64,000 nt of DNA from NCBI RefSeq assembly GCF_009650215.1, contig NZ_CP045851.1:3127001-3191000 (forward strand), read 5' to 3'. Positions 1-64,000 of the stretch are shown piece after piece (positions within the stretch are counted from its first letter, which is position 1; each line of letters begins with the position of its first letter). This stretch comes from Actinomarinicola tropica (GTDB lineage: Bacteria > Actinomycetota > Acidimicrobiia > Acidimicrobiales > SKKL01). The translations under genes were made by a program, and so were the position numbers. The notes beneath the pieces are model-generated. The model saw only the letters and a program-made list of their open reading frames with translations, was not told the origin of the DNA and searched no databases.

Positions 1-431
1 GTCACCAGCACGAGACCGGTGCCCGACATCACGGCGGTGGCGATCCGCCACCACCCCTCGCCGGGCTGCAGGTCGCCGAGGCCCAGGGTGAACACGCTGA
101 AGCCGACGAAGTACACCCGTCCCGAGAGAGACGCCGGGACGCCCGACGGCTCGCGGACCGCCCCCTCGGCGCTGGCGAACACGAGGGTCCACCCGACGAG
201 GGCCAGCGCGGTCCAGAGGACGAGGACCGAGGCGGCGACGGCCACGCCGGCGGCGCTCAGCGCGCGGTGGCCAGGGCGGCGGGCGTGGAGGGCGAGCGCA
301 CCCCGCCAGGCGGCGTCCGCGATGCGACTCGTCACCGGACCGGCGCCGCTCCCGGCGGCGAAGGTCGTCCACACGACGTCGACGATCGTGACGGCGAGGA
401 TCGCCAGGCCGAGCAGGATCAGGGCAGCCAT
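1..431 (-). CDS. Potassium channel family protein (3' part missing)
   Basis: The first 143 codons of a membrane protein that runs off the left edge. Hydrophobic stretches lie at about residues 2-20 and 61-86. The segment TLGLGD at residues 115-120 sits in an aromatic context (FVGFSVF) and matches the TxGxGD selectivity filter of two-TM potassium channels, so passive K+ conduction in the cell membrane is likely. The expected second pore helix and any cytosolic regulatory domain lie outside the window. The ATG is chosen because a TAGGGT hexamer ends 7 nt upstream with no ribosome binding site, which fits a leaderless mRNA. The gene follows the stress pair on the same strand but has its own promoter. 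The ion selectivity call rests on the filter alone. Confidence 0.75.
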   Translation of the reverse strand, partial: MAALILLGLAILAVTIVDVVWTTFAAGSGAGPVTSRIADAAWRGALALHARRPGHRALSAAGVAVAASVLVLWTALALVGWTLVFASAEGAVREPSGVPASLSGRVYFVGFSVFTLGLGDLQPGEGWWRIATAVMSGTGLVLV

Positions 432-438
432 CCCCCCG

Positions 439-444
439 ACCCTA
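439..444 (-). promoter_or_regulatory. Leaderless -10 hexamer of the potassium channel gene
   Basis: TAGGGT read on the minus strand, then a 7-nt spacer, then ATG at 431. There is no Shine-Dalgarno sequence, so transcription probably starts at or next to the start codon. This is inferred from position and motif only. Confidence 0.55.
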
Positions 445-454
445 CGGGCCGGGG

Positions 455-886
455 TCAGCCGACGTTCTTGTCGACGTGGACGATCCTCCGTCCCGTCACC
501 CGCTCGGTGTGCACGGCGACGACGTGGTCCTTCACGCCCTCGGCCCAGGGGCGGAGCCGACCGGCGTCGATCGTGGCGCGGCGCTCGGGATCGGTGACCT
601 CCTCGGCCCGTCCGGTGACGACCACGCTCCAGCCGGTGTGGTAGATCGGATCGGCCTCGTCGATCTCGAAGGCCACGACCTGGCCGCGCGCCGCGGCGTC
701 GAACTTGGTGCCGCTGGCCGTGCGGAAGAGCACCTCCTCGCCGTCCACCACGTAGTTGACGGGGAAGATCATCGGGTGGCCGCCCTCGACCACCGCGACC
801 CGTCCGACACCCGCGGCCCCGAGCAGCCGGAGGCACTCCTCGCGGCCGAGGACCTCGAGCCCGCTGCGATCGTCGATCAGACGCAT
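455..886 (-). CDS. Pyridoxamine 5'-phosphate oxidase-related FMN-binding protein
   Basis: A 143-residue split-barrel protein of the PNPOx-like family, of the type often labelled general stress or F420/FMN-binding. Family features are visible in order: the strand VGRVAVVEGGHPMIFPVNY, the core GEEVLFRTASGTK, and the WSVVVTGRAEEV region. It probably binds a flavin or deazaflavin and reduces or shields small redox substrates; the substrate cannot be read from the sequence. The ATG has an AGGAGG ribosome binding site 6 nt upstream. Only 15 nt separate it from the universal stress protein upstream, so the two form an operon. In actinomycetes this pairing is typical of hypoxia or dormancy regulons, which is an inference here because no DosR box was identified. 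Confidence 0.8.
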   Translation of the reverse strand: MRLIDDRSGLEVLGREECLRLLGAAGVGRVAVVEGGHPMIFPVNYVVDGEEVLFRTASGTKFDAAARGQVVAFEIDEADPIYHTGWSVVVTGRAEEVTDPERRATIDAGRLRPWAEGVKDHVVAVHTERVTGRRIVHVDKNVG

Positions 887-901
887 GGGTCGCCTCCTGG
901 G

Positions 902-1720
902 TCAGTCGTCGCCGACGTCGGCGGTGCGGGTGACGAGGACGAGCCCCGGGTGGTCGTGGACGACCTCGCTGGCGACGCTCCCCGCGACGACGCGCGCCAG
1001 GCCGGTCCGACCGTGGGTGGCCAGGGCGATGGTGCTGCAGCCGCGCTGGGCGGCGAACCGGACGATCTCGGCGGCGGGGTCCGAGCCGTGCAGGACCTCC
1101 CAGTCCACCGAGGGCACCTCGCGCGGCATGGCGCCGGCGATGCGCTCGACGTACGCCTCCTCGACCATGTCCCCGCCGGCGTCGCGGACCTTTGCGGCGT
1201 CGGAGGGGTCCCCGACCGTCACGATCCACATGCCGACGCCGAGCGCCGTCGCCCACGAGGCGGCCAGCGGGAGGATCGACTCCGACCGGTGGCTGCCGTC
1301 GAGCGGCACGAGGACGGGCCCGGGGACGGTGGCGTCGGGCGCCGACGACGGACCGACCAGCACGAAGGGCCCGCCGACCTCGCGGAGGGCCTCCTCGGCG
1401 ACCGAGCCGAACAGGGCGCGGCCGATCCCGCCACGCCCGTGCGTCGTCATGCAGACGACGGCGCCGGCACGGGCGGACACCGCGTCGCGGAGAGCGCCCA
1501 CGGGGCCGTTCAGCGGGTCGAGGACGATCTCGCCGCGCGGCGCGCCCAGGGCCTCGAGCCGCTCCGAGAGGTCCGTGCGGGCGAGGTCGACGTCGTCGGG
1601 GTGGACCGCCTGGAGCAGCACCAGTGCGGCGTCCATGCGCCGCGCCAGGTCCGCGGCGGGCGCCAGCGCGGCGTCCGCCAGCTCCGACCCGTCGATGGGG
1701 ACGATCACGTTCTCGAACAT
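902..1720 (-). CDS. Universal stress protein, tandem UspA domains
   Basis: A 272-residue cytosolic protein with two UspA domains (about 1-140 and 141-272). Each begins with a beta strand carrying the conserved Asp (VIVPIDGS; VLVPLDGS) and ends with the nucleotide-binding loop GRGG...GS or GRTG...GS, so ATP-binding type UspA modules are likely. Such tandem proteins act in stress survival and growth slowdown in actinomycetes. The inner ATG at 1720 is preferred over an upstream in-frame start because GAGGAGC lies 5 nt before it and the protein then begins MFENVIVP, the usual family start. First gene of an operon with the downstream PNPOx-like protein. Confidence 0.9.
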   Translation of the reverse strand: MFENVIVPIDGSELADAALAPAADLARRMDAALVLLQAVHPDDVDLARTDLSERLEALGAPRGEIVLDPLNGPVGALRDAVSARAGAVVCMTTHGRGGIGRALFGSVAEEALREVGGPFVLVGPSSAPDATVPGPVLVPLDGSHRSESILPLAASWATALGVGMWIVTVGDPSDAAKVRDAGGDMVEEAYVERIAGAMPREVPSVDWEVLHGSDPAAEIVRFAAQRGCSTIALATHGRTGLARVVAGSVASEVVHDHPGLVLVTRTADVGDD

Positions 1721-1785
1721 GTGAGCTCCTCTCGGCTCCACCGTGCCGTGGCGACGGTCACCGCGGCAAGGGTCGAAGGTCCCCG

Positions 1786-3240
1786 TCAGCCGGCGCGGTC
1801 GGCCTGGAGGGCCGACCGGCGCACCTTGCCGGCGTCGTCACGGACCGGCACGTCGACGCGCTCGAAGCTGCGGGGGATCTTGTAGCGGACGAGCCGTTCG
1901 GCGAGGAACGCCCGCAGGTCGTCGTCGGATGGTTCCGGGGCGGACGGGTCGAGGTGCACGACGGCGTGGACCACGTTGCCGAGGTCCTCGTCGGGTAGCC
2001 CGATGACGGCGCAGGACGAGACCGCCGGGTGCTCGTCGAGGGCGGCCTCGACCTCGGCGGGGTACACGTTCGACCCCCCGGTGAGGATCATGTCCTTCAT
2101 GCGGTCCGCGAGGTACAGGTAGCCGTCCTCGTCGATGGCGCCCATGTCGCCGAGCGACTCCCACCCGTCGCGGGATCTGGCCTCGGCCCCGATGTAGCGG
2201 TAGGTGCGGGGCCGATCGGGGTCGATCCGCATCCACAGCTCCCCCACCTCGCCCGGCGGCAGCTCGTGGCCGTCGTCGTCGCAGATCTTCATCGAGCACG
2301 GCGCCGGCCGGCCCACCGACCCGGGGTGGTCGAGCCACTCCTGGCCGCTGATGATCGTGACGCCCTGGGCCTCGGTGCCGGCGTAGAGCTCCCAGACGCG
2401 CTCCGGTCCGAGCCACCCGATCCACTCCCGCTTCAGCCACGGCGGGCACGGGGCACCGAGGTGGAGGATGCCCTCGAGCGACGACACGTCGCGACCCGTG
2501 CGCACGTCCTCGGGCAGCCGCCAGATGCGGTGCATCATCGTCGGGACGAGCAGCATCCAGGTGACCCGGTGCTCCTCGACGAGGCGGAGGCACTCCGCGG
2601 CGTCGAAGCGCGTCATGACGATGAGGTGGGCGCCGGTGAAGAGACCGTTCATCGAGAACATGAACGGGGCGTTGTGGTACAGCGGGCCGGGCACCAGCTG
2701 GACCCCGCCGAGACCCTGGCCGAACGGGCGGGGCTGCTCCGGGTCGGTCACGCCGGCGGCGCCCGAGACGATGATCTTCGGACGCCCGGTGCTCCCGCCG
2801 GACGTCGGCGCCTTGAGGGCCGACGCCGTGCGCTCCGGCAGCGGCCCGTCGGCGAGGGCGGGGTCGGGCGAGAACCCGGGCGGGAGGCAGCGGCGCGACC
2901 CGTGGGCGCCGGGCTCGACCCCGACGACGATCGGCGGGTCGACGAGCTCGACGATCGCCTCCCGCTCGCGGAACGGCAGCCGAGCCGACACCGGCTGGGG
3001 CGTCGCGCCGAGCTTCCACGTGGCGATGCAGGCCTCGTAGAACTCGATGCCGTTGGGCAGCCCGATCGTGACGAGGTCGTCCTGGCCGACGCCCATCGCC
3101 TCGTAGGCCCGGGCCAGCCGGTTGGTGGCGCGGTCCAGCTCCTGCCACGTGACCGTCCGATCCTCGTGCGTGATCGCCGGGCGGTCCGGGTGGCGTGCGG
3201 CGAGCCACCCCACCGCGGTCCCGATCGGCATCTCCGACAT
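1786..3240 (-). CDS. AMP-dependent acyl-CoA synthetase
   Basis: A 484-residue member of the adenylate-forming ANL superfamily that should activate a carboxylic acid to acyl-AMP and then acyl-CoA. The phosphate-binding loop TSGGSTGRPK lies at about residues 146-155, the adenine-binding segment ELYAGTEAQG in the middle, the hinge YLADRMKDMILTGG late, and the catalytic lysine in DDAGKVRR near the C-terminus. The double-glycine loop SGGSTG is the variant seen in actinobacterial steroid- or bile-acid-type CoA ligases, but the substrate is not determined by this. The start MSEMPIG is preferred because the sequence upstream loses homology-like character and a GAGGGGG site lies just before the ATG. 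It stands divergent from the DUF983 gene. Confidence 0.85.
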   Translation of the reverse strand: MSEMPIGTAVGWLAARHPDRPAITHEDRTVTWQELDRATNRLARAYEAMGVGQDDLVTIGLPNGIEFYEACIATWKLGATPQPVSARLPFREREAIVELVDPPIVVGVEPGAHGSRRCLPPGFSPDPALADGPLPERTASALKAPTSGGSTGRPKIIVSGAAGVTDPEQPRPFGQGLGGVQLVPGPLYHNAPFMFSMNGLFTGAHLIVMTRFDAAECLRLVEEHRVTWMLLVPTMMHRIWRLPEDVRTGRDVSSLEGILHLGAPCPPWLKREWIGWLGPERVWELYAGTEAQGVTIISGQEWLDHPGSVGRPAPCSMKICDDDGHELPPGEVGELWMRIDPDRPRTYRYIGAEARSRDGWESLGDMGAIDEDGYLYLADRMKDMILTGGSNVYPAEVEAALDEHPAVSSCAVIGLPDEDLGNVVHAVVHLDPSAPEPSDDDLRAFLAERLVRYKIPRSFERVDVPVRDDAGKVRRSALQADRAG

Positions 3241-3325
3241 GCATCCCCCTCGTCCCCGGACCGGCACCGACGCCGGCCTCCGCGCCACGATGCCATGCCC
3301 CGGGGGCCCGGGCATGATGGGCGGG

Positions 3326-3787
3326 ATGCCGCCCGACCCCGACCCCGACGCCCACGTCGCTCCCGACCTGCCGCCGCTGACGATCCCCGTCGTGTTCGGG
3401 AGGGCGCTGCGACGGCGCTGCCCGGTGTGCGGCGGCGGCGGCATCTTCCGGCGGTGGCTGCACCTCGTCGAGCGGTGCCCGACCTGCGGGTTCAGGTTCG
3501 AGCGCATCGAGGGCCACTGGCTCGGCAGCCTCGCCGTCAACTCGGTGGCCAGCTTCGGGATCCTGCTGCTCGTGCTCGTCGTGGCGTTCGCCGCCTCCTA
3601 CCCCGACCCCTCGATCCCGGTCCTGCTCGGGGTCACGGTCGGCGCGGCGATCTTCCTCCCCCCCTTCCTGTTCCCGTACAGCAAGACGACCTGGACCGCC
3701 GCCGACCTGATCGCCCGACCGCTCACGCCCGACGACCTCGTCGATCCCCGCTACTGGCCGCCGCAACGCCCGCCACGCCGGCGCTGA
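3326..3787 (+). CDS. DUF983 family membrane protein
   Basis: A 153-residue protein with two CxxC pairs (CPVCGGGG and CPTCGF) forming a zinc-ribbon-like head, followed by GHWLGS and two transmembrane segments (about 75-95 and 103-122), then FPYSKTTW. This is the DUF983 layout. Function is unknown; homologues in proteobacteria sit near cytochrome oxidase genes, which is not the case here. The start at 3326 is chosen because CATGAT ends 7 nt before it, as in other leaderless genes of the window; in-frame ATGs at 3314 and 3317 are alternatives. It is divergent from the acyl-CoA synthetase and its 3' end is 7 nt from the convergent second acyl-CoA synthetase. Confidence 0.8.
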   Translation: MPPDPDPDAHVAPDLPPLTIPVVFGRALRRRCPVCGGGGIFRRWLHLVERCPTCGFRFERIEGHWLGSLAVNSVASFGILLLVLVVAFAASYPDPSIPVLLGVTVGAAIFLPPFLFPYSKTTWTAADLIARPLTPDDLVDPRYWPPQRPPRRR

Positions 3788-3794
3788 CCCGGCG

Positions 3795-5462
3795 TCAGTC
3801 CTCGCGGGGGCTGTCGGCGGCGGGGTCGAGCAGCTGGCGGCGCAGCACCTTCCCGGTGGGGTTGCGCGGCAGCCGATCGTGGACGACGACCTCACGGGGC
3901 ACCTTGTAGTTGGCCAGGTTCTCGCGGACCCACCCGCGGAGCGCCTCGTGATCGGCGGATGCACCGTCGACGAGGACGACGTGGGCGGCGAGGCGCTGGC
4001 CGAACTCGGGGTCGGGGACGCCGACGACCGCGGCGTCGACCACCTCGTCGTGGCGGAGCAGGACCTCCTCGACCTCGCTCGGGACGACGTTCTCCCCGCC
4101 GGAGATGATCATGTCGTCCTCGCGACCCTCGACGTAGAGGTGCCCGCCGGCGATCCGCCCGACGTCCCCGGTGCTCATGTAGCCGTCGACCACCTGCTTG
4201 GTGCCCCCGCCGGTGTAGCCCTCGAAGGCCATGCCGCTGCGCACGAAGATGCGCCCGCTGGCCCCGGCCGGCACGTCGTGGTCGCGGTCGTCGAGGAGGC
4301 GGACCTCGATGCCGGGCAGGACCGGCCCGGCGGTGTCGGCATGGGCACGCAGCTCCGACGGGCCCGCGAGGGCGACCGCCGCCACCTCGGTGGAGCCGTA
4401 GAGGCTGTAGAGGTTCTCGCCGAAGGCGTCCATCCACCGGTGCGCGAGCCCGCCGGGCAGCGCCGACCCGGAGAGGAAGACCACCCGCAGCGACCCGGTG
4501 TCGTACCGGACCCGGCGGTCGAGCGGCAGCTCGAGGATCCGTTGCAGCATCACCGGTACCGCAACGAACGTGCCGACGCCGTGGCGGTCGATGGCGGCGA
4601 GGGCGTCCTCGGGGTCGAACCGCTCGCGGAGGACCATGGGCGAGGCCATCAGTGCGGCGGTGATGAAGCCCGAGAGGCCCCACGTGTGGAAGAGCGGGGC
4701 GCTGACGAGGGTGGGGTCCCCGGAGCGGAGGGGCACCTTGGTGAGCACGCCGGCCTGGGAACCGGCTCCGCTGCGGGACCCGGCGCGGGCCGTCGAGCGC
4801 CGGGCACCCTTCGGGGTCCCCGTCGTCCCGGAGCTGAGGATCGTCACCTCGCCGGGGGCGGCGGGCGGCGCCGGCGGGGTCGAGGGACCGGCGGCCACCA
4901 GGTCGTCGAACGTCGGCGTCCCGTCGGGGGGCGCGGCGTCCGCCGACGTCCACGCGACGGCGCGGGGTGTCGCGGCGAGGCCCGCGGCGTCCACCACGTC
5001 GTCGAACGACGCGTCGTGGGCCAGCGCGGTGACGCCCTCCCGGGCGACCACCTCGGCGAGCTGCGGCGCGGCGAAGCCGGTGTTGAGCAGGACGACGTCG
5101 GCGCCGAGCTTCGACGCCGCCACGACCGACTCGACGAAGCCCCGGTGGTTGCGGCAGAGGACGCCGACCGTGCTCCCGGCGTCGACGCCGATGCGTGCAA
5201 GCCCGTGGGCGAGGGCGTTCGTGCGGTGGTCGAGCTCGGCCCACGTGAGCGTCCCGCGCTCGTCGACGACCGCCGTGCGGTCGGGATGGCGGGCGGCGGC
5301 GGCAGCCACGAGCCCCGCCGTGGTCGGGCCCCGCTCGCGCAGCGCCCGTGCCATCCGGACGAAGCGGTCCGGTCGCACCGGGTTCAGCAGGCCAGTGCGG
5401 GCCACGGCCGTGAGCGTGCCGACCGCGTCCACCACGCCGGTGATCCGTTCGCGTGTCCCCAC
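3795..5462 (-). CDS. Long-chain acyl-CoA synthetase, FadD12-like
   Basis: A 555-residue ANL-superfamily ligase. An N-terminal extension with RFVRMARALRERGPT is followed by the adenylation domain. The P-loop SSGTTGTPKG lies at about residue 210, the substrate-pocket segment APLFHTWGLSGF follows, then YGSTEVA, the hinge YVEGREDDMIISGGENV, and the catalytic lysine in NPTGKVLRR. The length and N-terminal extension match the mycobacterial FadD12 type, which activates fatty acids for degradation or lipid synthesis; chain length cannot be assigned. The GTG start is supported by GGGAGG 8 nt upstream. It converges on DUF983 and precedes the nitroreductase on the same strand without overlap. Confidence 0.85.
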   Translation of the reverse strand: MGTRERITGVVDAVGTLTAVARTGLLNPVRPDRFVRMARALRERGPTTAGLVAAAAARHPDRTAVVDERGTLTWAELDHRTNALAHGLARIGVDAGSTVGVLCRNHRGFVESVVAASKLGADVVLLNTGFAAPQLAEVVAREGVTALAHDASFDDVVDAAGLAATPRAVAWTSADAAPPDGTPTFDDLVAAGPSTPPAPPAAPGEVTILSSGTTGTPKGARRSTARAGSRSGAGSQAGVLTKVPLRSGDPTLVSAPLFHTWGLSGFITAALMASPMVLRERFDPEDALAAIDRHGVGTFVAVPVMLQRILELPLDRRVRYDTGSLRVVFLSGSALPGGLAHRWMDAFGENLYSLYGSTEVAAVALAGPSELRAHADTAGPVLPGIEVRLLDDRDHDVPAGASGRIFVRSGMAFEGYTGGGTKQVVDGYMSTGDVGRIAGGHLYVEGREDDMIISGGENVVPSEVEEVLLRHDEVVDAAVVGVPDPEFGQRLAAHVVLVDGASADHEALRGWVRENLANYKVPREVVVHDRLPRNPTGKVLRRQLLDPAADSPRED

Positions 5463-5529
5463 CGACAGCCCTCCCCCGTCGTCCGGCGCCGACGACGGTA
5501 CCGCTCCGGACGGCGACGTGCCCGGGCCG

Positions 5530-6129
5530 TCAGCCGTCGAGGTAGGCGATCTCCGGCTCCGGTCGCAGCGGGACCTCCACGTCCCCGGCGGGCCAGCCGA
5601 GGTAGACCAGCGCGACGATCCGGTCGTCGTCGCCGAAGCCGCACATCTCGCGCACCCGCGACGAGCGCAGCGGTGCGCCGGACGCCCAGAACGAGGCCAG
5701 GCCGGCGGCGGTGGCGCCGAGCAGGAACGTCTGCACCGCGGCCGCGACCGCGTCGCGGTTCTCGGCGTGCAGCTCGGGGTCGGGGTGCGGCGCGGCGGCG
5801 ACCATCACGATCGTCGGGGCCCGCAGGTACTTCACGAGCGCCTTCTCGAGCTTGGCCTCGTCGTGGACGCCCTCGTCGATGAGCTGCTCGGCGGTGAGCT
5901 CACCCAGGCGACGTCGGGCGTCGCCCGTGAGCACGGCGAAGCGCCACGGCCAGGTCTTCTTGTGGTTGGGGGCCCACGTCGCCAGGCGGCACAGGCGCGC
6001 GACGAGGTCGGCGGGGACCGGGCGCTCCCTGTCCATGAGCAGGCTCGTGCGCCGGCGGGTGACGAGGTCGGAGAAGACCGCGAGCTCGGCGAGGCGCTCG
6101 TCCGCGCCCTGGATGGGGTCCGAGGACAT
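5530..6129 (-). CDS. Nitroreductase family flavoprotein
   Basis: A 199-residue FMN-dependent nitroreductase-like oxidoreductase. The N-terminal RRRTSLLMDRERPVP matches the FMN-phosphate-binding arginine/serine motif, followed by the APNHKKTWPWRF segment and the late loop with GLASFWASG and VALVYLGWPAG. Expected role is NAD(P)H-dependent reduction of nitro compounds, quinones or flavins in the cytosol; the substrate is unknown. The ATG at 6129 is chosen because TAACGT ends 7 nt upstream, giving a leaderless mRNA. The start codon is 20 bp from the GTG of the divergent L-2-hydroxyglutarate oxidase gene, and the two -10 hexamers overlap. Confidence 0.85.
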   Translation of the reverse strand: MSSDPIQGADERLAELAVFSDLVTRRRTSLLMDRERPVPADLVARLCRLATWAPNHKKTWPWRFAVLTGDARRRLGELTAEQLIDEGVHDEAKLEKALVKYLRAPTIVMVAAAPHPDPELHAENRDAVAAAVQTFLLGATAAGLASFWASGAPLRSSRVREMCGFGDDDRIVALVYLGWPAGDVEVPLRPEPEIAYLDG

Positions 6130-6135
6130 CGTGGC

Positions 6136-6142
6136 TACGTTA
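6136..6142. promoter_or_regulatory. Overlapping divergent -10 hexamers
   Basis: The 7-bp sequence TACGTTA gives TACGTT on the plus strand (8 nt before the GTG at 6150) and TAACGT on the minus strand (7 nt before the ATG at 6129). Both flanking genes lack a ribosome binding site, so both may be leaderless and compete for one polymerase site. Confidence 0.55.
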
Positions 6143-6149
6143 CCGAGGC

Positions 6150-7355
6150 GTGCCCACCCCACCTCTCGACGCCGACGTCCTGGTCGTCGGCGCCGGCATC
6201 GTCGGCCTGGCCACGGCGCGGGCGCTCCAGCACGCCGAACCCGCCCGCCGGGTCGTCGTGGTCGACAAGGAGCCCGACGTGGCGTGGCACCAGACGGGGC
6301 GCAACTCCGGGGTGGTGCACTCGGGCGTCTACTACCGCCCCGGTTCGCTGAAGGCCCGCCTCGTCGCCGAGGGCCGCGCCGAGCTGAGGGACCTGTGCCG
6401 CGACCGCGGCCTCCCCTTCGTCGCGTGCGGCAAGCTCGTCGTGGCGACCCGACGCCAGGAGCTCGACGCCCTCGACGAGATCGAGCGACGGGCCGAGGCG
6501 AACGGCGTGGCGGTGGAGCGGCTGGGCCCGGAGGGCATCCGCGAGGTGGAGCCGCACGCCGCCGGTCTCGCCGCCCTGCGGGTCCCGAGCGCCGCGGTCG
6601 TCGACTTCGGGGCCGTCGCCCGGGCGTTGGCCGACGACGTCCGAGCGGACGGCGAGGTGCGTCTCGGCGCCGCGGTCGATGCCCTGCGGCCGACGAGCGC
6701 AGCGGTCGAGGTCGACGTCGGGGACACCACCCTGCGAGCGGGTCAGGTGGTGAACTGCGCGGGCCTGCACGCCGACGTCCTCGCTCGCCGTGCCGGCCAC
6801 CGCAGCGACGTCCGGATCGTGCCGTTCCGCGGCGAGTACCACGAGCTCGCGCCGCATCGTCGGGAACTGGTGCGAGCCCTGATCTACCCCGTCCCCGACC
6901 CCCGCTTCCCGTTCCTCGGCGTGCACCTCACCCGGATGGTCGACGGCAGCGTGCACGTCGGGCCGAACGCCGTCCTCGCCCTGGCGCGCGAGGGGTACCG
7001 CTGGCGCGACGTCGACCTGCGGGAGGTGCGCGAGCTCGCCGCGTCGCCGGCCCTGCGGGGCCTGGCCCGCCGCCACTGGCGCACCGGGGCCGGCGAGGTG
7101 GCGCGGTCCGCCAGCCGGCAGCTGGTGGCCCGCACCGTCCGACGACTCGTCCCCGGCGTCGGGGCCGACGACCTCGTCCGCGCCGGGGCCGGCGTGCGGG
7201 CCCAGGCGTGCCGTCCGGACGGCACGCTCGTCGACGACTTCGTGGTCGAGCGCTCCGGCCGGATCGTGCACGTGCTGAACGCCCCCTCGCCGGCGGCGAC
7301 GGCCTCCCTCGCCATCGGCCGGCACGTCGCCGGCCTCGTCGACCCACATTCCTGA
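6150..7355 (+). CDS. lhgO: L-2-hydroxyglutarate oxidase
   Basis: A 401-residue FAD-dependent oxidoreductase of the DAO family that oxidises L-2-hydroxyglutarate to 2-oxoglutarate, passing electrons to the quinone pool or oxygen. The dinucleotide-binding motif GAGIVGLATAR lies at residues 15-25. The LhgO-specific stretch HQTGRNSGVVHSGVYY follows, and then GSLKARL and CGKLVVAT. PFRGEYHEL and the C-terminal VRAQACRPDG also fit the family. The GTG start at 6150 fits a leaderless mRNA from TACGTT. Its stop codon lies inside a strong inverted repeat (7348-7372) that may end transcription before the peroxiredoxin gene. Confidence 0.87.
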   Translation: MPTPPLDADVLVVGAGIVGLATARALQHAEPARRVVVVDKEPDVAWHQTGRNSGVVHSGVYYRPGSLKARLVAEGRAELRDLCRDRGLPFVACGKLVVATRRQELDALDEIERRAEANGVAVERLGPEGIREVEPHAAGLAALRVPSAAVVDFGAVARALADDVRADGEVRLGAAVDALRPTSAAVEVDVGDTTLRAGQVVNCAGLHADVLARRAGHRSDVRIVPFRGEYHELAPHRRELVRALIYPVPDPRFPFLGVHLTRMVDGSVHVGPNAVLALAREGYRWRDVDLREVRELAASPALRGLARRHWRTGAGEVARSASRQLVARTVRRLVPGVGADDLVRAGAGVRAQACRPDGTLVDDFVVERSGRIVHVLNAPSPAATASLAIGRHVAGLVDPHS

Positions 7356-7372
7356 CCGGCCCGGTCGGGAAT
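7348..7372 (+). terminator. Hairpin overlapping the lhgO stop codon
   Basis: Arms at 7348-7359 and 7361-7372 pair at 11 of 12 positions around a single C. There is no T-run after it. The TGA stop of lhgO (7353-7355) lies within the left arm. A terminator or processing hairpin ahead of the peroxiredoxin promoter is the simplest reading. Confidence 0.5.
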
Positions 7373-7434
7373 CGGCGCGCCTGCGTTACGCTGCACCGCG
7401 AACCCGTACGACGCACCGACGAGAGGACGTCTCC

Positions 7435-8070
7435 ATGGCACTGCACATCGGCGACACCGCACCCGACTTCACCGCCGAGTCCACCGAGGGAACGATCAAC
7501 TTCCACGAGTACCTCGGCGACGGCTGGGGCGTGCTGTTCTCGCACCCCGCCGACTTCACGCCCGTGTGCACCACCGAGCTCGGCCGGGTGGCGGCCCTGA
7601 AGCCGGAGTGGGAGAAGCGCAACGTCAAGGTCCTCGGCCTCTCGGTCGACCCGCTCGACGACCACCAGCGCTGGAGCGGCGACATCGCCGAGACCCAGGG
7701 CACGGCGCTCAACTACCCGCTGATCGCCGACCCCGAGCGCAAGGTCGCCGACCTCTACGACATGGTCCCCCCGGCGGCGGAGAACAACCTGACCGTCCGC
7801 TCGGTCTTCGTCGTCGGACCGGACAAGAAGGTGAAGCTGATCATCACCTATCCGGCGAGCACCGGGCGCAACTTCGACGAGATCCTCCGCGTGATCGACT
7901 CGCTGCAGCTCACCGCCGACTACTCGGTGGCCACGCCGGTCGACTGGAAGGACGGCGACGACGTCATCATCGTCCCCGCCGTGTCGGACGAGGAGGCCAA
8001 GGAGCGCTTCCCGAAGGGGTTCACCGCCGTGAAGCCCTACCTCCGGACCACCCCGCAGCCCAACCGCTGA
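7435..8070 (+). CDS. 1-Cys peroxiredoxin (Prx6 type)
   Basis: A 211-residue thiol peroxidase that reduces H2O2, organic peroxides or peroxynitrite in the cytosol. The peroxidatic cysteine is Cys45 in HPADFTPVCTTE. It is the only cysteine in the protein, and the long C-terminal dimerisation region (VDWKDGDDVIIVP, FPKG) is that of the Prx6 subfamily, so recycling must come from an external thiol. The ATG has AGAGGACG upstream. A possible -10, TACGCT at 7387-7392, would give a leader of about 36 nt, so unlike its neighbours this gene appears to have a normal leader. Positioned after lhgO, separated by a hairpin. Confidence 0.92.
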   Translation: MALHIGDTAPDFTAESTEGTINFHEYLGDGWGVLFSHPADFTPVCTTELGRVAALKPEWEKRNVKVLGLSVDPLDDHQRWSGDIAETQGTALNYPLIADPERKVADLYDMVPPAAENNLTVRSVFVVGPDKKVKLIITYPASTGRNFDEILRVIDSLQLTADYSVATPVDWKDGDDVIIVPAVSDEEAKERFPKGFTAVKPYLRTTPQPNR

Positions 8071-8077
8071 CGCAGGG

Positions 8078-11000
8078 TCAGACGGCGCCGGTGGTGGCGG
8101 CGCCGGCGGCCAGCGCGGCACCCCGGTAGACCTGGCGCCAGCCGCCGGCGTCGATGCCGAGCTCCGCCAACCGCCGTGTGGCGTCGGAACGGGCGGCCCG
8201 ATCGGGCCGCCCGACCGCGTCACCGGCCTCAGCCCGCGCCAGGCGGACGAGCGCCTGCGCCACGCGGTCATCGGTGGCGTCGGCGAGGACGGCCGCCTCG
8301 TCGAACAGCTCCTCGGCGGCGTCGGGGGCGCACGCGCCGACCCGGCACGAGGCCAGCGCCAGCAGCGCGGTGACCCGGTCGAGGTACGTGGCCCGCCCCG
8401 CCGAGCGCACCTCGTCGCACAGCCGCTCGACCTCGGCGACGTGGCCGGCGACCGCAGAGGCACAGGCCAGCGCGCTCAGCGCGTAGCCGCTCGGCGCCTC
8501 CTCCATGCTCGGCGTGGCGGCCTGCTGCAGATGCTCGACGGCATCGTCGAGGCGCCCCAGCTGGGCGAGCGCCAGCCCGAGGGCGACGAGCCGGTCGCTC
8601 TCGCCGACCACGGACGGGTCGAGGTCGTCGACCGACACCAGCGCGACGGCACGCAGCGCCCGCTCCGGGTCGCCGACCGACACCGCCGCGGCGGCCACCG
8701 CGGTGGGGCCGAGCGTGGCGGCGCTGCCGACCTCGCCCCGACCCATCTCGACCGCGAGGTCGAGGGTCCGGAAGCCCTCGCCGACCGCGCCGATCGCGAC
8801 CAGCGCCCGACCGAGCACGGCGGCGGACTGGACCTCGCGGTCGACGTCACCGAGGGCGTGGAACATCTCGAGCGCCTCCTGCGCCCGGCCGACGGCGTCG
8901 GCGGCGCGGCCCGACCACAGCCGGGTGGACGCGGTGAGGAGGACCATCATCCCCTCGCCCCAGCGGTCACCACGGCCCTGGGCCTCGACGAGGATGCGCT
9001 CCCCGATGGCGTCGGCCTCCTCCCAGTGCCCCTGGTGGAAGCGCACCCACCCGCGCAGCCCGGTGGCCCACCCCCACCCGCCGCTGTCGCCGATGTCGGC
9101 GAACATCTCGACCGACTCGTCGATGCGCCGGTCGGCCTCCGAAGGACGACCCTCGAGGTAGGCGAGCCACGCCAGGTTCTGGAGCGCCCACGCCTGGCCC
9201 CGCCGGTCGGCCAGGGCCGCGAAGGCGTCGAGCGCCGCGGCCATCGTCCGGCGCGCCGCCTCGGTGTCGCCGCTGAACAGCTCCGCGAGGCCGCGCTGGC
9301 GGAGCGCCTCGGCCATGCCCGCCCGGTCGCCGGAGGCGGTGAACTCGTCCTCCGCCTCCCGCAGCGTCTCGACCGCGAGGTCGAGGTCGCCCTCCTTCTC
9401 CTCGATCGACCCCAGGATGAGCAGCGCCTGCGCGTGGCCCCGCCGGTCCTCCAGCTGGAGGCTCAGCTCGCGTGCCGCCTCGGCGTCGATCCGGGCGTCG
9501 TCGAGGTGGCGGAGCTCGGCTCGGGCGCGGGCCCGGCCGAGCAGCATCGCGACCCGCTCCGGGCTGGCGTCGGTGGACAGCAGCGACACAGCGCGGTCGA
9601 AGAGCCGCTCGGAGACGACGTGCATGTCGCCCGCCTCGGAGCGCCGCGCGCCCTCGGTGATCCAGCGCAGCGCCCGCTCGACGATGTCGGTGGGGATGCC
9701 GTGGACGCCGTCGAGGTCGGTGACGACCTCGGCCGCCGCGCCGTAGTGGTGGGCCAGGCCGTCGACGATCCCGTCGGAGACCTCCGTGCCCCACGTGAAG
9801 TTGCGCTCGAGGTACTCGCCGATGCCGTAGTGCCGCAGGGCCCGGGCGACCTTGGTGAGCGTGTTGTACGCCACCTCCCGCACGAGGTCGGAGCGGAACG
9901 TGTACCAATCGCCCCGCTCGTTGAGGACGAGGATCTCCTTGTCGACCAGGCCGGCGACGGCGGCCGTGACCTCCTCGGCGCTGCGCTTGCCGTGTCCGGC
10001 GCGGTCGGCGGCCGCCATCAGCACGAGGGCGTCGACGGTGCCCTGCCGCCCGTAGACGGCGGCGTCCTCGAGGGCACGCCGCTCGCCCCGGGTGAGCCCG
10101 TCGAGGCGGGCGGCGACCAGCCCGCGCAGCGTGTCGGGCAACGCCGCCTGTGGCCCGCCGGTGCGGAGGTCGCCGCCGCCCGAGGACATCAGGGCGACGA
10201 GCTCCTCGAGGAAGAGCGGGTTGCCGCCGCTGCGGTCGAGCAGCTCCTCCCGCAGGGCCGAGTCGACGCGACCGTCGAGCAGCCGATCGAGGAGGTCACG
10301 CGCGGCATCCCGCGCCAAGGGATCGACGTTGACGACGAGCGTGTTGTGCCGGCCGTCGGGCGGGGCCCACGACTCGCGGAACGGCGGGCGAGCCGTCGTC
10401 AGGAGGAGGAACGGTGAGTCGACCAGGCGCTCGAGGAGCGCGGCGAGCAGCTCGAACACCGGCCCGCTCGCCCAGTGGAGGTCGGCGATGACCATCATCA
10501 CCGGTCGCTGCTCCAGGACCGGCTCGAGGAAGCGGACGACGGCGCGGGTGACCTCCTCACGGGCTCGTGCCGGGTCGATGCCGCGCAGCGGGCCCTCGAG
10601 CCCCATCAGGTGCACCAGGCCGTTGGTCACCCGCTCGAGCTCGTCCCCCTCGAGGCTCGCAGCGTCGGGGGACGTGAGCGCGTCGACCACCCGGCTGCGC
10701 ACCGTGGCGACCGGGTCGTCCAGGCTGGCGCCGACCCCGGACCGGACGGCCTCGGCCACCGGCCACCAGGCGTTGGACTCGCCGTAGGCCACGCACCGGC
10801 CCTGGAGCACCACCGCGCCGTGGTCGTCCGACGCGACCCGGGCGACCTCGCCCGCGAGTCGCGACTTGCCGACCCCCGCCTCGCCGATGAGCGTGACGAG
10901 GGCGGCGCGGCGGCGGACGACGGCGGACTCCAGCGCGTGGCCGATCAGGCCCATCTCACCGTCCCGACCCACGAGCGGGGCACGGGTCGCCCGACGGCCG

Positions 11001-11641
11001 TACCCCGGCGGCACGAGCGGGGCGAGGGCCCGCCAGGCCTCCACCGCGACGCCACGACCCCGGACCTCGAGCGAGCCGACCGGCTCGTACTCGATGACGT
11101 CGGTGGTGGCGGCGTGGGTGGCCGGTCCGACGAGCACCTGGCCGGGTTCGGCAGCGGTCTGCAGGCGCGACGCGGTGTTCACGACGTCGCCCATCGCGGT
11201 GTAGTCACCGCCGGCGCGCAGCGCGCCCACCAGCACCTCGCCCGTGTTGACGCCGATGCGCATCTGCAGGCGGGCGCCGAGTCGCTCGGCCCGGCTGCGC
11301 AGCGTGCCCTGCATCTGGAGCGCGGCGCGCACGGCCCGCTCGGGGTCGTCCTCGTGGGCGACGGGTGCGCCGAAGAGCGCCACGATGGCGTCGCCGACGA
11401 TCTTGTCGACCCGGCCGCCGAAGGAGCGGATGTCCTCGACCAGCGCCTCGAAGCAGTCGTCGACGAGGAGCTTGACCTGCTCCGGATCGCGCTTCTCCGA
11501 GAGCCCCGTGAAGCCGACGAGGTCGGCGAAGAGCACGGTGACGATGCGCCGCTCGTCGACCTGGACCTGCAGCTGGTGCCCGCACGAGGGGCAGAACCGT
11601 GCCCCGTCGGGGGTCGGGGCGCCGCAGCTCGGACAGATCAC
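8078..11641 (-). CDS. Class III nucleotidyl cyclase / AAA ATPase / TPR signalling protein
   Basis: A 1,187-residue soluble multidomain protein. Residues 1-22 form a zinc ribbon with two CPSCG knuckles. A class III cyclase domain follows (about 28-190), with the two metal-binding aspartates in LFADLVGFT and KIVGDAIVALFG and the dimer-arm segment GDYTAMGDVVNTASRL. Next is an AAA/STAND-type ATPase with Walker A GEAGVGKS and then a long TPR-rich C-terminal half. It probably makes cAMP or cGMP in response to ligand or ATP state; the nucleotide specificity was not resolved. The GTG start is chosen because TATGCT ends 6 nt upstream, and upstream in-frame codons overlap the divergent ABC transporter gene. 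Such proteins are expanded in this part of the actinomycetes. Confidence 0.88.
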   Translation of the reverse strand: MICPSCGAPTPDGARFCPSCGHQLQVQVDERRIVTVLFADLVGFTGLSEKRDPEQVKLLVDDCFEALVEDIRSFGGRVDKIVGDAIVALFGAPVAHEDDPERAVRAALQMQGTLRSRAERLGARLQMRIGVNTGEVLVGALRAGGDYTAMGDVVNTASRLQTAAEPGQVLVGPATHAATTDVIEYEPVGSLEVRGRGVAVEAWRALAPLVPPGYGRRATRAPLVGRDGEMGLIGHALESAVVRRRAALVTLIGEAGVGKSRLAGEVARVASDDHGAVVLQGRCVAYGESNAWWPVAEAVRSGVGASLDDPVATVRSRVVDALTSPDAASLEGDELERVTNGLVHLMGLEGPLRGIDPARAREEVTRAVVRFLEPVLEQRPVMMVIADLHWASGPVFELLAALLERLVDSPFLLLTTARPPFRESWAPPDGRHNTLVVNVDPLARDAARDLLDRLLDGRVDSALREELLDRSGGNPLFLEELVALMSSGGGDLRTGGPQAALPDTLRGLVAARLDGLTRGERRALEDAAVYGRQGTVDALVLMAAADRAGHGKRSAEEVTAAVAGLVDKEILVLNERGDWYTFRSDLVREVAYNTLTKVARALRHYGIGEYLERNFTWGTEVSDGIVDGLAHHYGAAAEVVTDLDGVHGIPTDIVERALRWITEGARRSEAGDMHVVSERLFDRAVSLLSTDASPERVAMLLGRARARAELRHLDDARIDAEAARELSLQLEDRRGHAQALLILGSIEEKEGDLDLAVETLREAEDEFTASGDRAGMAEALRQRGLAELFSGDTEAARRTMAAALDAFAALADRRGQAWALQNLAWLAYLEGRPSEADRRIDESVEMFADIGDSGGWGWATGLRGWVRFHQGHWEEADAIGERILVEAQGRGDRWGEGMMVLLTASTRLWSGRAADAVGRAQEALEMFHALGDVDREVQSAAVLGRALVAIGAVGEGFRTLDLAVEMGRGEVGSAATLGPTAVAAAAVSVGDPERALRAVALVSVDDLDPSVVGESDRLVALGLALAQLGRLDDAVEHLQQAATPSMEEAPSGYALSALACASAVAGHVAEVERLCDEVRSAGRATYLDRVTALLALASCRVGACAPDAAEELFDEAAVLADATDDRVAQALVRLARAEAGDAVGRPDRAARSDATRRLAELGIDAGGWRQVYRGAALAAGAATTGAV

Positions 11642-11647
11642 CGAGCC

Positions 11648-11653
11648 AGCATA
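11648..11653 (-). promoter_or_regulatory. Leaderless -10 hexamer of the cyclase/ATPase gene
   Basis: TATGCT on the minus strand ends 6 nt before the GTG at 11641, with no Shine-Dalgarno sequence. This fixes the start of a reading frame that stays open far upstream. Confidence 0.6.
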
Positions 11654-11797
11654 CGAGCGGCACCCGGGGACGTGACACCGTTCACAACCTCGGGAAACGC
11701 CCGGCACGCGGCGTCGGTGCGTGCGTAGTGTCCTCACGCCCGGGCCGGCGCCTCGACGCGCGCCCGGATCCGCACGCCACGACGAGACGGAGGCCCC

Positions 11798-12574
11798 GTG
11801 ACCGCCACCGAGACGACCCCGACCCCTGCGGCCGGTCCCGCCCGCAGGGCCGCCGCCCGGGCGGTCGCCGCCCGCAAGACCTACGGATCCGGCGACACCG
11901 AGGTGCGCGCCCTCGACGGCATCGACGTCGAGTTCGAGCGGGCCCGCTTCACCGCGATCATGGGCCCCTCCGGCTCCGGCAAGTCGACGCTGATGCACTG
12001 CCTGGCGGGGCTCGACACCCTCACGTCCGGCCAGGTCTTCATCGGCGACACCGACCTCACGACCCTCTCGGAGAAGCACCTCACGACGCTCCGTCGGGAC
12101 AAGGTCGGCTTCGTCTTCCAGGCGTTCAACCTCATCCCCACTCTCAGCGCGATCGAGAACATCACGCTGCCGATGTCGCTCGCCGGCCGGAAGCCGGACC
12201 AGGACTGGGTCGACGACGTCATCCGCACGGTCGGCCTCGGCGACCGCCTGCACCACCGCCCGAGCGAGCTGTCCGGCGGCCAGCAGCAGCGCGTGGCCGT
12301 GTCCCGGGCGCTGGCGAGCAGGCCGGAGATCATCTTCGCCGACGAGCCCACGGGCAACCTCGACTCCAACAGCGGCAGCGAGATCCTCGGCTTCATGCGC
12401 CGGGCGGTCGACGACCTCGAGCAGAGCATCGTCATGGTCACCCACGACCCGGTCGCCGCCAGCTGGGCGGACCGGGTCGTGTTCCTCGTCGACGGGCGCA
12501 TCGTCGACGAGGTGCACTCGCCGAGCCGCGAGCAGATCATCGACAAGATGAAGGACCTGGAGGTGCCGCGCTAG
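11798..12574 (+). CDS. ABC transporter ATP-binding protein (MacB/LolD type)
   Basis: A 258-residue ATPase that powers the FtsX-type permease encoded next. Walker A GPSGSGKS (near residue 64), Q-loop VFQAFNLIP, signature LSGGQQQR, Walker B IIFADEPTGNLD and the H-loop HD in VMVTHDP are all intact. The N-terminal about 30 residues are Ala/Arg-rich and not conserved. The GTG start has GGAGG 5 nt upstream. The TAG stop shares one base with the GTG of the permease gene, so the two are translationally coupled. The MacB/LolD class moves lipids, peptides or drugs, or acts mechanically across the envelope; the cargo is not evident. Confidence 0.92.
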   Translation: MTATETTPTPAAGPARRAAARAVAARKTYGSGDTEVRALDGIDVEFERARFTAIMGPSGSGKSTLMHCLAGLDTLTSGQVFIGDTDLTTLSEKHLTTLRRDKVGFVFQAFNLIPTLSAIENITLPMSLAGRKPDQDWVDDVIRTVGLGDRLHHRPSELSGGQQQRVAVSRALASRPEIIFADEPTGNLDSNSGSEILGFMRRAVDDLEQSIVMVTHDPVAASWADRVVFLVDGRIVDEVHSPSREQIIDKMKDLEVPR

Positions 12575-15147
12575 TGCTGCGCACCACGCTGCGGTCGCTC
12601 TGGGAGCACAAGCGCCGCCTCATCTCCACCACGGTCGCCGTCTTCCTCGGCGTCAGCTTCATGGCCGGCACGTTCGTGCTCGGCGACACGCTCGACGAGT
12701 CCGTCGAGTCCCTGGTCGGCGAGGTCACCGTCGGCCTCGACGCCCAGGTGCGCGGACCGGAGCTCTTCGACACCGGTTTCGGGGTGCTCTACACGCCGAT
12801 CGACCAGTCGCTCGTCGACGTCGTCGCCGGGGTGGAGGAGGTCGAGGACGCCGCCGGCTACGTCACGGTGGAGACCGGTGTCCAGGTCCTCGGCGCCGAC
12901 GGCGACACCATCGGGATGCCCAACGCCGCGCCGACCATCGTCGAGAGCTTCATCCCGAACCCTGACATCTCCGGCTACGACATCCCCGAGGGCCGCGGCG
13001 TCGAGGCGCCCGACGAGATGGTCATCAACCGGGCCGCGGCGGAGGACGGCGAGCTCGAGCTCGGCGACACCGTCACGCTCACCTCCTCGCTCGGCCGGAC
13101 CGAGTACACGCTCGTCGGCATCACGACGACGGTCTCCGGCCGCGACACGATCGCCGGCGCCATCCTCGTCGGGCTCGCCACCGAGCAGGCCCAGGAGCTC
13201 GCCGGCCTCGACGGCCAGATCAACTACGTGTACGCCACGGCTGCAGGCGGGACCACCCAGGAGGAGCTGGTCGCCGCCATCGGCGCCGAGCTCCCCTCCG
13301 AGCCGCAGCTGGAGGTGATCACGGGGCAGCAGGCGGCCGACGAGCTGACCTCCACGTTCCAGGAGGGCCTGTCGTTCTTCTCGACGTTCCTGCTCGTGTT
13401 CGCGCTGATCGCCCTGGTCGTCGGCTCGTTCATCATCTTCAACACCTTCTCGATCCTCGTGGCCCAGCGAGGCCGCGAGCTCGCCCTCCTGCGGGCCATC
13501 GGCGCCACGCGACGCCAGGTCCTCGTCTCCGTCCTCGTCGAGGCCGTCCTCATCGGACTGGTCGCGGCGCTGATCGGGATCGTGGCGGGGATCGGGCTCG
13601 CCACCGGGATCTACGCGCTGCTCAACTCGATCGGGCTGGAGCTGCCGAAGGCCGGCACGATCGTCTCGGCCGACACGGTCATCTGGTCGATCGTCGCCGG
13701 CGTCGGCGTCACCCTGTTCTCCGCCCTCATCCCTGCGTGGCGGGCCACCCGGGTGCCCCCGATCGCCGCCCTGCGCGACGTGGCGACCGACACCTCGGGC
13801 ACGTCGAAGATCCGCATCGGCATCGGGCTCGCCCTCGCGGTGCTGGCCGTCGTGTTCATCGCCCCGGTGTACGGCGAGGACCCCGACACGGCTGCGCTCC
13901 AGTCGCTCGGCCTCGGTGCCGTGCTGCTGCTGGTCGCCCTCATCGTGCTCGGACCGGTCATCGCCCGTCCGGTCGCCCGGGCCATCGGCGCACCGCTCTC
14001 CTGGTTGCGCGGCACCACGGGACACCTGGCGCGGGAGAACGCCAGCCGCTCGCCGAAGCGGACGGCGTCCACCGCCGCGGCGCTGATGATCGGCATCGCG
14101 CTCGTCGGGTTCATCACGATCCTCATCTCGTCGGCCCGGGTCTCGATCGACGAGCAGGTCAGCCGGGGCTTGAAGGCCGACCTCATCATCCGGGCCGAGA
14201 GCTTCGGGGCAGGCATCCCCATCGCCTTCGAGGAGGAGATCGCCGGGCGCGACGACGTGGCGACGGTCGCCGCCCTGCGCCAGGGGCAGGTGCAGCTCGC
14301 GCTGCCCGACGGCGACACCACGACGACGTTCATGGGCGCCATCAACCCCGAGCGCTACGACCGGGCGGTCGAGGTGCAGATGGTCGAGGGGTCCCTCGCC
14401 GACCTCCAGCCCGGCGGGCTCGTCGTCGACCGTCGGCAGGCCGAGAACCGCGACCTCGCCGTCGGCGACACGGTCGAGGTCACGTTCCTCCCGGCCGCGA
14501 ACGTCGCCGAGCTGACGGTCACCGCGATCAGCGACGACCCGCAGCTCCTCGGCTTCTACACGACGACCCACGAGGACTGGGCGGCGAACGTCCCGAACCA
14601 GACGAACGGGACGATCTTCGTCAGCGCTGCGGAGGGCACCACGGTCGACGACCTGCAGCGCGAGCTGCGTCGAGCGGCGGAGGAGTACCCGGGCGTGCTC
14701 GTCGAGAACCAGGACGAGTTCCTCGACGCCATCGCGTCGCAGCTCAACGTGATCCTGAACGTCGTCCTCGGCCTGCTCGTCGTGTCGGTGCTCATCGCCC
14801 TCATCGGCATCGCCAACACCCTCTCGCTCTCGGTCTACGAGCGCACCAGGGAGCTGGGGCTGCTCCGGGCCGTCGGCATGACCCGATCGCAGCTGCGTGC
14901 ATCGGTCCGGTGGGAGGCCGCCATCATCGCCGTGCTCGGCACCCTGCTCGGCCTCGCCCTCGCGGTCGGGCTCAGCTACAGCCTCATCCAGGGCCTCGGC
15001 CCGCAGGGCTTCAGCGCGTTCCAGGTCCCCGTGGGCCAGATGGCGATCATCGTCGTCGTCGGCGCGCTCCTCGGCGTCCTGGCCAGCCTGCTGCCGGCCC
15101 GGCGCGCCGCGAAGCTCAACGTCCTCGAGGCCATCGCCAGCGAGTAG
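12574..15147 (+). CDS. FtsX-like ABC transporter permease, two-module
   Basis: An 857-residue permease made of two MacB-type modules in tandem. Each has a leading transmembrane helix, a periplasmic-core-like extracytoplasmic domain and an FtsX three-helix block. The first module runs to about residue 400 (N-terminal TM around 13-33, FtsX block after FFSTFLLVFALIALVVGSFI); the second follows, with the final FtsX block after LNVILNVVLGLLVVSVLIALIG and the conserved RTRELGLLRAVGMTR loop. The GTG start overlaps the stop of the ATPase gene by one base. Together they form a complete exporter or mechanotransmission complex in the cell membrane. The substrate is unknown. Confidence 0.9.
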   Translation: MLRTTLRSLWEHKRRLISTTVAVFLGVSFMAGTFVLGDTLDESVESLVGEVTVGLDAQVRGPELFDTGFGVLYTPIDQSLVDVVAGVEEVEDAAGYVTVETGVQVLGADGDTIGMPNAAPTIVESFIPNPDISGYDIPEGRGVEAPDEMVINRAAAEDGELELGDTVTLTSSLGRTEYTLVGITTTVSGRDTIAGAILVGLATEQAQELAGLDGQINYVYATAAGGTTQEELVAAIGAELPSEPQLEVITGQQAADELTSTFQEGLSFFSTFLLVFALIALVVGSFIIFNTFSILVAQRGRELALLRAIGATRRQVLVSVLVEAVLIGLVAALIGIVAGIGLATGIYALLNSIGLELPKAGTIVSADTVIWSIVAGVGVTLFSALIPAWRATRVPPIAALRDVATDTSGTSKIRIGIGLALAVLAVVFIAPVYGEDPDTAALQSLGLGAVLLLVALIVLGPVIARPVARAIGAPLSWLRGTTGHLARENASRSPKRTASTAAALMIGIALVGFITILISSARVSIDEQVSRGLKADLIIRAESFGAGIPIAFEEEIAGRDDVATVAALRQGQVQLALPDGDTTTTFMGAINPERYDRAVEVQMVEGSLADLQPGGLVVDRRQAENRDLAVGDTVEVTFLPAANVAELTVTAISDDPQLLGFYTTTHEDWAANVPNQTNGTIFVSAAEGTTVDDLQRELRRAAEEYPGVLVENQDEFLDAIASQLNVILNVVLGLLVVSVLIALIGIANTLSLSVYERTRELGLLRAVGMTRSQLRASVRWEAAIIAVLGTLLGLALAVGLSYSLIQGLGPQGFSAFQVPVGQMAIIVVVGALLGVLASLLPARRAAKLNVLEAIASE

Positions 15148-15170
15148 CCGGACGCGGCCAGACTGTCCGG

Positions 15171-15728
15171 ATGCACGCCACGATCCCCACGCCCACGGTC
15201 CTCGTCGTCGCGCCCGCCGACGCGTCCCCGGCGCTCGTCGAGGCCGTCGAGGGCGAGGGGATCCAGGTGAGGAGCGCGACGCCCGACGAGCTCGACGGGG
15301 CGCTGACCGAGGCCGCGGTCGACGTCGTCGTGGTGGTCAGCGGTCCGGAAGGTCTCGCCGCCGTGGCGCGCGTCGCCCGCACGACGCCTGCCACGCGGTA
15401 CCTGGCCGTGGCCGACGACCTCGATCCTGCTGCCGCGCTGGACGCCGGCATCGGCGGGGTCGTGGCCGCCTCGGCTCCGCCCGACGTCGTGCGCTCGGCG
15501 GTGAGGGGGCTGGCCCTCGGCGAGGGCTTCCTCGACGCCCCGCTCGCCCGCGAGGTGCTCGAGCGCCACCGCCGCGAGGGCATCGCCCTCACGGCGACGG
15601 AGGAGGAGGTGCTCGGCCGCCTCGCCCGGGGCGACGCCGCGGCGACCATCGCCGACGACTACGCGGTGACCGCCCGGCTCGTTCGCCTGCACGCCGGGGG
15701 CGCCCTCTCCCGGCTCCTCCCCACCTAG
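15171..15728 (+). CDS. Response-regulator-like protein, degenerate receiver with LuxR-type HTH
   Basis: A 185-residue protein resembling a NarL/LuxR response regulator. The first about 120 residues follow the receiver strand-helix pattern, but the strand that should end in the phosphoacceptor Asp reads VDVVVVVSGPEG, so it cannot be phosphorylated in the usual way. The C-terminal segment from LTATEEEVLGRLARG to the end resembles a LuxR helix-turn-helix, although the recognition helix is divergent. Possible roles are a phosphorylation-independent regulator or a remnant. CAGACT ends 6 nt before the ATG. Five nt after its stop lies the GTG of the M48-like gene, and both proteins have lost their signature residues. 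Confidence 0.6.
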   Translation: MHATIPTPTVLVVAPADASPALVEAVEGEGIQVRSATPDELDGALTEAAVDVVVVVSGPEGLAAVARVARTTPATRYLAVADDLDPAAALDAGIGGVVAASAPPDVVRSAVRGLALGEGFLDAPLAREVLERHRREGIALTATEEEVLGRLARGDAAATIADDYAVTARLVRLHAGGALSRLLPT

Positions 15729-15733
15729 ACGGC

Positions 15734-16855
15734 GTGGTCGAGCTCCCCCTCCGGACCCGGCTCCTCGTCGTGGGGTCGGCGGTGCGCAGCGCCCTGCCGT
15801 GGGGCCTGCCGTTCGTGGGGCTCGTGACATCCCCGTGGGTGCAGATCGCCGGGCTCGAGACGGGAGGCGACTGGACGTGGGACCTCTCGTGGGGCGTCGT
15901 GATCACGGCTGCCGTCGTGCCCGTCCTCGTCGCCCTCGCCCTGGTCCTGCTCTTCCCCCACGACCGCTACGGCGACTGGGCCGCGCGACGTATCGCCGCC
16001 CGCACCGGTGCCCGCCCGTCGACCCGGACCATCAACCTCACCGAGCAGCTGGCCGTGGCGACCGGCACCGGCGGGCTGCGCTACGACGTCCTCGTCCACG
16101 ACTCACCCGTGCCGAACGTGGCGGCGCTGCCGACGCGCGGCGGGGCCCACGTCGTGGTCACCGCCGGCGCCGAGCGCCGACTCGATCGCGACGCCCTCGA
16201 GGCGCTCCTCGCCAGCCAGATCGCCGTCGTCGTCGATCCGTGGGTCCGGCTCGCTGCCGCGGCCCAGGTCGTCGGCTCGCTGCGGTTCCTCCTCCTCTTC
16301 GCGTCGCCCTTCCTGAACCCGTTCCTGATGCCGTTCGCGTTCGTCGCGTTCTTCCGCCCTCGGCGGGCCGACACCGTGCGCGACCTCGTCGGCGATGCCG
16401 CCGCCGTGCGCGCCACCCGGCACCCGGGCGCGCTGGCACGGGCGTTCGAGGAGCTGCGGCCCGCCGCCCCGCACGGCAGCCGCATGCGGGTCGGCCTCCC
16501 CGGGTTCCTCGTCGACCAGTTCTGGGTGGTGTCGACGCGCAGCAAGGTGACGACGACGACGAGTGGGCCGCGCGGCGAGCGGACCTGGACCACGGCGGAC
16601 GAGGTCGCCGCCGAGCTCGCCGTCCGAGCCGATCGGTCGCGACGGGTCGCATCGGGCGAGACGCCGGGCGGACCCGACCTGCGGGGCTGGCGCCGAGCGA
16701 CCGCGGGGCTCGGACGCGACGCGACCACGTCCACGGGCATCCCCCTCGCGCTCACCGACGCCGAGCGACGCACGGCCGCGGAGATCGGCGCCGAGCTGGC
16801 CGGGACAGCGGGTCAGGGCGCACGTGCGGCCGACTGGCACCGCGGGCACCAGTAG
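15734..16855 (+). CDS. M48-like membrane protein without the zinc site (pseudopeptidase)
   Basis: A 373-residue membrane protein. Two hydrophobic segments (about 18-45 and 53-75) come first. A domain that tracks M48/HtpX peptidases follows: the NVAALPTRGGAHVVV strand and LDRDALEALLASQIA where M48 enzymes have LxxVLAHExxH. Further helices come next, and then VRDLVGDAAAVRATRHPGAL where the family has ExxADxxA. The HExxH histidines and glutamate and the downstream zinc-ligand glutamate are all absent, so proteolysis is unlikely. The GTG start is 5 nt after the upstream stop. Its 3' end overlaps the convergent nei gene by 43 nt. The assignment is by pattern reading and should be tested with profile searches. 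Confidence 0.6.
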   Translation: MVELPLRTRLLVVGSAVRSALPWGLPFVGLVTSPWVQIAGLETGGDWTWDLSWGVVITAAVVPVLVALALVLLFPHDRYGDWAARRIAARTGARPSTRTINLTEQLAVATGTGGLRYDVLVHDSPVPNVAALPTRGGAHVVVTAGAERRLDRDALEALLASQIAVVVDPWVRLAAAAQVVGSLRFLLLFASPFLNPFLMPFAFVAFFRPRRADTVRDLVGDAAAVRATRHPGALARAFEELRPAAPHGSRMRVGLPGFLVDQFWVVSTRSKVTTTTSGPRGERTWTTADEVAAELAVRADRSRRVASGETPGGPDLRGWRRATAGLGRDATTSTGIPLALTDAERRTAAEIGAELAGTAGQGARAADWHRGHQ

Positions 16856-17595
16856 GTCGTCCGCGCCTGCTCCCCCTGGCGGCGAGCCCGGATGGGCGTC
16901 CCGCAGCGGCGACACGGCCGACGGGTCTTCCCGTACACCGCGAGCCCACCGGGCACGGTGGTCCGACGTGTCGTCGTGAGGTTGGCCCGCAGGAGCCGCG
17001 CGGCGGTCTCGACCAGATCCCGCCGGACGTCCTCGTCGAGCGCGCCGACCGGCGCGAACGGATCGACGCGGAGCGCCCAGAGGACCTCGCTCTTGTAGAC
17101 GTTGCCGATGCCGGCCGCGACCCGCTGGTCGAGGAGCGCGACCCCGATCTCGGTACCGGGGTCGAGCCGGGCCATCCGGGCCACCGCCTCGTCGATGTCG
17201 GCATCGGCTCGGCACAGGTCGGGCCCGAGGTGGGCGACGGCGTCGCTCGCCTCGCGCTCGCCGAGGTGCGTCCTCACCACCGGAGCGGAGAAGCACACGG
17301 CGACGGCGTCCGGGACCTCGAGCACGACCCGTGCGAGGTGCGGCGGCTTCCGCCACCGCTCGCCGCGCGCGTAGAGGTGCCACGACCCGGTCATGCGGAG
17401 GTGCGTCTGCAGGACGATGCCGCCGCTGAAGCGCACCATGAGGTGCTTCCCGACGGCCTCGACCTCGTCGATCGTCTCCCCGGTGCGCGGACGCGGGCCG
17501 ACGAGGCGCGGCGCCTCGAAGCGGCGGACCTCGGCGCCGACGAGCGCAGGCCGGAGGCGCGCAGCGGTCCGGTGGAGGGTGTCGCCCTCGGGCAT
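16813..17595 (-). CDS. Endonuclease VIII-like DNA glycosylase (Nei2 type)
   Basis: A 260-residue Fpg/Nei family base-excision repair enzyme. It starts MPEGDTLHRTA, with the catalytic Pro2 and Glu3 exposed after Met removal. The mid-domain AGIGNVYKSEVLW carries the helix-two-turn-helix, and the C-terminus has a Cys4 zinc finger (CRRCG...CPRCQ) with the VYGKTRRPC approach. Nei enzymes excise oxidised pyrimidines and cut the AP site. The ATG is preceded by TAGCCT with a 6-nt spacer and no ribosome binding site, so the mRNA is probably leaderless. It overlaps the end of the convergent M48-like gene. Confidence 0.92.
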   Translation of the reverse strand: MPEGDTLHRTAARLRPALVGAEVRRFEAPRLVGPRPRTGETIDEVEAVGKHLMVRFSGGIVLQTHLRMTGSWHLYARGERWRKPPHLARVVLEVPDAVAVCFSAPVVRTHLGEREASDAVAHLGPDLCRADADIDEAVARMARLDPGTEIGVALLDQRVAAGIGNVYKSEVLWALRVDPFAPVGALDEDVRRDLVETAARLLRANLTTTRRTTVPGGLAVYGKTRRPCRRCGTPIRARRQGEQARTTYWCPRCQSAARAP

Positions 17596-17671
17596 CGGCT
17601 CAGGCTACGAGCGCCCGACTCCCGGACGACGCCGGTGCGGGGCGAGGTTTGCCCGCGCGCGAGCCGGGTAC

Positions 17672-17700
17672 TCGATGGGCCGTCCGCCGTACCCCATCGA
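17672..17700 (+). promoter_or_regulatory. Stem-loop next to the microprotein ribosome binding site
   Basis: TCGATGGG (17672-17679) pairs perfectly with CCCATCGA (17693-17700) across a 13-nt loop. The right arm abuts the AAGGAGC ribosome binding site of the 19-residue gene, so the hairpin could affect its access or mRNA stability. Confidence 0.4.
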
Positions 17701-17710
17701 AGGAGCTGAC

Positions 17711-17770
17711 ATGTACATCGGCCTCGGCACCCTGCTGCTCGTCATCATCCTGCTGATCATCCTGCTCTGA
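17711..17770 (+). CDS. 19-residue single-helix membrane microprotein
   Basis: A 60-bp gene preceded by a strong ribosome binding site (AAGGAGC, 4 nt before the ATG). The product starts MYIGLG and continues as an uninterrupted run of Leu, Val and Ile to the stop, so it should be a single membrane-spanning helix with almost no soluble part. Similar tiny hydrophobic proteins starting MYIGLGTL occur, to my knowledge, in other actinomycetes and are usually left unannotated or called hypothetical. A stem-loop lies directly before the ribosome binding site. The next gene, a cation/proton antiporter, converges on it. Function unknown; a regulator of a membrane complex is only a guess. Confidence 0.65.
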   Translation: MYIGLGTLLLVIILLIILL

Positions 17771-17875
17771 CCAGCACCCATGGGCCCCCAGGCGGGGACC
17801 ACGCAACGACCGCCGCTCGTCCCGGAGCCACGCCGGGCCGGGCGGTCTGCGCGTTTTCAGGGCGGGTCCCGTCGT

Positions 17876-19099
17876 TCATGCCGCGGCACGTCGGCGATCG
17901 AGCCAACGCATGGCCGGGGTGGCCGCCACTCCGTGCACCACGATCGACATCACGATCACGAGGATCGCCACGGCCCACACCTCTCGAGCGGCGTCGAAGC
18001 GCTCCTCGGTGACGGCGTGGGCGAGGTAGTACACACTGCCCATCCCGCGGATGCCGAAGAACGCGATGACGATCCGTTCGGCCCGGGACGTGTCGCTCCA
18101 GGCCGTCGCGAGCCACCCGGCGACGGGCCGCACGACGAACACGATGGCCACGGCGGCGAGCACCCCGAGCGGCGTCAACCCGTCCCACGCCCCGTCGACG
18201 ACCGACCCGCCGAGCAGCACGAGGAACAGGACGCTCGCGAGGCGTTCGGTCGTCTCGGCGAAGTCGTGGAGGATCTGTTGGTACTCGTGGTCCCGCTCCT
18301 GGTTGCGGATCGTGACGGCCGCGACGAACACGCCGAGGAAGCCGTAGCCGTGGGCCAGCTCGGTCACCCCGTAGACGAGCAGGGTCGCCCCGATGGCGAC
18401 GAAGCCCTCGCTCGTGCGCGACAGAGCGGTCACGGACCGCACGGAGAAGGCGAGGTGGGCGACGAGCCGACCGAGGAGCCAACCGGCGAGGACGCCCACG
18501 GCCAGCTTGACGACCACGTCGTCCACCACCCACCCGAGGAACCACGAGCCGCCGGCGGCCATCGCCACGGCGAGGTTCGTGAACGGGAACGCGAGGCCGT
18601 CGTTCAGACCCGCCTCGGACGTCAGGCTGAAGCGCACCACGTCGTCGGCGTCGTCCTCTGCCGGCCCCTCGAGCTGCACGTCGGAGGCGAGCACGGGGTC
18701 CGTCGGCGCGAGCACGGCGCCGAGGAGCACCGCGCTCGCGAGCGGCAGCCCCAGGGGGCCGGCGGCGATGAGCGCGATGCCGGCGATCGTCAGCGGCATG
18801 GCGATGCCCAGGAGCCGCCACGTGACCTGCCAGCCCTCCCAGCCGATCGGGCGCCCGAGCTTCAGGCCCGCGCCCATCAGCGAGACGATCACCACGAACT
18901 CGGTGAGCCGCTCGGCCTCCTGCCCCTCGGTGTCGACGCTCGGCCCGTTCAGACCGATGGGGAGCGCGTAGAAGACCATCCCCAGTGCGAGGAAGACGAT
19001 CGGGATGGACAGCGGGACGCCATCGAGGAGGCGTGGCAGGATCGCAGCACCCAGCGCGGCGAGCCCGAGCACCGCGAGGGTGACCATGTAGTGATCCAT
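17876..19099 (-). CDS. Cation:proton antiporter, CPA1 family
   Basis: A 407-residue polytopic membrane protein with about 11-12 hydrophobic helices and no long cytosolic tail. Signature segments are APTDPVLASDV in the middle and SEAGLNDGLAFPF, whose Asn-Asp pair is typical of electroneutral NhaP/CPA1 Na+(or K+)/H+ exchangers; a late FGIRGMGSVYYL also fits. It would exchange monovalent cations for protons across the cell membrane for pH or salt control. The ATG at 19099 gives the usual start directly before the first helix. It lies downstream of, and on the same strand as, the small S4/87-residue gene pair, with a 38-nt gap. The ion preference cannot be read. Confidence 0.88.
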   Translation of the reverse strand: MDHYMVTLAVLGLAALGAAILPRLLDGVPLSIPIVFLALGMVFYALPIGLNGPSVDTEGQEAERLTEFVVIVSLMGAGLKLGRPIGWEGWQVTWRLLGIAMPLTIAGIALIAAGPLGLPLASAVLLGAVLAPTDPVLASDVQLEGPAEDDADDVVRFSLTSEAGLNDGLAFPFTNLAVAMAAGGSWFLGWVVDDVVVKLAVGVLAGWLLGRLVAHLAFSVRSVTALSRTSEGFVAIGATLLVYGVTELAHGYGFLGVFVAAVTIRNQERDHEYQQILHDFAETTERLASVLFLVLLGGSVVDGAWDGLTPLGVLAAVAIVFVVRPVAGWLATAWSDTSRAERIVIAFFGIRGMGSVYYLAHAVTEERFDAAREVWAVAILVIVMSIVVHGVAATPAMRWLDRRRAAA

Positions 19100-19137
19100 G
19101 AGGCGGGCGCCCTACCCCTGGCCCTCGGGAGGGAACC

Positions 19138-19401
19138 TCAGTGACGGAGCCGTCGGCCGACCTCGAGCAGGCCGCCCGCCCCGAGGAGCCGGCGGAACGG
19201 GTTGACCCCGCGCACCACCTCGTCGGCCGCCCACGCCGCGAGCGCGACGGTCGCCACCGATCGGGCACGATCGCGCCACCTCGGGTCGGGCAGGACCCAG
19301 CTGCCGAGGGTGGCGGCGACGAACACCAGGTTGCGGACGTTCGGGGGCTGGGCGACGACGATCTCGCCGGTCTCCCTGCTGCGGAGGAGCCAGTCGATCA
19401 T
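19138..19401 (-). CDS. Small conserved membrane protein, function unknown
   Basis: An 87-residue protein beginning MIDWLLRSRETGEIVVAQ, then PNVRNLVFVAATLGSWVL, which could span the membrane, then a second amphipathic stretch with VATVALAAWAADEVVRGVNPFRR. The conserved look of the N-terminal motif followed by a hydrophobic segment matches small actinobacterial proteins of unknown function. The ATG overlaps the TGA of the S4-domain gene (ATGA), so it is translationally coupled to an RNA-binding protein. I do not recognise a domain that gives a function. Confidence 0.7.
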   Translation of the reverse strand: MIDWLLRSRETGEIVVAQPPNVRNLVFVAATLGSWVLPDPRWRDRARSVATVALAAWAADEVVRGVNPFRRLLGAGGLLEVGRRLRH

Positions 19402-19763
19402 CCGCGGTCCCGCAGCCGCTCGATCTGCCGGCGATCGCGCTTGGTCGGACGTCCGGTCCCTCGGCTCCGCTCGGCGTACGCCGCCGACGGCTCGCGGGAG
19501 GGCGGCGGCGGTGAGCGGTCGACGTAGCACTCCACTGCGATCGGGGCGCCGACCCGCTTGTCGATCACGCGCACGACCTCGACGACCCGGTCCCTGCCGT
19601 GCACGCGCGCCGCGACCTCGTCGCCGATCGACACGGTGGTGGCCGGCTTGGCCGGACGGCCGTTGACGCGCACGTGCCCGCCCCGGCACACGTCGGTGGC
19701 CTCCGACCGCGTCGAGCAGAGCCGGATCGACCACAGCCACCTGTCCACGCGCGTCGAGTCCAT
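19398..19763 (-). CDS. S4-domain RNA-binding protein (Hsp15-like)
   Basis: A 121-residue protein with an N-terminal S4 domain: RVDRWLWSIRLCSTRSEA, then RGGHVRVNGRPAKPA and VSIGDEV, as in Hsp15/RqcH-associated S4 proteins. In the Hsp15 family the protein binds 50S subunits carrying stalled nascent chains. The rest is a basic tail with RDRRQIERLR. The start at 19763 is used because the upstream in-frame sequence is merely a translation of the intergenic palindromic repeats. GGAGGG lies just before the ATG, and CACACT ends 8 nt before it, so either leader type is possible. It is the first gene of a two-gene unit. Confidence 0.85.
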   Translation of the reverse strand: MDSTRVDRWLWSIRLCSTRSEATDVCRGGHVRVNGRPAKPATTVSIGDEVAARVHGRDRVVEVVRVIDKRVGAPIAVECYVDRSPPPPSREPSAAYAERSRGTGRPTKRDRRQIERLRDRG

Positions 19764-19828
19764 CGCCCTCCAGTGTGTCCCCTGCGCGGCGGCGCTGCGG
19801 CGGTACCCATCGACGCCGCGCCAATCTT

Positions 19829-19865
19829 GGTACGGATCGCGACACGCACGGTCGATCCCCGTACC
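19829..19865. repeat. Intergenic palindromic repeat, copy A1
   Basis: Arms 19829-19843 and 19851-19865 form an imperfect inverted repeat around the 10-mer core GGTACGGATC (19829-19838). The flanks TCTT before and CGGAA after resemble the other copies. It lies upstream of the S4 gene. Confidence 0.7.
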
Positions 19866-19905
19866 CGGAACGGATCGGAGCGGCGCACCCACGATCGGTC
19901 GGCCG

Positions 19906-19952
19906 TTCTGGGTACGGATCGCGACACGTACGGTCGTTGCCCGTACCGAGAA
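19906..19952. repeat. Intergenic palindromic repeat, copy A2
   Basis: Outer arms TTCTGGGTACGG (19906-19917) and CCGTACCGAGAA (19941-19952) pair at 11 of 12 positions. The interior shares GGTACGGATCGCGACACG with copy A1, 40 bp away. The pair occupies most of the gap between the macro-domain and S4 genes. Confidence 0.75.
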
Positions 19953-20006
19953 CGGACCGGACGGTGGGGAACGTCGGGGCGGCGTCGCGCATCGCCGGTG
20001 GGAGCG

Positions 20007-20546
20007 TCAGACGAGGTCGGGATCCTCGGGAACGCCGAGCCGGCGGTAGCGGTCGACGTCGGCATCGGAGAAGCACGCGAACACGACGGCCTCGATCGAG
20101 GGGTGGGCGCGCACCGCGTCGGTGACGGTCCCGACCGCGATGCCCGCCGCTCGGTCCTTGGGGAAGCCGTAGATGCCGGTGCTGATGGCCGGGAAGGCCA
20201 CGCTCGCCAGTCCGTGCTCGGCGGCGAGCGCAAGCGCCGTGCGGTAGCAGGAGGCGAGCAGGGCGTCGTGGCCGGACGGATCGTCACCCGTCCACACCGG
20301 GCCGACCGTGTGGATGACGTGCCGAGCGGGCATGCGACCCGCGGTGGTGATCACCGCCTCGCCGGTGGGGAGCCGCCCCTGGCGGTCGACGACGGCCCGG
20401 CACTCCTCGAGGATCGCCGGGCCACCCGCCCGGTGGATCGCACCGTCGACCCCACCGCCACCCATCAGGCTGCTGTTGGCCGCGTTCACGACCGCGTCCA
20501 CCTCGAGCGTGGTGATGTCGCGTCGGAGCGCAGCGAGCCGAGCCAT
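20007..20546 (-). CDS. Macro-domain protein (O-acetyl-ADP-ribose deacetylase type)
   Basis: A 179-residue single macro domain. Ligand-site motifs are all present: VNAANSSLMGGGGVDGAIHRAGG, then GEAVITTAGRMPARHVIHTVGP, and AISTGIYGFP. This matches the YmdB/MacroD class, which hydrolyses O-acetyl-ADP-ribose or removes mono-ADP-ribose from protein or nucleic acid. The ATG at 20546 follows TACCCT by 6 nt with no ribosome binding site, so it is probably leaderless. It lies 35 nt after the NYN-like gene and downstream of the Lhr helicase on the same strand. A link with nucleic-acid repair is suggested only by this context. Confidence 0.9.
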   Translation of the reverse strand: MARLAALRRDITTLEVDAVVNAANSSLMGGGGVDGAIHRAGGPAILEECRAVVDRQGRLPTGEAVITTAGRMPARHVIHTVGPVWTGDDPSGHDALLASCYRTALALAAEHGLASVAFPAISTGIYGFPKDRAAGIAVGTVTDAVRAHPSIEAVVFACFSDADVDRYRRLGVPEDPDLV

Positions 20547-20552
20547 CGGTCG

Positions 20553-20558
20553 AGGGTA
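20553..20558 (-). promoter_or_regulatory. Leaderless -10 hexamer of the macro-domain gene
   Basis: TACCCT on the minus strand, 6-nt spacer, ATG at 20546. It lies in the 35-nt gap after the NYN-like gene, so the macro gene can be transcribed separately from the helicase operon. Confidence 0.55.
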
Positions 20559-20581
20559 CGTCGGGGTCCGGCGCGCCGGTG

Positions 20582-20953
20582 TCAGCCGTCGGCGTCGACC
20601 CGCTCGAGGAGCCAGCGCGGGCCGACGACGGTGGCACCCTCGGCGCGCGCCCGCTCGGCCAGGGCGCGGTCGGCGGTGACGAGGCGCACGTCCCCGTCGG
20701 CGGCCGCGGCGAGCGCCACCATCGCATCGTCGCCTTCCCCCGTGGCGTGCACGACCTGCACTGCGCCCGCCGTCCCCTCGTCGACCCCGGCGCGCGCCCG
20801 CCCTTCGAGCACGACGACGATCGGCGGGTCGAGGCGCCCGGCGTCGGCCGCGGCGGCGAGCCGCTCGACCAGGCGACGCGCCGCGCCGGGACGGTCCCGC
20901 CACCACCCATCGGGACGCGAGCCGACGACGTTGGCAGCGTCAACGAGGAGCAC
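20582..20953 (-). CDS. NYN/PIN-like domain protein
   Basis: A 123-residue protein that starts MLLVDAANVVGS, with the first acidic residue (Asp5) of PIN/NYN nucleases directly after strand 1. It continues with VVVLEG, GEGDDAMVALAAA carrying the acidic pair expected in the centre, and DVRLVTADRALAERA, whose TAD is the third acidic position. The layout fits a small YacP/NYN-type RNase. Catalysis has to be confirmed. Its 5' end overlaps the 3' end of the Lhr helicase gene by 14 nt, so it is translated from the helicase mRNA. Confidence 0.7.
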   Translation of the reverse strand: MLLVDAANVVGSRPDGWWRDRPGAARRLVERLAAAADAGRLDPPIVVVLEGRARAGVDEGTAGAVQVVHATGEGDDAMVALAAAADGDVRLVTADRALAERARAEGATVVGPRWLLERVDADG

Positions 20954-23900
20954 GGCGGATCATCCCTCGGTAGCCGGGCACGAAGCCTGCGGCCTCGAGC
21001 CGGGCCGCCAGCTCGGTGCCCCCGATCGGCTCTCCGTCCGCCTTCGCGATCTCGAACGCGCGCACACGCCCCCGGTCGACCAGCTCGGCGAGGGCCCGCG
21101 GCCAGTCGACGCGGTCGTGCCCCTCGAAGGTGACGACCGTCCGGCCGCCGCGCTCGACGTACACCGCCGGCACGCCGCCCGCGAGCACCACGAACGCGCC
21201 GGCGGCGCGGGCCGGGCGGCCGTCGGTGGGCGGCCACGGGAGAGCCGCGCCGTAGGGCTGGGCGGGGTCCGTGGCGGCGAGGACGACGGGCTCGCCGGCG
21301 TCGTCGCCCCGCTCACGCACGGCGCGGAGCCGGTCGACCGCACCGGGCAGGGCGAACTGCGCCGCCCCCAGGCCGGCGACGAAGTATCCGCGCCGGACGT
21401 GCCCGCGCTCCTCCAGGGCCTTCAGGACGGGGTACACACCGGCGAACCCGCCCTCGGCCCCCTCGCCGAGCGCGGCCTCCCGGGTGAGGACGCCGTAGCG
21501 GTCGAGGAGCTGGCCGGCGCGTGCGTGCGCCGACTCGGTGGCGGTCGGCAGCGGCTCCAGCAGCGGAGCGACGAGCGACCAGCGCCCGGCGGCGGCCGGC
21601 GGACCGAGGCGCGCCAGACGGGCGGCGGCACGGGGCCCACGGCGCCGCGCGCTGCCGCCCCCGCCGCCCTTGCGACCGGCACGCGTCCCCAACGCCCGCA
21701 GCGGCGCGAGCGAGTCGTTGGTGACCAGCCCGGCCCACACCAGGTCCCACAGGGCGGCGAGGACCGTCTCGTCGTCGTAGGGCAGCTCGGCGGCGGCGAC
21801 CGCACGCTGGAGGTCGGGCCAGAACGAGGCCCCCCGCTGCTCGAGGTGCTCGAGCAGCGCGAGGTGGACGGGTTCGCTGGGCGGTTCGTCGTCGGGTGGC
21901 GTCACCAGGAGGCCGGCCTGGTCCCTGAAGATGAGCCGCACCCGCCCGTCGGTCGAGCCGAGAGGGCCGGCGCCCACCCACACGACCTCCCCCGCCGTGC
22001 ACAGCGCGTCGAGGTCCGACGGCCGGTACCCCCGCAGGCGCGCCGGCAGCACGTCGGCCTCGAGGACCGACATCGGGATCGCCGCGCCCTGTAGCTGCCC
22101 CACGACCTCGACCAGGCCGTCGAGGCCCTGGCGGGCCGAGCCGACGCCCTGCCACAGGGGCAGGAAGCGGCCGAGGGCCGAGCCGTCGACCGGCTCGATC
22201 TCGTTGCGGAGCACGGCCAGGGACCGTCGGCGCAGCTGGCGCAGCACGTCGGGGTCGCACCACTCCCGCTCGGTGCCGTCGGGACGGAACTCGCCCCGCA
22301 CGACGCGACCGTCGGCCTCCATCCGTTCGAGGATCTGCGCGATCCGCGCCCGGTCGGCGCCCAGTCGGTCGGCGACCTCGGCGGTGAGGAACGGGCCGTG
22401 GGTGCGGGCGTAGCGGGCCACGAGGTCGCCGAGCGGGTCGGGCACCGGGTCGGTGAACGCGGCGGGAAGACCCATCGGGACCGCGATCCCCAGCGCGTCC
22501 CGCAGGCGAGCCGCGTCGTCGGTGGCGGCCACGCGGTCGTCCCCTCCGACGACGACGACGTAGGCGCGGCGCTCCTCGACGAGCGCGGCGATCCACGAGT
22601 CGACCACCGACGGGGACGCCTCGGCGCGCTCGGCCAGCTCGTCGGTCGACAGCGGGCCGAGGATGCGCAGCAGGTCGTGCAGCTCGTCGGCGTCGCGAGC
22701 CCGACGGCCCTCGGAGAGACGCTGGAGGTCGGACTGGACGTCACGGAGCGCCCCGGGGTCGAGCAGGTCGCGCAGCTCCTCGGCGCCCAGGAGCTCGTGC
22801 AGCAGGTCCCGGTCGAGAGCCAGGGCCGCGGCGCGCCGCTCGGCCAACGGCGCGTCGTAGTCGTACATGAACTGGCCGATCCAGCCGAAGAGCAGCGACT
22901 GGGCGAACGGCGACGAGCGCGGCGTCTCCACCGCCACCGCCCGGACCTTCCGGGACCGCAGGTCGGACAGGACCTCCCGTAGAGCAGGTAGGTCGAAGAC
23001 GTCGTTCAGCAGCTCGCGGGTGGTCTCGAGCAGGATGGGGAACTCGGGGTAGGCGGAGGCGACGCGCAGGAGGTCGGCGGCCCGCTGCCGCTGCTGCCAC
23101 AGCGCGGTGCGCTGGTCCGGCCGTCGGCGGGGCAGGAGCAGCGCCCGGGCCGCGCACTCCCGGAACCGCGACGCGAACAGGGCGGTGTTGGGCAGCTCGC
23201 GGATGACGAGGTCGCCGATGTCCTCGGGCTCGACGAGCAGCTCCTCGAGCGGCAGCTCGTCGATGGCCTCGGGCAGCCGCACGGCGATGCCGTCGTCGCT
23301 CCACATGAGGTCGATGTCGACCCCCCATCGCTCCTGGAGGCGACCGCGCAGCGCCATCGCCCACGGCGCGTGGACCTGCGCGCCGAACGGGGTGAGCACG
23401 CAGACCCGCCAGTCGCCGATCTCGTCGCGGAACCGCTCGACGACGACGGTGCGATCGTCGGGCACCGCGCCCGTGGCCTCGGCCTGCTCGTCGAGGTAGG
23501 CGACGAGGTTCTGGGCGGCCAGCTCGTCGAGGCCGTGCCGCTCCCGCAGCTCGGCCATCGCCCGCTCGGCGGGAAGCCCCCGCACGTGGCGCACGAGCTC
23601 GCCCATCGCGCGGCCGAGCTCGAGCGGCCGACCGGGGCGATCGCCGTGCCAGAACGGCATCTTGCCGGGCTGACCCGGCGCCGGCGTGACGACGACCCGC
23701 TCGTGGGTGATGTCCTCGATGCGCCACGTGGTCGCGCCGAGGAGGAACGTCTCGCCCACCCGGCTCTCGTAGACCATCTCCTCGTCGAGCTCGCCGACGC
23801 GGGTGCCCTCGGGCAGGAACACGCCGAACAGGCCGCGGTCGGGGATCGTGCCGCCGCTGGTGACCGCCAGGCGCTGGGCCCCGGCTCGGGCGCGGATCGT

Positions 23901-25457
23901 GCCCTCGACGCGGTCCCACACGATGCGGGGCCGCAGCTCGGCGAACTCGTCGGAGGGGTAGCGGCCGGCGAGCAGGTCGAGGGTGGCGAACAGCACCTCG
24001 TCGGAGAGCTCGGCGAAGGTGGCCGACCGGCGCACGATCCGCGCCAGGTCGTCGACGTGCCAGTCGTCCATCGCCACCATGGCGACGATCTGCTGGGCGA
24101 GCACGTCGAGCGTGTTGCGGGGGTAGCGGGTGTGCTCGATCAGCCCCTCGTGCATGCGGCGGACCACGGTGGCCGCCTCGACGAGGTCACCCCGGTGCTT
24201 GGGGAAGATGCGGCCCCGGCTCGGCTCGCCCACCTGGTGGCCGGCCCGACCGATGCGCTGCAGGCCACGGGAGACCGCACCGGGGGACTCCACCTGCACG
24301 ACGAGGTCGACCGCCCCCATGTCGATGCCGAGCTCGAGCGAGCTGGTGGCGACGAGGGCCTTGAGGTCGCCCCGCTTCAGCTCGTCCTCGATGAGGAGGC
24401 GCCGCTCGCGCGACAGCGACCCGTGGTGCGCCTTGACCAGCTCGTGCGCCGGTTCGGGCGGGCGGCCGTCCGCCTCCGCGCCGCGGTTCTCGTCGCCCGC
24501 CGCCAGCTCGTTGAGGCGGGTGGCGAGGCGCTCGGAGAGTCGCCGGGCGTTGACGAACACGAGCGTGGAGCGGTGCTCCTCGATCAACTCGAGCACCTTC
24601 GGGTGGATCGAGGGCCAGATCGATCGGCGCACCGGGGGCGCCGCGGCGGCCGGCCCCCCACCGCCCGGCAGGACCGAGATGTCGGCGGGCCCGTCGATGA
24701 CCTCGCCGAGGGCGCCCATGTCCTCGACGGGCACGACGACCTCGATGTCGAGCTCCTTGCGGGTTCCGGCGTCGACGATGGTGACCGGGCGCGGGCGACC
24801 GTCGTCGCCACGGCCGCCGAGGAAGCGCGCGATCTCGTCCAGGGGTCGCTGGGTGGCGGAGAGGCCGATGCGTTGCGGCGACCGGTCGGTGACCTCCTCG
24901 AGCCGCTCGAGCGTGAGGGCCATGTGGCTGCCCCGCTTGGTGGGCGCCAGCGCGTGGATCTCGTCGACGATCACCGTGTCGACCCCGGCGAGCGTCTCGC
25001 GGGCCTGCGAGGTGAGCATCAGGTAGAGCGACTCGGGCGTGGTGATGAGGATGTCCGGCGGGTTGCGGACGAGTCGCCGCCGCTCGTCGGCCGGCGTGTC
25101 GCCGGTGCGGGTGCCGACCGTGGGTGTGTGGAGCGTGAGGCCGAGTCGCTCGGCGGCCAGGCCGATGCCCACCAGAGGCGCGCGCAGGTTGCGCTCGACG
25201 TCGACCGCCAGGGCCCGCAGCGGCGACAGGTAGACGATGCGCGTGCGGCGCTCGGCCTCGGGCACCGGCTCGTTGGCCAGGCGGTCGATGCCCCACAGGA
25301 AGGCCGCGAGCGTCTTGCCGGAACCGGTCGGGGCGAGGACGAGCGCGTGCTCGCCGCTGGCGATGGCCGCCCACCCCTCGGTCTGCGCCGCCGTCGGCTC
25401 CGGGAAGCTGGTGTCGAACCAGGCGCGTACGGCCGGCGAGAAGCGGTCGAGGCTCAC
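20940..25457 (-). CDS. lhr: Lhr-type large ATP-dependent helicase
   Basis: A 1,505-residue superfamily 2 helicase, about the full length of Lhr (roughly 1,500). Motif Q/I region PTAAQTEGW and LAPTGSGKT (residues about 40-48), motif II VDEIHAL, motif III GLSATQRP, and motif VI GLQRIGRAGHQ after the AVSRG stretch. The winged-helix and beta-barrel Lhr core and the long C-terminal domain follow. Lhr is a 3'-5' single-stranded DNA translocase that unwinds RNA:DNA hybrids and is DNA-damage induced in mycobacteria. The GTG start follows TAGCGT by 6 nt, giving a leaderless mRNA. It is co-transcribed with the NYN-like gene. Confidence 0.92.
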   Translation of the reverse strand: MSLDRFSPAVRAWFDTSFPEPTAAQTEGWAAIASGEHALVLAPTGSGKTLAAFLWGIDRLANEPVPEAERRTRIVYLSPLRALAVDVERNLRAPLVGIGLAAERLGLTLHTPTVGTRTGDTPADERRRLVRNPPDILITTPESLYLMLTSQARETLAGVDTVIVDEIHALAPTKRGSHMALTLERLEEVTDRSPQRIGLSATQRPLDEIARFLGGRGDDGRPRPVTIVDAGTRKELDIEVVVPVEDMGALGEVIDGPADISVLPGGGGPAAAAPPVRRSIWPSIHPKVLELIEEHRSTLVFVNARRLSERLATRLNELAAGDENRGAEADGRPPEPAHELVKAHHGSLSRERRLLIEDELKRGDLKALVATSSLELGIDMGAVDLVVQVESPGAVSRGLQRIGRAGHQVGEPSRGRIFPKHRGDLVEAATVVRRMHEGLIEHTRYPRNTLDVLAQQIVAMVAMDDWHVDDLARIVRRSATFAELSDEVLFATLDLLAGRYPSDEFAELRPRIVWDRVEGTIRARAGAQRLAVTSGGTIPDRGLFGVFLPEGTRVGELDEEMVYESRVGETFLLGATTWRIEDITHERVVVTPAPGQPGKMPFWHGDRPGRPLELGRAMGELVRHVRGLPAERAMAELRERHGLDELAAQNLVAYLDEQAEATGAVPDDRTVVVERFRDEIGDWRVCVLTPFGAQVHAPWAMALRGRLQERWGVDIDLMWSDDGIAVRLPEAIDELPLEELLVEPEDIGDLVIRELPNTALFASRFRECAARALLLPRRRPDQRTALWQQRQRAADLLRVASAYPEFPILLETTRELLNDVFDLPALREVLSDLRSRKVRAVAVETPRSSPFAQSLLFGWIGQFMYDYDAPLAERRAAALALDRDLLHELLGAEELRDLLDPGALRDVQSDLQRLSEGRRARDADELHDLLRILGPLSTDELAERAEASPSVVDSWIAALVEERRAYVVVVGGDDRVAATDDAARLRDALGIAVPMGLPAAFTDPVPDPLGDLVARYARTHGPFLTAEVADRLGADRARIAQILERMEADGRVVRGEFRPDGTEREWCDPDVLRQLRRRSLAVLRNEIEPVDGSALGRFLPLWQGVGSARQGLDGLVEVVGQLQGAAIPMSVLEADVLPARLRGYRPSDLDALCTAGEVVWVGAGPLGSTDGRVRLIFRDQAGLLVTPPDDEPPSEPVHLALLEHLEQRGASFWPDLQRAVAAAELPYDDETVLAALWDLVWAGLVTNDSLAPLRALGTRAGRKGGGGGSARRRGPRAAARLARLGPPAAAGRWSLVAPLLEPLPTATESAHARAGQLLDRYGVLTREAALGEGAEGGFAGVYPVLKALEERGHVRRGYFVAGLGAAQFALPGAVDRLRAVRERGDDAGEPVVLAATDPAQPYGAALPWPPTDGRPARAAGAFVVLAGGVPAVYVERGGRTVVTFEGHDRVDWPRALAELVDRGRVRAFEIAKADGEPIGGTELAARLEAAGFVPGYRGMIRRAPR

Positions 25458-25463
25458 CGGCTC

Positions 25464-25469
25464 ACGCTA
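25464..25469 (-). promoter_or_regulatory. Leaderless -10 hexamer of lhr
   Basis: TAGCGT on the minus strand ends 6 nt before the GTG at 25457. No Shine-Dalgarno sequence precedes the start. Confidence 0.55.
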
Positions 25470-25501
25470 CCCACGGCCTGTGACAGCCAGCCCTGCCCGT
25501 C

Positions 25502-25563
25502 CCGTTCTCGGTACGGATCCGTTCTCGGTACGGATCTCGACGCTCCTGGTCGAGATCGGTACC
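25502..25563. repeat. Palindromic repeat copy B with tandem partial copy
   Basis: An 18-bp unit beginning CCGTTCTCGG and ending in GGTACGGATC occurs twice with a 17-bp period (25502-25519 and 25519-25536). The second is the left arm of a hairpin: 25527-25541 pairs with 25549-25563 at 14 of 15 positions, with a 7-nt loop. It lies 87 bp upstream of the AbiEi/DUF559 gene. Confidence 0.8.
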
Positions 25564-25649
25564 AAGATGCGACCGAGGGGCGGGGGCAGCGCGGAAGGGG
25601 TGCGGATGAGGGGCCGATGGGTGTCACAGGCCCCCGCCAGGATGGCGAC

Positions 25650-26594
25650 ATGCGCCCGACGATCCGACGGGCCATCGCCGAACGGGCCCAGGAACAGTTC
25701 GGCCTCGTCACCCGTCCACAGCTCGTCGCCCTCGGCGTCGACCCTGGCCAGGTCCACCGCCTGGTACGGACCTCGCACCTCGAGCGACGCGGCCGTCACA
25801 CGTTCGCGATCGCCGGGGCACCCCGCTCGTACGAGCAGTCGGTCCTCGCTGCGTGCCTCGACACGGGCGGCGTCGCCTCGCACCGGACGGCGGCCCGGCT
25901 CCACCGCCTCGAGGGCTTCCGATCGGTCGAGGTCGTCGAGGTCACCGTCGGCCGCCGCCTCCACCACGCGCCGCTCCCCGACATCACCGTCCACACGTCG
26001 ACGAACCTGCCGCCCGACGACGTCCTGCGCATCGGAGCGATCCCCGCCGTCAGCGCCGCCCGCACGTTCTTCGGCCTCGCGGCGCTCGTTCCCGACGTCA
26101 GCCGCACGAGCCTGCGGACAGCCCTCGACACCGCCGCTCGCGACGGCCTCGTCTCCGACGCATGGCTGTGGTGGCGGCTCGAGCAGCTGAGGTGCCGGGG
26201 ACGGAACGGCATCGCCGAGATGGAGCTCGCCCTGCGGGAGCGACAGCGCCTCGGACCGACCGAGAGCTGGCTCGAGCGTCGGTTCCTCGAGCTCCTCGAG
26301 GGAGCGGGGCTCCCGCTCCCCACCGTGCAGCGTCGCGTGCGCCACCGCGGCAACTCGGTCGCTCGGGTGGACATGTCCTACGACCCGCTCGACCTCGTCA
26401 TCGAGCTCGACGGACACGCCAGCCACAGCACCAGGGCGCAACGGGACCGGGACGAGCGCCGGCGCAACCGGCTGGTGCTCGCCGGCCTCCGGCTGCTCGT
26501 GTTCACGTACGACCACGTCGTCCGGTCGCCGCGCGAGGTCGTCGAGGTGGTCGAGGCCGGGCTCGCTGCGGCGACGGCCGGGCGATCGGCCTGA
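25650..26594 (+). CDS. AbiEi-like winged-helix protein with DUF559 nuclease-like domain
   Basis: A 314-residue protein. Residues 1-80 form a winged-helix of the AbiEi antitoxin type (QFGLVTRPQLVALGVDPGQV, then the RRGRHTFAIAG wing). A middle AbiEi-like domain follows. The C-terminal domain has DLVIELDG (Glu252, Asp254), then an Arg/Asp-rich helix with RDRDERRRNRL and GLRLLVFTYDHV, which is the DUF559/Vsr-like PD-(D/E)xK layout. It is a putative DNA-binding nuclease or orphan antitoxin; no AbiEii toxin is next to it. The ATG at 25650 follows CAGGAT by 6 nt (leaderless). The gene is bracketed by two copies of the GGTACGGATC palindrome, at 25502-25563 and 26611-26647. Confidence 0.8.
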   Translation: MRPTIRRAIAERAQEQFGLVTRPQLVALGVDPGQVHRLVRTSHLERRGRHTFAIAGAPRSYEQSVLAACLDTGGVASHRTAARLHRLEGFRSVEVVEVTVGRRLHHAPLPDITVHTSTNLPPDDVLRIGAIPAVSAARTFFGLAALVPDVSRTSLRTALDTAARDGLVSDAWLWWRLEQLRCRGRNGIAEMELALRERQRLGPTESWLERRFLELLEGAGLPLPTVQRRVRHRGNSVARVDMSYDPLDLVIELDGHASHSTRAQRDRDERRRNRLVLAGLRLLVFTYDHVVRSPREVVEVVEAGLAAATAGRSA

Positions 26595-26610
26595 CGCCCG
26601 GAGCCATCTG

Positions 26611-26647
26611 GGTACGGATCCCGACACCCGGTGTCGCGATCCGTACC
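26611..26647. repeat. Palindromic repeat copy C, best preserved
   Basis: Arms 26611-26627 and 26631-26647 pair at 16 of 17 positions around a 3-nt loop, with the core GGTACGGATC in the left arm and its complement in the right. It begins 17 bp after the stop of the AbiEi/DUF559 gene. AAGAACG follows, matching the flank of other copies. There is no T-run, so it is not a classical terminator. Confidence 0.8.
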
Positions 26648-26651
26648 AAGA

Positions 26652-26736
26652 ACGGGTTGGGGGGTCGGGGCGGGAGGCGAACGGGTCGGGGGGGCGGGTC
26701 GGGACGGGTGGGGACGGGTGGGGACGGGTGGGTCGG
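26652..26736 (+). repeat. G-rich tract with tandem GGGACGGGTG repeats
   Basis: About 85 bp almost without C- or A-runs on the plus strand and containing many GGG runs. The 10-mer GGGACGGGTG occurs three times in exact tandem at 26701-26730. The runs and short loops could form a G-quadruplex on the non-template strand ahead of the HAD gene. Confidence 0.7.
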
Positions 26737-26768
26737 AACCAGGACGGCGCGTGGCACAGTGTCCGGCG

Positions 26769-27578
26769 ATGGGGATCGACCTGGTGGTGACCGACCTCGA
26801 CGGCACGTTGTGGGAGACCCAGGACCACCTGCACCCCGACACCGTCGCTGCCGTCGCCGAGCTCGATCGGCGCGGCGTGCCGCTGCTCGTCGCCACCGGG
26901 CGACGCCTGGCGTCGACCCGCGCCGGTCTCGCCGGCCTCGGGCTCACGCCCCCGGTCGTGGTGCTCAACGGCGCGCTCGTCGTCGACCTGGCCACCGGCG
27001 AGCACATCCACCGCCAGAGCTTCGGCGCCGACGCTGCGGCGAAGGTGCTCGATGCCTTCCTCGGGTTCGGCATCGAGCCGTGCGTCTACGTCGAGCACCC
27101 CGACGTCGACGTGTTCGTCAGCGACAACCCGTCGACCCACCCCGAGCACCTGGCGTCCTTCGGCGAGTGGGTCCGCACCGGGGACCTGGCCGAGGTCGTG
27201 GCTTCCCACGAGGTGCTCGCCTTCGGGGTGCTCGGCCTCGCGCCGTCGAGCGTCGAAGGGCTCGAGGACGTGCTCGCCCCGATCGCCAACCCGCACGTCT
27301 CCGACGAGCGGCAGTTCGGCGGGGGCAGCCTGACGGTGACCGTGGCGCCGCCGCAGCTCTCCAAGTGGGACGGCATCGAGGCGTTCTGCCGCCACCGGGG
27401 CATCGACAGCGGCAACGTGCTCGCCATCGGCGACGGCCCCAACGACCTCGAGATGCTCGACGGCGCCCGCGTCGCCGTCGTGATGGCCGACGCCCACCCG
27501 GCCGCGCTGGCCCGGGCGGACCACGTGGTCCCTCGGGCCGCGGACGGCGGGTGGGCCCAGCTGCTCACCTACCTCTGA
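26769..27578 (+). CDS. HAD-superfamily hydrolase, Cof type
   Basis: A 269-residue phosphatase of the HAD superfamily, subclass IIB. Motif I is VTDLDGTLW (nucleophile Asp9 region), motif II is LLVATGRR, motif III is the lysine in QLSKWDGI, and motif IV is AIGDGPNDLEML. The cap domain between about residues 80 and 185 should decide substrate, probably a sugar phosphate or nucleotide cofactor phosphate, which cannot be named. The ATG at 26769 is chosen because the conserved motif I follows at once, while the upstream frame is a translation of G-rich repeats. CACAGT ends 8 nt before it. Confidence 0.88.
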   Translation: MGIDLVVTDLDGTLWETQDHLHPDTVAAVAELDRRGVPLLVATGRRLASTRAGLAGLGLTPPVVVLNGALVVDLATGEHIHRQSFGADAAAKVLDAFLGFGIEPCVYVEHPDVDVFVSDNPSTHPEHLASFGEWVRTGDLAEVVASHEVLAFGVLGLAPSSVEGLEDVLAPIANPHVSDERQFGGGSLTVTVAPPQLSKWDGIEAFCRHRGIDSGNVLAIGDGPNDLEMLDGARVAVVMADAHPAALARADHVVPRAADGGWAQLLTYL

Positions 27579-27603
27579 GGCTCACATGCCTCGAGGCGAG
27601 TCG

Positions 27604-28350
27604 CTAGCGGCGCGCCTCGTCCCGGTCGCGCACGTCGATGTCCCGGTCGCGCTCGGCGTCCTCGTCCGTGCGGAGGTGCCGGCCGTCGGCCTCGTCGCGG
27701 CCCCAGTCGTGGGTGCGCTCGTCGCCCTCGTCGTGCTGGGTGCCGTAGCGGTCGTCACCACGCTCCTGGTGGGCGACGGCCGACACGATCCACTCACGGG
27801 GACGGTCGAGCGGTCGCTCGATGCCGGCGGCCTCGGCCCGGCGGGCGAGGTCGGCGTCGGAGAGCTGCCGCAGCTCCTCCTCGTGGTGGTGGAGGTCACG
27901 AGCGGAGTCGCGCTCCACCTCGCCACGCCACGCGCCCGTGGCCCGGCCCCGGTTCTCGATGAAGTCCTTGAACTGCTCGAGGTCCTTGCGGGACCGGTCG
28001 GACATGTAGCCACCCCAGTCGGCGACGCTCTCGAGGAAGCCGTCGGGGTCCATCTCCATCTGCAGCATGACCCGGGTGCGGTCGTCGGAGAGGGCGTGGA
28101 AGGTGACGACACCGGCGTTCTTCGTGCCGTCGACGGCGGTCCAGGCCACCCTCTGATCCGGGGTCTGCTCGGTGATCTCCGCGGTCCAGGAGCGCTTGAT
28201 CCCGTAGATCGAGACCGTCCACTCGAGGGTGGTGTCGTCGACCTGGCGCACGTCCTTGACGTGCTTCATGAACAGCGGGAAGTCCTCGAACTGGGTCCAC
28301 TGGTCGTAGACGGTGCGGACGGGCAGATCGATGTCGACGCTGTGGTTCAC
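27604..28350 (-). CDS. SRPBCC domain protein with charged HeH-like tail
   Basis: A 248-residue protein. The first about 145 residues are an SRPBCC (cyclase/dehydrase, coenzyme Q-binding type) fold: VNHSVDIDLPVRTVYDQW, FEDFPLFMKHVKDVRQ, and MEMDPDGFLESVADWGG. It may bind a hydrophobic ligand. The remaining 100 residues are very charged. They contain RQLSDADLARRAEAAGIERP, which resembles the helix-extension-helix (SAP/Rho_N-like) motif, and then a low-complexity Asp/Arg/Glu tail. The GTG has AGGAGGA 7 nt upstream. It lies directly downstream of the DNA ligase and hemerythrin genes on the same strand; the hemerythrin ends in a similar motif. Confidence 0.8.
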   Translation of the reverse strand: MNHSVDIDLPVRTVYDQWTQFEDFPLFMKHVKDVRQVDDTTLEWTVSIYGIKRSWTAEITEQTPDQRVAWTAVDGTKNAGVVTFHALSDDRTRVMLQMEMDPDGFLESVADWGGYMSDRSRKDLEQFKDFIENRGRATGAWRGEVERDSARDLHHHEEELRQLSDADLARRAEAAGIERPLDRPREWIVSAVAHQERGDDRYGTQHDEGDERTHDWGRDEADGRHLRTDEDAERDRDIDVRDRDEARR

Positions 28351-28437
28351 GGCGGTTCCTCCTGGTGGGCGAGCGGTCGTCCCTCCCCAGAGGGGACCCG
28401 TCCCGCGTACCCGCACCGGACCGGCGCTGAACCACCC

Positions 28438-29451
28438 TCAGCGTTCCCGCACGACCTCCCGCGCCGGCTTGTCGTCCCGGAGGCCCTGGTAGCGGGGGTG
28501 GCGGAGGAGGCCGTCGCCGGTCCACTCCGCGAACCCCACCTGGCAGACGAGGTCGGGCTCGACCCAGTGCACGTCGCGGCGGGGCAGCAGAGGGTGGGGC
28601 CGGAACGGCGCGTCCGCACGGGCCCGAGCGCGCAGCTGACGGCCGAGGGCGCGCAGGGTCCTCTCGTCGAAGCCGGTGCCGACCTTCCCGGCGTACACGA
28701 GCTCGTCCCCCTCGAAGTGCCCGACGAGGATCGCGCCCAGCTCGCTGCGTGAGCCCCGCGGCTCGGTCCACCCGCCGATGACCAGCTCCTGGCCCGCCTC
28801 GCACTTGTGCTTCAGCCAGGCGGTGGACCGGCGCGGCTGGTACGTCGAGTCGATCCGCTTGGCGATGACGCCCTCCCAGCCCTTCGCGCACGCCTCCTCG
28901 AAGAGCGCCACCCCGTCACGGCGGTGTGGCGAGAGCCGGATCGGACCTCCGGCGCGCACCGCGGCACGGATGAGCGACTTGCGGCGACGGAGGGGCAGGC
29001 CGGTGAGGTCGATGCCGTCGAGGTGCACGATGTCGAAGACGTAGAAGAACACCGGGATGCCCGAGCGGCGCGAGAGCACGGGATCGTGCTGGCCCATCCG
29101 CCCCTGGAGTCGCGAGAACGACGTCGTCGGGCCGTCGAACGCCACCACCTCCCCGTCGAGGAGGCAGTCGCTCGCGACCTGGTCGTGGAGCGCGTCGACG
29201 ATCTCTGGGTACGCGCCGTCGGCCGACTTGTCGGTGCGGGACCGGAGGCGCACGTCGGCGCCCTCGCAGTAGGCGAGGATCCGCTGACCGTCGAGCTTGC
29301 GCTCGTACACCCACTCCCCCGTGGCCGGGCCGTCCGGTGCGGTCGGCGCCCTCTTGCTGAGGGTGGCCAGCATGGGGCTGAGGGAGCGGGGCATCGGCGC
29401 GGGCCGAAGGCACCTGCGCTCGTCGTCGGTGAGGTCCTCCAGCCAGGTCAC
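28438..29451 (-). CDS. ATP-dependent DNA ligase (LigC/LigD ligase-domain type)
   Basis: A 337-residue stand-alone ATP-dependent DNA ligase. The adenylation motif I is YERKLDGQR (Lys51 region), followed by RSRTDKS, the motif III/IIIa segment FFYVFDIVHLDG, motif IV EGVIAKR and motif V WLKHKC; an OB-fold domain follows with VGTGFDE. The size and sequence are those of LigC or the ligase module of LigD, used in repair or end joining. No Ku, polymerase or phosphoesterase module is fused or adjacent in the window. The GTG start follows CACGCT by 6 nt (leaderless type). Confidence 0.88.
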   Translation of the reverse strand: MTWLEDLTDDERRCLRPAPMPRSLSPMLATLSKRAPTAPDGPATGEWVYERKLDGQRILAYCEGADVRLRSRTDKSADGAYPEIVDALHDQVASDCLLDGEVVAFDGPTTSFSRLQGRMGQHDPVLSRRSGIPVFFYVFDIVHLDGIDLTGLPLRRRKSLIRAAVRAGGPIRLSPHRRDGVALFEEACAKGWEGVIAKRIDSTYQPRRSTAWLKHKCEAGQELVIGGWTEPRGSRSELGAILVGHFEGDELVYAGKVGTGFDERTLRALGRQLRARARADAPFRPHPLLPRRDVHWVEPDLVCQVGFAEWTGDGLLRHPRYQGLRDDKPAREVVRER

Positions 29452-29506
29452 GACCCCAGCGTGCCAGGGCCGGACCCGGCCGGAGGGCGACGGCGCCCGC
29501 TCGGGC

Positions 29507-30073
29507 TCAGGGGGCGACCGTGGCCGCCAGCTCGTCGTGGTCCATCTTCGAGCGGCCGGGGATCTGCTGCTCCTTGGCCTTCTCGTCGAGCTCGGCCTTC
29601 GTGAGGTCGATCTTGTCGGCGAGCGTCGGCGCGCCGAGCTGCTTCTTCCGCGACTCCAGCTTCTCGGCCATGGAGTCGAGGAACTCGGCGCTCGTCTGCG
29701 ACCGGACCTCGGGGAACATCTCCGACTCCTCCTCCTCGGCGTGGTGCTCCACGTTCTCGATGAGGACGGTCATCTTGGCGACCCACTCGTCGCTGCCGGG
29801 CTCGAGCGCCTTCATCTCCTCCATCAGGACGTCGACGACGTGGTGCTCCTCGATGCCCTCGTCGACGACCTCCTGGAGGTCCTCGGACTCGTCACGCACC
29901 TCCGGGTAGAAGATGTCCTCCTCGATGGACGTGTGGACCTCGAGCTCGGTGAAGATCTGCTGGCACAGGTCGGCCATCAGCGCGACGTCCTCGGCCTCCT
30001 TGGCCTCCTCGAACCGGGCGAACAACCCGCGCACGCGGTTGTGGTCGGCGGTGAGCAGTGCGAGAGCGTCCAT
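29507..30073 (-). CDS. Hemerythrin HHE protein with Rho_N-like C-terminus
   Basis: A 188-residue protein. Residues 1-140 form a four-helix hemerythrin-like domain with the iron ligands in TADHNRVR, HTSIEEDIFYPE, EEHHVVDVLM and NVEHHAEEEESEMFPE. Such proteins bind a diiron site and handle O2, NO or iron. The C-terminal 40 residues, DLTKAELDEKAKEQQIPGRS and then KMDHDELAATV, match the helix-extension-helix motif of the Rho N-terminal type, suggesting nucleic-acid contact. The ATG has an optimal ribosome binding site (AGGAGGAG, 4 nt upstream). It may form a stress-related neighbourhood with the ligase and SRPBCC genes. Confidence 0.88.
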   Translation of the reverse strand: MDALALLTADHNRVRGLFARFEEAKEAEDVALMADLCQQIFTELEVHTSIEEDIFYPEVRDESEDLQEVVDEGIEEHHVVDVLMEEMKALEPGSDEWVAKMTVLIENVEHHAEEEESEMFPEVRSQTSAEFLDSMAEKLESRKKQLGAPTLADKIDLTKAELDEKAKEQQIPGRSKMDHDELAATVAP

Positions 30074-30167
30074 CGTCTCCTCCTGAGGGGGTGTCCGGTC
30101 GCGTCGACCGGGTGGCGCCGCCGTCACTACCCCTCGCCCGACGACGGTCAACCCTCGGGGCCAGGCG

Positions 30168-32303
30168 CTACTCGCGCAGGAAGTCGGGCAGTGGCCGGGC
30201 GTGGACGACCGCCAGCCGCTTGGTGGCGCGGGTGAGCGCGACGTACAGCGCGCGGAGGCCCTGTGCCTCGTCCTCGACGATGGCCGCCGGCTCGACGACC
30301 ACGCTGGCGTCGAGCTCCAGGCCCTTCACGAGGCCGACGGGCACCACGGTGATCTGGGCGTCGAGGCCGTGGCGGGTGGCCCGACCGTGCTCGATGCCGC
30401 GGCCGGCGAAGGTGTCGGAGATGGCATCGACCATCGCGAGGGGGCAGATGACCGCGACGCTGCCCTGGCCGACCGCGTCGACCTCCTGGAGGGCGGCATC
30501 GACCACGGCGTCGGCCAGCCGGGACGGCTCGTCGACGGCGGCGACGCGAGGCGGGTCGCCGTCCTGGCGGACCGACCGGGGCGGCGTGAGGTCGGGGGCC
30601 GCGACCCGCAGGACCCGGGCGGCCATGGCCATGTTCGGGGCCGGGATGCGGTAGCCGACCGTGAGCTCGGCCCGGCGAGGCGGGCGCTTCACGGGCAGCT
30701 GCTCGATGACCTCGTCCCAGTCGTCGTGCGCCCACGCACCCGTCGACTGCGCGATGTCGCCGACGATGGTCATCGACCCGTTCAGGGAGCGGCGACCGAG
30801 CACGCGCAGCGCCATCGGCGAGAGGTCCTGCGCCTCGTCGACCACGATGTGCCCGTAGGTGCGGACCTCGAGGGGGTCGCCCTTGCGGCGGGGCCCGAGC
30901 AGGGAGCGCGCCTCGTCGAGGAGGGGCACGTCGTCGGTGGTCCAGATCACGGCGTCGGCCGCCGTCGACCTCGGTCGGTGCAGCGACCGCCACTCGTCGT
31001 CGGAGAGCCCCTCGCCGGTGCGCCGACCACGTGCCTCGCGGCGACGGCGCACGTCGCTCGGCAGCCGTCCGGCGGCGGCGTTGCGGAGCAGCGCCTTGGA
31101 CCCGAAGAGGTCGTGGAGCAGCTCCGCCGGGGTGAGGAGGGGCCACATCCACTCGAGCGCCTCGCGCATCTCGAGGCTGCCGTGCAGGCGGTCGCGCACG
31201 GTGTGGGGCTGGAGGTCCTCGGGACCGCTGGCCGCGAGCGCCTCGTAGACCTGCGACTCGACGAACCGGCGCGCCGGGTTGTGCAGGCGGTACCGCCGCC
31301 GGGCCTCGGCGACGATGCGCGCGCTGTCCTCGACCGTCAGCACCAGGCGGGTGAGGCCGAAGCCCACGCGCAGCGGCTCGCGCAGCGCCCGTTCGCGGTC
31401 GCGCACCGCCCGGGCGACGACGCCCGTCATCCGCAGGTCGCCCTTCACGCGGGCCGTCAGGCCACGGTCGGAGCCCTGCACCCGCACGTCGTCCACCAGG
31501 TCGGCGAGCACGGCGAGCTCGACGCCGGCCTCGCCGAGCGACGGCAGCACCTGCTCGATGTAGCCGAGGAAGAGCCGGTTGGGGCCGACGACGAGGACGC
31601 CCTGGCCCTCGAGCGGGAACCGGTGCGTGTAGAGCAGGTAGGCGGCCCGGTGCAGGGCGACGACGGTCTTGCCGGTGCCGGGACCGCCCTGGACGACGAG
31701 GATGCCCGGGAGCTCGGAGCGGATGATCTCGTCCTGCTCCGCCTGGATCGTGCCGACGATGTCGCCGAGGCGGCCGGTGCGGGACGTCTCGAGCGCGGCG
31801 ATGAGGGCGCCGTGCCCGGTGATCGTGGGCCCGTCGCCGTTCACCGCGGCGACGGCGGCGTCGCCGAACAGCTCGTCCTCGATGCCGAGGAGCGTGCGAC
31901 CCCGGGACGCGAAGTGCCGACGGCGCACGAGCCCGAGCGGCGCGCGCGGCGTGGCCCGGTAGAAGGCCTCCGCGACCGGTGCCCGCCAGTCGACGACGAG
32001 CGGCTCGCGCTCGGCGTCCGCCACCGCCACGCGCCCGATGTAGAAGTGGTCGCCTCCGGCCGCGTCCTCGAGGTCGATGCGTCCGAACACCAGCGACGCG
32101 TCGCCGACGTGGAGCGCCTGGAGCCGCTGGGCGATGTTGTCGTGGATGACCTCGCGCTCCCAGCGCGCCTGCTCGGTCCCGCCCTTGCCGACCTCGACCA
32201 TGTCCTTCAGGCGGACGGCGGCGGCGCGACTCGCTTCCAGCGATGCGTACGCCTTGTCGATGTAGGCCTGTTCGGCCTCTAGCTCGGGGTGCGTGGGCGC
32301 CAT
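30168..32303 (-). CDS. HelD-type RNA polymerase recycling ATPase
   Basis: A 711-residue UvrD/Rep-like superfamily 1 ATPase of the HelD type. The N-terminal region (AEQAYIDKAYASLEASRAAA) is a coiled coil expected to reach into the RNA polymerase secondary channel. Then come Walker A GGPGTGKTVVALHRAAY (about residue 205), the IVDEAQDLSPMALRVLG motif II, and the late VALTRATKRLAVVH motif VI. HelD pries stalled or idle RNA polymerase off DNA, and related HelR proteins give rifamycin tolerance. The ATG at 32303 is preferred over 32324; TAGGCT at 32338-32343 would give a leader of about 27 nt. It is divergent from the EEP phosphatase gene. Confidence 0.88.
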   Translation of the reverse strand: MAPTHPELEAEQAYIDKAYASLEASRAAAVRLKDMVEVGKGGTEQARWEREVIHDNIAQRLQALHVGDASLVFGRIDLEDAAGGDHFYIGRVAVADAEREPLVVDWRAPVAEAFYRATPRAPLGLVRRRHFASRGRTLLGIEDELFGDAAVAAVNGDGPTITGHGALIAALETSRTGRLGDIVGTIQAEQDEIIRSELPGILVVQGGPGTGKTVVALHRAAYLLYTHRFPLEGQGVLVVGPNRLFLGYIEQVLPSLGEAGVELAVLADLVDDVRVQGSDRGLTARVKGDLRMTGVVARAVRDRERALREPLRVGFGLTRLVLTVEDSARIVAEARRRYRLHNPARRFVESQVYEALAASGPEDLQPHTVRDRLHGSLEMREALEWMWPLLTPAELLHDLFGSKALLRNAAAGRLPSDVRRRREARGRRTGEGLSDDEWRSLHRPRSTAADAVIWTTDDVPLLDEARSLLGPRRKGDPLEVRTYGHIVVDEAQDLSPMALRVLGRRSLNGSMTIVGDIAQSTGAWAHDDWDEVIEQLPVKRPPRRAELTVGYRIPAPNMAMAARVLRVAAPDLTPPRSVRQDGDPPRVAAVDEPSRLADAVVDAALQEVDAVGQGSVAVICPLAMVDAISDTFAGRGIEHGRATRHGLDAQITVVPVGLVKGLELDASVVVEPAAIVEDEAQGLRALYVALTRATKRLAVVHARPLPDFLRE

Positions 32304-32406
32304 GCTGCTCTTTCGGAGGCCCATGAGGGAGTGGACCAGCCTACCGTCCGCACCGAACATCCCTCACCTCGTGTGGCCGGACCGCGGCCAGGGGAGTGGT
32401 CGGACC

Positions 32407-33234
32407 ATGAGCCAGCGAACCGACGACACGGGCCCGCTCCTCGACACCCGTCTGCGGGTGGTGACGTGGAACCTCTGGTGGCGCTTCGGTCCGTGGGAGG
32501 AGCGGCAGGCCGCGATCGTCGCCACCCTGCGCCAGCTCGACCCCGACCTCGTCGCCCTCCAGGAGGTCTGGGGACAAGGGGATGAGGAGCAGGCGGCCCG
32601 TCTCGCCGCGGCCCTCGGCGGCTACCACCACGTCGCCGCGAGCACCGTCGAGCACGAGGGGGTCCGGTTCGGCAACGCCGTCCTCTCCCGCTGGCCGATC
32701 ACCTCCCACGAGTGGCGGCCGCTGCCTGCGCCGCCGGACGTGGAGGAGTCCCGCACCGTGCTGCGCGCCGACGTCGACGGACCCCGCGGACCGATCCAGG
32801 TGTTCTGCACCCACCTCAACTGGCGCTGGGACCAGAGCGCCGTGCGCCAGGAGCAGGTGAGGGAGATCGCTCGGTTCGTCGCCGACTCCCCACGCCGGAC
32901 GTTCCCGCCGATCCTGTGCGGGGACCTCAACGCCGCGCCCGAGGCCGACGAGATCCGGATGCTCACCGGGAAGGCCGCCGTCCCCGTCGAGGGCCTCGTG
33001 TTCCACGACGCATGGGAGGCCGCCGGCGCGGGCCCCGCCGAGACCGCGTCCCGGGACAACCCCTTCGCCGCCCCCGACCTCGCGGTGGACCGGCGCATCG
33101 ACTACGTGCTCGTCGGGTGGCCGGCCGAGCGCGGCGCCGGCCTGCCCACGGCCTGCCTCGTCGAGGGCATGCGACCGGTGGACGGCGTGGTGCCCTCCGA
33201 CCACTACGCCGTCCTCGCCGAGCTGCGCTACTGA
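32407..33234 (+). CDS. Endonuclease/exonuclease/phosphatase family protein
   Basis: A 275-residue EEP-fold metal-dependent phosphodiesterase or phosphatase. Signature residues in order: VVTWNLWWR (catalytic Asn), LVALQEVW (metal-binding Glu), FCTHLNWRW (His), CGDLNAAPEADEI (Asp and Asn), DYVLV, and PSDHYAVLAEL (Asp-His). There is no signal peptide, so it should be cytosolic. The substrate could be a nucleic acid, phosphoinositide or small phosphodiester. The ATG at 32407 is chosen because the protein then begins shortly before the first catalytic strand. It lies 63 bp before hemE and is divergent from helD. Confidence 0.85.
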   Translation: MSQRTDDTGPLLDTRLRVVTWNLWWRFGPWEERQAAIVATLRQLDPDLVALQEVWGQGDEEQAARLAAALGGYHHVAASTVEHEGVRFGNAVLSRWPITSHEWRPLPAPPDVEESRTVLRADVDGPRGPIQVFCTHLNWRWDQSAVRQEQVREIARFVADSPRRTFPPILCGDLNAAPEADEIRMLTGKAAVPVEGLVFHDAWEAAGAGPAETASRDNPFAAPDLAVDRRIDYVLVGWPAERGAGLPTACLVEGMRPVDGVVPSDHYAVLAELRY

Positions 33235-33284
33235 TCGGCGGGCGCGGCTCCGGCCGCGATGGGGTCGAGGTCGATGGGCGGGGT

Positions 33285-33290
33285 TAGGTT
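33285..33290 (+). promoter_or_regulatory. Leaderless -10 hexamer of hemE
   Basis: TAGGTT is followed by 7 nt and then the GTG at 33298. This decides the hemE start against an upstream in-frame ATG at 33259, which lies upstream of the predicted transcription start. Confidence 0.6.
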
Positions 33291-33297
33291 GGCCGCC

Positions 33298-34365
33298 GTG
33301 ACGAGCCGACTGGCCGACTCGGCCTACCTCCGCGCCTGCCGGGGCGAACCCGGCGACAGGGTCCCCGTGTGGTTCCAGCGCCAGGCCGGTCGCTCGCTCC
33401 CCGAGTACCGGGCGATCCGGGGCACCGGCTCGATCCTCGACGCCATCGCGCAACCGGATCTGGCCACCGAGATCACGTTGCAGCCCGTGCGCCGCTACGG
33501 CGTCGACGCGGCGATCCTCTACTCCGACATCGTCGTGCCCGTGCACGCCATCGGGTTCGGCGTCGACATCAAGCCGGGCGTGGGTCCCGTCGTCGAGCAG
33601 CCGTTCCGGTCCGGCGCCGACCTCGAGCGCCTGCGGCCCCTCGACCCCGAGGCCGACACGCCCTACGTGCTCCAGACCGTCCGGAACCTGGTCGGCGAGC
33701 TCGACGTGCCCCTGATCGGCTTCGCCGGTGCGCCGTTCACGGTGGCGAGCTACCTGATCGAGGGCGGCCCGAGCCGCAACTACACGGTGACCAAGGCCCT
33801 CATGCACGGCGATCCCCAGCTCTTCGGCCGCCTCCTCGACCGGCTCGCCGACCTGGCGATCGCGTCGGTCCGCTCCCAGGTGGAGGCCGGCGCGTCCGCC
33901 CTGCAGCTCTTCGACAGCTGGGCGGGTGCGCTGAGCCGCGAGGACTACCGCCGATTCGTGCAGCCCCACACCCGCAAGGTCGTCGACGCCGTCGCCGACC
34001 TCGGCGTGCCGCGCGCCCACTTCGGCGTCACCACCGGCGAGCTGCTCGCCGCCATCGCCGAGACCGGTGTCGACGTCGTCGGCGTCGACTGGCGGGTCCC
34101 GATCGACGAGGCGCGCCGGCGGATCCCCCGCCCGGTCACGCTCCAGGGCAACCTCGACCCGGGGGTCCTGATGGCCCCGATCGACGTCGTCGAGTCCCAG
34201 GTGCGCGCCATCCTCGACCGCAACGCCGGGCACCCGGCGTTCGTGTTCAACCTGGGCCACGGGGTCCTGCCCGAGACCGACCCCGACGTGCTCCACCGCG
34301 TGGTCGAGGTCGTCCACGACGAAGGCCGCGCCGACGGACCCGCCGACCCCCGAGGGAGCAGCTGA
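33298..34365 (+). CDS. hemE: Uroporphyrinogen decarboxylase
   Basis: A 355-residue cytosolic enzyme that removes four carboxyl groups from uroporphyrinogen III to give coproporphyrinogen III. The substrate-binding motif VPVWFQRQAGRSLPEYR lies near residue 22, ILYSDIVVPVHA carries the catalytic Asp, and GFAGAPFTVASYLIEGG and the late VFNLGHGVLPETDPD are intact. The GTG at 33298 is chosen from the TAGGTT leaderless hexamer. hemY follows after 4 nt, so the two steps flanking coproporphyrinogen are made together. The upstream EEP gene is separate. Confidence 0.95.
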   Translation: MTSRLADSAYLRACRGEPGDRVPVWFQRQAGRSLPEYRAIRGTGSILDAIAQPDLATEITLQPVRRYGVDAAILYSDIVVPVHAIGFGVDIKPGVGPVVEQPFRSGADLERLRPLDPEADTPYVLQTVRNLVGELDVPLIGFAGAPFTVASYLIEGGPSRNYTVTKALMHGDPQLFGRLLDRLADLAIASVRSQVEAGASALQLFDSWAGALSREDYRRFVQPHTRKVVDAVADLGVPRAHFGVTTGELLAAIAETGVDVVGVDWRVPIDEARRRIPRPVTLQGNLDPGVLMAPIDVVESQVRAILDRNAGHPAFVFNLGHGVLPETDPDVLHRVVEVVHDEGRADGPADPRGSS

Positions 34366-34369
34366 GCCG

Positions 34370-35773
34370 ATGAGCCCCGACCCGTCCCCGTCCGAGACGC
34401 CCCGGCGGGTCGCCGTCGTCGGCGGCGGGGTCGCCGGGCTGACGGCCGCCCGCGACCTGCACCTGGCCGGGCACGAGGTCCACGTGCTCGAGGCCGGTCC
34501 CCGCCTCGGCGGCAAGATCCAGACCGGGCCCTTCGCCGACGTCGACCTCGACCTCGGGCCCGACGCCGTCCTCGCCCGCCTGCCGTGGGGCATCGACCTC
34601 ATGCGCGAGCTCGGCCTCGAGGACCAGCTCGAGCCGCAGCCGCCCGGGTCGGCGTTCATCTGGTCCCGTGGCGCGCTCCACCGCATCCCCGAGGGCAACG
34701 TGCTCGGCGTGCCCACCGACCTGGAGGCGCTCGCCGCGTCCGGGGTCGTGTCCCCCGAGGCGGTCGAACGAGCCGCCCTCGACCTGGAGATGCCGGCCGA
34801 TGCACCCGAGGGCGACGAGTCGGTGGGGTCGCTGATCCGCCGCCGGCTCGGCGACGAGATCCTCGAGCGGCTCGTCGACCCGCTCCTCGGCGGCATCAAC
34901 GCCGGCGACTCCGATCGCCTGAGCCTCGCCGTCGGCGCGCCGCAGATCGCGGGGGTCGTGCACCGGCACGCGAGCCTCATCGAGGCGCTGCGCGCCCAGC
35001 GGGCCGCTGCGCCCACCCCCGATCCGTCCGCCCCGCCGGCGCCGGTCTTCTACACGCTCCGCCACGGGCTCGGGCAGCTGGTCGAGGCGCTCGGCGCGGC
35101 GCTGGAGGACGCCGACGTCCGCACCTCGTCCCCGGTCGCGTCGATCGAGCGAGCCGGCGACGCGTGGGTGGTGACGACGGAGGGCGCCGACGCGCTGGAG
35201 GTCGACCGGGTCGTCGTCGCGACACCCGCCTTCGTGACCGCCGACCTGCTCCGCCCCACCGCGCCGTCCACCGCCGACCAGCTGGCAGCGATCGAGTACT
35301 CCTCGGTCGCCCTCGTCGCGCTCGCCTTCCCCGACGACGCCGCCGGGCGACCGCTCGACGGCACCGGCTACCTCGTCCCCCGGGTCGAGGGCCTGCTCCT
35401 CACGGCCGCGTCGTGGGCGAGCAGCAAGTGGCCGCACCTCTCACGGCCCGGGCGGTTCATCGTGCGAGCCTCCGCCGGCCGCCTCGGCGACGAGCGGGCG
35501 ATGGAGATGGACGACGACGCGCTGGTCGCCGCGATCCTCGACGACCTCCGCACGACGATGGACCTGGCCGGCGAGCCGAGCGAGGTGCGCGTCACCCGCT
35601 GGCCGCGGGCCTTCCCGCAGTACACGCCGGGACACCTCGAGCGGGTCGACGCCATCGACGCCACGCTCGCCCGCGAGGCGCCGGGCATCGCGCTCGCCGG
35701 CGCGGCCTACCGCGGGGTCGGCATCCCGGCCTGCATCAACTCCGGCCACCAGGCGGCGGCCGAGGTCGCCTGA
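34370..35773 (+). CDS. hemY: Coproporphyrinogen III / protoporphyrinogen oxidase
   Basis: A 467-residue FAD-dependent oxidase of the HemY/CgoX family. The FAD motif VGGGVAGLTAARDL is at residues 15-28, followed by EAGPRLGGKI, DLGPDAVLARLP, the central GSLIRRRLG and DPLLGGINAGDSDRLS, and the C-terminal LAGAAYRGVGIPACINSG. In actinomycetes this enzyme normally works in the coproporphyrin-dependent haem route, oxidising coproporphyrinogen III to coproporphyrin III. That route is inferred from family and lineage, since hemH/hemQ are not in the window. It lies 4 nt after hemE in an operon. Confidence 0.93.
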   Translation: MSPDPSPSETPRRVAVVGGGVAGLTAARDLHLAGHEVHVLEAGPRLGGKIQTGPFADVDLDLGPDAVLARLPWGIDLMRELGLEDQLEPQPPGSAFIWSRGALHRIPEGNVLGVPTDLEALAASGVVSPEAVERAALDLEMPADAPEGDESVGSLIRRRLGDEILERLVDPLLGGINAGDSDRLSLAVGAPQIAGVVHRHASLIEALRAQRAAAPTPDPSAPPAPVFYTLRHGLGQLVEALGAALEDADVRTSSPVASIERAGDAWVVTTEGADALEVDRVVVATPAFVTADLLRPTAPSTADQLAAIEYSSVALVALAFPDDAAGRPLDGTGYLVPRVEGLLLTAASWASSKWPHLSRPGRFIVRASAGRLGDERAMEMDDDALVAAILDDLRTTMDLAGEPSEVRVTRWPRAFPQYTPGHLERVDAIDATLAREAPGIALAGAAYRGVGIPACINSGHQAAAEVA

Positions 35774-35779
35774 CCTCGC

Positions 35780-36415
35780 TCAGGCCGCGTCGCGTGCCCG
35801 GGCCCGGCGGATGAGCAGGTAGGCGGCGACAGCCACGGCCAGGCAGGCGACCATGGCGACGACGATCGGCGCGGCGTCGGACCCCTCGTCGGACTGGTCG
35901 ACGATCTGGCCGGACCCCTCCTCGGCGGTCCCCGAGGGGACGTTGACCGAGGTCGTGGTGGGCCCCTCCTCCCCAGCGGTCGTCGTGGTCTCGGCCGGTG
36001 CGGCCGCTTCCGCGGTCACCTGCACCGACGCGGTGGCCGGCGGCTCGGTCGACACCACGGCGAGGTTCCACGTGCCCGCCGCGGGCAGCTCCACCCGCGC
36101 CGTGTAGACGCCGGGGGCGTCGCCCGGCTCCAGCGTGTCGGACAGGACGGCGCTGTCGCCGCCGGCGACGGCCTCGACGGTGACCGGGCCGAGCTCCTCG
36201 GGCTCGACGGCGTGGCCGTCGGCGACGTAGGTGATGCGCACCGGGAACGTGACCTCCAGCCCGGGCCCGACCTCCGGCTCCCCCACCTCGATCGCCCCCT
36301 CGCCGCCGTGGGCCTGCGCCGCGCCCGCCGGGACCAGCAGCACGACCACCAGCACGGCCAGCGCCGCACCGACCCGCCGAGCCGTCCCCGCCGGAACCGT
36401 CCTCGTGCTCTTCAC
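35780..36415 (-). CDS. YtkA/FixH-like extracytoplasmic membrane-anchored protein
   Basis: A 211-residue exported protein. A signal peptide (about 1-35, ending GAAQAHGGEG) is followed by a beta-sandwich of about 100 residues (GLEVTFPVRITYVADGHAV, PGVYTARVELPAAGTWNLAVVS) like YtkA/FixH or CopC-type domains. A Thr/Glu-rich spacer, one transmembrane helix (about 184-203) and a basic tail RRARARDAA follow. The His after the cleavage site is where CopC-like proteins bind copper, but only one such residue is clear here. The GTG has GAGGAG 9 nt upstream. It is divergent from the sortase gene. Confidence 0.75.
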   Translation of the reverse strand: MKSTRTVPAGTARRVGAALAVLVVVLLVPAGAAQAHGGEGAIEVGEPEVGPGLEVTFPVRITYVADGHAVEPEELGPVTVEAVAGGDSAVLSDTLEPGDAPGVYTARVELPAAGTWNLAVVSTEPPATASVQVTAEAAAPAETTTTAGEEGPTTTSVNVPSGTAEEGSGQIVDQSDEGSDAAPIVVAMVACLAVAVAAYLLIRRARARDAA

Positions 36416-36503
36416 CGTGCATCTCCTCGTGGCGTCGTGACGGCGGCGACGCTACCGGCCGGCCGATGCCGGCACGGTGCATCCGATCCGCCATCATGTG
36501 GCC

Positions 36504-37184
36504 ATGCGCCTCGCCCCGACCCGCCGACTCGCCGCCGTCGTGGCGTGCGCGGGTGCGCTCGTGGCCGGTGGCTGCACCTCGGCGGTGATCGAGGACGGCG
36601 CCGCCGATGCCGCCTTCGACGAGGCGCCGGCGGCCACCTCGAGCACCACGGCCGTGCCGCTCCTCGACCACGGCCTCGACGTCGAGATCGAGCGCGCCAC
36701 CGCCGCGCCCGGCCTCCCGGTCCCCGAGCCCCTCCCGACCGACCCCTACGCCGCGACGCCCGAGGTGGTGCTCGGCCGCGTGTCGATCCCCGCGATCGGG
36801 CTCGACGACGAGCTCCACGTCGGCATGACCCTGACCGCGATCAACCGGGGGCCGAGCCACTGGCCCGGCACGGCGCTCCCGGGTCAGGTCGGCAACATGG
36901 TCCTCGCCGGGCACCGCACCACCTACAGCCGCCCGTTCCTCGACCTCGACCTCGTCGTCCCGGGCGACGAGATGGTCGTCGAGACCACCGACGGCGAGCG
37001 CCACGTCTACGTGGCGATCCACACCGAGGTCGTGCCCGAGGACGCGGTCTGGATCGCCGACCAGACGCCCGAGCGCACGGCGACGACCTTCGCCTGCCAC
37101 CCCAAGGGGTCCGCACGTGAGCGGATCGTCGTGCGGTGGCGGCTCGTCGAGCCGGCCGGCGCACCGGTCGCCCCACCCGCGTGA
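36504..37184 (+). CDS. Class E/F-type sortase with lipoprotein signal
   Basis: A 226-residue sortase-fold transpeptidase. Unusually for a sortase, the N-terminus has a lipobox (LVAGGC), so it may be anchored by a lipid rather than by a helix. A Thr/Pro/Glu linker follows. The catalytic core has VSIPAIGLDDEL, His137 in LAGHRTTYSRPF, Cys198 in TTFACHP and Arg207 in ARERIVVRW. It should join sorting-signal proteins to a cell-surface nucleophile; no LPxTG-type substrate is seen in this window. CATCAT ends 6 nt before the ATG. The TGA overlaps the GTG of the Lnt-like gene (GTGA). Confidence 0.85.
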   Translation: MRLAPTRRLAAVVACAGALVAGGCTSAVIEDGAADAAFDEAPAATSSTTAVPLLDHGLDVEIERATAAPGLPVPEPLPTDPYAATPEVVLGRVSIPAIGLDDELHVGMTLTAINRGPSHWPGTALPGQVGNMVLAGHRTTYSRPFLDLDLVVPGDEMVVETTDGERHVYVAIHTEVVPEDAVWIADQTPERTATTFACHPKGSARERIVVRWRLVEPAGAPVAPPA

Positions 37185-38665
37185 GCGAGCGCACGCCGGT
37201 CGTCGCCGCCGGGTGCATCGCCGCCGGGGTGTGCCTCGTCGCCGCCATCCCCCCGTGGGGCTGGTGGCCGCTCGCCGTCGTCGGGATCGCGCTGCTCGAC
37301 CTCCTCGTCGCCGACCAACCCGCCCCGCGCCGGTTCCGCCGGACGTGGCTGACCTGCGCCGTCTGGCTCGGGATCGGCATGGTCTGGATGTGGGACCTCA
37401 CGCCGCCGGGCTACGTCGTGGCCACGGTCGTCTTCGCCGCGTACTTCGCCGTGGCGGTCGCGGTGTCGCCCGGGGGGCGGGCCCGGCGACTCGCCCTGCC
37501 CGCCGCGTTCGTCCTCGCCGAGGCGGTCAGGTGGGCGTGGCCCTTCGGCGGCGTCCCGCTGGCGACGATCCCCCACGGGCAGGTGGCCGGGGTGCTCGGG
37601 CCCGTCGTGCGGGTCGCGGGGCCGCTGCTCCTCGTCGCGCTGACCGTCGTCGTCGGCCAGGCGCTGGCCGCGGCGTGGCAGCGCCACGTGCGCGACGCCG
37701 CGGCGGGGTCGGCCGTCGTGCTCGTCGTGGTGCTGCTCGCCGGCGTCGCCCCGACGGGCGAGGCGGTCGAGGAGCTGCGCGTCGCGGTCGTCCAGGGCGG
37801 CGGCCCCCAGCGGACCCGGGCCGCGCCGGAGGACCGCCAGATCGTCTTCGGCCGCCACCTCGAGGCCTCCGAGGACATCGAGGGGCCGGTCGACCTCATC
37901 GTGTGGCCGGAGAACGTGGTGCACATCGGGCTGGGCGAGGACGGGTCGCCCGGCGTCTTCGAGGAGTCGCCCGAGGCGGCGCTGCTCGGGGAGCTGGCGC
38001 GTCGCCACGACGCCACCGTCGTCGTGGGGGTGATCGAGTCGCTCGACGCCCGCAGCTTCGCCAACACGGCGTTCGTGATCGACCCGTCGGGCGAGGTCAT
38101 CGACCGCTACGACAAGGTGCGGCGGGTGCCGTTCGGCGAGATGGTGCCCCTGCGCGACCTCGTCGAGCGGTTCTCCGGGTCCGTCCCGGGCAAGGACGCC
38201 CGGATCGGCACCGAGCCCGGGGTCGTCGCCACGCCGGTCGGCGACCTCGCCGTCGCGATCTCGTGGGAGGTGTTCTTCACCGGGCGCGTGCGCGAGGGGG
38301 TGCAGCTCGGTGGCGATGCGGTGATCAACCCCACCAACGGGTCGTCGTACTGGTTGACGATCGTGCAGAGCCAGCAGGTCGCGTCGTCGCGGCTCCGAGC
38401 CCTGGAGACGGACCGGTGGGTGATCCAGGCCGCGCCGACCGGGTTCTCTGGGCTGATCGCCCCGGACGGGACGGTCGTCGAGCGGACGGGGGTGAGCGAG
38501 CGCCGGGTCGTGCACGGCACGATCGAGCGTCGCGAGGGGCTGACGTGGGCCACCCGCCTCGGCGACGCCCCGATGGTGGTCGTGGCGCTGGTGGCCCTGG
38601 CGGTGGCGTGGGGGCTGTCGCCCCGCCGATCAACCGAGGTCGATCGTTCGGTCGAGGTGCACTGA
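37181..38665 (+). CDS. Apolipoprotein N-acyltransferase-like protein with Ser at the nucleophile position
   Basis: A 494-residue membrane protein with about six N-terminal helices (to roughly residue 195) and a C-terminal CN_hydrolase domain, the layout of Lnt. The triad glutamate is Glu244 in VWPENVV and the lysine is Lys312 in YDKVRRVPFGE; their 68-residue spacing matches E. coli Lnt (267 and 335). The third position, Cys387 in E. coli ICYE, reads ISWE here, so Ser361 replaces Cys. Activity is therefore uncertain. The GTG overlaps the stop of the sortase lipoprotein gene. The 3' end overlaps the convergent ABC-F gene by 36 nt. Confidence 0.8.
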   Translation: MSERTPVVAAGCIAAGVCLVAAIPPWGWWPLAVVGIALLDLLVADQPAPRRFRRTWLTCAVWLGIGMVWMWDLTPPGYVVATVVFAAYFAVAVAVSPGGRARRLALPAAFVLAEAVRWAWPFGGVPLATIPHGQVAGVLGPVVRVAGPLLLVALTVVVGQALAAAWQRHVRDAAAGSAVVLVVVLLAGVAPTGEAVEELRVAVVQGGGPQRTRAAPEDRQIVFGRHLEASEDIEGPVDLIVWPENVVHIGLGEDGSPGVFEESPEAALLGELARRHDATVVVGVIESLDARSFANTAFVIDPSGEVIDRYDKVRRVPFGEMVPLRDLVERFSGSVPGKDARIGTEPGVVATPVGDLAVAISWEVFFTGRVREGVQLGGDAVINPTNGSSYWLTIVQSQQVASSRLRALETDRWVIQAAPTGFSGLIAPDGTVVERTGVSERRVVHGTIERREGLTWATRLGDAPMVVVALVALAVAWGLSPRRSTEVDRSVEVH

Positions 38666-40261
38666 CTCGAGCATCCGCCGGTCGTGGGTGACGAGGAGCA
38701 GCGTGCCGTCGTAGGCGTCGAGCGCCGTCTCGAGCTGCTCGATGGCGTCGAGGTCGAGGTGGTTCGTCGGCTCGTCGAGGACGAGGAGGTTCGTCCCCGC
38801 CGCCATCAGGCCGGCGAGGACGACGCGGGTGCGCTCGCCGGGCGAGAGCTGGTCCACCCGCCGGCCCACGTGGTCGGCGCCGAGACCGAACTTGGCGAGG
38901 AGCGAGCGGCCCTCGGAGGTCGGGAGCCCGGTGCGGCCGAGGAAGGCGTCGAGGAGCACGGGCGGCGTGCCGTCGCCACCCGCATCGCCACCGGCCGCCG
39001 CCTCGAGGCGCTGCTGGTCGAGCTCGCCGACGACCACGCCGGGGCCCATCCACCTCTCCCCGGTCGCGAGCGGCAGGTCGCCGAGGAGCGCCCGGAGGAG
39101 GGTGGTCTTGCCGCTGCCGTTGGGGCCGAGGATCGCGACCCGGTCCTGCCAGCCGATCTCGACGTCGATCGGCCCGAGACGGAAGGTGCCCCGTTCGACG
39201 ACCGCGCGGTCGAGGCGGACGACGACGTCGCCGGCGCGCTGGGTCGGGGCGAGGCTCATGTGGAGCTGCCACCCCTCCCACGGCTTGTCGACGGCATCGA
39301 GGCGGTCGATGGCCCGCTGCGTGGCCTTGACCTTCGACGCCTGGTTCTCGCTCGTCTGGGTCCGGTGGTGGCGGATGAACTTGTCGGTCTCGCCGGACCG
39401 CTTCACCCGTCCGACGCCCTTGTCGGACCACGCCCGCTGGGTGCGTTGGCGCTCGAGGAGGCGCGACCGCTCGGTCACGTACGCGTCGTGGGCCTCGTAC
39501 TGCTGGCGGCGGGCCAGGTCACGGGCGGCGACGAACTCGGTCCACCCGCCGGCGTACTCGGTGGCGCGGTGGGAGTGCTCGTGGATCTCGACGATGCGGG
39601 TGACGACGCGATCGAGGAAGGCACGGTCGTGGCTGACGACGACCAGGCCGGCGTCGGTGCGGGTGAGGAAGGACTCGAGGAGGTCGAGTCCGGCGAAGTC
39701 GAGGTCGTTCGTCGGCTCGTCGAGGAGGAGGACGTCGAAGCGGCTGAGGACGATGGCCGCGAGCGCGGCCCGGGCGGCCTGGCCGCCGCTCAGGGCGCCG
39801 ACCTCCACCCCGAGGCGGTCGGGCGGGAGGCCGAGCTCGGCGCACACGGTGGCCGCACGGGCCTCGAGGTCGGCGGCGCCGAGCGCCACCACCTCGTCGA
39901 GCGCAGCGGCGTACTCGTCGTCGGCGTCAGGCGCGCCGTCGGCCAGACGCTGGGTCGCCCGTGCCAGGCGGTGCTCGGCGGCGCTGACCCCGGTGCGTCG
40001 GAAGAGGTAGGCCATGAGCGTCTCGCCGGGGCGAGCGTCGGGCTCCTGGGGCAGGTGGCCGACCGTCGTGGTGGCCGGTGCCCGTCGCACCCGTCCGGCG
40101 TCGGGGGCCTCGTCGCCGGCGAGGATGCGCAGCAGGGTCGACTTGCCGACGCCGTTGGGGCCGACGATGCCGATGCGGCTGCCCCGGTCGACCGACAGCG
40201 ACACGTCGGCGAGGATCGTCTGGCCCCCGTGGTGGCGACCGATCCCCGAGGCGTGCAGCAC
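38630..40261 (-). CDS. ABC-F family ribosome-associated ATPase
   Basis: A 543-residue soluble protein with two ABC modules and no membrane part. Module 1: Walker A GPNGVGKST, signature ALSGGQAARAALA, Walker B LLLDEPTNDLDF. An interdomain linker with a long charged coiled-coil region (RQQYEAHDAYVTERSRLLE) reaches towards the ribosomal E/P site. Module 2: GPNGSGKTT, QLSPGERTRVVLAG, LVLDEPTNHLD. ABC-F proteins act on translating ribosomes, and some give antibiotic resistance. The GTG at 40261 follows TAGGGT by 7 nt (leaderless), which rejects longer upstream frames. Confidence 0.92.
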   Translation of the reverse strand: MLHASGIGRHHGGQTILADVSLSVDRGSRIGIVGPNGVGKSTLLRILAGDEAPDAGRVRRAPATTTVGHLPQEPDARPGETLMAYLFRRTGVSAAEHRLARATQRLADGAPDADDEYAAALDEVVALGAADLEARAATVCAELGLPPDRLGVEVGALSGGQAARAALAAIVLSRFDVLLLDEPTNDLDFAGLDLLESFLTRTDAGLVVVSHDRAFLDRVVTRIVEIHEHSHRATEYAGGWTEFVAARDLARRQQYEAHDAYVTERSRLLERQRTQRAWSDKGVGRVKRSGETDKFIRHHRTQTSENQASKVKATQRAIDRLDAVDKPWEGWQLHMSLAPTQRAGDVVVRLDRAVVERGTFRLGPIDVEIGWQDRVAILGPNGSGKTTLLRALLGDLPLATGERWMGPGVVVGELDQQRLEAAAGGDAGGDGTPPVLLDAFLGRTGLPTSEGRSLLAKFGLGADHVGRRVDQLSPGERTRVVLAGLMAAGTNLLVLDEPTNHLDLDAIEQLETALDAYDGTLLLVTHDRRMLESVHLDRTIDLG

Positions 40262-40268
40262 CCGGCGG

Positions 40269-40274
40269 ACCCTA
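40269..40274 (-). promoter_or_regulatory. Leaderless -10 hexamer of the ABC-F gene
   Basis: TAGGGT on the minus strand with a 7-nt spacer to the GTG at 40261. It lies immediately after the palindromic hairpin that follows dtd. Confidence 0.6.
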
Positions 40275-40278
40275 CCGG

Positions 40279-40320
40279 CCCCATACGCGCCGATTCGACG
40301 CCGATTCGGCGCGGATGGGG
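40279..40320. terminator. Palindromic hairpin after dtd (CGATTCGACG family)
   Basis: The outer 14 bases at each end (CCCCATACGCGCCG and its mate) pair at 13 positions. The helix continues inwards through CGATTCG-like arms to a 4-nt loop. There is no T-run. It separates dtd from the leaderless promoter of the ABC-F gene, so a terminator role for dtd is likely. The interior matches the hairpin at 49223-49256. Confidence 0.55.
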
Positions 40321-40329
40321 CGGGTGGGG

Positions 40330-40767
40330 TCAGAGCTCGAGGAGGAGGGTGACCGGGCCGTCGTTCACCAGGGACACGGCCATGTCGGCGCCGAAGCGGC
40401 CCGTGGCGACGCGGGCGCCCAGAGCACGCAGTTCGTCGACGACAGCGGCGACGAGGGGCTCGGCCTGCTCGGGACGGGCGGCGGCGACCCAGCTCGGTCG
40501 GCGCCCCTTGCGGGTGTCGCCGTAGAGGGTGAACTGGCTCACCACCAGCACCTCGCCGCCGACGTCGGCCGCCGACAGGTTCATCACGCCCTGCTCGTCG
40601 TCGAAGATCCGCAACGTCCAGAGCTTCGAGGCCAACGTGGCGGCGACGGCCCCGTCGTCGGTGTGGGTCACCCCGACGAGCACGCAGAGACCCGGCCCGA
40701 TGCGACCCAGCTCCTCGCCGCCGACGGTGACCGCCGCCTCGCTGACCCGCTGCACCAGTGCTCGCAT
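40330..40767 (-). CDS. dtd: D-aminoacyl-tRNA deacylase
   Basis: A 145-residue dimeric enzyme that hydrolyses D-aminoacyl-tRNAs (and Gly-tRNA(Ala)), protecting translation. It begins [13 protein letters not shown]; the [17 protein letters not shown] motif and the C-terminal NDGPVT with the Gly-cis-Pro pair are intact, and the length is normal for the family. The ATG follows TACTGT by 9 nt, so the leader is at most a few nucleotides. It is followed by a palindromic hairpin before the ABC-F ATPase gene. Confidence 0.95.
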
Positions 40768-41009
40768 CGCCCGGCGACAGTACAGAGCGCGGCGCCGAAA
40801 ACCGAGAAGCGGCTGCCCGCAGGCAGCCGTCTCTCTGACAGAAGGGAGCGGGAGTCCAAGCCGCTACCTCGATGTTGGGGCCCTCCGGGGAGCGCCCTGT
40901 ACCTGTACGACGCACGGCGGCGGCCGGAAGTCGCGCAGCAGGCCACGAATGAGCCGTCCGACCTACTGTGCCCCGATCGCCGCCCCCGCATGCCCCGGGC
41001 GGCCGCACG
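40768..41009. other. Gene-free stretch with a strong stem-loop
   Basis: A 242-bp stretch with no supported protein gene. It contains a perfect 8-bp hairpin, CGGCTGCC (40809-40816) and GGCAGCCG (40821-40828), with a pyrimidine-rich tail on either strand (TCTCTCT on plus; CTTCTCGGTTTTC on minus). Around it, GCGGCT at 40808-40813 and AGCCGC at 40858-40863 could close a larger structure. It may be the terminator of the upstream MscS operon or part of an unrecognised small RNA. The dtd -10 lies at its left end. Confidence 0.4.
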
Positions 41010-41741
41010 TCACTCGGGCAGCACCCGGGGACCGGCGGCCAGCACCGCGGAGTTCGCCAGGTGGCGATGAGCGCCGGCGTCCTCTCGCACCTCCACCGTG
41101 GCGGGGTGGAGCCCGGCGACGACGCCCGTCACCGTCCCCTCGGGCAGCGGGATCTCCACCCGGTCACCGGTGCGGAGCACCCGCACCAGGTACCGGCCGG
41201 CCGCCACCTCCGCCGCCACGCCCCGGCCGCCGAAACCGACGATCATCGCCGCGGCCGCGGCGAGACCGAACAGCAGGGCGCCCCCGGTGATCTGCAAGAG
41301 CGTCGTGTTGACCCCGACCTGGGCGAGGGCGATCACGATCGCCGCCGCGGTCACGAGGGCCCGCACACCGGTCGCCGCCTGGGCCCGCGCCCGCACCGAC
41401 GACGCGGCGAGCGACTCGCTCACCACGCTGCCCGCCGCCAGGGCGATCGCCCGGCCGGCCACGAGGACCAGCCCGGCGGTGAGGTAGCGGGGCAGAACGT
41501 CGACCAACCGGGACGGCACGTCCTCGAACGAGTCGCGGTTCAGCACGGAGATCGCGACGAGGATCCCCGCCACGGTGAAGAAGATGAAGCACGAGATCGC
41601 CATCGCCCGGGCGGAGTCCCGGTAGACGGGGTCGTCCCGCCGCCCGCTCGTCAGCACCCGGTGGAGCAGCCCGGCGCCGGCCAGCCCGGCCATCACGCCG
41701 ATCGCCACGGCGCCGATCGCCACCACCCACACGTCGTCCAT
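41010..41741 (-). CDS. MscS-like mechanosensitive channel family protein
   Basis: A 243-residue membrane protein with about four hydrophobic helices (near 5-27, 46-68, 84-106 and 124-160). A small beta domain follows, with TGDRVEIPLPEGTVTGVV and a late RHLANSAVL, the pattern that follows the pore helix in MscS channels. The pore helix GGALLFGLAAAAAMIVGFGG is Gly/Ala-rich as expected. It may open on membrane tension. The ATG shares one base with the stop of the anti-sigma gene (TGATG), making it the third gene of a sigma/anti-sigma operon. Confidence 0.75.
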   Translation of the reverse strand: MDDVWVVAIGAVAIGVMAGLAGAGLLHRVLTSGRRDDPVYRDSARAMAISCFIFFTVAGILVAISVLNRDSFEDVPSRLVDVLPRYLTAGLVLVAGRAIALAAGSVVSESLAASSVRARAQAATGVRALVTAAAIVIALAQVGVNTTLLQITGGALLFGLAAAAAMIVGFGGRGVAAEVAAGRYLVRVLRTGDRVEIPLPEGTVTGVVAGLHPATVEVREDAGAHRHLANSAVLAAGPRVLPE

Positions 41742-42112
41742 CACGTCGCTCCCCGGTCGTCCTCGGCATCATCGTCGCCCGCCGCCGCGGAGGGAACGAC
41801 CCTCCGGGCCAGTGCGTCCTCGTCCACGAGGGCATCGAGCGTCCGCCAGGGCAGCGTGAACAGCTCGACGAGGGTCGACACCGCCTCCTGGGCACCGAGC
41901 CGCAGGCGGACCCGGTCGGTCGTGCGTGGAGCCAGGTCGTCCGGCGGCGCGGTGACGGTCGCCAGCTCGGACCGCACGGTGGCATCGAGGTCGCTCAGCG
42001 CGTCGACGCGCTCGAGGCACGCCGCGCACCCCTCCAGGTGCCGCTCGACGCGGCTCGGCCGCCCCGTCTCCAGCCAGCCGACGATCGTCTCGTCGCTCGG
42101 GTGCTCGCTCAT
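41741..42112 (-). CDS. Zinc-finger anti-sigma factor (soluble type)
   Basis: A 123-residue protein with the anti-sigma zinc motif in the first 35 residues (VERHLEGCAACLERV, i.e. HxxxCxxC). No transmembrane helix is apparent; the remainder (about 60-110) is amphipathic and includes LVELFTLPWRTLDALV. It should hold the sigma factor of the preceding gene inactive. The ATG overlaps the TGA of the sigma gene (ATGA), and its stop overlaps the start of the MscS-like gene, so all three are coupled. Signal sensing may occur through zinc/thiol state or through the membrane partner. Confidence 0.82.
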   Translation of the reverse strand: MSEHPSDETIVGWLETGRPSRVERHLEGCAACLERVDALSDLDATVRSELATVTAPPDDLAPRTTDRVRLRLGAQEAVSTLVELFTLPWRTLDALVDEDALARRVVPSAAAGDDDAEDDRGAT

Positions 42113-42723
42113 CGCCTCCACTCCTCCATCGCCCCCTGCAGGACCCGCCGGGCGCGGAACAACCGCGTCTTCACCGTCGGCAGGGGGATCTCCAGCACCT
42201 CGGCGATGTCCTCGTAGGTCATCCCCGACAGCTCCCTCATCACCACGACCGAGCGCGACGTCTCGTCCAGGTCGGCCATCGCCTCCCAGAGGGCCTCCAT
42301 CGCCACCTTGTCGGTGGCCGACTGCCCGGTGCCCGCCCCCGTCGTCGCCACCCCGACCAGGTCGTCGGGGGTCGTGGGGTCGTCGCGCCGGGTGCGCAGC
42401 AGCGAGATCGCGGTGTTGCGCGCCACCTTCAGCAGCCACGCCTTCGGGATCTCGCCCCCGTCGAAGTCGGGCAGGGCCCGCCACGCCTTCACCATCGTCT
42501 CCTGTACGACGTCGTCGGCGAGCGAAGAGTCGCGCACGACCGAGCGCGCCAGCCGGTAGACGGCGTCGCCGTGGGCGTCGAGCAGGTCGGCCAGCGCCGC
42601 CTCCTGCGCGGCGCGGGAGGACCGGCCGCGGTCGCCCGTCCGGGGCCGCTGGCGGGTGCTGCCACGCGTGGGGTCCAGCTCCGGCGGGATGCGCCGCTCC
42701 CTCGTTCGTCCGACGACCCGCAC
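42109..42723 (-). CDS. ECF-type RNA polymerase sigma factor
   Basis: A sigma factor with region 2 (LADDVVQETMVKAWRALPDF, then IPKAWLLKVARNTAISLLR) and region 4 (LDETSRSVVVMRELSGMTYEDIAEVLEIPLPTVKTRLFRARR), the extracytoplasmic-function type. Between them is a linker of about 50 residues. The start is uncertain: GTG at 42723 is given (204 residues), while a TTG at 42756 is also in frame; the first 35-45 residues are Arg-rich and not conserved. It heads an overlapping operon with its anti-sigma factor and an MscS-like protein, and is divergent from the glycosyltransferase gene across a palindrome. Confidence 0.87.
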   Translation of the reverse strand: MRVVGRTRERRIPPELDPTRGSTRQRPRTGDRGRSSRAAQEAALADLLDAHGDAVYRLARSVVRDSSLADDVVQETMVKAWRALPDFDGGEIPKAWLLKVARNTAISLLRTRRDDPTTPDDLVGVATTGAGTGQSATDKVAMEALWEAMADLDETSRSVVVMRELSGMTYEDIAEVLEIPLPTVKTRLFRARRVLQGAMEEWRR

Positions 42724-42747
42724 CCTAGGTCGCGGTCCTACTTGACC

Positions 42748-42777
42748 GGCGTACAACAGCCATGGAGGCTGTACGCC
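42748..42777. promoter_or_regulatory. Palindrome between the sigma and glycosyltransferase genes
   Basis: GGCGTAC...AGCC (42748-42761, with a 3-nt bulge) pairs with GGCTGTACGCC (42767-42777) across the 5-nt loop ATGGA. A possible -35, TTGACC, lies at 42743-42748. It could be an operator for either divergent gene, or an mRNA hairpin before the ATG at 42780. Confidence 0.4.
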
Positions 42778-42779
42778 TC

Positions 42780-44075
42780 ATGTCGGCCCCTGACCAGCCC
42801 CTCCGCATCGCGCTGCTCGCCTACCGGGGCAAGCCCCACGTGGGCGGCCAGGGCGTCTACATCCGCCACTTGTCGAAGGCGCTCGCCGACCTCGGCCACC
42901 ACGTCGAGGTCCTCGGCGGCCAGCCCTTCCCGGTGCTCGACGAGCGCGTCCCGCTCGTCGAGCTGCCGAGCCTCGACATCTACAACGACCACTTCCCGAT
43001 GCGGATGCCCGGCATCTGGGAGCTGAAGACGCTCGGCGACGTGGTCGAGGTGGCCGCCTTCTCGAGCGGCACGTTCCCCGAGCCGCTGGCGTTCACGGTC
43101 CGGGCCGCCCAGCACCTGCGTCGACGGATCGGCGAGTTCGACCTCGTCCACGACAACCAGTCGCTCGGCTACGGGCTGCTCGCGGTCGAGAAGATGGGTC
43201 TGCCGGTCCTCGGCACGATCCACCACCCGATCACCGTCGACCGCCGCCTCGAGATGGAGCACGCCGCCACCCCGTGGCAGCGCTTCTCGAAGGGCCGCTG
43301 GTACGCGTTCACCAAGATGCAGACCCGCGTCGCCTCCCGGCTCACCCGCGTCATCACGGTCTCGGAGAACTCCCTCGGCGACATCCACCGGGACCACCAG
43401 GTCCCGCTCGAGCGGCTGCACGTGGTCCCCGTCGGCGTCGATCCCGACCTCTTCAAGCCCCTCCCCCACGTCGAGCGCCGCCCGGGCCGCCTCATCACCA
43501 CCGCGTCGGCCGACGTGACCATGAAGGGCCTGCGCTACCTGCTCGAGGCCCTGGCCAAGCTGCGCGCCGAGCGCGACGTCGACCTCGTCGTCATCGGCCG
43601 GCCGAAGCCGGGCGGCCCGTCGGCCCAGACGATCGACGAGCTGGGGCTCACCGACCACGTCGAGTTCGTGACCGGCGTGCCCGACGAGCGCATCGTCGAG
43701 CTGTACGCCGAGGCCGAGCTCGCGGTCGTGCCGTCGCTGTACGAGGGCTTCTCGCTCCCCGCCATCGAGGCGATGAGCTGCGGCGTCCCCCTCGTCGCCA
43801 CCACGGGCGGGGCGCTGCCCGAGGTCACCGGGGCCGCCGGGGAGACGTGCTTCCAGGTCCCGCCCGGCGACGCCGCCGCGCTGGCCCACGAGATCGCGAC
43901 CGCGCTCGACGACCCCGCGGCCCGGGCGCGCATCGGCGCCGCCGGCCGTGAGCGGGTCATCGAGCGGTGGAGCTGGCGGCACACCGCCGAGCAGACCGTC
44001 GAGCAGTACCGGGCGCTCCTCGACGAGTGGCCCGAGGCCAGCCCGTTCCTCGGCCGCCGCCAGACCCGGAGCTGA
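42780..44075 (+). CDS. Glycosyltransferase family 4
   Basis: A 431-residue GT-B retaining glycosyltransferase. The N-terminal domain has RIALLAYRGKPHVGGQGVYI, the glycine-rich acceptor loop; the C-terminal domain has a GT4 nucleotide-sugar site with PVGVDPDLFKPL, VTGVPDERIVELYAEAELAV and the EX7E segment EGFSLPAIEAMSCG. It probably transfers hexose from a nucleotide sugar onto a cell-envelope glycan or lipid. The ATG at 42780 begins directly at the domain; an ATG at 42762 lies in the loop of a palindrome. The methyltransferase gene follows after 3 nt, so a methylated glycan is a reasonable inference. Confidence 0.9.
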   Translation: MSAPDQPLRIALLAYRGKPHVGGQGVYIRHLSKALADLGHHVEVLGGQPFPVLDERVPLVELPSLDIYNDHFPMRMPGIWELKTLGDVVEVAAFSSGTFPEPLAFTVRAAQHLRRRIGEFDLVHDNQSLGYGLLAVEKMGLPVLGTIHHPITVDRRLEMEHAATPWQRFSKGRWYAFTKMQTRVASRLTRVITVSENSLGDIHRDHQVPLERLHVVPVGVDPDLFKPLPHVERRPGRLITTASADVTMKGLRYLLEALAKLRAERDVDLVVIGRPKPGGPSAQTIDELGLTDHVEFVTGVPDERIVELYAEAELAVVPSLYEGFSLPAIEAMSCGVPLVATTGGALPEVTGAAGETCFQVPPGDAAALAHEIATALDDPAARARIGAAGRERVIERWSWRHTAEQTVEQYRALLDEWPEASPFLGRRQTRS

Positions 44076-44078
44076 GCC

Positions 44079-44819
44079 GTGCTCACCGTCGACTACGACC
44101 GCCTCGGCCTCGCCCCGGGCGAGCGGCTCCTCGACCTCGGCGCCGGCTTCGGCCGCCACGCCTTCGAGGGCCTGCGCCGGGGCGCCACGGTCGTGGCGTT
44201 CGACTACGCCCTCGACGAGCTCCGCCAGGTCGAGCAGCTGTTCGCCGCCATGGTGGCGGAGGGCGAGGCGCCGGTCGGCGCGTCCGGAGCCAGCGTCCGC
44301 GGCGACGCCCACCGGCTGCCGTTCCCCGACGGCGCGTTCGACCGCATCATCGCCTCCGAGGTGCTCGAGCACCTGCCCGACGACGGCACCGCCCTCCGCG
44401 AGCTGGCCCGGGTGCTGCGCCCCGGCGGCACGATCGCCGTGACCGTCCCCGCCCGCCTGTCGGAGACGATCTGCTGGAAGCTGTCCGAGGAGTACCACGC
44501 CCCGTTCGTCGAGGGCGGCCACCTGCGCATCTACACCGAGTCCGGGATGCGACAGCTGATGGCCGACGCCGGGCTCGAGCCCACCGGCTCGCACAAGGCC
44601 CACGCCCTGCACGCGCCCTACTGGTGGCTGAAGTGCGCGGTCGGACCGACCAACGACGAGAACCCGCTCGTGAAGGCGTACCACCGCCTGCTCGTGTGGG
44701 ACATCACCGACCAGCCGGCGGTCACCCGGGTCGCCGAGCGGCTCCTCAACCCGGTCATCGGCAAGAGCGTCGCCATCTACGCCCGCAAGCCCGTGGAGAG
44801 CGCGCGCCGTGCCGCCTGA
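44079..44819 (+). CDS. Class I SAM-dependent methyltransferase
   Basis: A 246-residue Rossmann-fold methyltransferase. Motif I is LLDLGAGFGRHAFEGLRRG (around residue 17), the acidic strand-2 end is AFDYA, motif post-I is RGDAHRLPFPDGAFDRIIASEVLEHLPD, and motif III is LRPGGTIAVTVPARL. It should methylate a small molecule or sugar. The GTG lies 3 nt after the glycosyltransferase stop, and its own end overlaps the next gene by 11 nt, so all three are one operon. The acceptor is unknown; O-methylation of the glycan made by the GT4 enzyme fits the context. Confidence 0.88.
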   Translation: MLTVDYDRLGLAPGERLLDLGAGFGRHAFEGLRRGATVVAFDYALDELRQVEQLFAAMVAEGEAPVGASGASVRGDAHRLPFPDGAFDRIIASEVLEHLPDDGTALRELARVLRPGGTIAVTVPARLSETICWKLSEEYHAPFVEGGHLRIYTESGMRQLMADAGLEPTGSHKAHALHAPYWWLKCAVGPTNDENPLVKAYHRLLVWDITDQPAVTRVAERLLNPVIGKSVAIYARKPVESARRAA

Positions 44820-45906
44820 GGAGATCACCCCGCCCCGCGTCGACGGCGTCGTCACCGCCGACGAGGTGCGCGCCACGGCCGCCGGCATCGCCGAGTGGCA
44901 GCTGCCGAACGGGATGATCCCGTGGTTCCCCGGGGGCCACGCCGACGCGTGGAACCACACCGAGGCCGCGATGGCCCTCGCCCGCACCGGGTTCGTCGCC
45001 GAGGCCGAGCGGGCCTACGAGTGGCTCCGGTCCACCCAGCGCCCCGACGGCGCCTGGCACCAGTACTACCTCGCCGACTCGATCGAGCAGGACAAGCTCG
45101 ACGCCAACACGTGCGCCTACGTCGCCGCCGGCGTCCTGCACCACTGGCTCCTCACCCGCGACCGTGGCTTCCTCGAGACCATGTGGGAGGTCGTCGAGCC
45201 GGCGATCGACTTCGTCCTCGACCTCCAGACGCCACGCGGCGAGATCACCTGGGCCCGGCACGCCGACGGCACCCCCTGGTCGTTCGCGCTGCTCACCGGC
45301 TCGTCGTCGATCTGCCACAGCCTGCGCTGCGCGGTGACCCTGGCCGAGGAGCTCGGCCACGAGCGGCCCGACTGGGAGCTCTCGGCCGCCCAGCTCGCCC
45401 ACGTGATCGAGCACGAACCCGACGCCTTCGCCCCCAAGCACCGCTGGGCCATGGACTGGTACTACCCGGTGCTCGCCGGCGTGCTGACCGGCGAGCGGGG
45501 CCGCGAGCACCTCGCCGCGCGCTACGACACGTTCGTCATGCCCGAGCGCGGCATCCGCTGCGTGTCCGACCGGCCCTGGGTGACCGTGGCCGAGACCTGC
45601 GAGTGCACGCTCGCCCACCTCGCGGTCGGCGAGACCGAGAAGGCTCTCGAGATGTTCTCGTGGACCCGCCCGCAGCGCACCGACGACGGTCGCTACTGGA
45701 CGGGCGTCGTGTACCCCCAGCAGGACACGTTCCCCACCGGCGAACGGAGCACCTACACCGCGGCGGCGGTCGTCCTCGCCGCCGATGCGCTCGACGGCAC
45801 GGCACCGACCGCCGGCCTCTTCACCGACGGGGCGAGCGTGGCGCCGCTGGTCGACTTCGACCCCGCCTCACGCGACCTCGACGCCGAGGTGCGCGACCCG
45901 CGCTGA
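44809..45906 (+). CDS. Alpha-toroid protein (prenyltransferase/squalene-cyclase-like)
   Basis: A 365-residue soluble protein built of repeated helix pairs. Segments WQLPNGMIPWFPGGHADAWN, RSTQRPDGAWHQYYLAD, WALDWYY-like and PERGIRCVSDRPWVTVAETC suggest an (alpha/alpha) barrel, and QRPDGAW resembles the QW-type repeat of squalene cyclases and prenyltransferases. Databases tend to call such proteins prenyltransferase, but the aspartate-rich prenyl motifs are not seen. A role in trimming or binding a lipid-linked glycan is equally possible. The GTG overlaps the methyltransferase stop by 11 nt, with GGAGAG upstream. Confidence 0.65.
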   Translation: MPPEEITPPRVDGVVTADEVRATAAGIAEWQLPNGMIPWFPGGHADAWNHTEAAMALARTGFVAEAERAYEWLRSTQRPDGAWHQYYLADSIEQDKLDANTCAYVAAGVLHHWLLTRDRGFLETMWEVVEPAIDFVLDLQTPRGEITWARHADGTPWSFALLTGSSSICHSLRCAVTLAEELGHERPDWELSAAQLAHVIEHEPDAFAPKHRWAMDWYYPVLAGVLTGERGREHLAARYDTFVMPERGIRCVSDRPWVTVAETCECTLAHLAVGETEKALEMFSWTRPQRTDDGRYWTGVVYPQQDTFPTGERSTYTAAAVVLAADALDGTAPTAGLFTDGASVAPLVDFDPASRDLDAEVRDPR

Positions 45907-45917
45907 GGGTCGGCCCG

Positions 45918-46553
45918 CTAGGTGCCGTCGCCGATCCGGCGCAGGACCCGCAGCGACCCCGTGGCACCGATCTCCTCGAACGCCCCCGAGCCGAGCGCAC
46001 GCAGGTAGATCTCGTAGGGGGGACGTCCGCCGTCGGCGGGGTCGGGGAACACGTCGTGGATGGCGAGCACGCCGCCGACCCGCACGTGGGGCACCCAGGT
46101 CTCGTAGTCGCGGTGAGCGGGTTCGGGCCCGTGGCCCCCGTCGATGAAGAGGAAGCCGAGCGGCGTCGTCCAGAACCGACCGAGCGTAGGTGAATCCGCC
46201 ACCACTGCGATCACGACGTCCTCGAGCCCGGCGTCGTGCACGGTGCGACGGAACCGGGGCAGCGTGTCCATCCGCCCGACCGCCGGATCGACGAGGTCCG
46301 GCTCGTGGTGCTCCCACCCGGCCTGGTTCTCCTCCGAGCCGCGGTGGTGGTCGACCGCGAACAGGACCGTGCCGAGCTCGCGCGCCGCGGCGCCGAGGTA
46401 GATCGCCGACTTGCCGCAGTAGCTGCCGATCTCCATCAGGGGCCCGGCTGCGGCGTCGACCGCGGCGTCGTGGAGGGCCAGCCCCTCGTCGGGTGGCATG
46501 AAGCCCCGCGCCGCCTCGGCGGCGGCGCGCAGCGCGGGTACGAGCTCAGCCAC
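45918..46553 (-). CDS. TylF/CmcI-like SAM-dependent methyltransferase
   Basis: A 211-residue class I methyltransferase of the Methyltransf_24 group. The SAM loop is PLMEIGSYCGKSAIYLG (about residue 38), the strand-2 region is AVDHHRGSEENQAGWEHH, and GFLFIDGGHGPEPAHRD carries the metal-binding acidic and His residues typical of sugar or catechol O-methyltransferases. Its GTG overlaps the end of the GtrA gene by 8 nt, so the two are coupled. It converges on the alpha-toroid gene with an 11-nt gap, closing a five-gene glycan neighbourhood. Confidence 0.85.
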   Translation of the reverse strand: MAELVPALRAAAEAARGFMPPDEGLALHDAAVDAAAGPLMEIGSYCGKSAIYLGAAARELGTVLFAVDHHRGSEENQAGWEHHEPDLVDPAVGRMDTLPRFRRTVHDAGLEDVVIAVVADSPTLGRFWTTPLGFLFIDGGHGPEPAHRDYETWVPHVRVGGVLAIHDVFPDPADGGRPPYEIYLRALGSGAFEEIGATGSLRVLRRIGDGT

Positions 46554-47046
46554 CGTGGGCGGTGGACGCCTCGTCGGAGGGCACGGCCTCGACGACGACC
46601 TCGGAACCGTCCTCGTCGTGGGCGAACATCAGCTTGTCGAGGTACAGGTACTTGCCCACCCAGAGCAGCCCGAACGAGCCGATGTTGGCGGCGCGGATCG
46701 CCAGGTGGTGCTCGGTGTAGCGGCCGACGAACGCCACCACGGCCGTCGAGAGCAGCAGGCCGAGCAGGGAGATGCCCCAGAACGGGAGGACCTCCCGCCG
46801 CATGCTGTGGCGGCCCGACTTGGCCCACACCCACTGCCGGTTGAGGAGGTAGGCGGGGATGGAGGCCAGGCTGACCGAGACGAAGTTCGACCACGCCGGC
46901 GTCCAGTCGAGCACCTGGAGGGTGATCGACAGCAGGATCTGGGTCACGACGATGCCGACGACCGAGACGCTCGCGTACTTCAGTGCGCGCATCCCGTGGG
47001 CGCGATGGAGGTCACGCAGCCGTTGCATCGACGTCATACCCATCAC
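46546..47046 (-). CDS. GtrA family membrane protein
   Basis: A 166-residue membrane protein with four predicted helices (about 22-42, 50-68, 86-106 and 116-136). The first helix starts KYASVSVVGIVVTQ, and VSLASIPAYLLNRQWVW is the conserved GtrA/DPMS segment. Family members help move polyprenyl-linked sugars across the membrane. The GTG at 47046 is chosen because TACGCT ends 6 nt upstream; later ATGs are in frame. It is coupled to a methyltransferase gene and divergent from the TesB gene. Confidence 0.88.
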   Translation of the reverse strand: MMGMTSMQRLRDLHRAHGMRALKYASVSVVGIVVTQILLSITLQVLDWTPAWSNFVSVSLASIPAYLLNRQWVWAKSGRHSMRREVLPFWGISLLGLLLSTAVVAFVGRYTEHHLAIRAANIGSFGLLWVGKYLYLDKLMFAHDEDGSEVVVEAVPSDEASTAHGG

Positions 47047-47052
47047 GATCGG

Positions 47053-47058
47053 AGCGTA
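47053..47058 (-). promoter_or_regulatory. Leaderless -10 hexamer of the GtrA gene
   Basis: TACGCT on the minus strand, 6-nt spacer, GTG at 47046. The divergent thioesterase start is only 53 bp away and has GACGAT 6 nt upstream, so two leaderless promoters share this gap. Confidence 0.55.
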
Positions 47059-47099
47059 CCGGTCCCGAGTTGAGCCGACGAACGTGCGACGATGGCCCG

Positions 47100-47960
47100 A
47101 TGCCCGACCAGCAGGCCGTCGACGACCTGGTCCACCTCCTCGACCTCGAGGCGATCGAGGTCAACATCTTCCGGGGGACCAGTCCCGACGAGGACCGCCA
47201 GCGGGTGTTCGGGGGCCAGGTGGCGGCGCAGGCTCTCATGGCCGCGACGCGCACCGTCGACGAGGACCGGAAGGTCCACTCGCTCCACGGCTACTTCCTG
47301 CGCCCGGGGGACCCGACCGTGCCGATCCTCTACGAGGTCGACCGGATCCGTGACGGGCGGTCGTTCACGACGCGGCGGGTCGTCGCCATCCAGCACGGCA
47401 AGGCGATCTTCAACATGTCGGCCTCCTACCAGGTGGTCGAGGGCGGGCTCGAGCACCAGCTCGAGATGCCCGAGGCGCCGGACCCCGAGACGATCCCCGA
47501 CTTCCGCAGCCGCATGGCGCCGTGGGCCGAGATGATGGGCGACTGGTTCCACCGACCACGGCCGATCGACATGCGCCACGTCGACTTCGTCGCCCCGGAC
47601 TCCGACGAGCAGATGCCCCCGATGTCGCGGGTGTGGATGAAGGCGGACGGTCGGCTCCCCGACGACCCGGTCCTGCACACCTGCGTGCTCGCCTACCTGT
47701 CGGACATGACCCTGCTCGACACCACGCTGCTCCCCCACGGCCGGTCGGGCTGGGGCGGCGGCGAGATGATGATGGCGAGCCTCGACCACGCCATGTGGTT
47801 CCACCGGCCGTTCCGTGCCGACGAGTGGCTGCTCTACAGCCAGGACACGCCGTCGACGTCGAACGCCCGAGGCCTCGCACGCGGGTCGATCTTCACCCAC
47901 GACGGGCAGCTGGCCGTCTCGGTCGTGCAGGAGGGCCTCATCCGGGTGGTGGGCGGGTGA
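47100..47960 (+). CDS. tesB: Acyl-CoA thioesterase II (TesB family)
   Basis: A 286-residue double-hotdog thioesterase that hydrolyses medium- or long-chain acyl-CoA to fatty acid and CoA. Family segments are VFGGQVAAQALMAA, VHSLHGYFLRPGD, then in the second hotdog ASLDHAMWFHRPFRADEWLLYSQ and ARGSIFTHDGQL. The ATG at 47100 begins with the conserved N-terminal helix (QAVDDLVHLLDLE); GACGAT ends 6 nt before it. The stop overlaps the GTG of the next gene (GTGA). Confidence 0.92.
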   Translation: MPDQQAVDDLVHLLDLEAIEVNIFRGTSPDEDRQRVFGGQVAAQALMAATRTVDEDRKVHSLHGYFLRPGDPTVPILYEVDRIRDGRSFTTRRVVAIQHGKAIFNMSASYQVVEGGLEHQLEMPEAPDPETIPDFRSRMAPWAEMMGDWFHRPRPIDMRHVDFVAPDSDEQMPPMSRVWMKADGRLPDDPVLHTCVLAYLSDMTLLDTTLLPHGRSGWGGGEMMMASLDHAMWFHRPFRADEWLLYSQDTPSTSNARGLARGSIFTHDGQLAVSVVQEGLIRVVGG

Positions 47961-49192
47961 CGCGCCGGCGGCCGCGGTCGCGACGGGCCGCCCTCGCCGT
48001 CGTCCTGCCCCTCCTCCTCGGCGCCTGCGCCGGCGACGACGACGGCGACGTCACCGGGCAGACCGCCGTCGTGCCCGACGTGACCACCACGTCCACGACG
48101 GGCCCGCCGTCGAGCTCCACCACCGAGACCACCGAGCCCGAACCGCCGAGCTCGGTCGAGGACCTCTCCGGCGCCGCGATCACCCTCACCGAGATCGCCT
48201 CGCTCGACGCGCCGACCGCGATGGCGAGCCGCCCGGGGTCCGACGTGCTCTACGTGGCCGAGCGCGGCGGCACGGTGCGTCCCCTCACGCGGACGCCGGT
48301 CGACGCCGGCACCCAGATCGAGGTCGGTGAACCGGTCCTCGACGTGGGCACCACCACCGACGGGGAGCGCGGCCTGCTCGGCCTGGCGTTCTCGCCCGAC
48401 GGCACGCAGCTCTTCCTCAGCTACACCGACACGTCGGGCGACACCCAGCTCGACGTCTACGACGTGGACGGCGACGCCGTGCTCCCCGACTCCCGTCGTC
48501 CGGTCTTCGCCACCGGCCAGCCCTACGCCAACCACAACGGCGGCCACGTGGCGTTCGGACCCGACGGCCACCTCTACCTCGGCCTCGGCGACGGCGGCGG
48601 GGGCGGCGACCCGCTGCGGACGGCCCAGGACCCGTCGGACGTGCTCGGCTCGATCCTGCGCTTCGACCCCGCGGACCTCGACGCCGCGCCGGAGGTCTGG
48701 ACGATCGGCGTGCGCAACCCCTGGCGGTACTCGTGGGACCGCGAGACGGGCGACCTCTGGATCGCCGACGTCGGCCAGAACGCGGTCGAGGAGGTCACCG
48801 TCGTGCCGGCGAGCGGCGACGAGCCCCCGGGCCGGGGCGCCAACCTCGGCTGGCCGATCTTCGAGGGCAGCCTGCCCTACGACGGCGGCCCGGAGCCCGA
48901 GGGCTACGTCGCACCGATCTTCGACTACGAGCACGGGCCGGGCTGCTCGATCACCGGCGGCTACGTCTCCCGGGGCGAGGCGCTGGCCGGGCTGCGAGGG
49001 GCGTACCTGTACTCCGACTACTGCGACCCCACGATCCGGGCGCTGCTCGTGCGCGACGGGGTCCTCGTCGACGAGCGCGCCCTCGACGTCGACGTGCCCG
49101 GCGGCCAGGTCGCGTCGTTCGCCGAGGGGGCCGACGGCGAGCTCTACGTCCTCTCGCTGGCGGGCGGGATCTACCGCATCGACCCCGCCTGA
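47957..49192 (+). CDS. PQQ-dependent sugar dehydrogenase-like lipoprotein
   Basis: A 411-residue exported protein. A twin-arginine-like basic start (TRRRPRSRRAAL) precedes a lipobox (LLGACAG), then a Thr/Ser/Pro linker, then a six-bladed propeller of the soluble glucose/aldose dehydrogenase family. NHNGGHVAFGPDGHLYLGLGDGG carries the PQQ and calcium-site residues, and IGVRNPWRYSWD and GANLGWPIFEG are further family marks. It may oxidise sugars outside the membrane if PQQ is available; no PQQ synthesis genes are in the window. It is coupled to tesB by a GTGA overlap. Confidence 0.85.
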   Translation: MTRRRPRSRRAALAVVLPLLLGACAGDDDGDVTGQTAVVPDVTTTSTTGPPSSSTTETTEPEPPSSVEDLSGAAITLTEIASLDAPTAMASRPGSDVLYVAERGGTVRPLTRTPVDAGTQIEVGEPVLDVGTTTDGERGLLGLAFSPDGTQLFLSYTDTSGDTQLDVYDVDGDAVLPDSRRPVFATGQPYANHNGGHVAFGPDGHLYLGLGDGGGGGDPLRTAQDPSDVLGSILRFDPADLDAAPEVWTIGVRNPWRYSWDRETGDLWIADVGQNAVEEVTVVPASGDEPPGRGANLGWPIFEGSLPYDGGPEPEGYVAPIFDYEHGPGCSITGGYVSRGEALAGLRGAYLYSDYCDPTIRALLVRDGVLVDERALDVDVPGGQVASFAEGADGELYVLSLAGGIYRIDPA

Positions 49193-49222
49193 CGGCGGCC
49201 TGCCACCTCCGCGACCTGCCAC

Positions 49223-49256
49223 CTCGGCGTCGAATCGACGTCGAATCGACGCCGAG
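49223..49256. terminator. Perfect 11-bp hairpin between convergent genes
   Basis: CTCGGCGTCGA (49223-49233) pairs perfectly with TCGACGCCGAG (49246-49256) across a 12-nt loop that holds another short palindrome. Because genes converge here, a bidirectional terminator is likely. Its interior resembles the hairpin at 40279-40320. Confidence 0.6.
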
Positions 49257-49259
49257 CGG

Positions 49260-49604
49260 TCAGGTCTCGATGACGAGGCGGCCGTCGGCGTCCCGCGGCA
49301 GCGGGCGCACCTCGACGACGGCGGCGGGGTCGAGCGGGCCGTACAGGTGGGGGAAGCTCTCGCCCCGACCAGGCGGGGCCTCGTACCGCAGCTCGACGTC
49401 GAGGCGGTCCGGATCGATCACGAGCAGCACCAGCTCCTCGGCGACGTCCTGGTAGTAGCGGTCGGCCACGCCCTGGACCTGCTCGGCCCGGCTGGCGTGG
49501 ATGAAGCCCTCCTCGGCGAGGGTCCGGTCGACGGTGGACTGCTCGTAGCGGCCGGTCCGGACCGCCTCGTCCCAGAGGGCGCGTCGGGCGATGTGGTAGA
49601 TCAC
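49260..49604 (-). CDS. DUF952 family protein
   Basis: A 114-residue cytosolic protein of the DUF952 family (ART-like fold suggested for relatives). Marks are MIYHIARRALWDEAV, EEGFIHASRAEQV, LVLLVIDPDRLDVELRYE and FPHLYGPLDPAAVV. The pattern I-H-x-S and the H-L-Y-G-P segment are conserved in the family, but no activity is known for it. The GTG follows CAGGAT by 6 nt. It is divergent from the LLM oxidoreductase, with 44 bp between the start codons. Confidence 0.87.
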   Translation of the reverse strand: MIYHIARRALWDEAVRTGRYEQSTVDRTLAEEGFIHASRAEQVQGVADRYYQDVAEELVLLVIDPDRLDVELRYEAPPGRGESFPHLYGPLDPAAVVEVRPLPRDADGRLVIET

Positions 49605-49635
49605 CGGCCCATCCTGGCCGACCGACGGCTGTCGA

Positions 49636-49641
49636 TAGGGT
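49636..49641 (+). promoter_or_regulatory. Leaderless -10 hexamer of an LLM oxidoreductase
   Basis: TAGGGT on the plus strand, 7-nt spacer, ATG at 49649. This selects 49649 over an in-frame start at 49640. Confidence 0.6.
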
Positions 49642-49648
49642 GCCCTCC

Positions 49649-50566
49649 ATGCGAATCGGACTCAGTGGGGGCGCGTCCAGCGTCGACAAGATGATCGAGC
49701 AGGCGAAGCGGGCGGAGGCCGACGGCTTCGCCGCGCTCTGGTACCCGGGCGCCATCGGTGGCGACCCGCTCGTGGCGATGGCCATGGCGGGGCGGGAGAC
49801 CTCGACGATCGAGCTGGGGACCTCGATCGTGCAGACCTACACGTGCCATCCGGTGCTCCAGGCGAACCGCGCCGCGTCGGTCGCGGCGGCCATGGGCCGC
49901 GAGGGGTTCACCCTCGGCATCGGCCCGTCGCACCACCCGGTGATCGAGGGCGTCTACGGCATGGACTACGGGCACGCCGGCCGCCACACCGAGGAGTACG
50001 TCGAGATCCTCGCGCCGCTCCTGCGCGGCGAGGAGGTCGACGTGCAGGGCGAGGACTGGACGCTGCACGGCGCCGGGCGCGCCGCCCCGCCGACACACCG
50101 CGTGCCGCTCCTCGTCGCGGCCCTCGGGCCGCGCCTCCTGCGGGTCGCCGGGGCGATGGCCGACGGCACGGTGCTCTGGATGGGCAACGCCCGCGCCATC
50201 GAGTCGCACGTCGCTCCCCGCATCACCCGCGCCGCGGAGTCCGCCGGTCGGCCCGCACCGCGCATCGTCGCCGGGCTCCCCGTCGCGGTCACCGACGACG
50301 TCGACGCCGCGCGGGCCGCGGCGGCGGAGCAGTTCGTCGTCTACGGCCAGCTGCCCAACTACCAGCGCATCCTCGAGCACGGCGGGGTCGAGGGTCCGGC
50401 CCAGGCCGCGATCGTGGGCGACGAGGAGTCGGTCGCCGCGCAGATCACCGGGCTGTTCGACGCCGGCGCCACGGACGTGTGGGCCGCGATCTTCCCGGTC
50501 GGCGACGACCGGGGCGCCTCGCGCGCCCGCACCCGGGCTCTGCTGAAGGACCTCGCCAACGACTGA
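49649..50566 (+). CDS. LLM-class F420-dependent oxidoreductase
   Basis: A 305-residue TIM-barrel flavin/deazaflavin oxidoreductase. It starts MRIGLSGGASSVDKMIEQAKRAE with FAALWYPG next; GTSIVQTYTCHPVLQANRAA and FTLGIGPSHHPVIEG follow the luciferase-like pattern of cofactor F420 enzymes, and the segment PLLVAALGPRLLRVAG lies at the expected strand. It transfers hydride from F420H2 to an unknown substrate. It is divergent from the DUF952 gene and convergent on the ketopantoate reductase homologue, with a hairpin between. Confidence 0.87.
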   Translation: MRIGLSGGASSVDKMIEQAKRAEADGFAALWYPGAIGGDPLVAMAMAGRETSTIELGTSIVQTYTCHPVLQANRAASVAAAMGREGFTLGIGPSHHPVIEGVYGMDYGHAGRHTEEYVEILAPLLRGEEVDVQGEDWTLHGAGRAAPPTHRVPLLVAALGPRLLRVAGAMADGTVLWMGNARAIESHVAPRITRAAESAGRPAPRIVAGLPVAVTDDVDAARAAAAEQFVVYGQLPNYQRILEHGGVEGPAQAAIVGDEESVAAQITGLFDAGATDVWAAIFPVGDDRGASRARTRALLKDLAND

Positions 50567-50604
50567 CCCTCGGCCGGCGCGCCGCCGTCGGCACACTCTG
50601 TGAA

Positions 50605-50636
50605 GCAGCGGGGACGGGGGCCGTTCCCCACGCTGC
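50605..50636. terminator. Hairpin between convergent genes
   Basis: GCAGCGGGGA (50605-50614) pairs with TCCCCACGCTGC (50625-50636) with one bulged base. It lies between the ends of an LLM gene and the ketopantoate reductase homologue and could stop transcription from both sides. It lacks a T-run. Confidence 0.45.
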
Positions 50637-50649
50637 ACGGACCGTGCGC

Positions 50650-51612
50650 TCAGCCCTCGGCGAGGAAGGCCGCGAGGTCGGCCGAGCCGGGGGCGGCGCC
50701 GCCGGCGTTGGCCGCCGCCATCCAGCGCTGCAGCCGCTCGTTGATCGGCGTGGCGACGCCGTGCAGGCGCCCGAGCAACGTGATCTCGCCGTTGAGCAGG
50801 TCGGTCTCGACCGTGCCCTGACCTCGGGCCAGGCTCTGCCAGGTGGAGCCGCCACCTCGCTCGAGGCCATCGATCGCGCCGATCTGCAGCACGTCGCCCC
50901 GCCGCTCCCGGTCCTCCTCCGCCGACGCGTGGTCGATGCCTGCGGCCGCGAACACCTCGCGCCCCTCGGCCCGCGCCGCCCGCGCCACCTCGTCCGCACC
51001 GTCCTGCCCCTCGAAGAGGGCCTGCACCGCGTTGCCCAGGTTCATCAGGAGCTTGGCGTGCTTCCACCGCATGATGTCGGGGCGCGGGATCGACTGGAGT
51101 CGAGACTCCTCGCACGCCTGGGCGAACGCCTCGTCGGCACCGTCGACACCCGAGGGGTAGCGACCGACGTCGAACATGCCGGCGATCGGGTCGGACCACG
51201 CCTGCACCGCGCCGGGTTCGAGGTGGCCGGTCGGGGCCATCACCGTCACGCCGTGGACGTGCGCGAAGCGGCGCAGCGCCTCGCGCTCGTTGGCGACGCC
51301 GTTCTGCAGGCAGAAGATCGCCACGCTCGGAGGCGCGGCGAGGCGAAGGTCGTCGAGGGCGCCGACGGTGTCCTGGCCCTTCACGCACAGCAGGACGGCC
51401 TCGTCGCCGTGCCACTGCACCTCCCGTGGCGACGCCGCGGCCGGGATCTCGAGCGTGATGCTGCCGCCCGGGGAGTCGACGCGCAGCCCGACGGACTGGA
51501 TGACCCGCAGGTGCTCGCCGCGTGCGATCAGCGTGACGTCGTGGCCGTGCTCGAAGAGGCGACCGCCGACGACGCCACCGATCGCTCCTGCCCCGTAGAC
51601 GACGAACCGCAC
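50650..51612 (-). CDS. 2-Dehydropantoate 2-reductase family protein
   Basis: A 320-residue NADPH-dependent reductase of the ApbA/PanE family. The N-terminal Rossmann motif is VVYGAGAIGGVVGGRL, with VLLCVKGQDT after it. The hinge KHAKLLMNLGNAVQAL contains the catalytic lysine and an Asn, and the C-terminal helical domain has STWQSLARGQGTVETDLLNGEI, where the family Ser-x-x-x-Asp site lies. It may make pantoate or act on another keto acid. The GTG has a strong GGAGGAGG site. It follows an LLM oxidoreductase gene after 31 nt on the same strand. Confidence 0.87.
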   Translation of the reverse strand: MRFVVYGAGAIGGVVGGRLFEHGHDVTLIARGEHLRVIQSVGLRVDSPGGSITLEIPAAASPREVQWHGDEAVLLCVKGQDTVGALDDLRLAAPPSVAIFCLQNGVANEREALRRFAHVHGVTVMAPTGHLEPGAVQAWSDPIAGMFDVGRYPSGVDGADEAFAQACEESRLQSIPRPDIMRWKHAKLLMNLGNAVQALFEGQDGADEVARAARAEGREVFAAAGIDHASAEEDRERRGDVLQIGAIDGLERGGGSTWQSLARGQGTVETDLLNGEITLLGRLHGVATPINERLQRWMAAANAGGAAPGSADLAAFLAEG

Positions 51613-51643
51613 GGCGACCTCCTCCCCGGCCGGCTGGGCGGAC

Positions 51644-52681
51644 CTACTCGGCCCAGGCCTTGACCTTCTCGACCAGGCCGAGCTTGTCGTCGCCCGCCGG
51701 GCTGATCCGCAGCTGGGTGACCCCGGCCTCCTTGTAGGCCTGGATGCGGTCGCGGACGCGTCCCTCGTCGCCGACGATGGCGACGGCGTCGAGGTAGTCC
51801 TGCGGGATGGCGGCGGCGGCCTCCTCCTTCTTGCCCGACAGGAAGAGGTCCTGGATCTCGGCCGCCTCCTTCTCGTACCCGTACTTCTTGAACGTGTTGT
51901 TGTAGAAGTTGCGGTTGCGAGCGCCCATGCCGCCGACGTAGAGGGCGAGCCCCGGCCGGAGCTGGTCCTTCAGCTTCTGCGCGGTGTGCTCGTCGCAGAT
52001 GGCGACGGTGCTGCCGACGGCGACGTCCATGGGGCCGAGGGCGTCGTCGCGCCGGGCGAAGCCGGCGTCGAGGTCCGGGCCCCACACCTCGCGGGCCTTG
52101 TCGGGGTGGAAGATCGTCGGCAGCCAGCCGTCGGCGATCTCCGCGGTCATCTGCACGTTCTTCGGGCCGAGGCTCGCGATGTAGATCGGGATGTCCTCGC
52201 GGACCGGGTGGTTGATGATCTTCAGCGGCTTGCCGAGGCCGGTGCCCTGGTCGGGCGGGAGCGGCAGCTCGTACACCTCGCCGTGGTGCTCGACGACCTC
52301 GCGCCGCCACACCTTCCGGCAGATCTCGATGACGTCGCGGGTGGCCGCCAGGGGCTTGGTGTACGGCACGCCGTGCCAACCCTCGATCACCTGCGGACCC
52401 GAGGCGCCGAGGCCGAGCACGAACCGGCCACCCGACACGGCGTCGAGGCCGGCCGCGGTCATGCCGATCAGCGCCGGGCTGCGTGAGTAGAGCGGGAGGA
52501 TGCCCGACGCGAGCTCGACGCGCTCGGTGCGCGCGGCGAGGTAGCCGAGGATGCTGACGGCGTCGAAGCTGTACAGCTCCGCCACCCACAGCATGTCGAC
52601 TCCGGCGCTCTCGAGGTCCGCGGCGCGGTCGCCGGCGGCCTTCGGGTCCCCCGTGTAGCTGATCCCCATTCCGATCTTCAT
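51644..52681 (-). CDS. LLM-class F420-dependent oxidoreductase
   Basis: A 345-residue luciferase-like monooxygenase-fold enzyme. It begins MKIGMGISYTGDPKAAGDRA. VDMLWVAELYSFDAVS, LASGILPLYSRSPALIGMTA, FVLGLGASGPQVIEGWHG and IPIYIASLGPKNVQMTAE are the expected barrel strands of F420-dependent members; there is no sign of a fused domain. Substrate unknown. The ATG at 52681 is chosen since upstream residues are not conserved; AAGGGTG lies upstream. It is likely co-transcribed with the ketopantoate reductase homologue. Confidence 0.87.
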   Translation of the reverse strand: MKIGMGISYTGDPKAAGDRAADLESAGVDMLWVAELYSFDAVSILGYLAARTERVELASGILPLYSRSPALIGMTAAGLDAVSGGRFVLGLGASGPQVIEGWHGVPYTKPLAATRDVIEICRKVWRREVVEHHGEVYELPLPPDQGTGLGKPLKIINHPVREDIPIYIASLGPKNVQMTAEIADGWLPTIFHPDKAREVWGPDLDAGFARRDDALGPMDVAVGSTVAICDEHTAQKLKDQLRPGLALYVGGMGARNRNFYNNTFKKYGYEKEAAEIQDLFLSGKKEEAAAAIPQDYLDAVAIVGDEGRVRDRIQAYKEAGVTQLRISPAGDDKLGLVEKVKAWAE

Positions 52682-52782
52682 GGGGTCACCCTTGCACAGC
52701 CGCGGCACCGTCCGCGCCCCGGCGGGAACCGGAGCGCCCCCGGGCACGTCTGATCCGCCGACGACGACGAAAGGGCGGTCCC

Positions 52783-54177
52783 ATGCGTGCTCGACTCCTC
52801 CTGCGGCGATCCGGTCGGCTGGCGGCGGTGCTGCTGGTGGCGACGATGGTCGTCGCAGGCTGCTCTGGCGGCGGCGACGACGAGATGAGCGGCGGTGACG
52901 CCGCGACCGACGCGACCGCCGCCCCGTCGGGTGAGGGCGATGCAGGGGGTGACGGTGTCGAGCAGTCCGGCGACGGGGCGACCAACGGCGGAGGCGACGA
53001 CGAGGCGGCGGACGACGGTGGCGGCGACGGCACCGCGGCCGAGGGTGGTGCGCCGCGGGAGGACCAGGCGGGCTCGGCGGCCGACCCGGTCGTCGTCACG
53101 CCCGTCGATCTCGGCCGGTCGATCATCTACACCGCCGCGGTCGAGCTGCAGGCCGACGACGTCACTGCGGCCAGCCGCGAGGCGCAGCAGGCGGTGACCG
53201 CGGTCGGCGGCGTCGTGTTCGGGCAGGAGACGACGACCGACCCCCAGCCCCGCACGGTGCTGGTCTTCAAGGTGCCGCCGGAGCGTTTCGGCGAGGCGCT
53301 CGACGCTCTGAGCGGCGTGGGGGAGGTCGTCCGCCAAGACGTCACGGCCGACGACGTCACCGAGCGGGTCGTCGACCTCCAGAGCCAGATCTCGAGCACC
53401 GAGGTATCGGTCGCCCGCCTGCGGGACCTGCTCGCCGACGCCCCGTCGGTCGAGGCGATCGCCGCCCTCGAGGGCCAGCTCCTCCAGCGCGAGACCGCCC
53501 TCGAGCAGATGCGGGGCCAGCTCCGCACCCTCGAGGGCCAGGTGAGCCTGGCGACGATCACCCTCGAGATCTCCCAGCCCGCGGCCGAGCCGCAGATGGA
53601 CGTCGAGGTCACGGCGTACGCCGGCGACGACGACGGTGCCCGCTGCCCGGGCGACGACGAGCTGACGCTCGACGAGGGCGACGACGGCGTGCTGTGCCTG
53701 CGCATCGAGAACCGCGGCAACGTCGACCTGACGGAGATCGAGGTGCGCGACCACCAGCTCGGGCTCGACCCCGATGACGTCACCCTCGTCGACTGGGAGG
53801 AGGACGCGGTCCTCGCGCCCGGCGACGTGGTCGTCGCCTGGGGTGCGTTCACCGCCGACCCCGACGAGCGCCCCGCCCCTGACGTCAGCGCCGCCGCCCT
53901 CGACGACGCGGGCACCCGCCTCCGGGTCGGCGTCGAGTCGTCGACCACGCCGGTGGACCTGGTGGTCGAGGAGGACGAGTCGCTCCCCGGCTTCGGCGAC
54001 GCCTTCGGCACCGGCCTGTCGGTGCTCGGCACGGTGTTCGGGATCGTCGTGATGGCCGCCGGCCTCGTCGTCCCGCTCCTGGTGCTGCTCGTGCCGCTCG
54101 CCGCCGCCGTGTGGTGGTGGCGGCGCCGGTCGAGCGAGCGCGTCAACGACGAGCCGACGCTGTCGACGACGAGCTGA
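52783..54177 (+). CDS. DUF4349 lipoprotein with C-terminal membrane anchor
   Basis: A 464-residue exported protein. A lipobox (VVAGCSGG) ends the signal peptide. About 70 residues of Gly/Asp/Ala-rich linker follow. The DUF4349 domain (about 105-270) starts RSIIYTAAVELQADDV, contains PERFGEALDALSGVGEV and a coiled coil from VDLQSQISSTEVSVARL to LEQMRGQLRTLEGQ. A second beta-rich domain with two cysteines (ARCPGDD...GVLCLR) comes next, then a long TM helix near 410-440 and a basic tail. It is tethered at both ends, an unusual arrangement. The 3' end overlaps nasA by 35 nt. Confidence 0.82.
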   Translation: MRARLLLRRSGRLAAVLLVATMVVAGCSGGGDDEMSGGDAATDATAAPSGEGDAGGDGVEQSGDGATNGGGDDEAADDGGGDGTAAEGGAPREDQAGSAADPVVVTPVDLGRSIIYTAAVELQADDVTAASREAQQAVTAVGGVVFGQETTTDPQPRTVLVFKVPPERFGEALDALSGVGEVVRQDVTADDVTERVVDLQSQISSTEVSVARLRDLLADAPSVEAIAALEGQLLQRETALEQMRGQLRTLEGQVSLATITLEISQPAAEPQMDVEVTAYAGDDDGARCPGDDELTLDEGDDGVLCLRIENRGNVDLTEIEVRDHQLGLDPDDVTLVDWEEDAVLAPGDVVVAWGAFTADPDERPAPDVSAAALDDAGTRLRVGVESSTTPVDLVVEEDESLPGFGDAFGTGLSVLGTVFGIVVMAAGLVVPLLVLLVPLAAAVWWWRRRSSERVNDEPTLSTTS

Positions 54178-56260
54178 GCGCGACGGGGACGTCCGCCCCC
54201 AGGGGTGCGACCGACACCGGCGTGTACTTGAAGGCCGGGATCTTGCTGATGGGGTCGAGCAACGACGCCGTCAGCCGGTTCACGACCTCCCAGTGGTACG
54301 GGACGAAGAGGGTGTCCGGCCGGATCCGCTCGTTGGCGACCCAGTCGAGCACGATCGTTCCCTGCCGGCTCTCGACCTGGACCGGCTGACCCTCCACCAG
54401 GTCGAGCGCCGCCGCGGTCGCGGGGTGGACCTCGAGGATCGGGGCCGGAGCCAGGCGCTCGTGCGCCTCGATGCGACGGGTCTGGTTGCGGGAGAGGTAG
54501 TGAGCGAGGACTCGTCCCGTGGTGAGCACGAGCGGGTGGCGCTCGTCCACCACCACCGGCGGCGCCTCGGGGACGACGGCGTGGAACCGGGCGCGGCCGT
54601 CGGGGTGGGCGAAGCGCTCGGTGTAGAGCTGCGGTGTCCCCGGGTGGTCCTCGGCCGGGCATGGCCAGAACACGCCGCCGTCGTCACGCAGCCGATCCCA
54701 GGTGATCCCGGAGTAGTCGATCGGCCCGCCCCTCGACACGGCCCGCATCTCCTCGAACACCTCGGCGCCGGTGAAGAAGCGGAAGTGCTCCCCCGCACCG
54801 AGCCGGCGCGCGAGGTTGCGGATGACGTCGATGTCGCCGCGGCGAGCGAGCGGCGGCACCGCCTGATCGACGCGCACGACCCGGCCCTCGATGGTGGTGA
54901 CCGTGCCGTCCTCCTCGCCGAACGTCGAGCCCGGAAGGACGACCGTGGCGTGCTCCGCCGACTCGGAGAGGAACGGGTCGATGACGACGAGGTGGTCCAG
55001 GCGGTCGAGCGTGGCCGGGACACGTCCCGAGTCGGGGGCGGACACCCGCATGTTGGTGCTGATCGACAGCAGGCCCCGGACCTCCCCCCGCTCCACCATG
55101 TCGAGGATCTCGATGTAGGTCCGGCCCCGTCCCGGCAGGACCGCCGGGTCGACACCCCAGGCGGCGGCCACCTCGGCGCGGTGCTCGGGCGACTCGATGT
55201 CGCGGCCGGCGGGCAGCTGGTTGCAGCGTTGGCCCCACTCGCGGCCGCCCTGGCCGTTGCGCTGGCCGGTCAGCATGTCGATGCCGCAACCGGGCCGACC
55301 GACGTGGCCACGGGCGAGCGCGACGTTGATGAGCGACAACACGTTCATCGTCCCCGCCGCCTGCTGCTCGGGACCGCGGGCGTGCAGGTACATCACGCGG
55401 TCGGCGCGGCCGATGAGGCGCGCGGCCTCCCGGATGCGGTCCTCGTGCACGCCGGTCACCCGCTCGACCTCGGTGGGCGTCCACGCCATCGCTGCGTCGA
55501 GGGCGTCGTCGAACCCCACGGTGCGGTCCCGCACGAACGCCTCGTCGACCCAGCCGTTGCGGGCGATCTCCCGCAGGATCCCGTTGGCCAGGACGGCGTC
55601 GGTGGCCGGCGCGAGCGCGAGGTGCAGGTCCTCGTCGGCGACGAACCGCCCGGCGCGGGGGTCGATCACGATGATCCGTCCGCCCTTGCGCCGCACCCGC
55701 TCGAGCGCCTTCGGGACCACGACGGGGTACGCCGCCGAGAGGTTGGCCCCCACGACGACGACCACGTCGGCCCGCTCGATCTCCGACAGCGGGGTCATCG
55801 CCCGGTCCATCCCGAACGCCATGGTGTTCGCCGCGCCGGCGCTCACCATGCACATCCGGCCGTTGTAGTCGACGTGTCGCGTGCCGAGGGCCAGACGGGC
55901 GAGCTTGCCCATCAGGTACACCTTCTCGTTGGTCAGCGAGCCGCCGGAGAGCACGGCGTTGGCGTCGACACCGTGCGCCTCCCGGATGCGCAGGAAGCCC
56001 TCGGCCACTCGGTCGAGGGCGGTCTCCCAGTCGGTCTCGACCAGCCGTCCGCCCTCCCGCACGAGGGGCAGGCGCAGGCGGTCGCGGTGGCGGACCTGCT
56101 GCCACGCGGCGGCACCCTTCGCGCACAGCGCCCCGCCGGTCAGCGGCGAGCCCTTCCACCGCCCCTGGCCGGTCAGCTCACCGCCCTCGGTCTCGAGCGC
56201 CAGACCGCAGTTGAGCGCGCAGTACGGGCAGTGGGTGTGCGTCGACGCCACCGAGATCAC
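54143..56260 (-). CDS. nasA: Assimilatory nitrate reductase, molybdopterin-dependent
   Basis: A 705-residue molybdopterin oxidoreductase that reduces nitrate to nitrite in the cytosol. The N-terminal [4Fe-4S] site is HCPYCALNCGL with a fourth Cys in GGALCAKG. The Mo-bis-MGD domains follow: GSLTNEKVYLMGKLARLALG, NGRMCMVSAGAANTMAFG, DPRAGRFVADEDLHLALAP, PGCGIDMLTGQRNGQGGREW, and the C-terminal dinucleotide-binding region LVLTTGRVLAHYLSRNQTRR. The GTG overlaps the narK stop (GTGA), so import and reduction are co-expressed. It lacks an extra C-terminal BFD-type domain. It converges on DUF4349. Confidence 0.93.
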   Translation of the reverse strand: MISVASTHTHCPYCALNCGLALETEGGELTGQGRWKGSPLTGGALCAKGAAAWQQVRHRDRLRLPLVREGGRLVETDWETALDRVAEGFLRIREAHGVDANAVLSGGSLTNEKVYLMGKLARLALGTRHVDYNGRMCMVSAGAANTMAFGMDRAMTPLSEIERADVVVVVGANLSAAYPVVVPKALERVRRKGGRIIVIDPRAGRFVADEDLHLALAPATDAVLANGILREIARNGWVDEAFVRDRTVGFDDALDAAMAWTPTEVERVTGVHEDRIREAARLIGRADRVMYLHARGPEQQAAGTMNVLSLINVALARGHVGRPGCGIDMLTGQRNGQGGREWGQRCNQLPAGRDIESPEHRAEVAAAWGVDPAVLPGRGRTYIEILDMVERGEVRGLLSISTNMRVSAPDSGRVPATLDRLDHLVVIDPFLSESAEHATVVLPGSTFGEEDGTVTTIEGRVVRVDQAVPPLARRGDIDVIRNLARRLGAGEHFRFFTGAEVFEEMRAVSRGGPIDYSGITWDRLRDDGGVFWPCPAEDHPGTPQLYTERFAHPDGRARFHAVVPEAPPVVVDERHPLVLTTGRVLAHYLSRNQTRRIEAHERLAPAPILEVHPATAAALDLVEGQPVQVESRQGTIVLDWVANERIRPDTLFVPYHWEVVNRLTASLLDPISKIPAFKYTPVSVAPLGADVPVALSSSSTASARR

Positions 56261-57825
56261 CAGCCCACCGGGACGACGACGGGCTGCGGCGAGCGGGCGC
56301 CGCGGTCGGCGACCACCCGCTCCGGGACCGCCGGCTCGTCGACCGCGAGCTCCTCGTCGAAGCTCCCCTTCGGTTCGACGAGGAGGAAGGCGGTCGCCGC
56401 CAGGGCGACGACGGCGGCGCCGGCGATGAGGAGGAAGAAGACCTGGCTGCTGACGTAGAGCTGGGCGGTGAGGAAGACGACGGCGCCGACGTTCCCGAAC
56501 GCCCCGGCCAGGCCGGCGACCTGGCCCGAGACCCGCTTCTTCACCAGCGGCACCACGGCGAAGACCGCGCCCTCGCCGGACTGCACGAAGAACGAGCAGC
56601 ACATGCAGGCGACGACGGCGAGCCACCAGGGCCAGCTCGACCCGACGAGCGCCATCAGCGAGTAGCCCGCGATCAGGCCGACGAGGAGGACCGACAGCGT
56701 CCGCGTCCGGCTGCCGAGCAGGTCCGACAGCAGGCCGCCGACCGGACGGGCGACGAGGTTCATGAACGCGAACCCCGACGCCGCCGCGCCGGCGAGCGCC
56801 GGGCCGAGGCCCCACGTGTCGGCGAAGAACGACGGGAGCATGGTCACGACGGCGAGCTCCGACCCGAAGGTCGCGAAGTAGGCGATGCAGAGCGCCGCCA
56901 CCGAGCGGAACGGGTAGCGGTCCTCCTCGGCGTAGGACCGCTGCAGCGCCGGCCGGTTCACCCGGAACACCGCGACCTCCTGCACGAGGAGCAGCGCCAC
57001 CACGACGACGAAGCTCCCGACGAACACGGCGTCGCTGATGGCGTCGGCGATCCAGATCCGCCAGGCGATGAGGAGCAGCACGGCGTTGATCGGCACGGTG
57101 ATGGCCGCGAGCCCGGCGACGCCGCCCGGCGAGGTCACCTCGAGCGCACCCTGTCGGCGGGGCCGGGCGTAGGTGACGCCCTCCGGCGTGTCGGTGACGG
57201 CCCGCAGGTAGACGAGCCCGTAGGCCGCGGCGACCACCCCGGTGCCGCCGATCGCCCAGCGCCACCCGTCGTCGCCGCCGAGGAGACCGGCGACGACGGG
57301 CAGCGAGAACGCCGCGGCGGCGGAGCCGAAGTTCCCCCACCCGCCGTAGACGCCCTCGGCCGTGCCGACCTCCTTCGGCGGGAACCACTCCGACACCATG
57401 CGGATGCCGACGACGAAGCCCGCGCCGACGACCGACAGGGCCAGGCGGCTGAACATCAGCGCCTCGAAGCTCTGGGCCAGGGCGAAGGCGGTGTTGGGGA
57501 CGACGGCGAAGGTGAGGATGCCCGCATAGACCCGACGCGGCCCCCACCGGTCGAGCGCCATGCCGATGAAGAGCCGGGCCGGCACCGTGAGGGCGACGTT
57601 GACGAGTCCGATCGTCTTGCGCTGGACGTCGGTGAGCCCCAGCTGATCCTGGATCGTGTTGGCGAACGGGGCGAAGTTGAACCACACCACGAAGCTGAGG
57701 AAGAACGCGAACCACGTGAGGTGGAGGACGCGGTGCTTGCCGGTGAAGCTCCACAGGCCGGCGACCCGACGCGCTGCGTCGTGGTGCCGTGCCGTCGCCG
57801 GTGCGAGGGTCGATGAGGGGCTCAT
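56257..57825 (-). CDS. narK: Nitrate/nitrite transporter, MFS
   Basis: A 522-residue major-facilitator protein with about 12-14 helices. After a 35-residue polar start, LTWFAFFLSFVVWFNFAPF opens the NarK/NasA fold; the nitrate signatures GWGNFGSAAAAF and GAGFVVGIRMVSEWFPPKE, then the late GSGEGAVFAVVPLV-like segment with GLAGAFGNVGAV, mark the nitrate/nitrite porter family. The ATG at 57825 follows TTGGAT by 7 nt; an ATG at 57834 overlaps that hexamer. It imports nitrate for the coupled nasA. A three-half-site box lies 10 bp upstream of the -10. Confidence 0.92.
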   Translation of the reverse strand: MSPSSTLAPATARHHDAARRVAGLWSFTGKHRVLHLTWFAFFLSFVVWFNFAPFANTIQDQLGLTDVQRKTIGLVNVALTVPARLFIGMALDRWGPRRVYAGILTFAVVPNTAFALAQSFEALMFSRLALSVVGAGFVVGIRMVSEWFPPKEVGTAEGVYGGWGNFGSAAAAFSLPVVAGLLGGDDGWRWAIGGTGVVAAAYGLVYLRAVTDTPEGVTYARPRRQGALEVTSPGGVAGLAAITVPINAVLLLIAWRIWIADAISDAVFVGSFVVVVALLLVQEVAVFRVNRPALQRSYAEEDRYPFRSVAALCIAYFATFGSELAVVTMLPSFFADTWGLGPALAGAAASGFAFMNLVARPVGGLLSDLLGSRTRTLSVLLVGLIAGYSLMALVGSSWPWWLAVVACMCCSFFVQSGEGAVFAVVPLVKKRVSGQVAGLAGAFGNVGAVVFLTAQLYVSSQVFFLLIAGAAVVALAATAFLLVEPKGSFDEELAVDEPAVPERVVADRGARSPQPVVVPVGW

Positions 57826-57848
57826 GGTCGGCATCCAACCGCCGGGCG

Positions 57849-57875
57849 GTTTCGCTCGGGGTTCGGCGGGGTGAA
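57849..57875 (-). promoter_or_regulatory. Three-half-site nitrogen-control box of narK-nasA
   Basis: On the minus strand: TTCAC-n6-GAACC-n6-GAAAC, an 11-bp period resembling GlnR-type half-sites (GTnAC-n6-GAAAC). It ends exactly 10 bp before the -10 TTGGAT, which is 7 nt from the ATG. The spacing is identical at nirB and the hemD-like regulator. Confidence 0.6.
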
Positions 57876-57981
57876 CGCCGCCGCGCACCCGACGCACCCC
57901 CGCCGGCCCGTCTCGTGCGCCCGCGCACACCCGCCGCCGCCCGGTGTGAACCCCCGCCCGCGCGCCCGTGGAGGGTCCGGG

Positions 57982-59094
57982 TCAGAGGGGGCTGAGGCGG
58001 TAGCCACGGCGGACGACGGTCTCGATGCCCTCACCGGCGGGACCGAGGCGCTGCCGCAGCCGTCCGATCGTGACCTCGACGACGTGCTCGTCGGCCTCCG
58101 TGCCACCCCAGACGGCCCGCAGGAGCGTGCGCTTCGAGTGCACGGCGCCCGGTCGGGCGGCGAGGGCGCTGAGCAGGCCCCGCTCACGCTCGGACAACCG
58201 CACCGGATCGCCGCCGTCCACGGTCACCACCCGGCCGTGCAGCCGCACGGCGTGGCCGGCCAGCTCCAACTCGGTGTCACGCCCGCCGAACCACGTCGTC
58301 AGGTGCTGCACGAGGGCGCCGAGGCGGGCGCGCGCCGGCTCCTCGACGGGCGCGATGCCGACGTCGCGGGCGTGGGCGCTGCACACCGGGCCCACGCAGA
58401 ACACGGCCACGTCGCCGCCCAACCGGGCCATCACCTCGTCGACGAGCCCGACCTCGGCGGCGATCTCCAACAGGTTGTCGATCGCCGGGCGGGCGGTGAA
58501 CGTCACCGCGTCGACCCGACCGTCCACCACGGCCCGCACCAGCCGCACGGCCGGGCCGACGTCGTCGGGCAGCGACCACCGGTAGACGGGCACGGGCACC
58601 GGCTCGGCGCCGAGCGCCTCGATGGCCCGGCACAGCTCGGCGCCGAGCGCGCCGTCGAGCTGGACCGCCACCCGAGCCCCGGCGACGTCCTGGGTGGCGA
58701 GCTGGGCGACGAGCGCTGCCGACCGGGCGTCGGGGGAGCTCCACGTGACCTCGATCCCGCCGGTGAGGGCGGCCCCCGCCGCCTTCGGTCCGCGGGCGTA
58801 GACGGTCGCCCCGAACAGCGCGTCGAGGAGGTCGTCGGCCAGGTGGAGGGCCTCGGCGGCCTCCAGCCACCCGCGCACGCCGATGCCGGTCGTCAGCAGG
58901 ACGAACTCGGGCGGGCGGGCGATCAGCTCCTTCGTCGCCCGCTCGAGGTCCTCCTCCGGCCCGAGCGGGTGGGTGCGGATGACCGGCCCGTGCAGGCACT
59001 CGGCCCCCCGCTGCTCCAGCAGCTGGATCTGCTCGCCGGCGCGCCGGTCGGCGGTCACCCCGATCACGTAGCCCGCCAGTGGTCCGCTCAGCAT
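57982..59094 (-). CDS. nnaR: HemD-winged-helix nitrate/nitrite regulator (NnaR type)
   Basis: A 370-residue fusion. Residues 1-250 form a uroporphyrinogen-III synthase-like domain (GYVIGVTADRRAGEQIQLLE, FVLLTTGIGVRGWLEAA, VTFTARPAIDNLLEIA, VFCVGPVCSAHARD). Residues about 285-370 form an OmpR-type winged helix (RLSERERGLLSALAARPGAV, then TIGRLRQRL and VRRGYRLSP). This is the domain order of NnaR, which activates nitrate/nitrite genes together with GlnR in streptomycetes and mycobacteria. Enzyme activity for haem synthesis is not assured. The ATG at 59094 follows GACGAT by 7 nt; 59103 is an alternative. It lies between nirBD and narK-nasA. Confidence 0.88.
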   Translation of the reverse strand: MLSGPLAGYVIGVTADRRAGEQIQLLEQRGAECLHGPVIRTHPLGPEEDLERATKELIARPPEFVLLTTGIGVRGWLEAAEALHLADDLLDALFGATVYARGPKAAGAALTGGIEVTWSSPDARSAALVAQLATQDVAGARVAVQLDGALGAELCRAIEALGAEPVPVPVYRWSLPDDVGPAVRLVRAVVDGRVDAVTFTARPAIDNLLEIAAEVGLVDEVMARLGGDVAVFCVGPVCSAHARDVGIAPVEEPARARLGALVQHLTTWFGGRDTELELAGHAVRLHGRVVTVDGGDPVRLSERERGLLSALAARPGAVHSKRTLLRAVWGGTEADEHVVEVTIGRLRQRLGPAGEGIETVVRRGYRLSPL

Positions 59095-59117
59095 GCGGGG
59101 CATCGTCGCCGTCGGGG

Positions 59118-59144
59118 GTTTCGGGGACGTTTCGTCCCCTTCAC
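59118..59144 (-). promoter_or_regulatory. Three-half-site nitrogen-control box of nnaR
   Basis: On the minus strand: GTGAA-n6-GAAAC-n6-GAAAC. Two perfect GAAAC sites are 11 bp apart. A 10-bp gap leads to the -10 GACGAT, then 7 nt, then ATG at 59094. This suggests that the regulator's own gene is under the same nitrogen control. Confidence 0.6.
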
Positions 59145-59166
59145 GGCACGATGATGTCGCGGCCGC

Positions 59167-59532
59167 TCACCGGCTCTCGACGTGCACCACGCCGTCGACG
59201 ACGTGGGTCCGCCACGTGCGCAAGACCACATCGGGGTCGTCGAGGCACTCCCCGGTGCGGAGGTCGAAGCGCTGCTTGTGGAGCGGCGAGATGACCACGA
59301 GCCGCTCCCCGACCGAGCCGACGAGCCCGCGCGCGAGGACCGCGACCCCGGTGAAGGGGTCGACGTGGTCCACGGCGAGCACCTCGTCGCCGCCGGCCCC
59401 GGCCGAGCCGCCGACCACGCGGAAGAGCGCCACCCGGACGCCGTCGACCACGACGGCGACCCCGCGCTCAGGGGTCAGCGCGTCGAGGCGGCACGCCTCG
59501 ACCGATGTGGTGGGGATCGTCGTCGTGCTCAC
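59167..59532 (-). CDS. nirD: Nitrite reductase small subunit
   Basis: A 121-residue Rieske-fold protein that partners NirB. It starts STTTIPTTSVEACRLDALTPERGVAV; ISPLHKQRFDLRTGECLDDP is the region where true Rieske proteins carry Cys-His ligands. Only scattered Cys remain, as is normal for NirD, which holds no cluster. It stabilises the NADH-nitrite reductase complex. The GTG overlaps the nirB stop (GTGA), so translation is coupled. Confidence 0.93.
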   Translation of the reverse strand: MSTTTIPTTSVEACRLDALTPERGVAVVVDGVRVALFRVVGGSAGAGGDEVLAVDHVDPFTGVAVLARGLVGSVGERLVVISPLHKQRFDLRTGECLDDPDVVLRTWRTHVVDGVVHVESR

Positions 59533-62060
59533 ACCTGCACCTCTCGTCTCGTCGGCAGCGGCACCCGCTGGCCCCGCACCTCGGTCCAGCCGGGGTCGTG
59601 GACGACCTCCGGCGCGTTGACGAACTCGACGAACCGGGCCCGGCGGGCGGGGTCCTGCAGGGTCGCCTGCCACTCGCACTCGTAGGACCCGACGTGTCGT
59701 GCCATGTCCGCCTCGAGCTCCTCGGCGATGCCGAGCACGTCGTCGACCACCACGGCGCGGACGTGGTCGAGGCCGCCGTCCATCTCCTCGATCCAGGCTG
59801 CGGTCCGCTGGAGACGATCGGCCGTGCGCACGTAGAACATGAGGAAGCGGTCGATGTAGCGCAGGAGCGTCTCGTCGTCGAGGTCGGCGGCGAGCAGCTC
59901 GGCGTGCCGGGGCGCCGTCCCGCCGTTGCCGCCGACGTAGAGGTTCCAGCCGGCCTCGGTGGCGATGACCCCGACGTCCTTCGAGCGAGCTTCGGCGCAC
60001 TCACGGGCGCACCCGGACACCGCCGCCTTGATCTTGTGCGGCGCGCGCAGCCCGCGGTAGCGGAGCTCGACGTGGATGGCCATCCCGACCGAGTCCTGCA
60101 CGCCGTAGCGACACCACGTGTCGCCGACGCAGGACTTCACGGTGCGCAGCGCCTTGCCGTAGGCGTGACCGGACTCCATGCCGGCTGCGATCACCCGTTC
60201 CCAGATGGCCGGGAGCTGGTCGAGGCGGGCGCCGAACAGGTCGATCCGCTGACCGCCGGTGATCTTCGTGTAGAGCCCGAAATCCTCGGCGATGCGGCCG
60301 AGCTCAATGAGCTGCGCCGGGGTGATCTCCCCGCCGGGCACGCGCGGCACGACCGAGTAGGTGCCGTTGCGCTGCATGTTGGCGAGCGCGTGGTCGTTGG
60401 TGTCCTGCAGCGAGGCGTGGTCGCCGTCGAGGACGTACCGCCCGGTCAGCGAGGCGAGGATCGACGCCACGACCGGTCGGCAGATCTCGCAGCCGTATCC
60501 GGACCCGTGGGCGTCGCGCACCTCGGCCCAGGTCGTGTGCCGGTGGAAGCGGACGAGGTCGTAGAGCTCCTGGCGGGTCAGGTCGAAGTGCTCGCAGAGC
60601 CGGCGGTCGACCGTCAGGCCGAGGCGGTCGAGCTCGGCGTGAAGGATGCGGTTGACCGTCGGGACGCACCCGCCGCACCCGGTGCCGGCACCGGTGCACG
60701 CACCGACCTCCTTGGCGGTGTGCGCCCCGTCGGCGATCGACCCGCAGATCGCGCCCTTCGTCACCGCGTTGCACGAGCAGATCTGGGCGGCGTCGGGAAG
60801 GGCGTCGGGACCGATGGCAGGCGACGCGTCGGCCGAGACGGGCGAGAGGAAGGTGCCGATGTCGGTCGGCGTGGGAACGTCGCCCGAGGCCATGAGGCTG
60901 AGGAGGTCGTACCCCTCGGTGTCGCCGACGAGGATGCCGCCGCGCAGCGCGCCCGTCGACGAGTCGACGACGAGGGTGCGGTGCACCTTGCGCACGGGGT
61001 CGGAGAGCACGAGGGCCTCGGTGCCCTCCCCGGCCCGGGTCTCGCCGAAGGACGCGAGGGCGACGCCCATGAGCTTGAGCTTGGTCGAGGGCAGCCCCGG
61101 GGCGAAGCGTGCCGCCCCCTCGCCCACCAGCCGATCGGCGACGACGCGCGCCATCTCGTAGCCGGGCGCGACGAGACCGTGGACCCTCCCGTCGTGGCAG
61201 ACGACCTCGCCGATCGCCGACACCGAGGGTGCGCTCGTGCGGCAGAGGTCGTCGACGACGACGCCGCCTCGCTCGCCCACCTCGAGGCCTGCCGCCCGCC
61301 CGAGGGCATCCCGGGGCCGCACCCCGGCGGAGACGACCACGAGGTCGACCTCCAGGTCGTCGCCCTCCGCGAATCGCACGGCGCGGATGCCGTCCGGCCC
61401 GCCCACCAGCTCGGTGGTCGAGACGCCGCAGTGCACCGCGACACCGAGCTCGTCGAGCCAGCGGCCGAGCATGCGGGCCGCTGGCTCGTCGAGCTGCTGG
61501 GGCATGAGGTGCGGCGCCATCTCGAGGACGTGGGTCTCGAGGCCGAGCAGCCTCAGGGCGTTGGCCGCCTCGAGCCCGAGGAGCCCGCCACCGATCACCG
61601 CACCGACCCGTCGACTCCCGGCGAGCGCACGGTCGCGGATGGCGACGAGGTCCTCGATCGTCCGGTACACGAAGCACCCGGGCAGGTCGACACCGGGGAT
61701 CGGGGGCACGAACGGAGTCGAGCCGGTGGCGAGCACGAGCTCGTCGTAGGGCTCCATCGTCCCGTCGTCGAGCCGCACGAACCGGCTCGCTGTGTCGATG
61801 TCGACCACGGTGCGACCCACGCGCAGGTCGAGGCGTTCGTCCTCGAGCACCTCGGGGCGGACGAGCGACAGGTCGTGCTCGGTGCGGCCGTCGAACCAGC
61901 TGGACAGGGCGACCCGGTCGTAGGCGGGCCGTGGCTCCTCGCCGATCACGACGATCCGCCACCGCCGGTCGACGTCGCCGTCGAGGACGAGGTCGACGAG
62001 CTTCTGCCCGACCATGCCGTTGCCGACGACGACCAGGGTGCGAGTTCGGGGTGCGGCCAT
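59529..62060 (-). CDS. nirB: NADH-dependent assimilatory nitrite reductase large subunit
   Basis: An 843-residue cytosolic enzyme that reduces nitrite to ammonium with NADH. Domains in order: FAD/NAD(P)-binding (VVVGNGMVGQKLVDLVL at residues about 10-26, then VIGGGLLGLEAANALR), and a BFD-like [2Fe-2S] domain (ICSCNAVTKGAICG and ACTGAGTGCGGC). The nitrite/sulphite reductase half follows with SCVGDTWCRYG and SGCARECAEARSKDVGV, whose Cys residues bind the [4Fe-4S]-sirohaem. The ATG at 62060 follows TTGGCT by 7 nt. Sirohaem synthesis genes are not in the window. It is co-translated with nirD. Confidence 0.95.
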   Translation of the reverse strand: MAAPRTRTLVVVGNGMVGQKLVDLVLDGDVDRRWRIVVIGEEPRPAYDRVALSSWFDGRTEHDLSLVRPEVLEDERLDLRVGRTVVDIDTASRFVRLDDGTMEPYDELVLATGSTPFVPPIPGVDLPGCFVYRTIEDLVAIRDRALAGSRRVGAVIGGGLLGLEAANALRLLGLETHVLEMAPHLMPQQLDEPAARMLGRWLDELGVAVHCGVSTTELVGGPDGIRAVRFAEGDDLEVDLVVVSAGVRPRDALGRAAGLEVGERGGVVVDDLCRTSAPSVSAIGEVVCHDGRVHGLVAPGYEMARVVADRLVGEGAARFAPGLPSTKLKLMGVALASFGETRAGEGTEALVLSDPVRKVHRTLVVDSSTGALRGGILVGDTEGYDLLSLMASGDVPTPTDIGTFLSPVSADASPAIGPDALPDAAQICSCNAVTKGAICGSIADGAHTAKEVGACTGAGTGCGGCVPTVNRILHAELDRLGLTVDRRLCEHFDLTRQELYDLVRFHRHTTWAEVRDAHGSGYGCEICRPVVASILASLTGRYVLDGDHASLQDTNDHALANMQRNGTYSVVPRVPGGEITPAQLIELGRIAEDFGLYTKITGGQRIDLFGARLDQLPAIWERVIAAGMESGHAYGKALRTVKSCVGDTWCRYGVQDSVGMAIHVELRYRGLRAPHKIKAAVSGCARECAEARSKDVGVIATEAGWNLYVGGNGGTAPRHAELLAADLDDETLLRYIDRFLMFYVRTADRLQRTAAWIEEMDGGLDHVRAVVVDDVLGIAEELEADMARHVGSYECEWQATLQDPARRARFVEFVNAPEVVHDPGWTEVRGQRVPLPTRREVQV

Positions 62061-62083
62061 GAGGTCGAGCCAACCGCGTCGCC

Positions 62084-62110
62084 GTTGCCCCCGGATCACC
62101 GGTGGGTGAC
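62084..62110 (-). promoter_or_regulatory. Three-half-site nitrogen-control box of nirBD
   Basis: On the minus strand: GTCAC-n6-GTGAT-n6-GCAAC, with the same 11-bp period. It ends 10 bp before TTGGCT, which lies 7 nt before the ATG at 62060. The half-sites are weaker than at nnaR; the shared spacing is the main support. Confidence 0.5.
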
Positions 62111-62191
62111 GCCCGTGCGACGCTCGCCGCAGCGACGGCACCCGCGGCCGTGATCCGCCTCACGAGCTCGGATCGGCCGTGTGATGTGCGC

Positions 62192-63076
62192 TCAGTCCGG
62201 CGGCGGCGAGAGCCCGATCGGGTTCGGGTACGGCAGCAGGTCCGAGCGCTGCACGGCCGCCGCGATCGGGCGCAGGAGGGCGTCGAGCCGTCGGACGGCG
62301 TCGGCGCCGGCACGACGGACGAGCGCGCCAGCCGATTCGTCGGTGCGACGCTCGACCTCCGTGCGGAGGCCGAGGCCCTCGTCGGTGACCGTGCCGTCGG
62401 GACGCATGAGCCCCCGGGCGACGAGCGACGCCGACGCGGCGGACCACTCGTCGTCGGGCCACCCCCGCGCCGAGCGCAGGAGGGCAGGGTCCTCGCCGTC
62501 GGCGGCCAGCCGGAGCACGTGCGCCGAGCACCCGCCGAGCCCGGCGACGACGAGCGCAGCCACGTGACCGTCGCCGCGGTGCTCGCGCCACAGCGTCGCC
62601 CCGTGCCACAGCCGGGCCCACGGGTCGGTCGGCACGGCGACGTCGCGGTTGGCGGCGAACAGCGGACGACCAGCGGGGTCGGCGTCCATCGCGGCGTCGA
62701 CGAGGAGCGAGCCCGCCTCCTCGGCCGCATCGTCGTCCAGGTCGAACCGCTCGGCCAGCCCCCGCAGGGCGCGCGCCGCGCCGGCGTCGCGAGCCGCCAG
62801 CACCTCGGTGGGCGGCGCCATCTCCCAGACCGACGGGAGAGCCCGCGCGACGAACTCGCGGTGGAAGCCGAAGAAGGTGGCCTCGACCACGCCCGGGCCC
62901 ACCTGCCCCATCGGTGCGGCCCGCCCCGCGAAGTAGCCCCGCCAGAAGCCGCGCACGCCGACGTCCTCGTAGGCCTGACGGGCCTCCGGTGCGAAGTAGG
63001 TGACGGCGTGGACGTGCTCGTAGAGCGTCCACAACCGCCGTGCCGCCGCCTCGTCCCGCTCACTCGTCTCGTCCAC
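62192..63076 (-). CDS. SCO6745-family protein, function unknown
   Basis: A 294-residue helical protein of the SCO6745 type (actinobacterial, sometimes called HTH MarR-like). The N-terminal ARRLWTLYEHVHAVTYFAPEA and GVRGFWRGYFAGRAAPMG segments are typical, and the C-terminal part (SASLVARGLMRPDGTVTDEG) resembles a winged helix. It has been suggested to bind a ligand, but no reaction is known to me. The GTG follows TAGCGT by 7 nt, and the first three bases of that hexamer are the stop codon of the upstream lipoprotein gene. Confidence 0.8.
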   Translation of the reverse strand: MDETSERDEAAARRLWTLYEHVHAVTYFAPEARQAYEDVGVRGFWRGYFAGRAAPMGQVGPGVVEATFFGFHREFVARALPSVWEMAPPTEVLAARDAGAARALRGLAERFDLDDDAAEEAGSLLVDAAMDADPAGRPLFAANRDVAVPTDPWARLWHGATLWREHRGDGHVAALVVAGLGGCSAHVLRLAADGEDPALLRSARGWPDDEWSAASASLVARGLMRPDGTVTDEGLGLRTEVERRTDESAGALVRRAGADAVRRLDALLRPIAAAVQRSDLLPYPNPIGLSPPPD

Positions 63077-63083
63077 GGCTCGG

Positions 63084-63089
63084 ACGCTA
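63084..63089 (-). promoter_or_regulatory. Leaderless -10 hexamer built on a stop codon
   Basis: TAGCGT on the minus strand: the TAG (63089-63087) terminates the lipoprotein gene, and the hexamer lies 7 nt before the GTG of the SCO6745-family gene. Confidence 0.5.
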
Positions 63090-63887
63090 CGCGCCTCGAC
63101 CGTCCTGCAGGGCCGCGAGCCGATCCTCGATGCGGCGTGCGACGCGCAGGACGTCTTCCAGGTCGAGGTCGGCGGCCGCGAGGCCGGCGCTCGGGGCGTC
63201 TCCCGTCACCGCCTGGACCTGGACGAGGACGTCGTCGCGCTGGAACGTCACGACGAACGCCTCGCCGACGACGGCATGGCCCTCCTGCACGAACTCGACC
63301 TCGAGACGCGCGGCGACGGCGTCGTCGCCCAGGTCCGGATCGGGAAGGAGGTCGAAGCGCTGCACCGAGGGGATCCCGCTCAGGTCGGTCGTGAACGGCT
63401 CCGAGCACGGACCGCGGAGAGCAGCGCGCAACGGCGCGAGGTCGTCGACCCGCCCGGGAGTGTGGTCGGCGTAGCTCTCGTAGGCGAGGTACACGTTCGG
63501 GTCGACGTACGTCGTCCCGAGGCTGACGTCGGCGGGCTCGCCCGCAGCGAGCGCCTCCCCGCAGTCGGCCGGATCGGTCACGAAGGCGGTGTCGCCCTCG
63601 ATCTGCTCGCCGGCGACGAAGTGGTCGGGCAGGTCCTCCGGGCGGAGGAGCACGGTGCGGAGGTCGTCGGCGCTGAGCGGGCGTGGCGGCACGGTGGTTG
63701 TCGAGGAGGGCGCGGCCTGCGTGGTGGTGGTCGCAGGCACGCCGGTCGTTGTGGTCACGAGCGAGGAGAGGTCGGCGACCGCGCCCTCCTCGCCGTCGCC
63801 GCACCCGACCGACAGGAGGGACGCAGCGACGACGAGCGCCACGATGCGCGCGACGTACGGGCGGGAAGACTGGCGACCTGCGGACAC
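63087..63887 (-). CDS. Secreted lipoprotein, function unknown
   Basis: A 266-residue protein with a basic start, a hydrophobic helix and a lipobox (LSVGCGD), so it is probably lipid-anchored on the outside of the cell membrane. A Thr/Pro/Ala-rich spacer (about 38-68) precedes a globular domain beginning LSADDLRTVLLRPEDLPDHF. Two cysteines (DPADCGEAL and RGPCSEP) could form a disulphide. The layout recalls extracellular sensor domains of the PknH type and related actinobacterial lipoproteins, but I cannot assign it. The GTG has GAGGTCC upstream. TACCCT near 63937 could be its -10. Confidence 0.7.
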   Translation of the reverse strand: MSAGRQSSRPYVARIVALVVAASLLSVGCGDGEEGAVADLSSLVTTTTGVPATTTTQAAPSSTTTVPPRPLSADDLRTVLLRPEDLPDHFVAGEQIEGDTAFVTDPADCGEALAAGEPADVSLGTTYVDPNVYLAYESYADHTPGRVDDLAPLRAALRGPCSEPFTTDLSGIPSVQRFDLLPDPDLGDDAVAARLEVEFVQEGHAVVGEAFVVTFQRDDVLVQVQAVTGDAPSAGLAAADLDLEDVLRVARRIEDRLAALQDGRGA

Positions 63888-64000
63888 GTCGTGGACCTCG
63901 TGGCGGAGACGGACGGTGCGGCAGGAGGGTACCGGTCGCGGCCCGATGCATCACGAGGGGCCCCAGGGGGAACCCTCCCGTCCTCCACGAGCGAGGGAGG
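63888..64000. other. Right-edge non-coding stretch
   Basis: No gene is supported here. It holds a possible minus-strand -10 (TACCCT, 63937-63942) for the lipoprotein gene. A short inverted repeat, CCTCCC...GGGAGG near 63978-64000, may belong to the end of the next gene outside the window. Confidence 0.4.

Follow-up and report, generated by a model that had tools for sequence, protein, structure and literature searches.

Hairpin-bracketed AbiEi/Vsr-type nuclease genes and their dispersed cognate palindromes: a candidate class of selfish elements in Actinomycetota

Introduction

The closest described counterparts of the locus reported here are REPtrons, in which RAYT (TnpA-REP) genes are found with GTAG-tagged REPs (PMC3733652, PMC8266576). 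The GTAG class has a candidate enzyme, a Y1 transposase; for most bacterial palindromic repeats the source of spread is not known.

We analysed a stretch of 64,000 nucleotides of the Actinomarinicola tropica chromosome (hereafter the window), in which a preliminary description had noted an AbiEi/DUF559 gene between two copies of a palindromic repeat. As in a REPtron, the palindromes that flank this gene are of the same type as copies dispersed in the genome. The gene itself does not encode a Y1/HUH transposase but an AbiEi_4 and DUF559 protein (PF01797 is absent), and the palindrome is a 53-bp unit with symmetric ends, CCGTTCT/AGAACGG, instead of a 20-40 bp unit tagged on one side only with GTAG or CGTC.

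Results

The gene occupies positions 25650..26594 on the forward strand of the window and stands between two hairpins of one family, whose fold z-scores were computed as DNA. The left hairpin (25519..25571; covariance model R1, 67.8 bits; z = -3.5) is a 53-bp imperfect palindrome, CCGTTCTCGGTACGGATCTCGAC..GTCGAGATCGGTACCAAGATGCG, abutted on its 5′ side by an extra tandem outer arm on the forward strand (CCGTTCTCGGTACGGAT, 25502..25518, direct repeat D2). A gap of 78 bp separates it from the start codon, and the right hairpin (26603..26655, 53 bp; R1, 66.3 bits; z = -5.7) begins 9 bp after the stop codon. The spacings of 87 bp and 17 bp given earlier are correct when measured to the 10-mer GGTACGGATC. 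Both flanking copies are thus as first described, except that the right one runs 8 bp further than had been thought.

The consensus of the palindrome is CCGTTCTnGGTACGGATCGCGAC-7-GTCGCGATCCGTACCnAGAACGG and contains this 10-mer, which occurs exactly six times in the window (at 19829, 19911, 25510, 25527, 26611 and 26638-) where dinucleotide shuffles give an expectation of 0.07 +/- 0.26, confirming the excess noted before. The gene is indeed bracketed, but the other copies in the window form a doublet away from it: a decayed hairpin at 19821..19873 (R1; z = -0.25) and, 82 bp from it, a second member at 19903..19955 (R1; z = -3.8). About 21 more lie elsewhere in the 3.7-Mb chromosome, for a total of around 25 whole copies by the covariance model, mostly far from the gene.

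Judged from their sequences, the neighbours of the gene are an lhr-type helicase and a HAD-type hydrolase. In a genome of the same genus, three other genes lie between these neighbours (G001, C2:5130-6875, corresponding to window 25493-26757). By eye, they include a DinB-like and a pyridoxamine-oxidase-like gene. The locus is possibly a hotspot of gene exchange.

The 314-aa protein matches Pfam AbiEi_4 (5.6e-6) and DUF559 (1.3e-4), both past the curated cut-off, with DUF559/MTES_1575 being the Pfam assignment of the C-terminal part; PADLOC gives an AbiEi match at 9.7e-22. Its AlphaFold model, which is confident (pLDDT 94.4), was compared with known structures by Foldseek, which matched the N-terminal fold to AbiEi of Streptococcus agalactiae and Rv2827c of M. 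tuberculosis (6y8q, 1zel), and the C-terminus to the catalytic domain of the I-Bth0305I homing endonuclease (3r3p, TM 0.69-0.72 on the target) and to E. coli Vsr (1vsr). The catalytic fold is Vsr-like, and acidic residues and a histidine are conserved in it. Among 44 aligned homologues Asp241 and Glu252 never vary, and His259, Asp268 and Arg271 rarely do. Of the two residues first suggested for mutation, Glu252 and Asp254, only the glutamate is conserved; a mutant of Asp254 would miss the probable active site, for which the alignments point to Asp241, Glu252 and His259.

A number of family homologues carry an internal stop codon, which suggests frequent gene decay, as selfish genes would show.

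The window genome encodes seven paralogs of the gene. A scan with the window-type hairpin gave nothing beside them and would have spoken for no link between repeat and gene, a reading we rejected once a de novo palindrome search revealed adjoining hairpins at all seven, each of a different type. Matching hairpins stand on both sides of five paralogs (L002, L004, L005, L007 and L008); the arrangement is not clear-cut at L003 and L006. Several of the paralog hairpin types are also dispersed in the window genome; those of L003 and L004 were detected nowhere but beside the gene.

Two further arrangements were seen in the window genome (G000) outside the window: a tandem array of the L007 hairpin type with a 51-bp period (G000:C1:2781196-2781492) and, at L034, upstream of G000:C1:3203218, a row of several incomplete outer arms (TTCTCGGTACGCACGC) beside a full element. 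This row resembles the extra arm at window 25502-25518. Such half-units may have arisen from the reaction that spreads the element.

So that no examples had to be picked, we set the left flank (350 bp) of each of 86 family genes from throughout Actinomycetota against its right flank (350 bp), with mismatched left-right pairs as baseline and flanks displaced by 600 bp as control. For 50 of the 86 genes the likeness of the two flanks exceeds the 99th percentile of mismatched pairs, compared to 1 of 73 in the displaced control. Explicit hairpin pairs were delimited at 35 loci; they are usually 45-54 bp long, and the median distance to the gene is 83 bp for the upstream hairpin and 12 bp for the downstream one. 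The 36 loci without a strong left-right match are mainly outside Acidimicrobiales. Hairpin scores are high in this order, but in distant Actinomycetota classes most of them are low, so that pairing is a trait of some family members and not of all. An absence of any link, or a gene kept without the repeat, had been named as grounds for abandoning the idea of a unit; this is what we find only in part, as these 36 loci have no strong match and most copies are far from the gene.

The paired hairpins differ from gene to gene. For example, doublets that share the ends of the window hairpin, CCGTTCTnGGTAC / GTACCnAGAACGG, but not its interior stand on both sides of the nearest homologue detected (66% identity, from a different family of the order), and a frameshifted homologue with 32% identity in a genome of the same genus is bracketed by a third hairpin type. 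The outer ends GTTCT/AGAAC are common to many types. Across all loci the similarity of proteins and that of their hairpins are correlated weakly but above chance (r = 0.125; 74/5000 permutations), the weakness being due to the quicker change of the hairpins.

For scanning named genomes a broad alignment (A2) proved too diverse; with a narrower one we found 11 loci, all in Actinomycetota/Acidimicrobiia. Plasmids gave only weak N-terminal matches, in Rhodococcus, and phages gave no family matches. Two R1 matches 1.4 kb apart in G060 were rejected as a candidate unit, as there is no family gene between them. Further palindrome families with CCGTTCT/AGAACGG ends and other interiors were seen at G060:C27:147101 and 148522 and at loci in G070, G012 and G068 (L055-L076).

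The copies of the window hairpin include six doublets, spaced 81-93 bp. Base changes among copies include no compensatory ones above shuffles and so lend no support to a conserved RNA structure; decay of this kind is as expected of mobile DNA rather than conserved RNA. At 22 elements no target-site duplication longer than 2 bp was found.

Could the hairpins instead be control sites, with an AbiEi-type regulator repressing itself through the left one, the dispersed copies being its regulon and the nuclease domain secondary? AbiEi antitoxins bind inverted repeats at their own promoter, and the left hairpin stands at promoter distance. Yet the second hairpin follows the stop codon closely, the copies decay, and of 14 dispersed copies classifiable by rough gene calling, 13 lie in convergent or same-direction spacers and one between divergent genes. 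Moreover, the hairpin sequence turns over between relatives at one locus. At several orthologous loci where both relatives are occupied (L102/L167, L104/L133, L098/L103 and L099/L130), gene and hairpin have diverged together: the flanks are about 70-88% identical and the gene 65-68% (DNA), and the hairpin sequences are different. Such joint divergence could mean that units changed where they stood or that others took their place at a preferred site. We consider the operator explanation unlikely. The earlier choice between a "selfish or regulatory unit" is thereby narrowed: one gene-palindrome system stands, whereas regulation as the whole story leaves the right-hand and scattered copies unexplained.

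Orthologous sites also differ by the presence of elements or of whole units. Two spacers in G002 are orthologous to element-bearing spacers and have no elements, and at the locus orthologous to L137, G343 has both neighbours, a methyltransferase-like gene and no hairpins. Empty and filled sites in relatives, the comparison suggested at the outset, therefore exist. A search for the precise point of an insertion found none; of the pairs tried the closest, G037/G119 (88-97% identity), gave only a composite site. No transposition event was seen.

An orthologous locus without the unit, the resemblance of the catalytic domain to a homing endonuclease, and the persistence of units at one locus in relatives despite changes in both gene and hairpin would all fit a homing or protection device. 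The nuclease would cut alleles lacking the unit, or foreign DNA, the hairpins would mark or protect self, gene conversion would spread the unit at a fixed locus, and the dispersed copies would be by-products. Such a device accounts for persistence at a locus but not for high copy number, and may be partly true; as the full explanation we find it improbable, because many genomes hold tens of copies away from the gene, unlike a strict homing element.

Copy number was assessed with a generic pattern, GTTCTG-N34-40-CAGAAC, counted in 148 genomes of Acidimicrobiales, with the reversed pattern as control. The generic pattern reaches 68 copies per genome, followed by 49, 41, 28 and 26. The control gives 0-5 in the hairpin-rich genomes, and its maximum anywhere is 9, in a genome with one match. 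Among the genomes whose matches are listed, hairpin interiors are alike within a genome and different between genomes. In G028, two of the 13 copies (C108: 6997-7046 and 8012-8061) exactly bracket a family gene at 7063-7950.

High copy number is restricted to genomes with the family. All 19 genomes with at least 10 generic hairpins encode it, and at least 5 copies are found in 26 of 75 genomes with the family compared to 1 of 73 without a detected member (Fisher p = 3.7e-8, shared ancestry ignored). Together with the homologues bracketed by different hairpins, these hairpin-rich genomes strongly support the view, already put forward for the window, of gene and palindrome as one system.

The single exception (G077) has 5 generic hairpins and no family gene at E<=1e-5; its hairpins could be remnants, or it could have a diverged family member.

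The same genomes bear on whether a Y1 (RAYT/IS200-like) transposase moves the hairpins, which would then be REP-type elements, with the AbiEi-DUF559 gene as a hitch-hiker. The size, doublets and intergenic position of the elements are REP-like. However, Y1 genes are not associated with hairpin copy number and are present in only 2 of the 19 hairpin-rich genomes. The absence of a transposase, first noted around the gene, extends for Y1 (PF01797) to the whole window genome. In addition, the elements have no one-sided GTAG tag and the hairpin type differs from one family gene to the next, which makes a Y1 origin very improbable.

Finally, ordinary transcription terminators or chance palindromes of GC-rich spacers are hardly credible in spite of the position of the hairpins near gene ends, as inspection of the sequence found no T-tract after either window copy and alike types, left and right of one gene and genome-wide, are not given by shuffles or displaced flanks; for paired flanks the flank test refutes this reading.

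Discussion

These results are best explained, with a probability that we put at about 0.6, by a REPtron-like selfish system whose enzyme, a Vsr-type nuclease in place of a tyrosine transposase, would recognise the cognate hairpin and spread it. We propose that the N-terminal AbiEi-type winged-helix region binds the protein's own hairpin and that the Vsr/I-Bth0305I-like domain at the C-terminus makes a nick or cut in the hairpin or next to it, the substrate being probably an extruded or single-stranded cruciform. Repair or copying would then install further hairpins, for the most part in spacers close to the ends of genes. Under such a mechanism the hairpin would be the non-autonomous, high-copy part, and the hairpin-gene-hairpin unit the autonomous one. 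What the data demonstrate in these soil and water bacteria is the pairing of cognate hairpins at many family genes, dispersed copies of the same type, high copy number confined to genomes that encode the family, elements and units present or absent at orthologous sites, and gene and hairpin diverging together where a site is shared; binding, cleavage, mobility and the mechanism itself are what we infer.

On balance we lean towards a wider reading, in which such units form a large and diverse class of bacterial selfish elements where an AbiEi-fused Vsr-type nuclease spreads a cognate palindrome. This class would correspond in function to RAYT/REP but use an unrelated enzyme; a genome would hold several independent specificities, and protein and hairpin would evolve rapidly and in concert.

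Our results point to another class of enzyme, unrelated to the Y1 transposases, that has cognate repeats. They also suggest a function for the very common, uncharacterised AbiEi/DUF559 genes now labelled antitoxins or defence genes, labels that may mislead defence-system annotation. In addition, the several protein-hairpin pairs within one genome are a natural set for reading the evolution of DNA specificity. In the open-access literature (subscription papers and bioRxiv were outside its scope) our search found no report of AbiEi/DUF559 genes linked to palindromes, and the papers searched hold no description of such elements in Actinomycetota.

Compared to known systems, the unit differs from a DDE transposon or MITE in that the flanked gene does not encode a DDE enzyme and target-site duplications longer than 2 bp are absent from the 22 elements. 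MTES_1575-type conflict proteins have a related Vsr-type REase domain with winged helices, but there the domain sits in giant helicase/HEPN proteins, with no palindrome link reported (PMC3710099). With the AbiE type IV toxin-antitoxin system, the protein shares the N-terminal fold of AbiEi (6y8q, 1zel) and the PADLOC match; it differs in its nuclease domain and its cognate dispersed hairpins. Judged from their sequences, the neighbouring genes do not read as a toxin partner.

I-Bth0305I and the EDxHD Vsr-like homing endonucleases have the same catalytic fold (3r3p) and conserved acidic and histidine residues. Here, however, an AbiEi DNA-binding part is fused to that domain, the gene is free-standing, outside any intron or intein, and high-copy palindromes stand alongside.

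Closest are the REPtrons, which likewise combine a palindrome-flanked enzyme gene and type-specific pairing with non-autonomous dispersed copies, single or in doublets, that lie in spacers of the convergent or same-direction kind. The enzyme here is an AbiEi and Vsr-like PD-(D/E)XK protein where that of REPtrons is HUH/Y1, and the palindrome measures about 47-53 bp and has ends that resemble each other, in many cases GTTCT/AGAAC, where a REP has 20-40 bp and a one-sided GTAG tag. The system would work like REPtrons (PMC3733652) while departing from them in two defining features, the enzyme and the tag.
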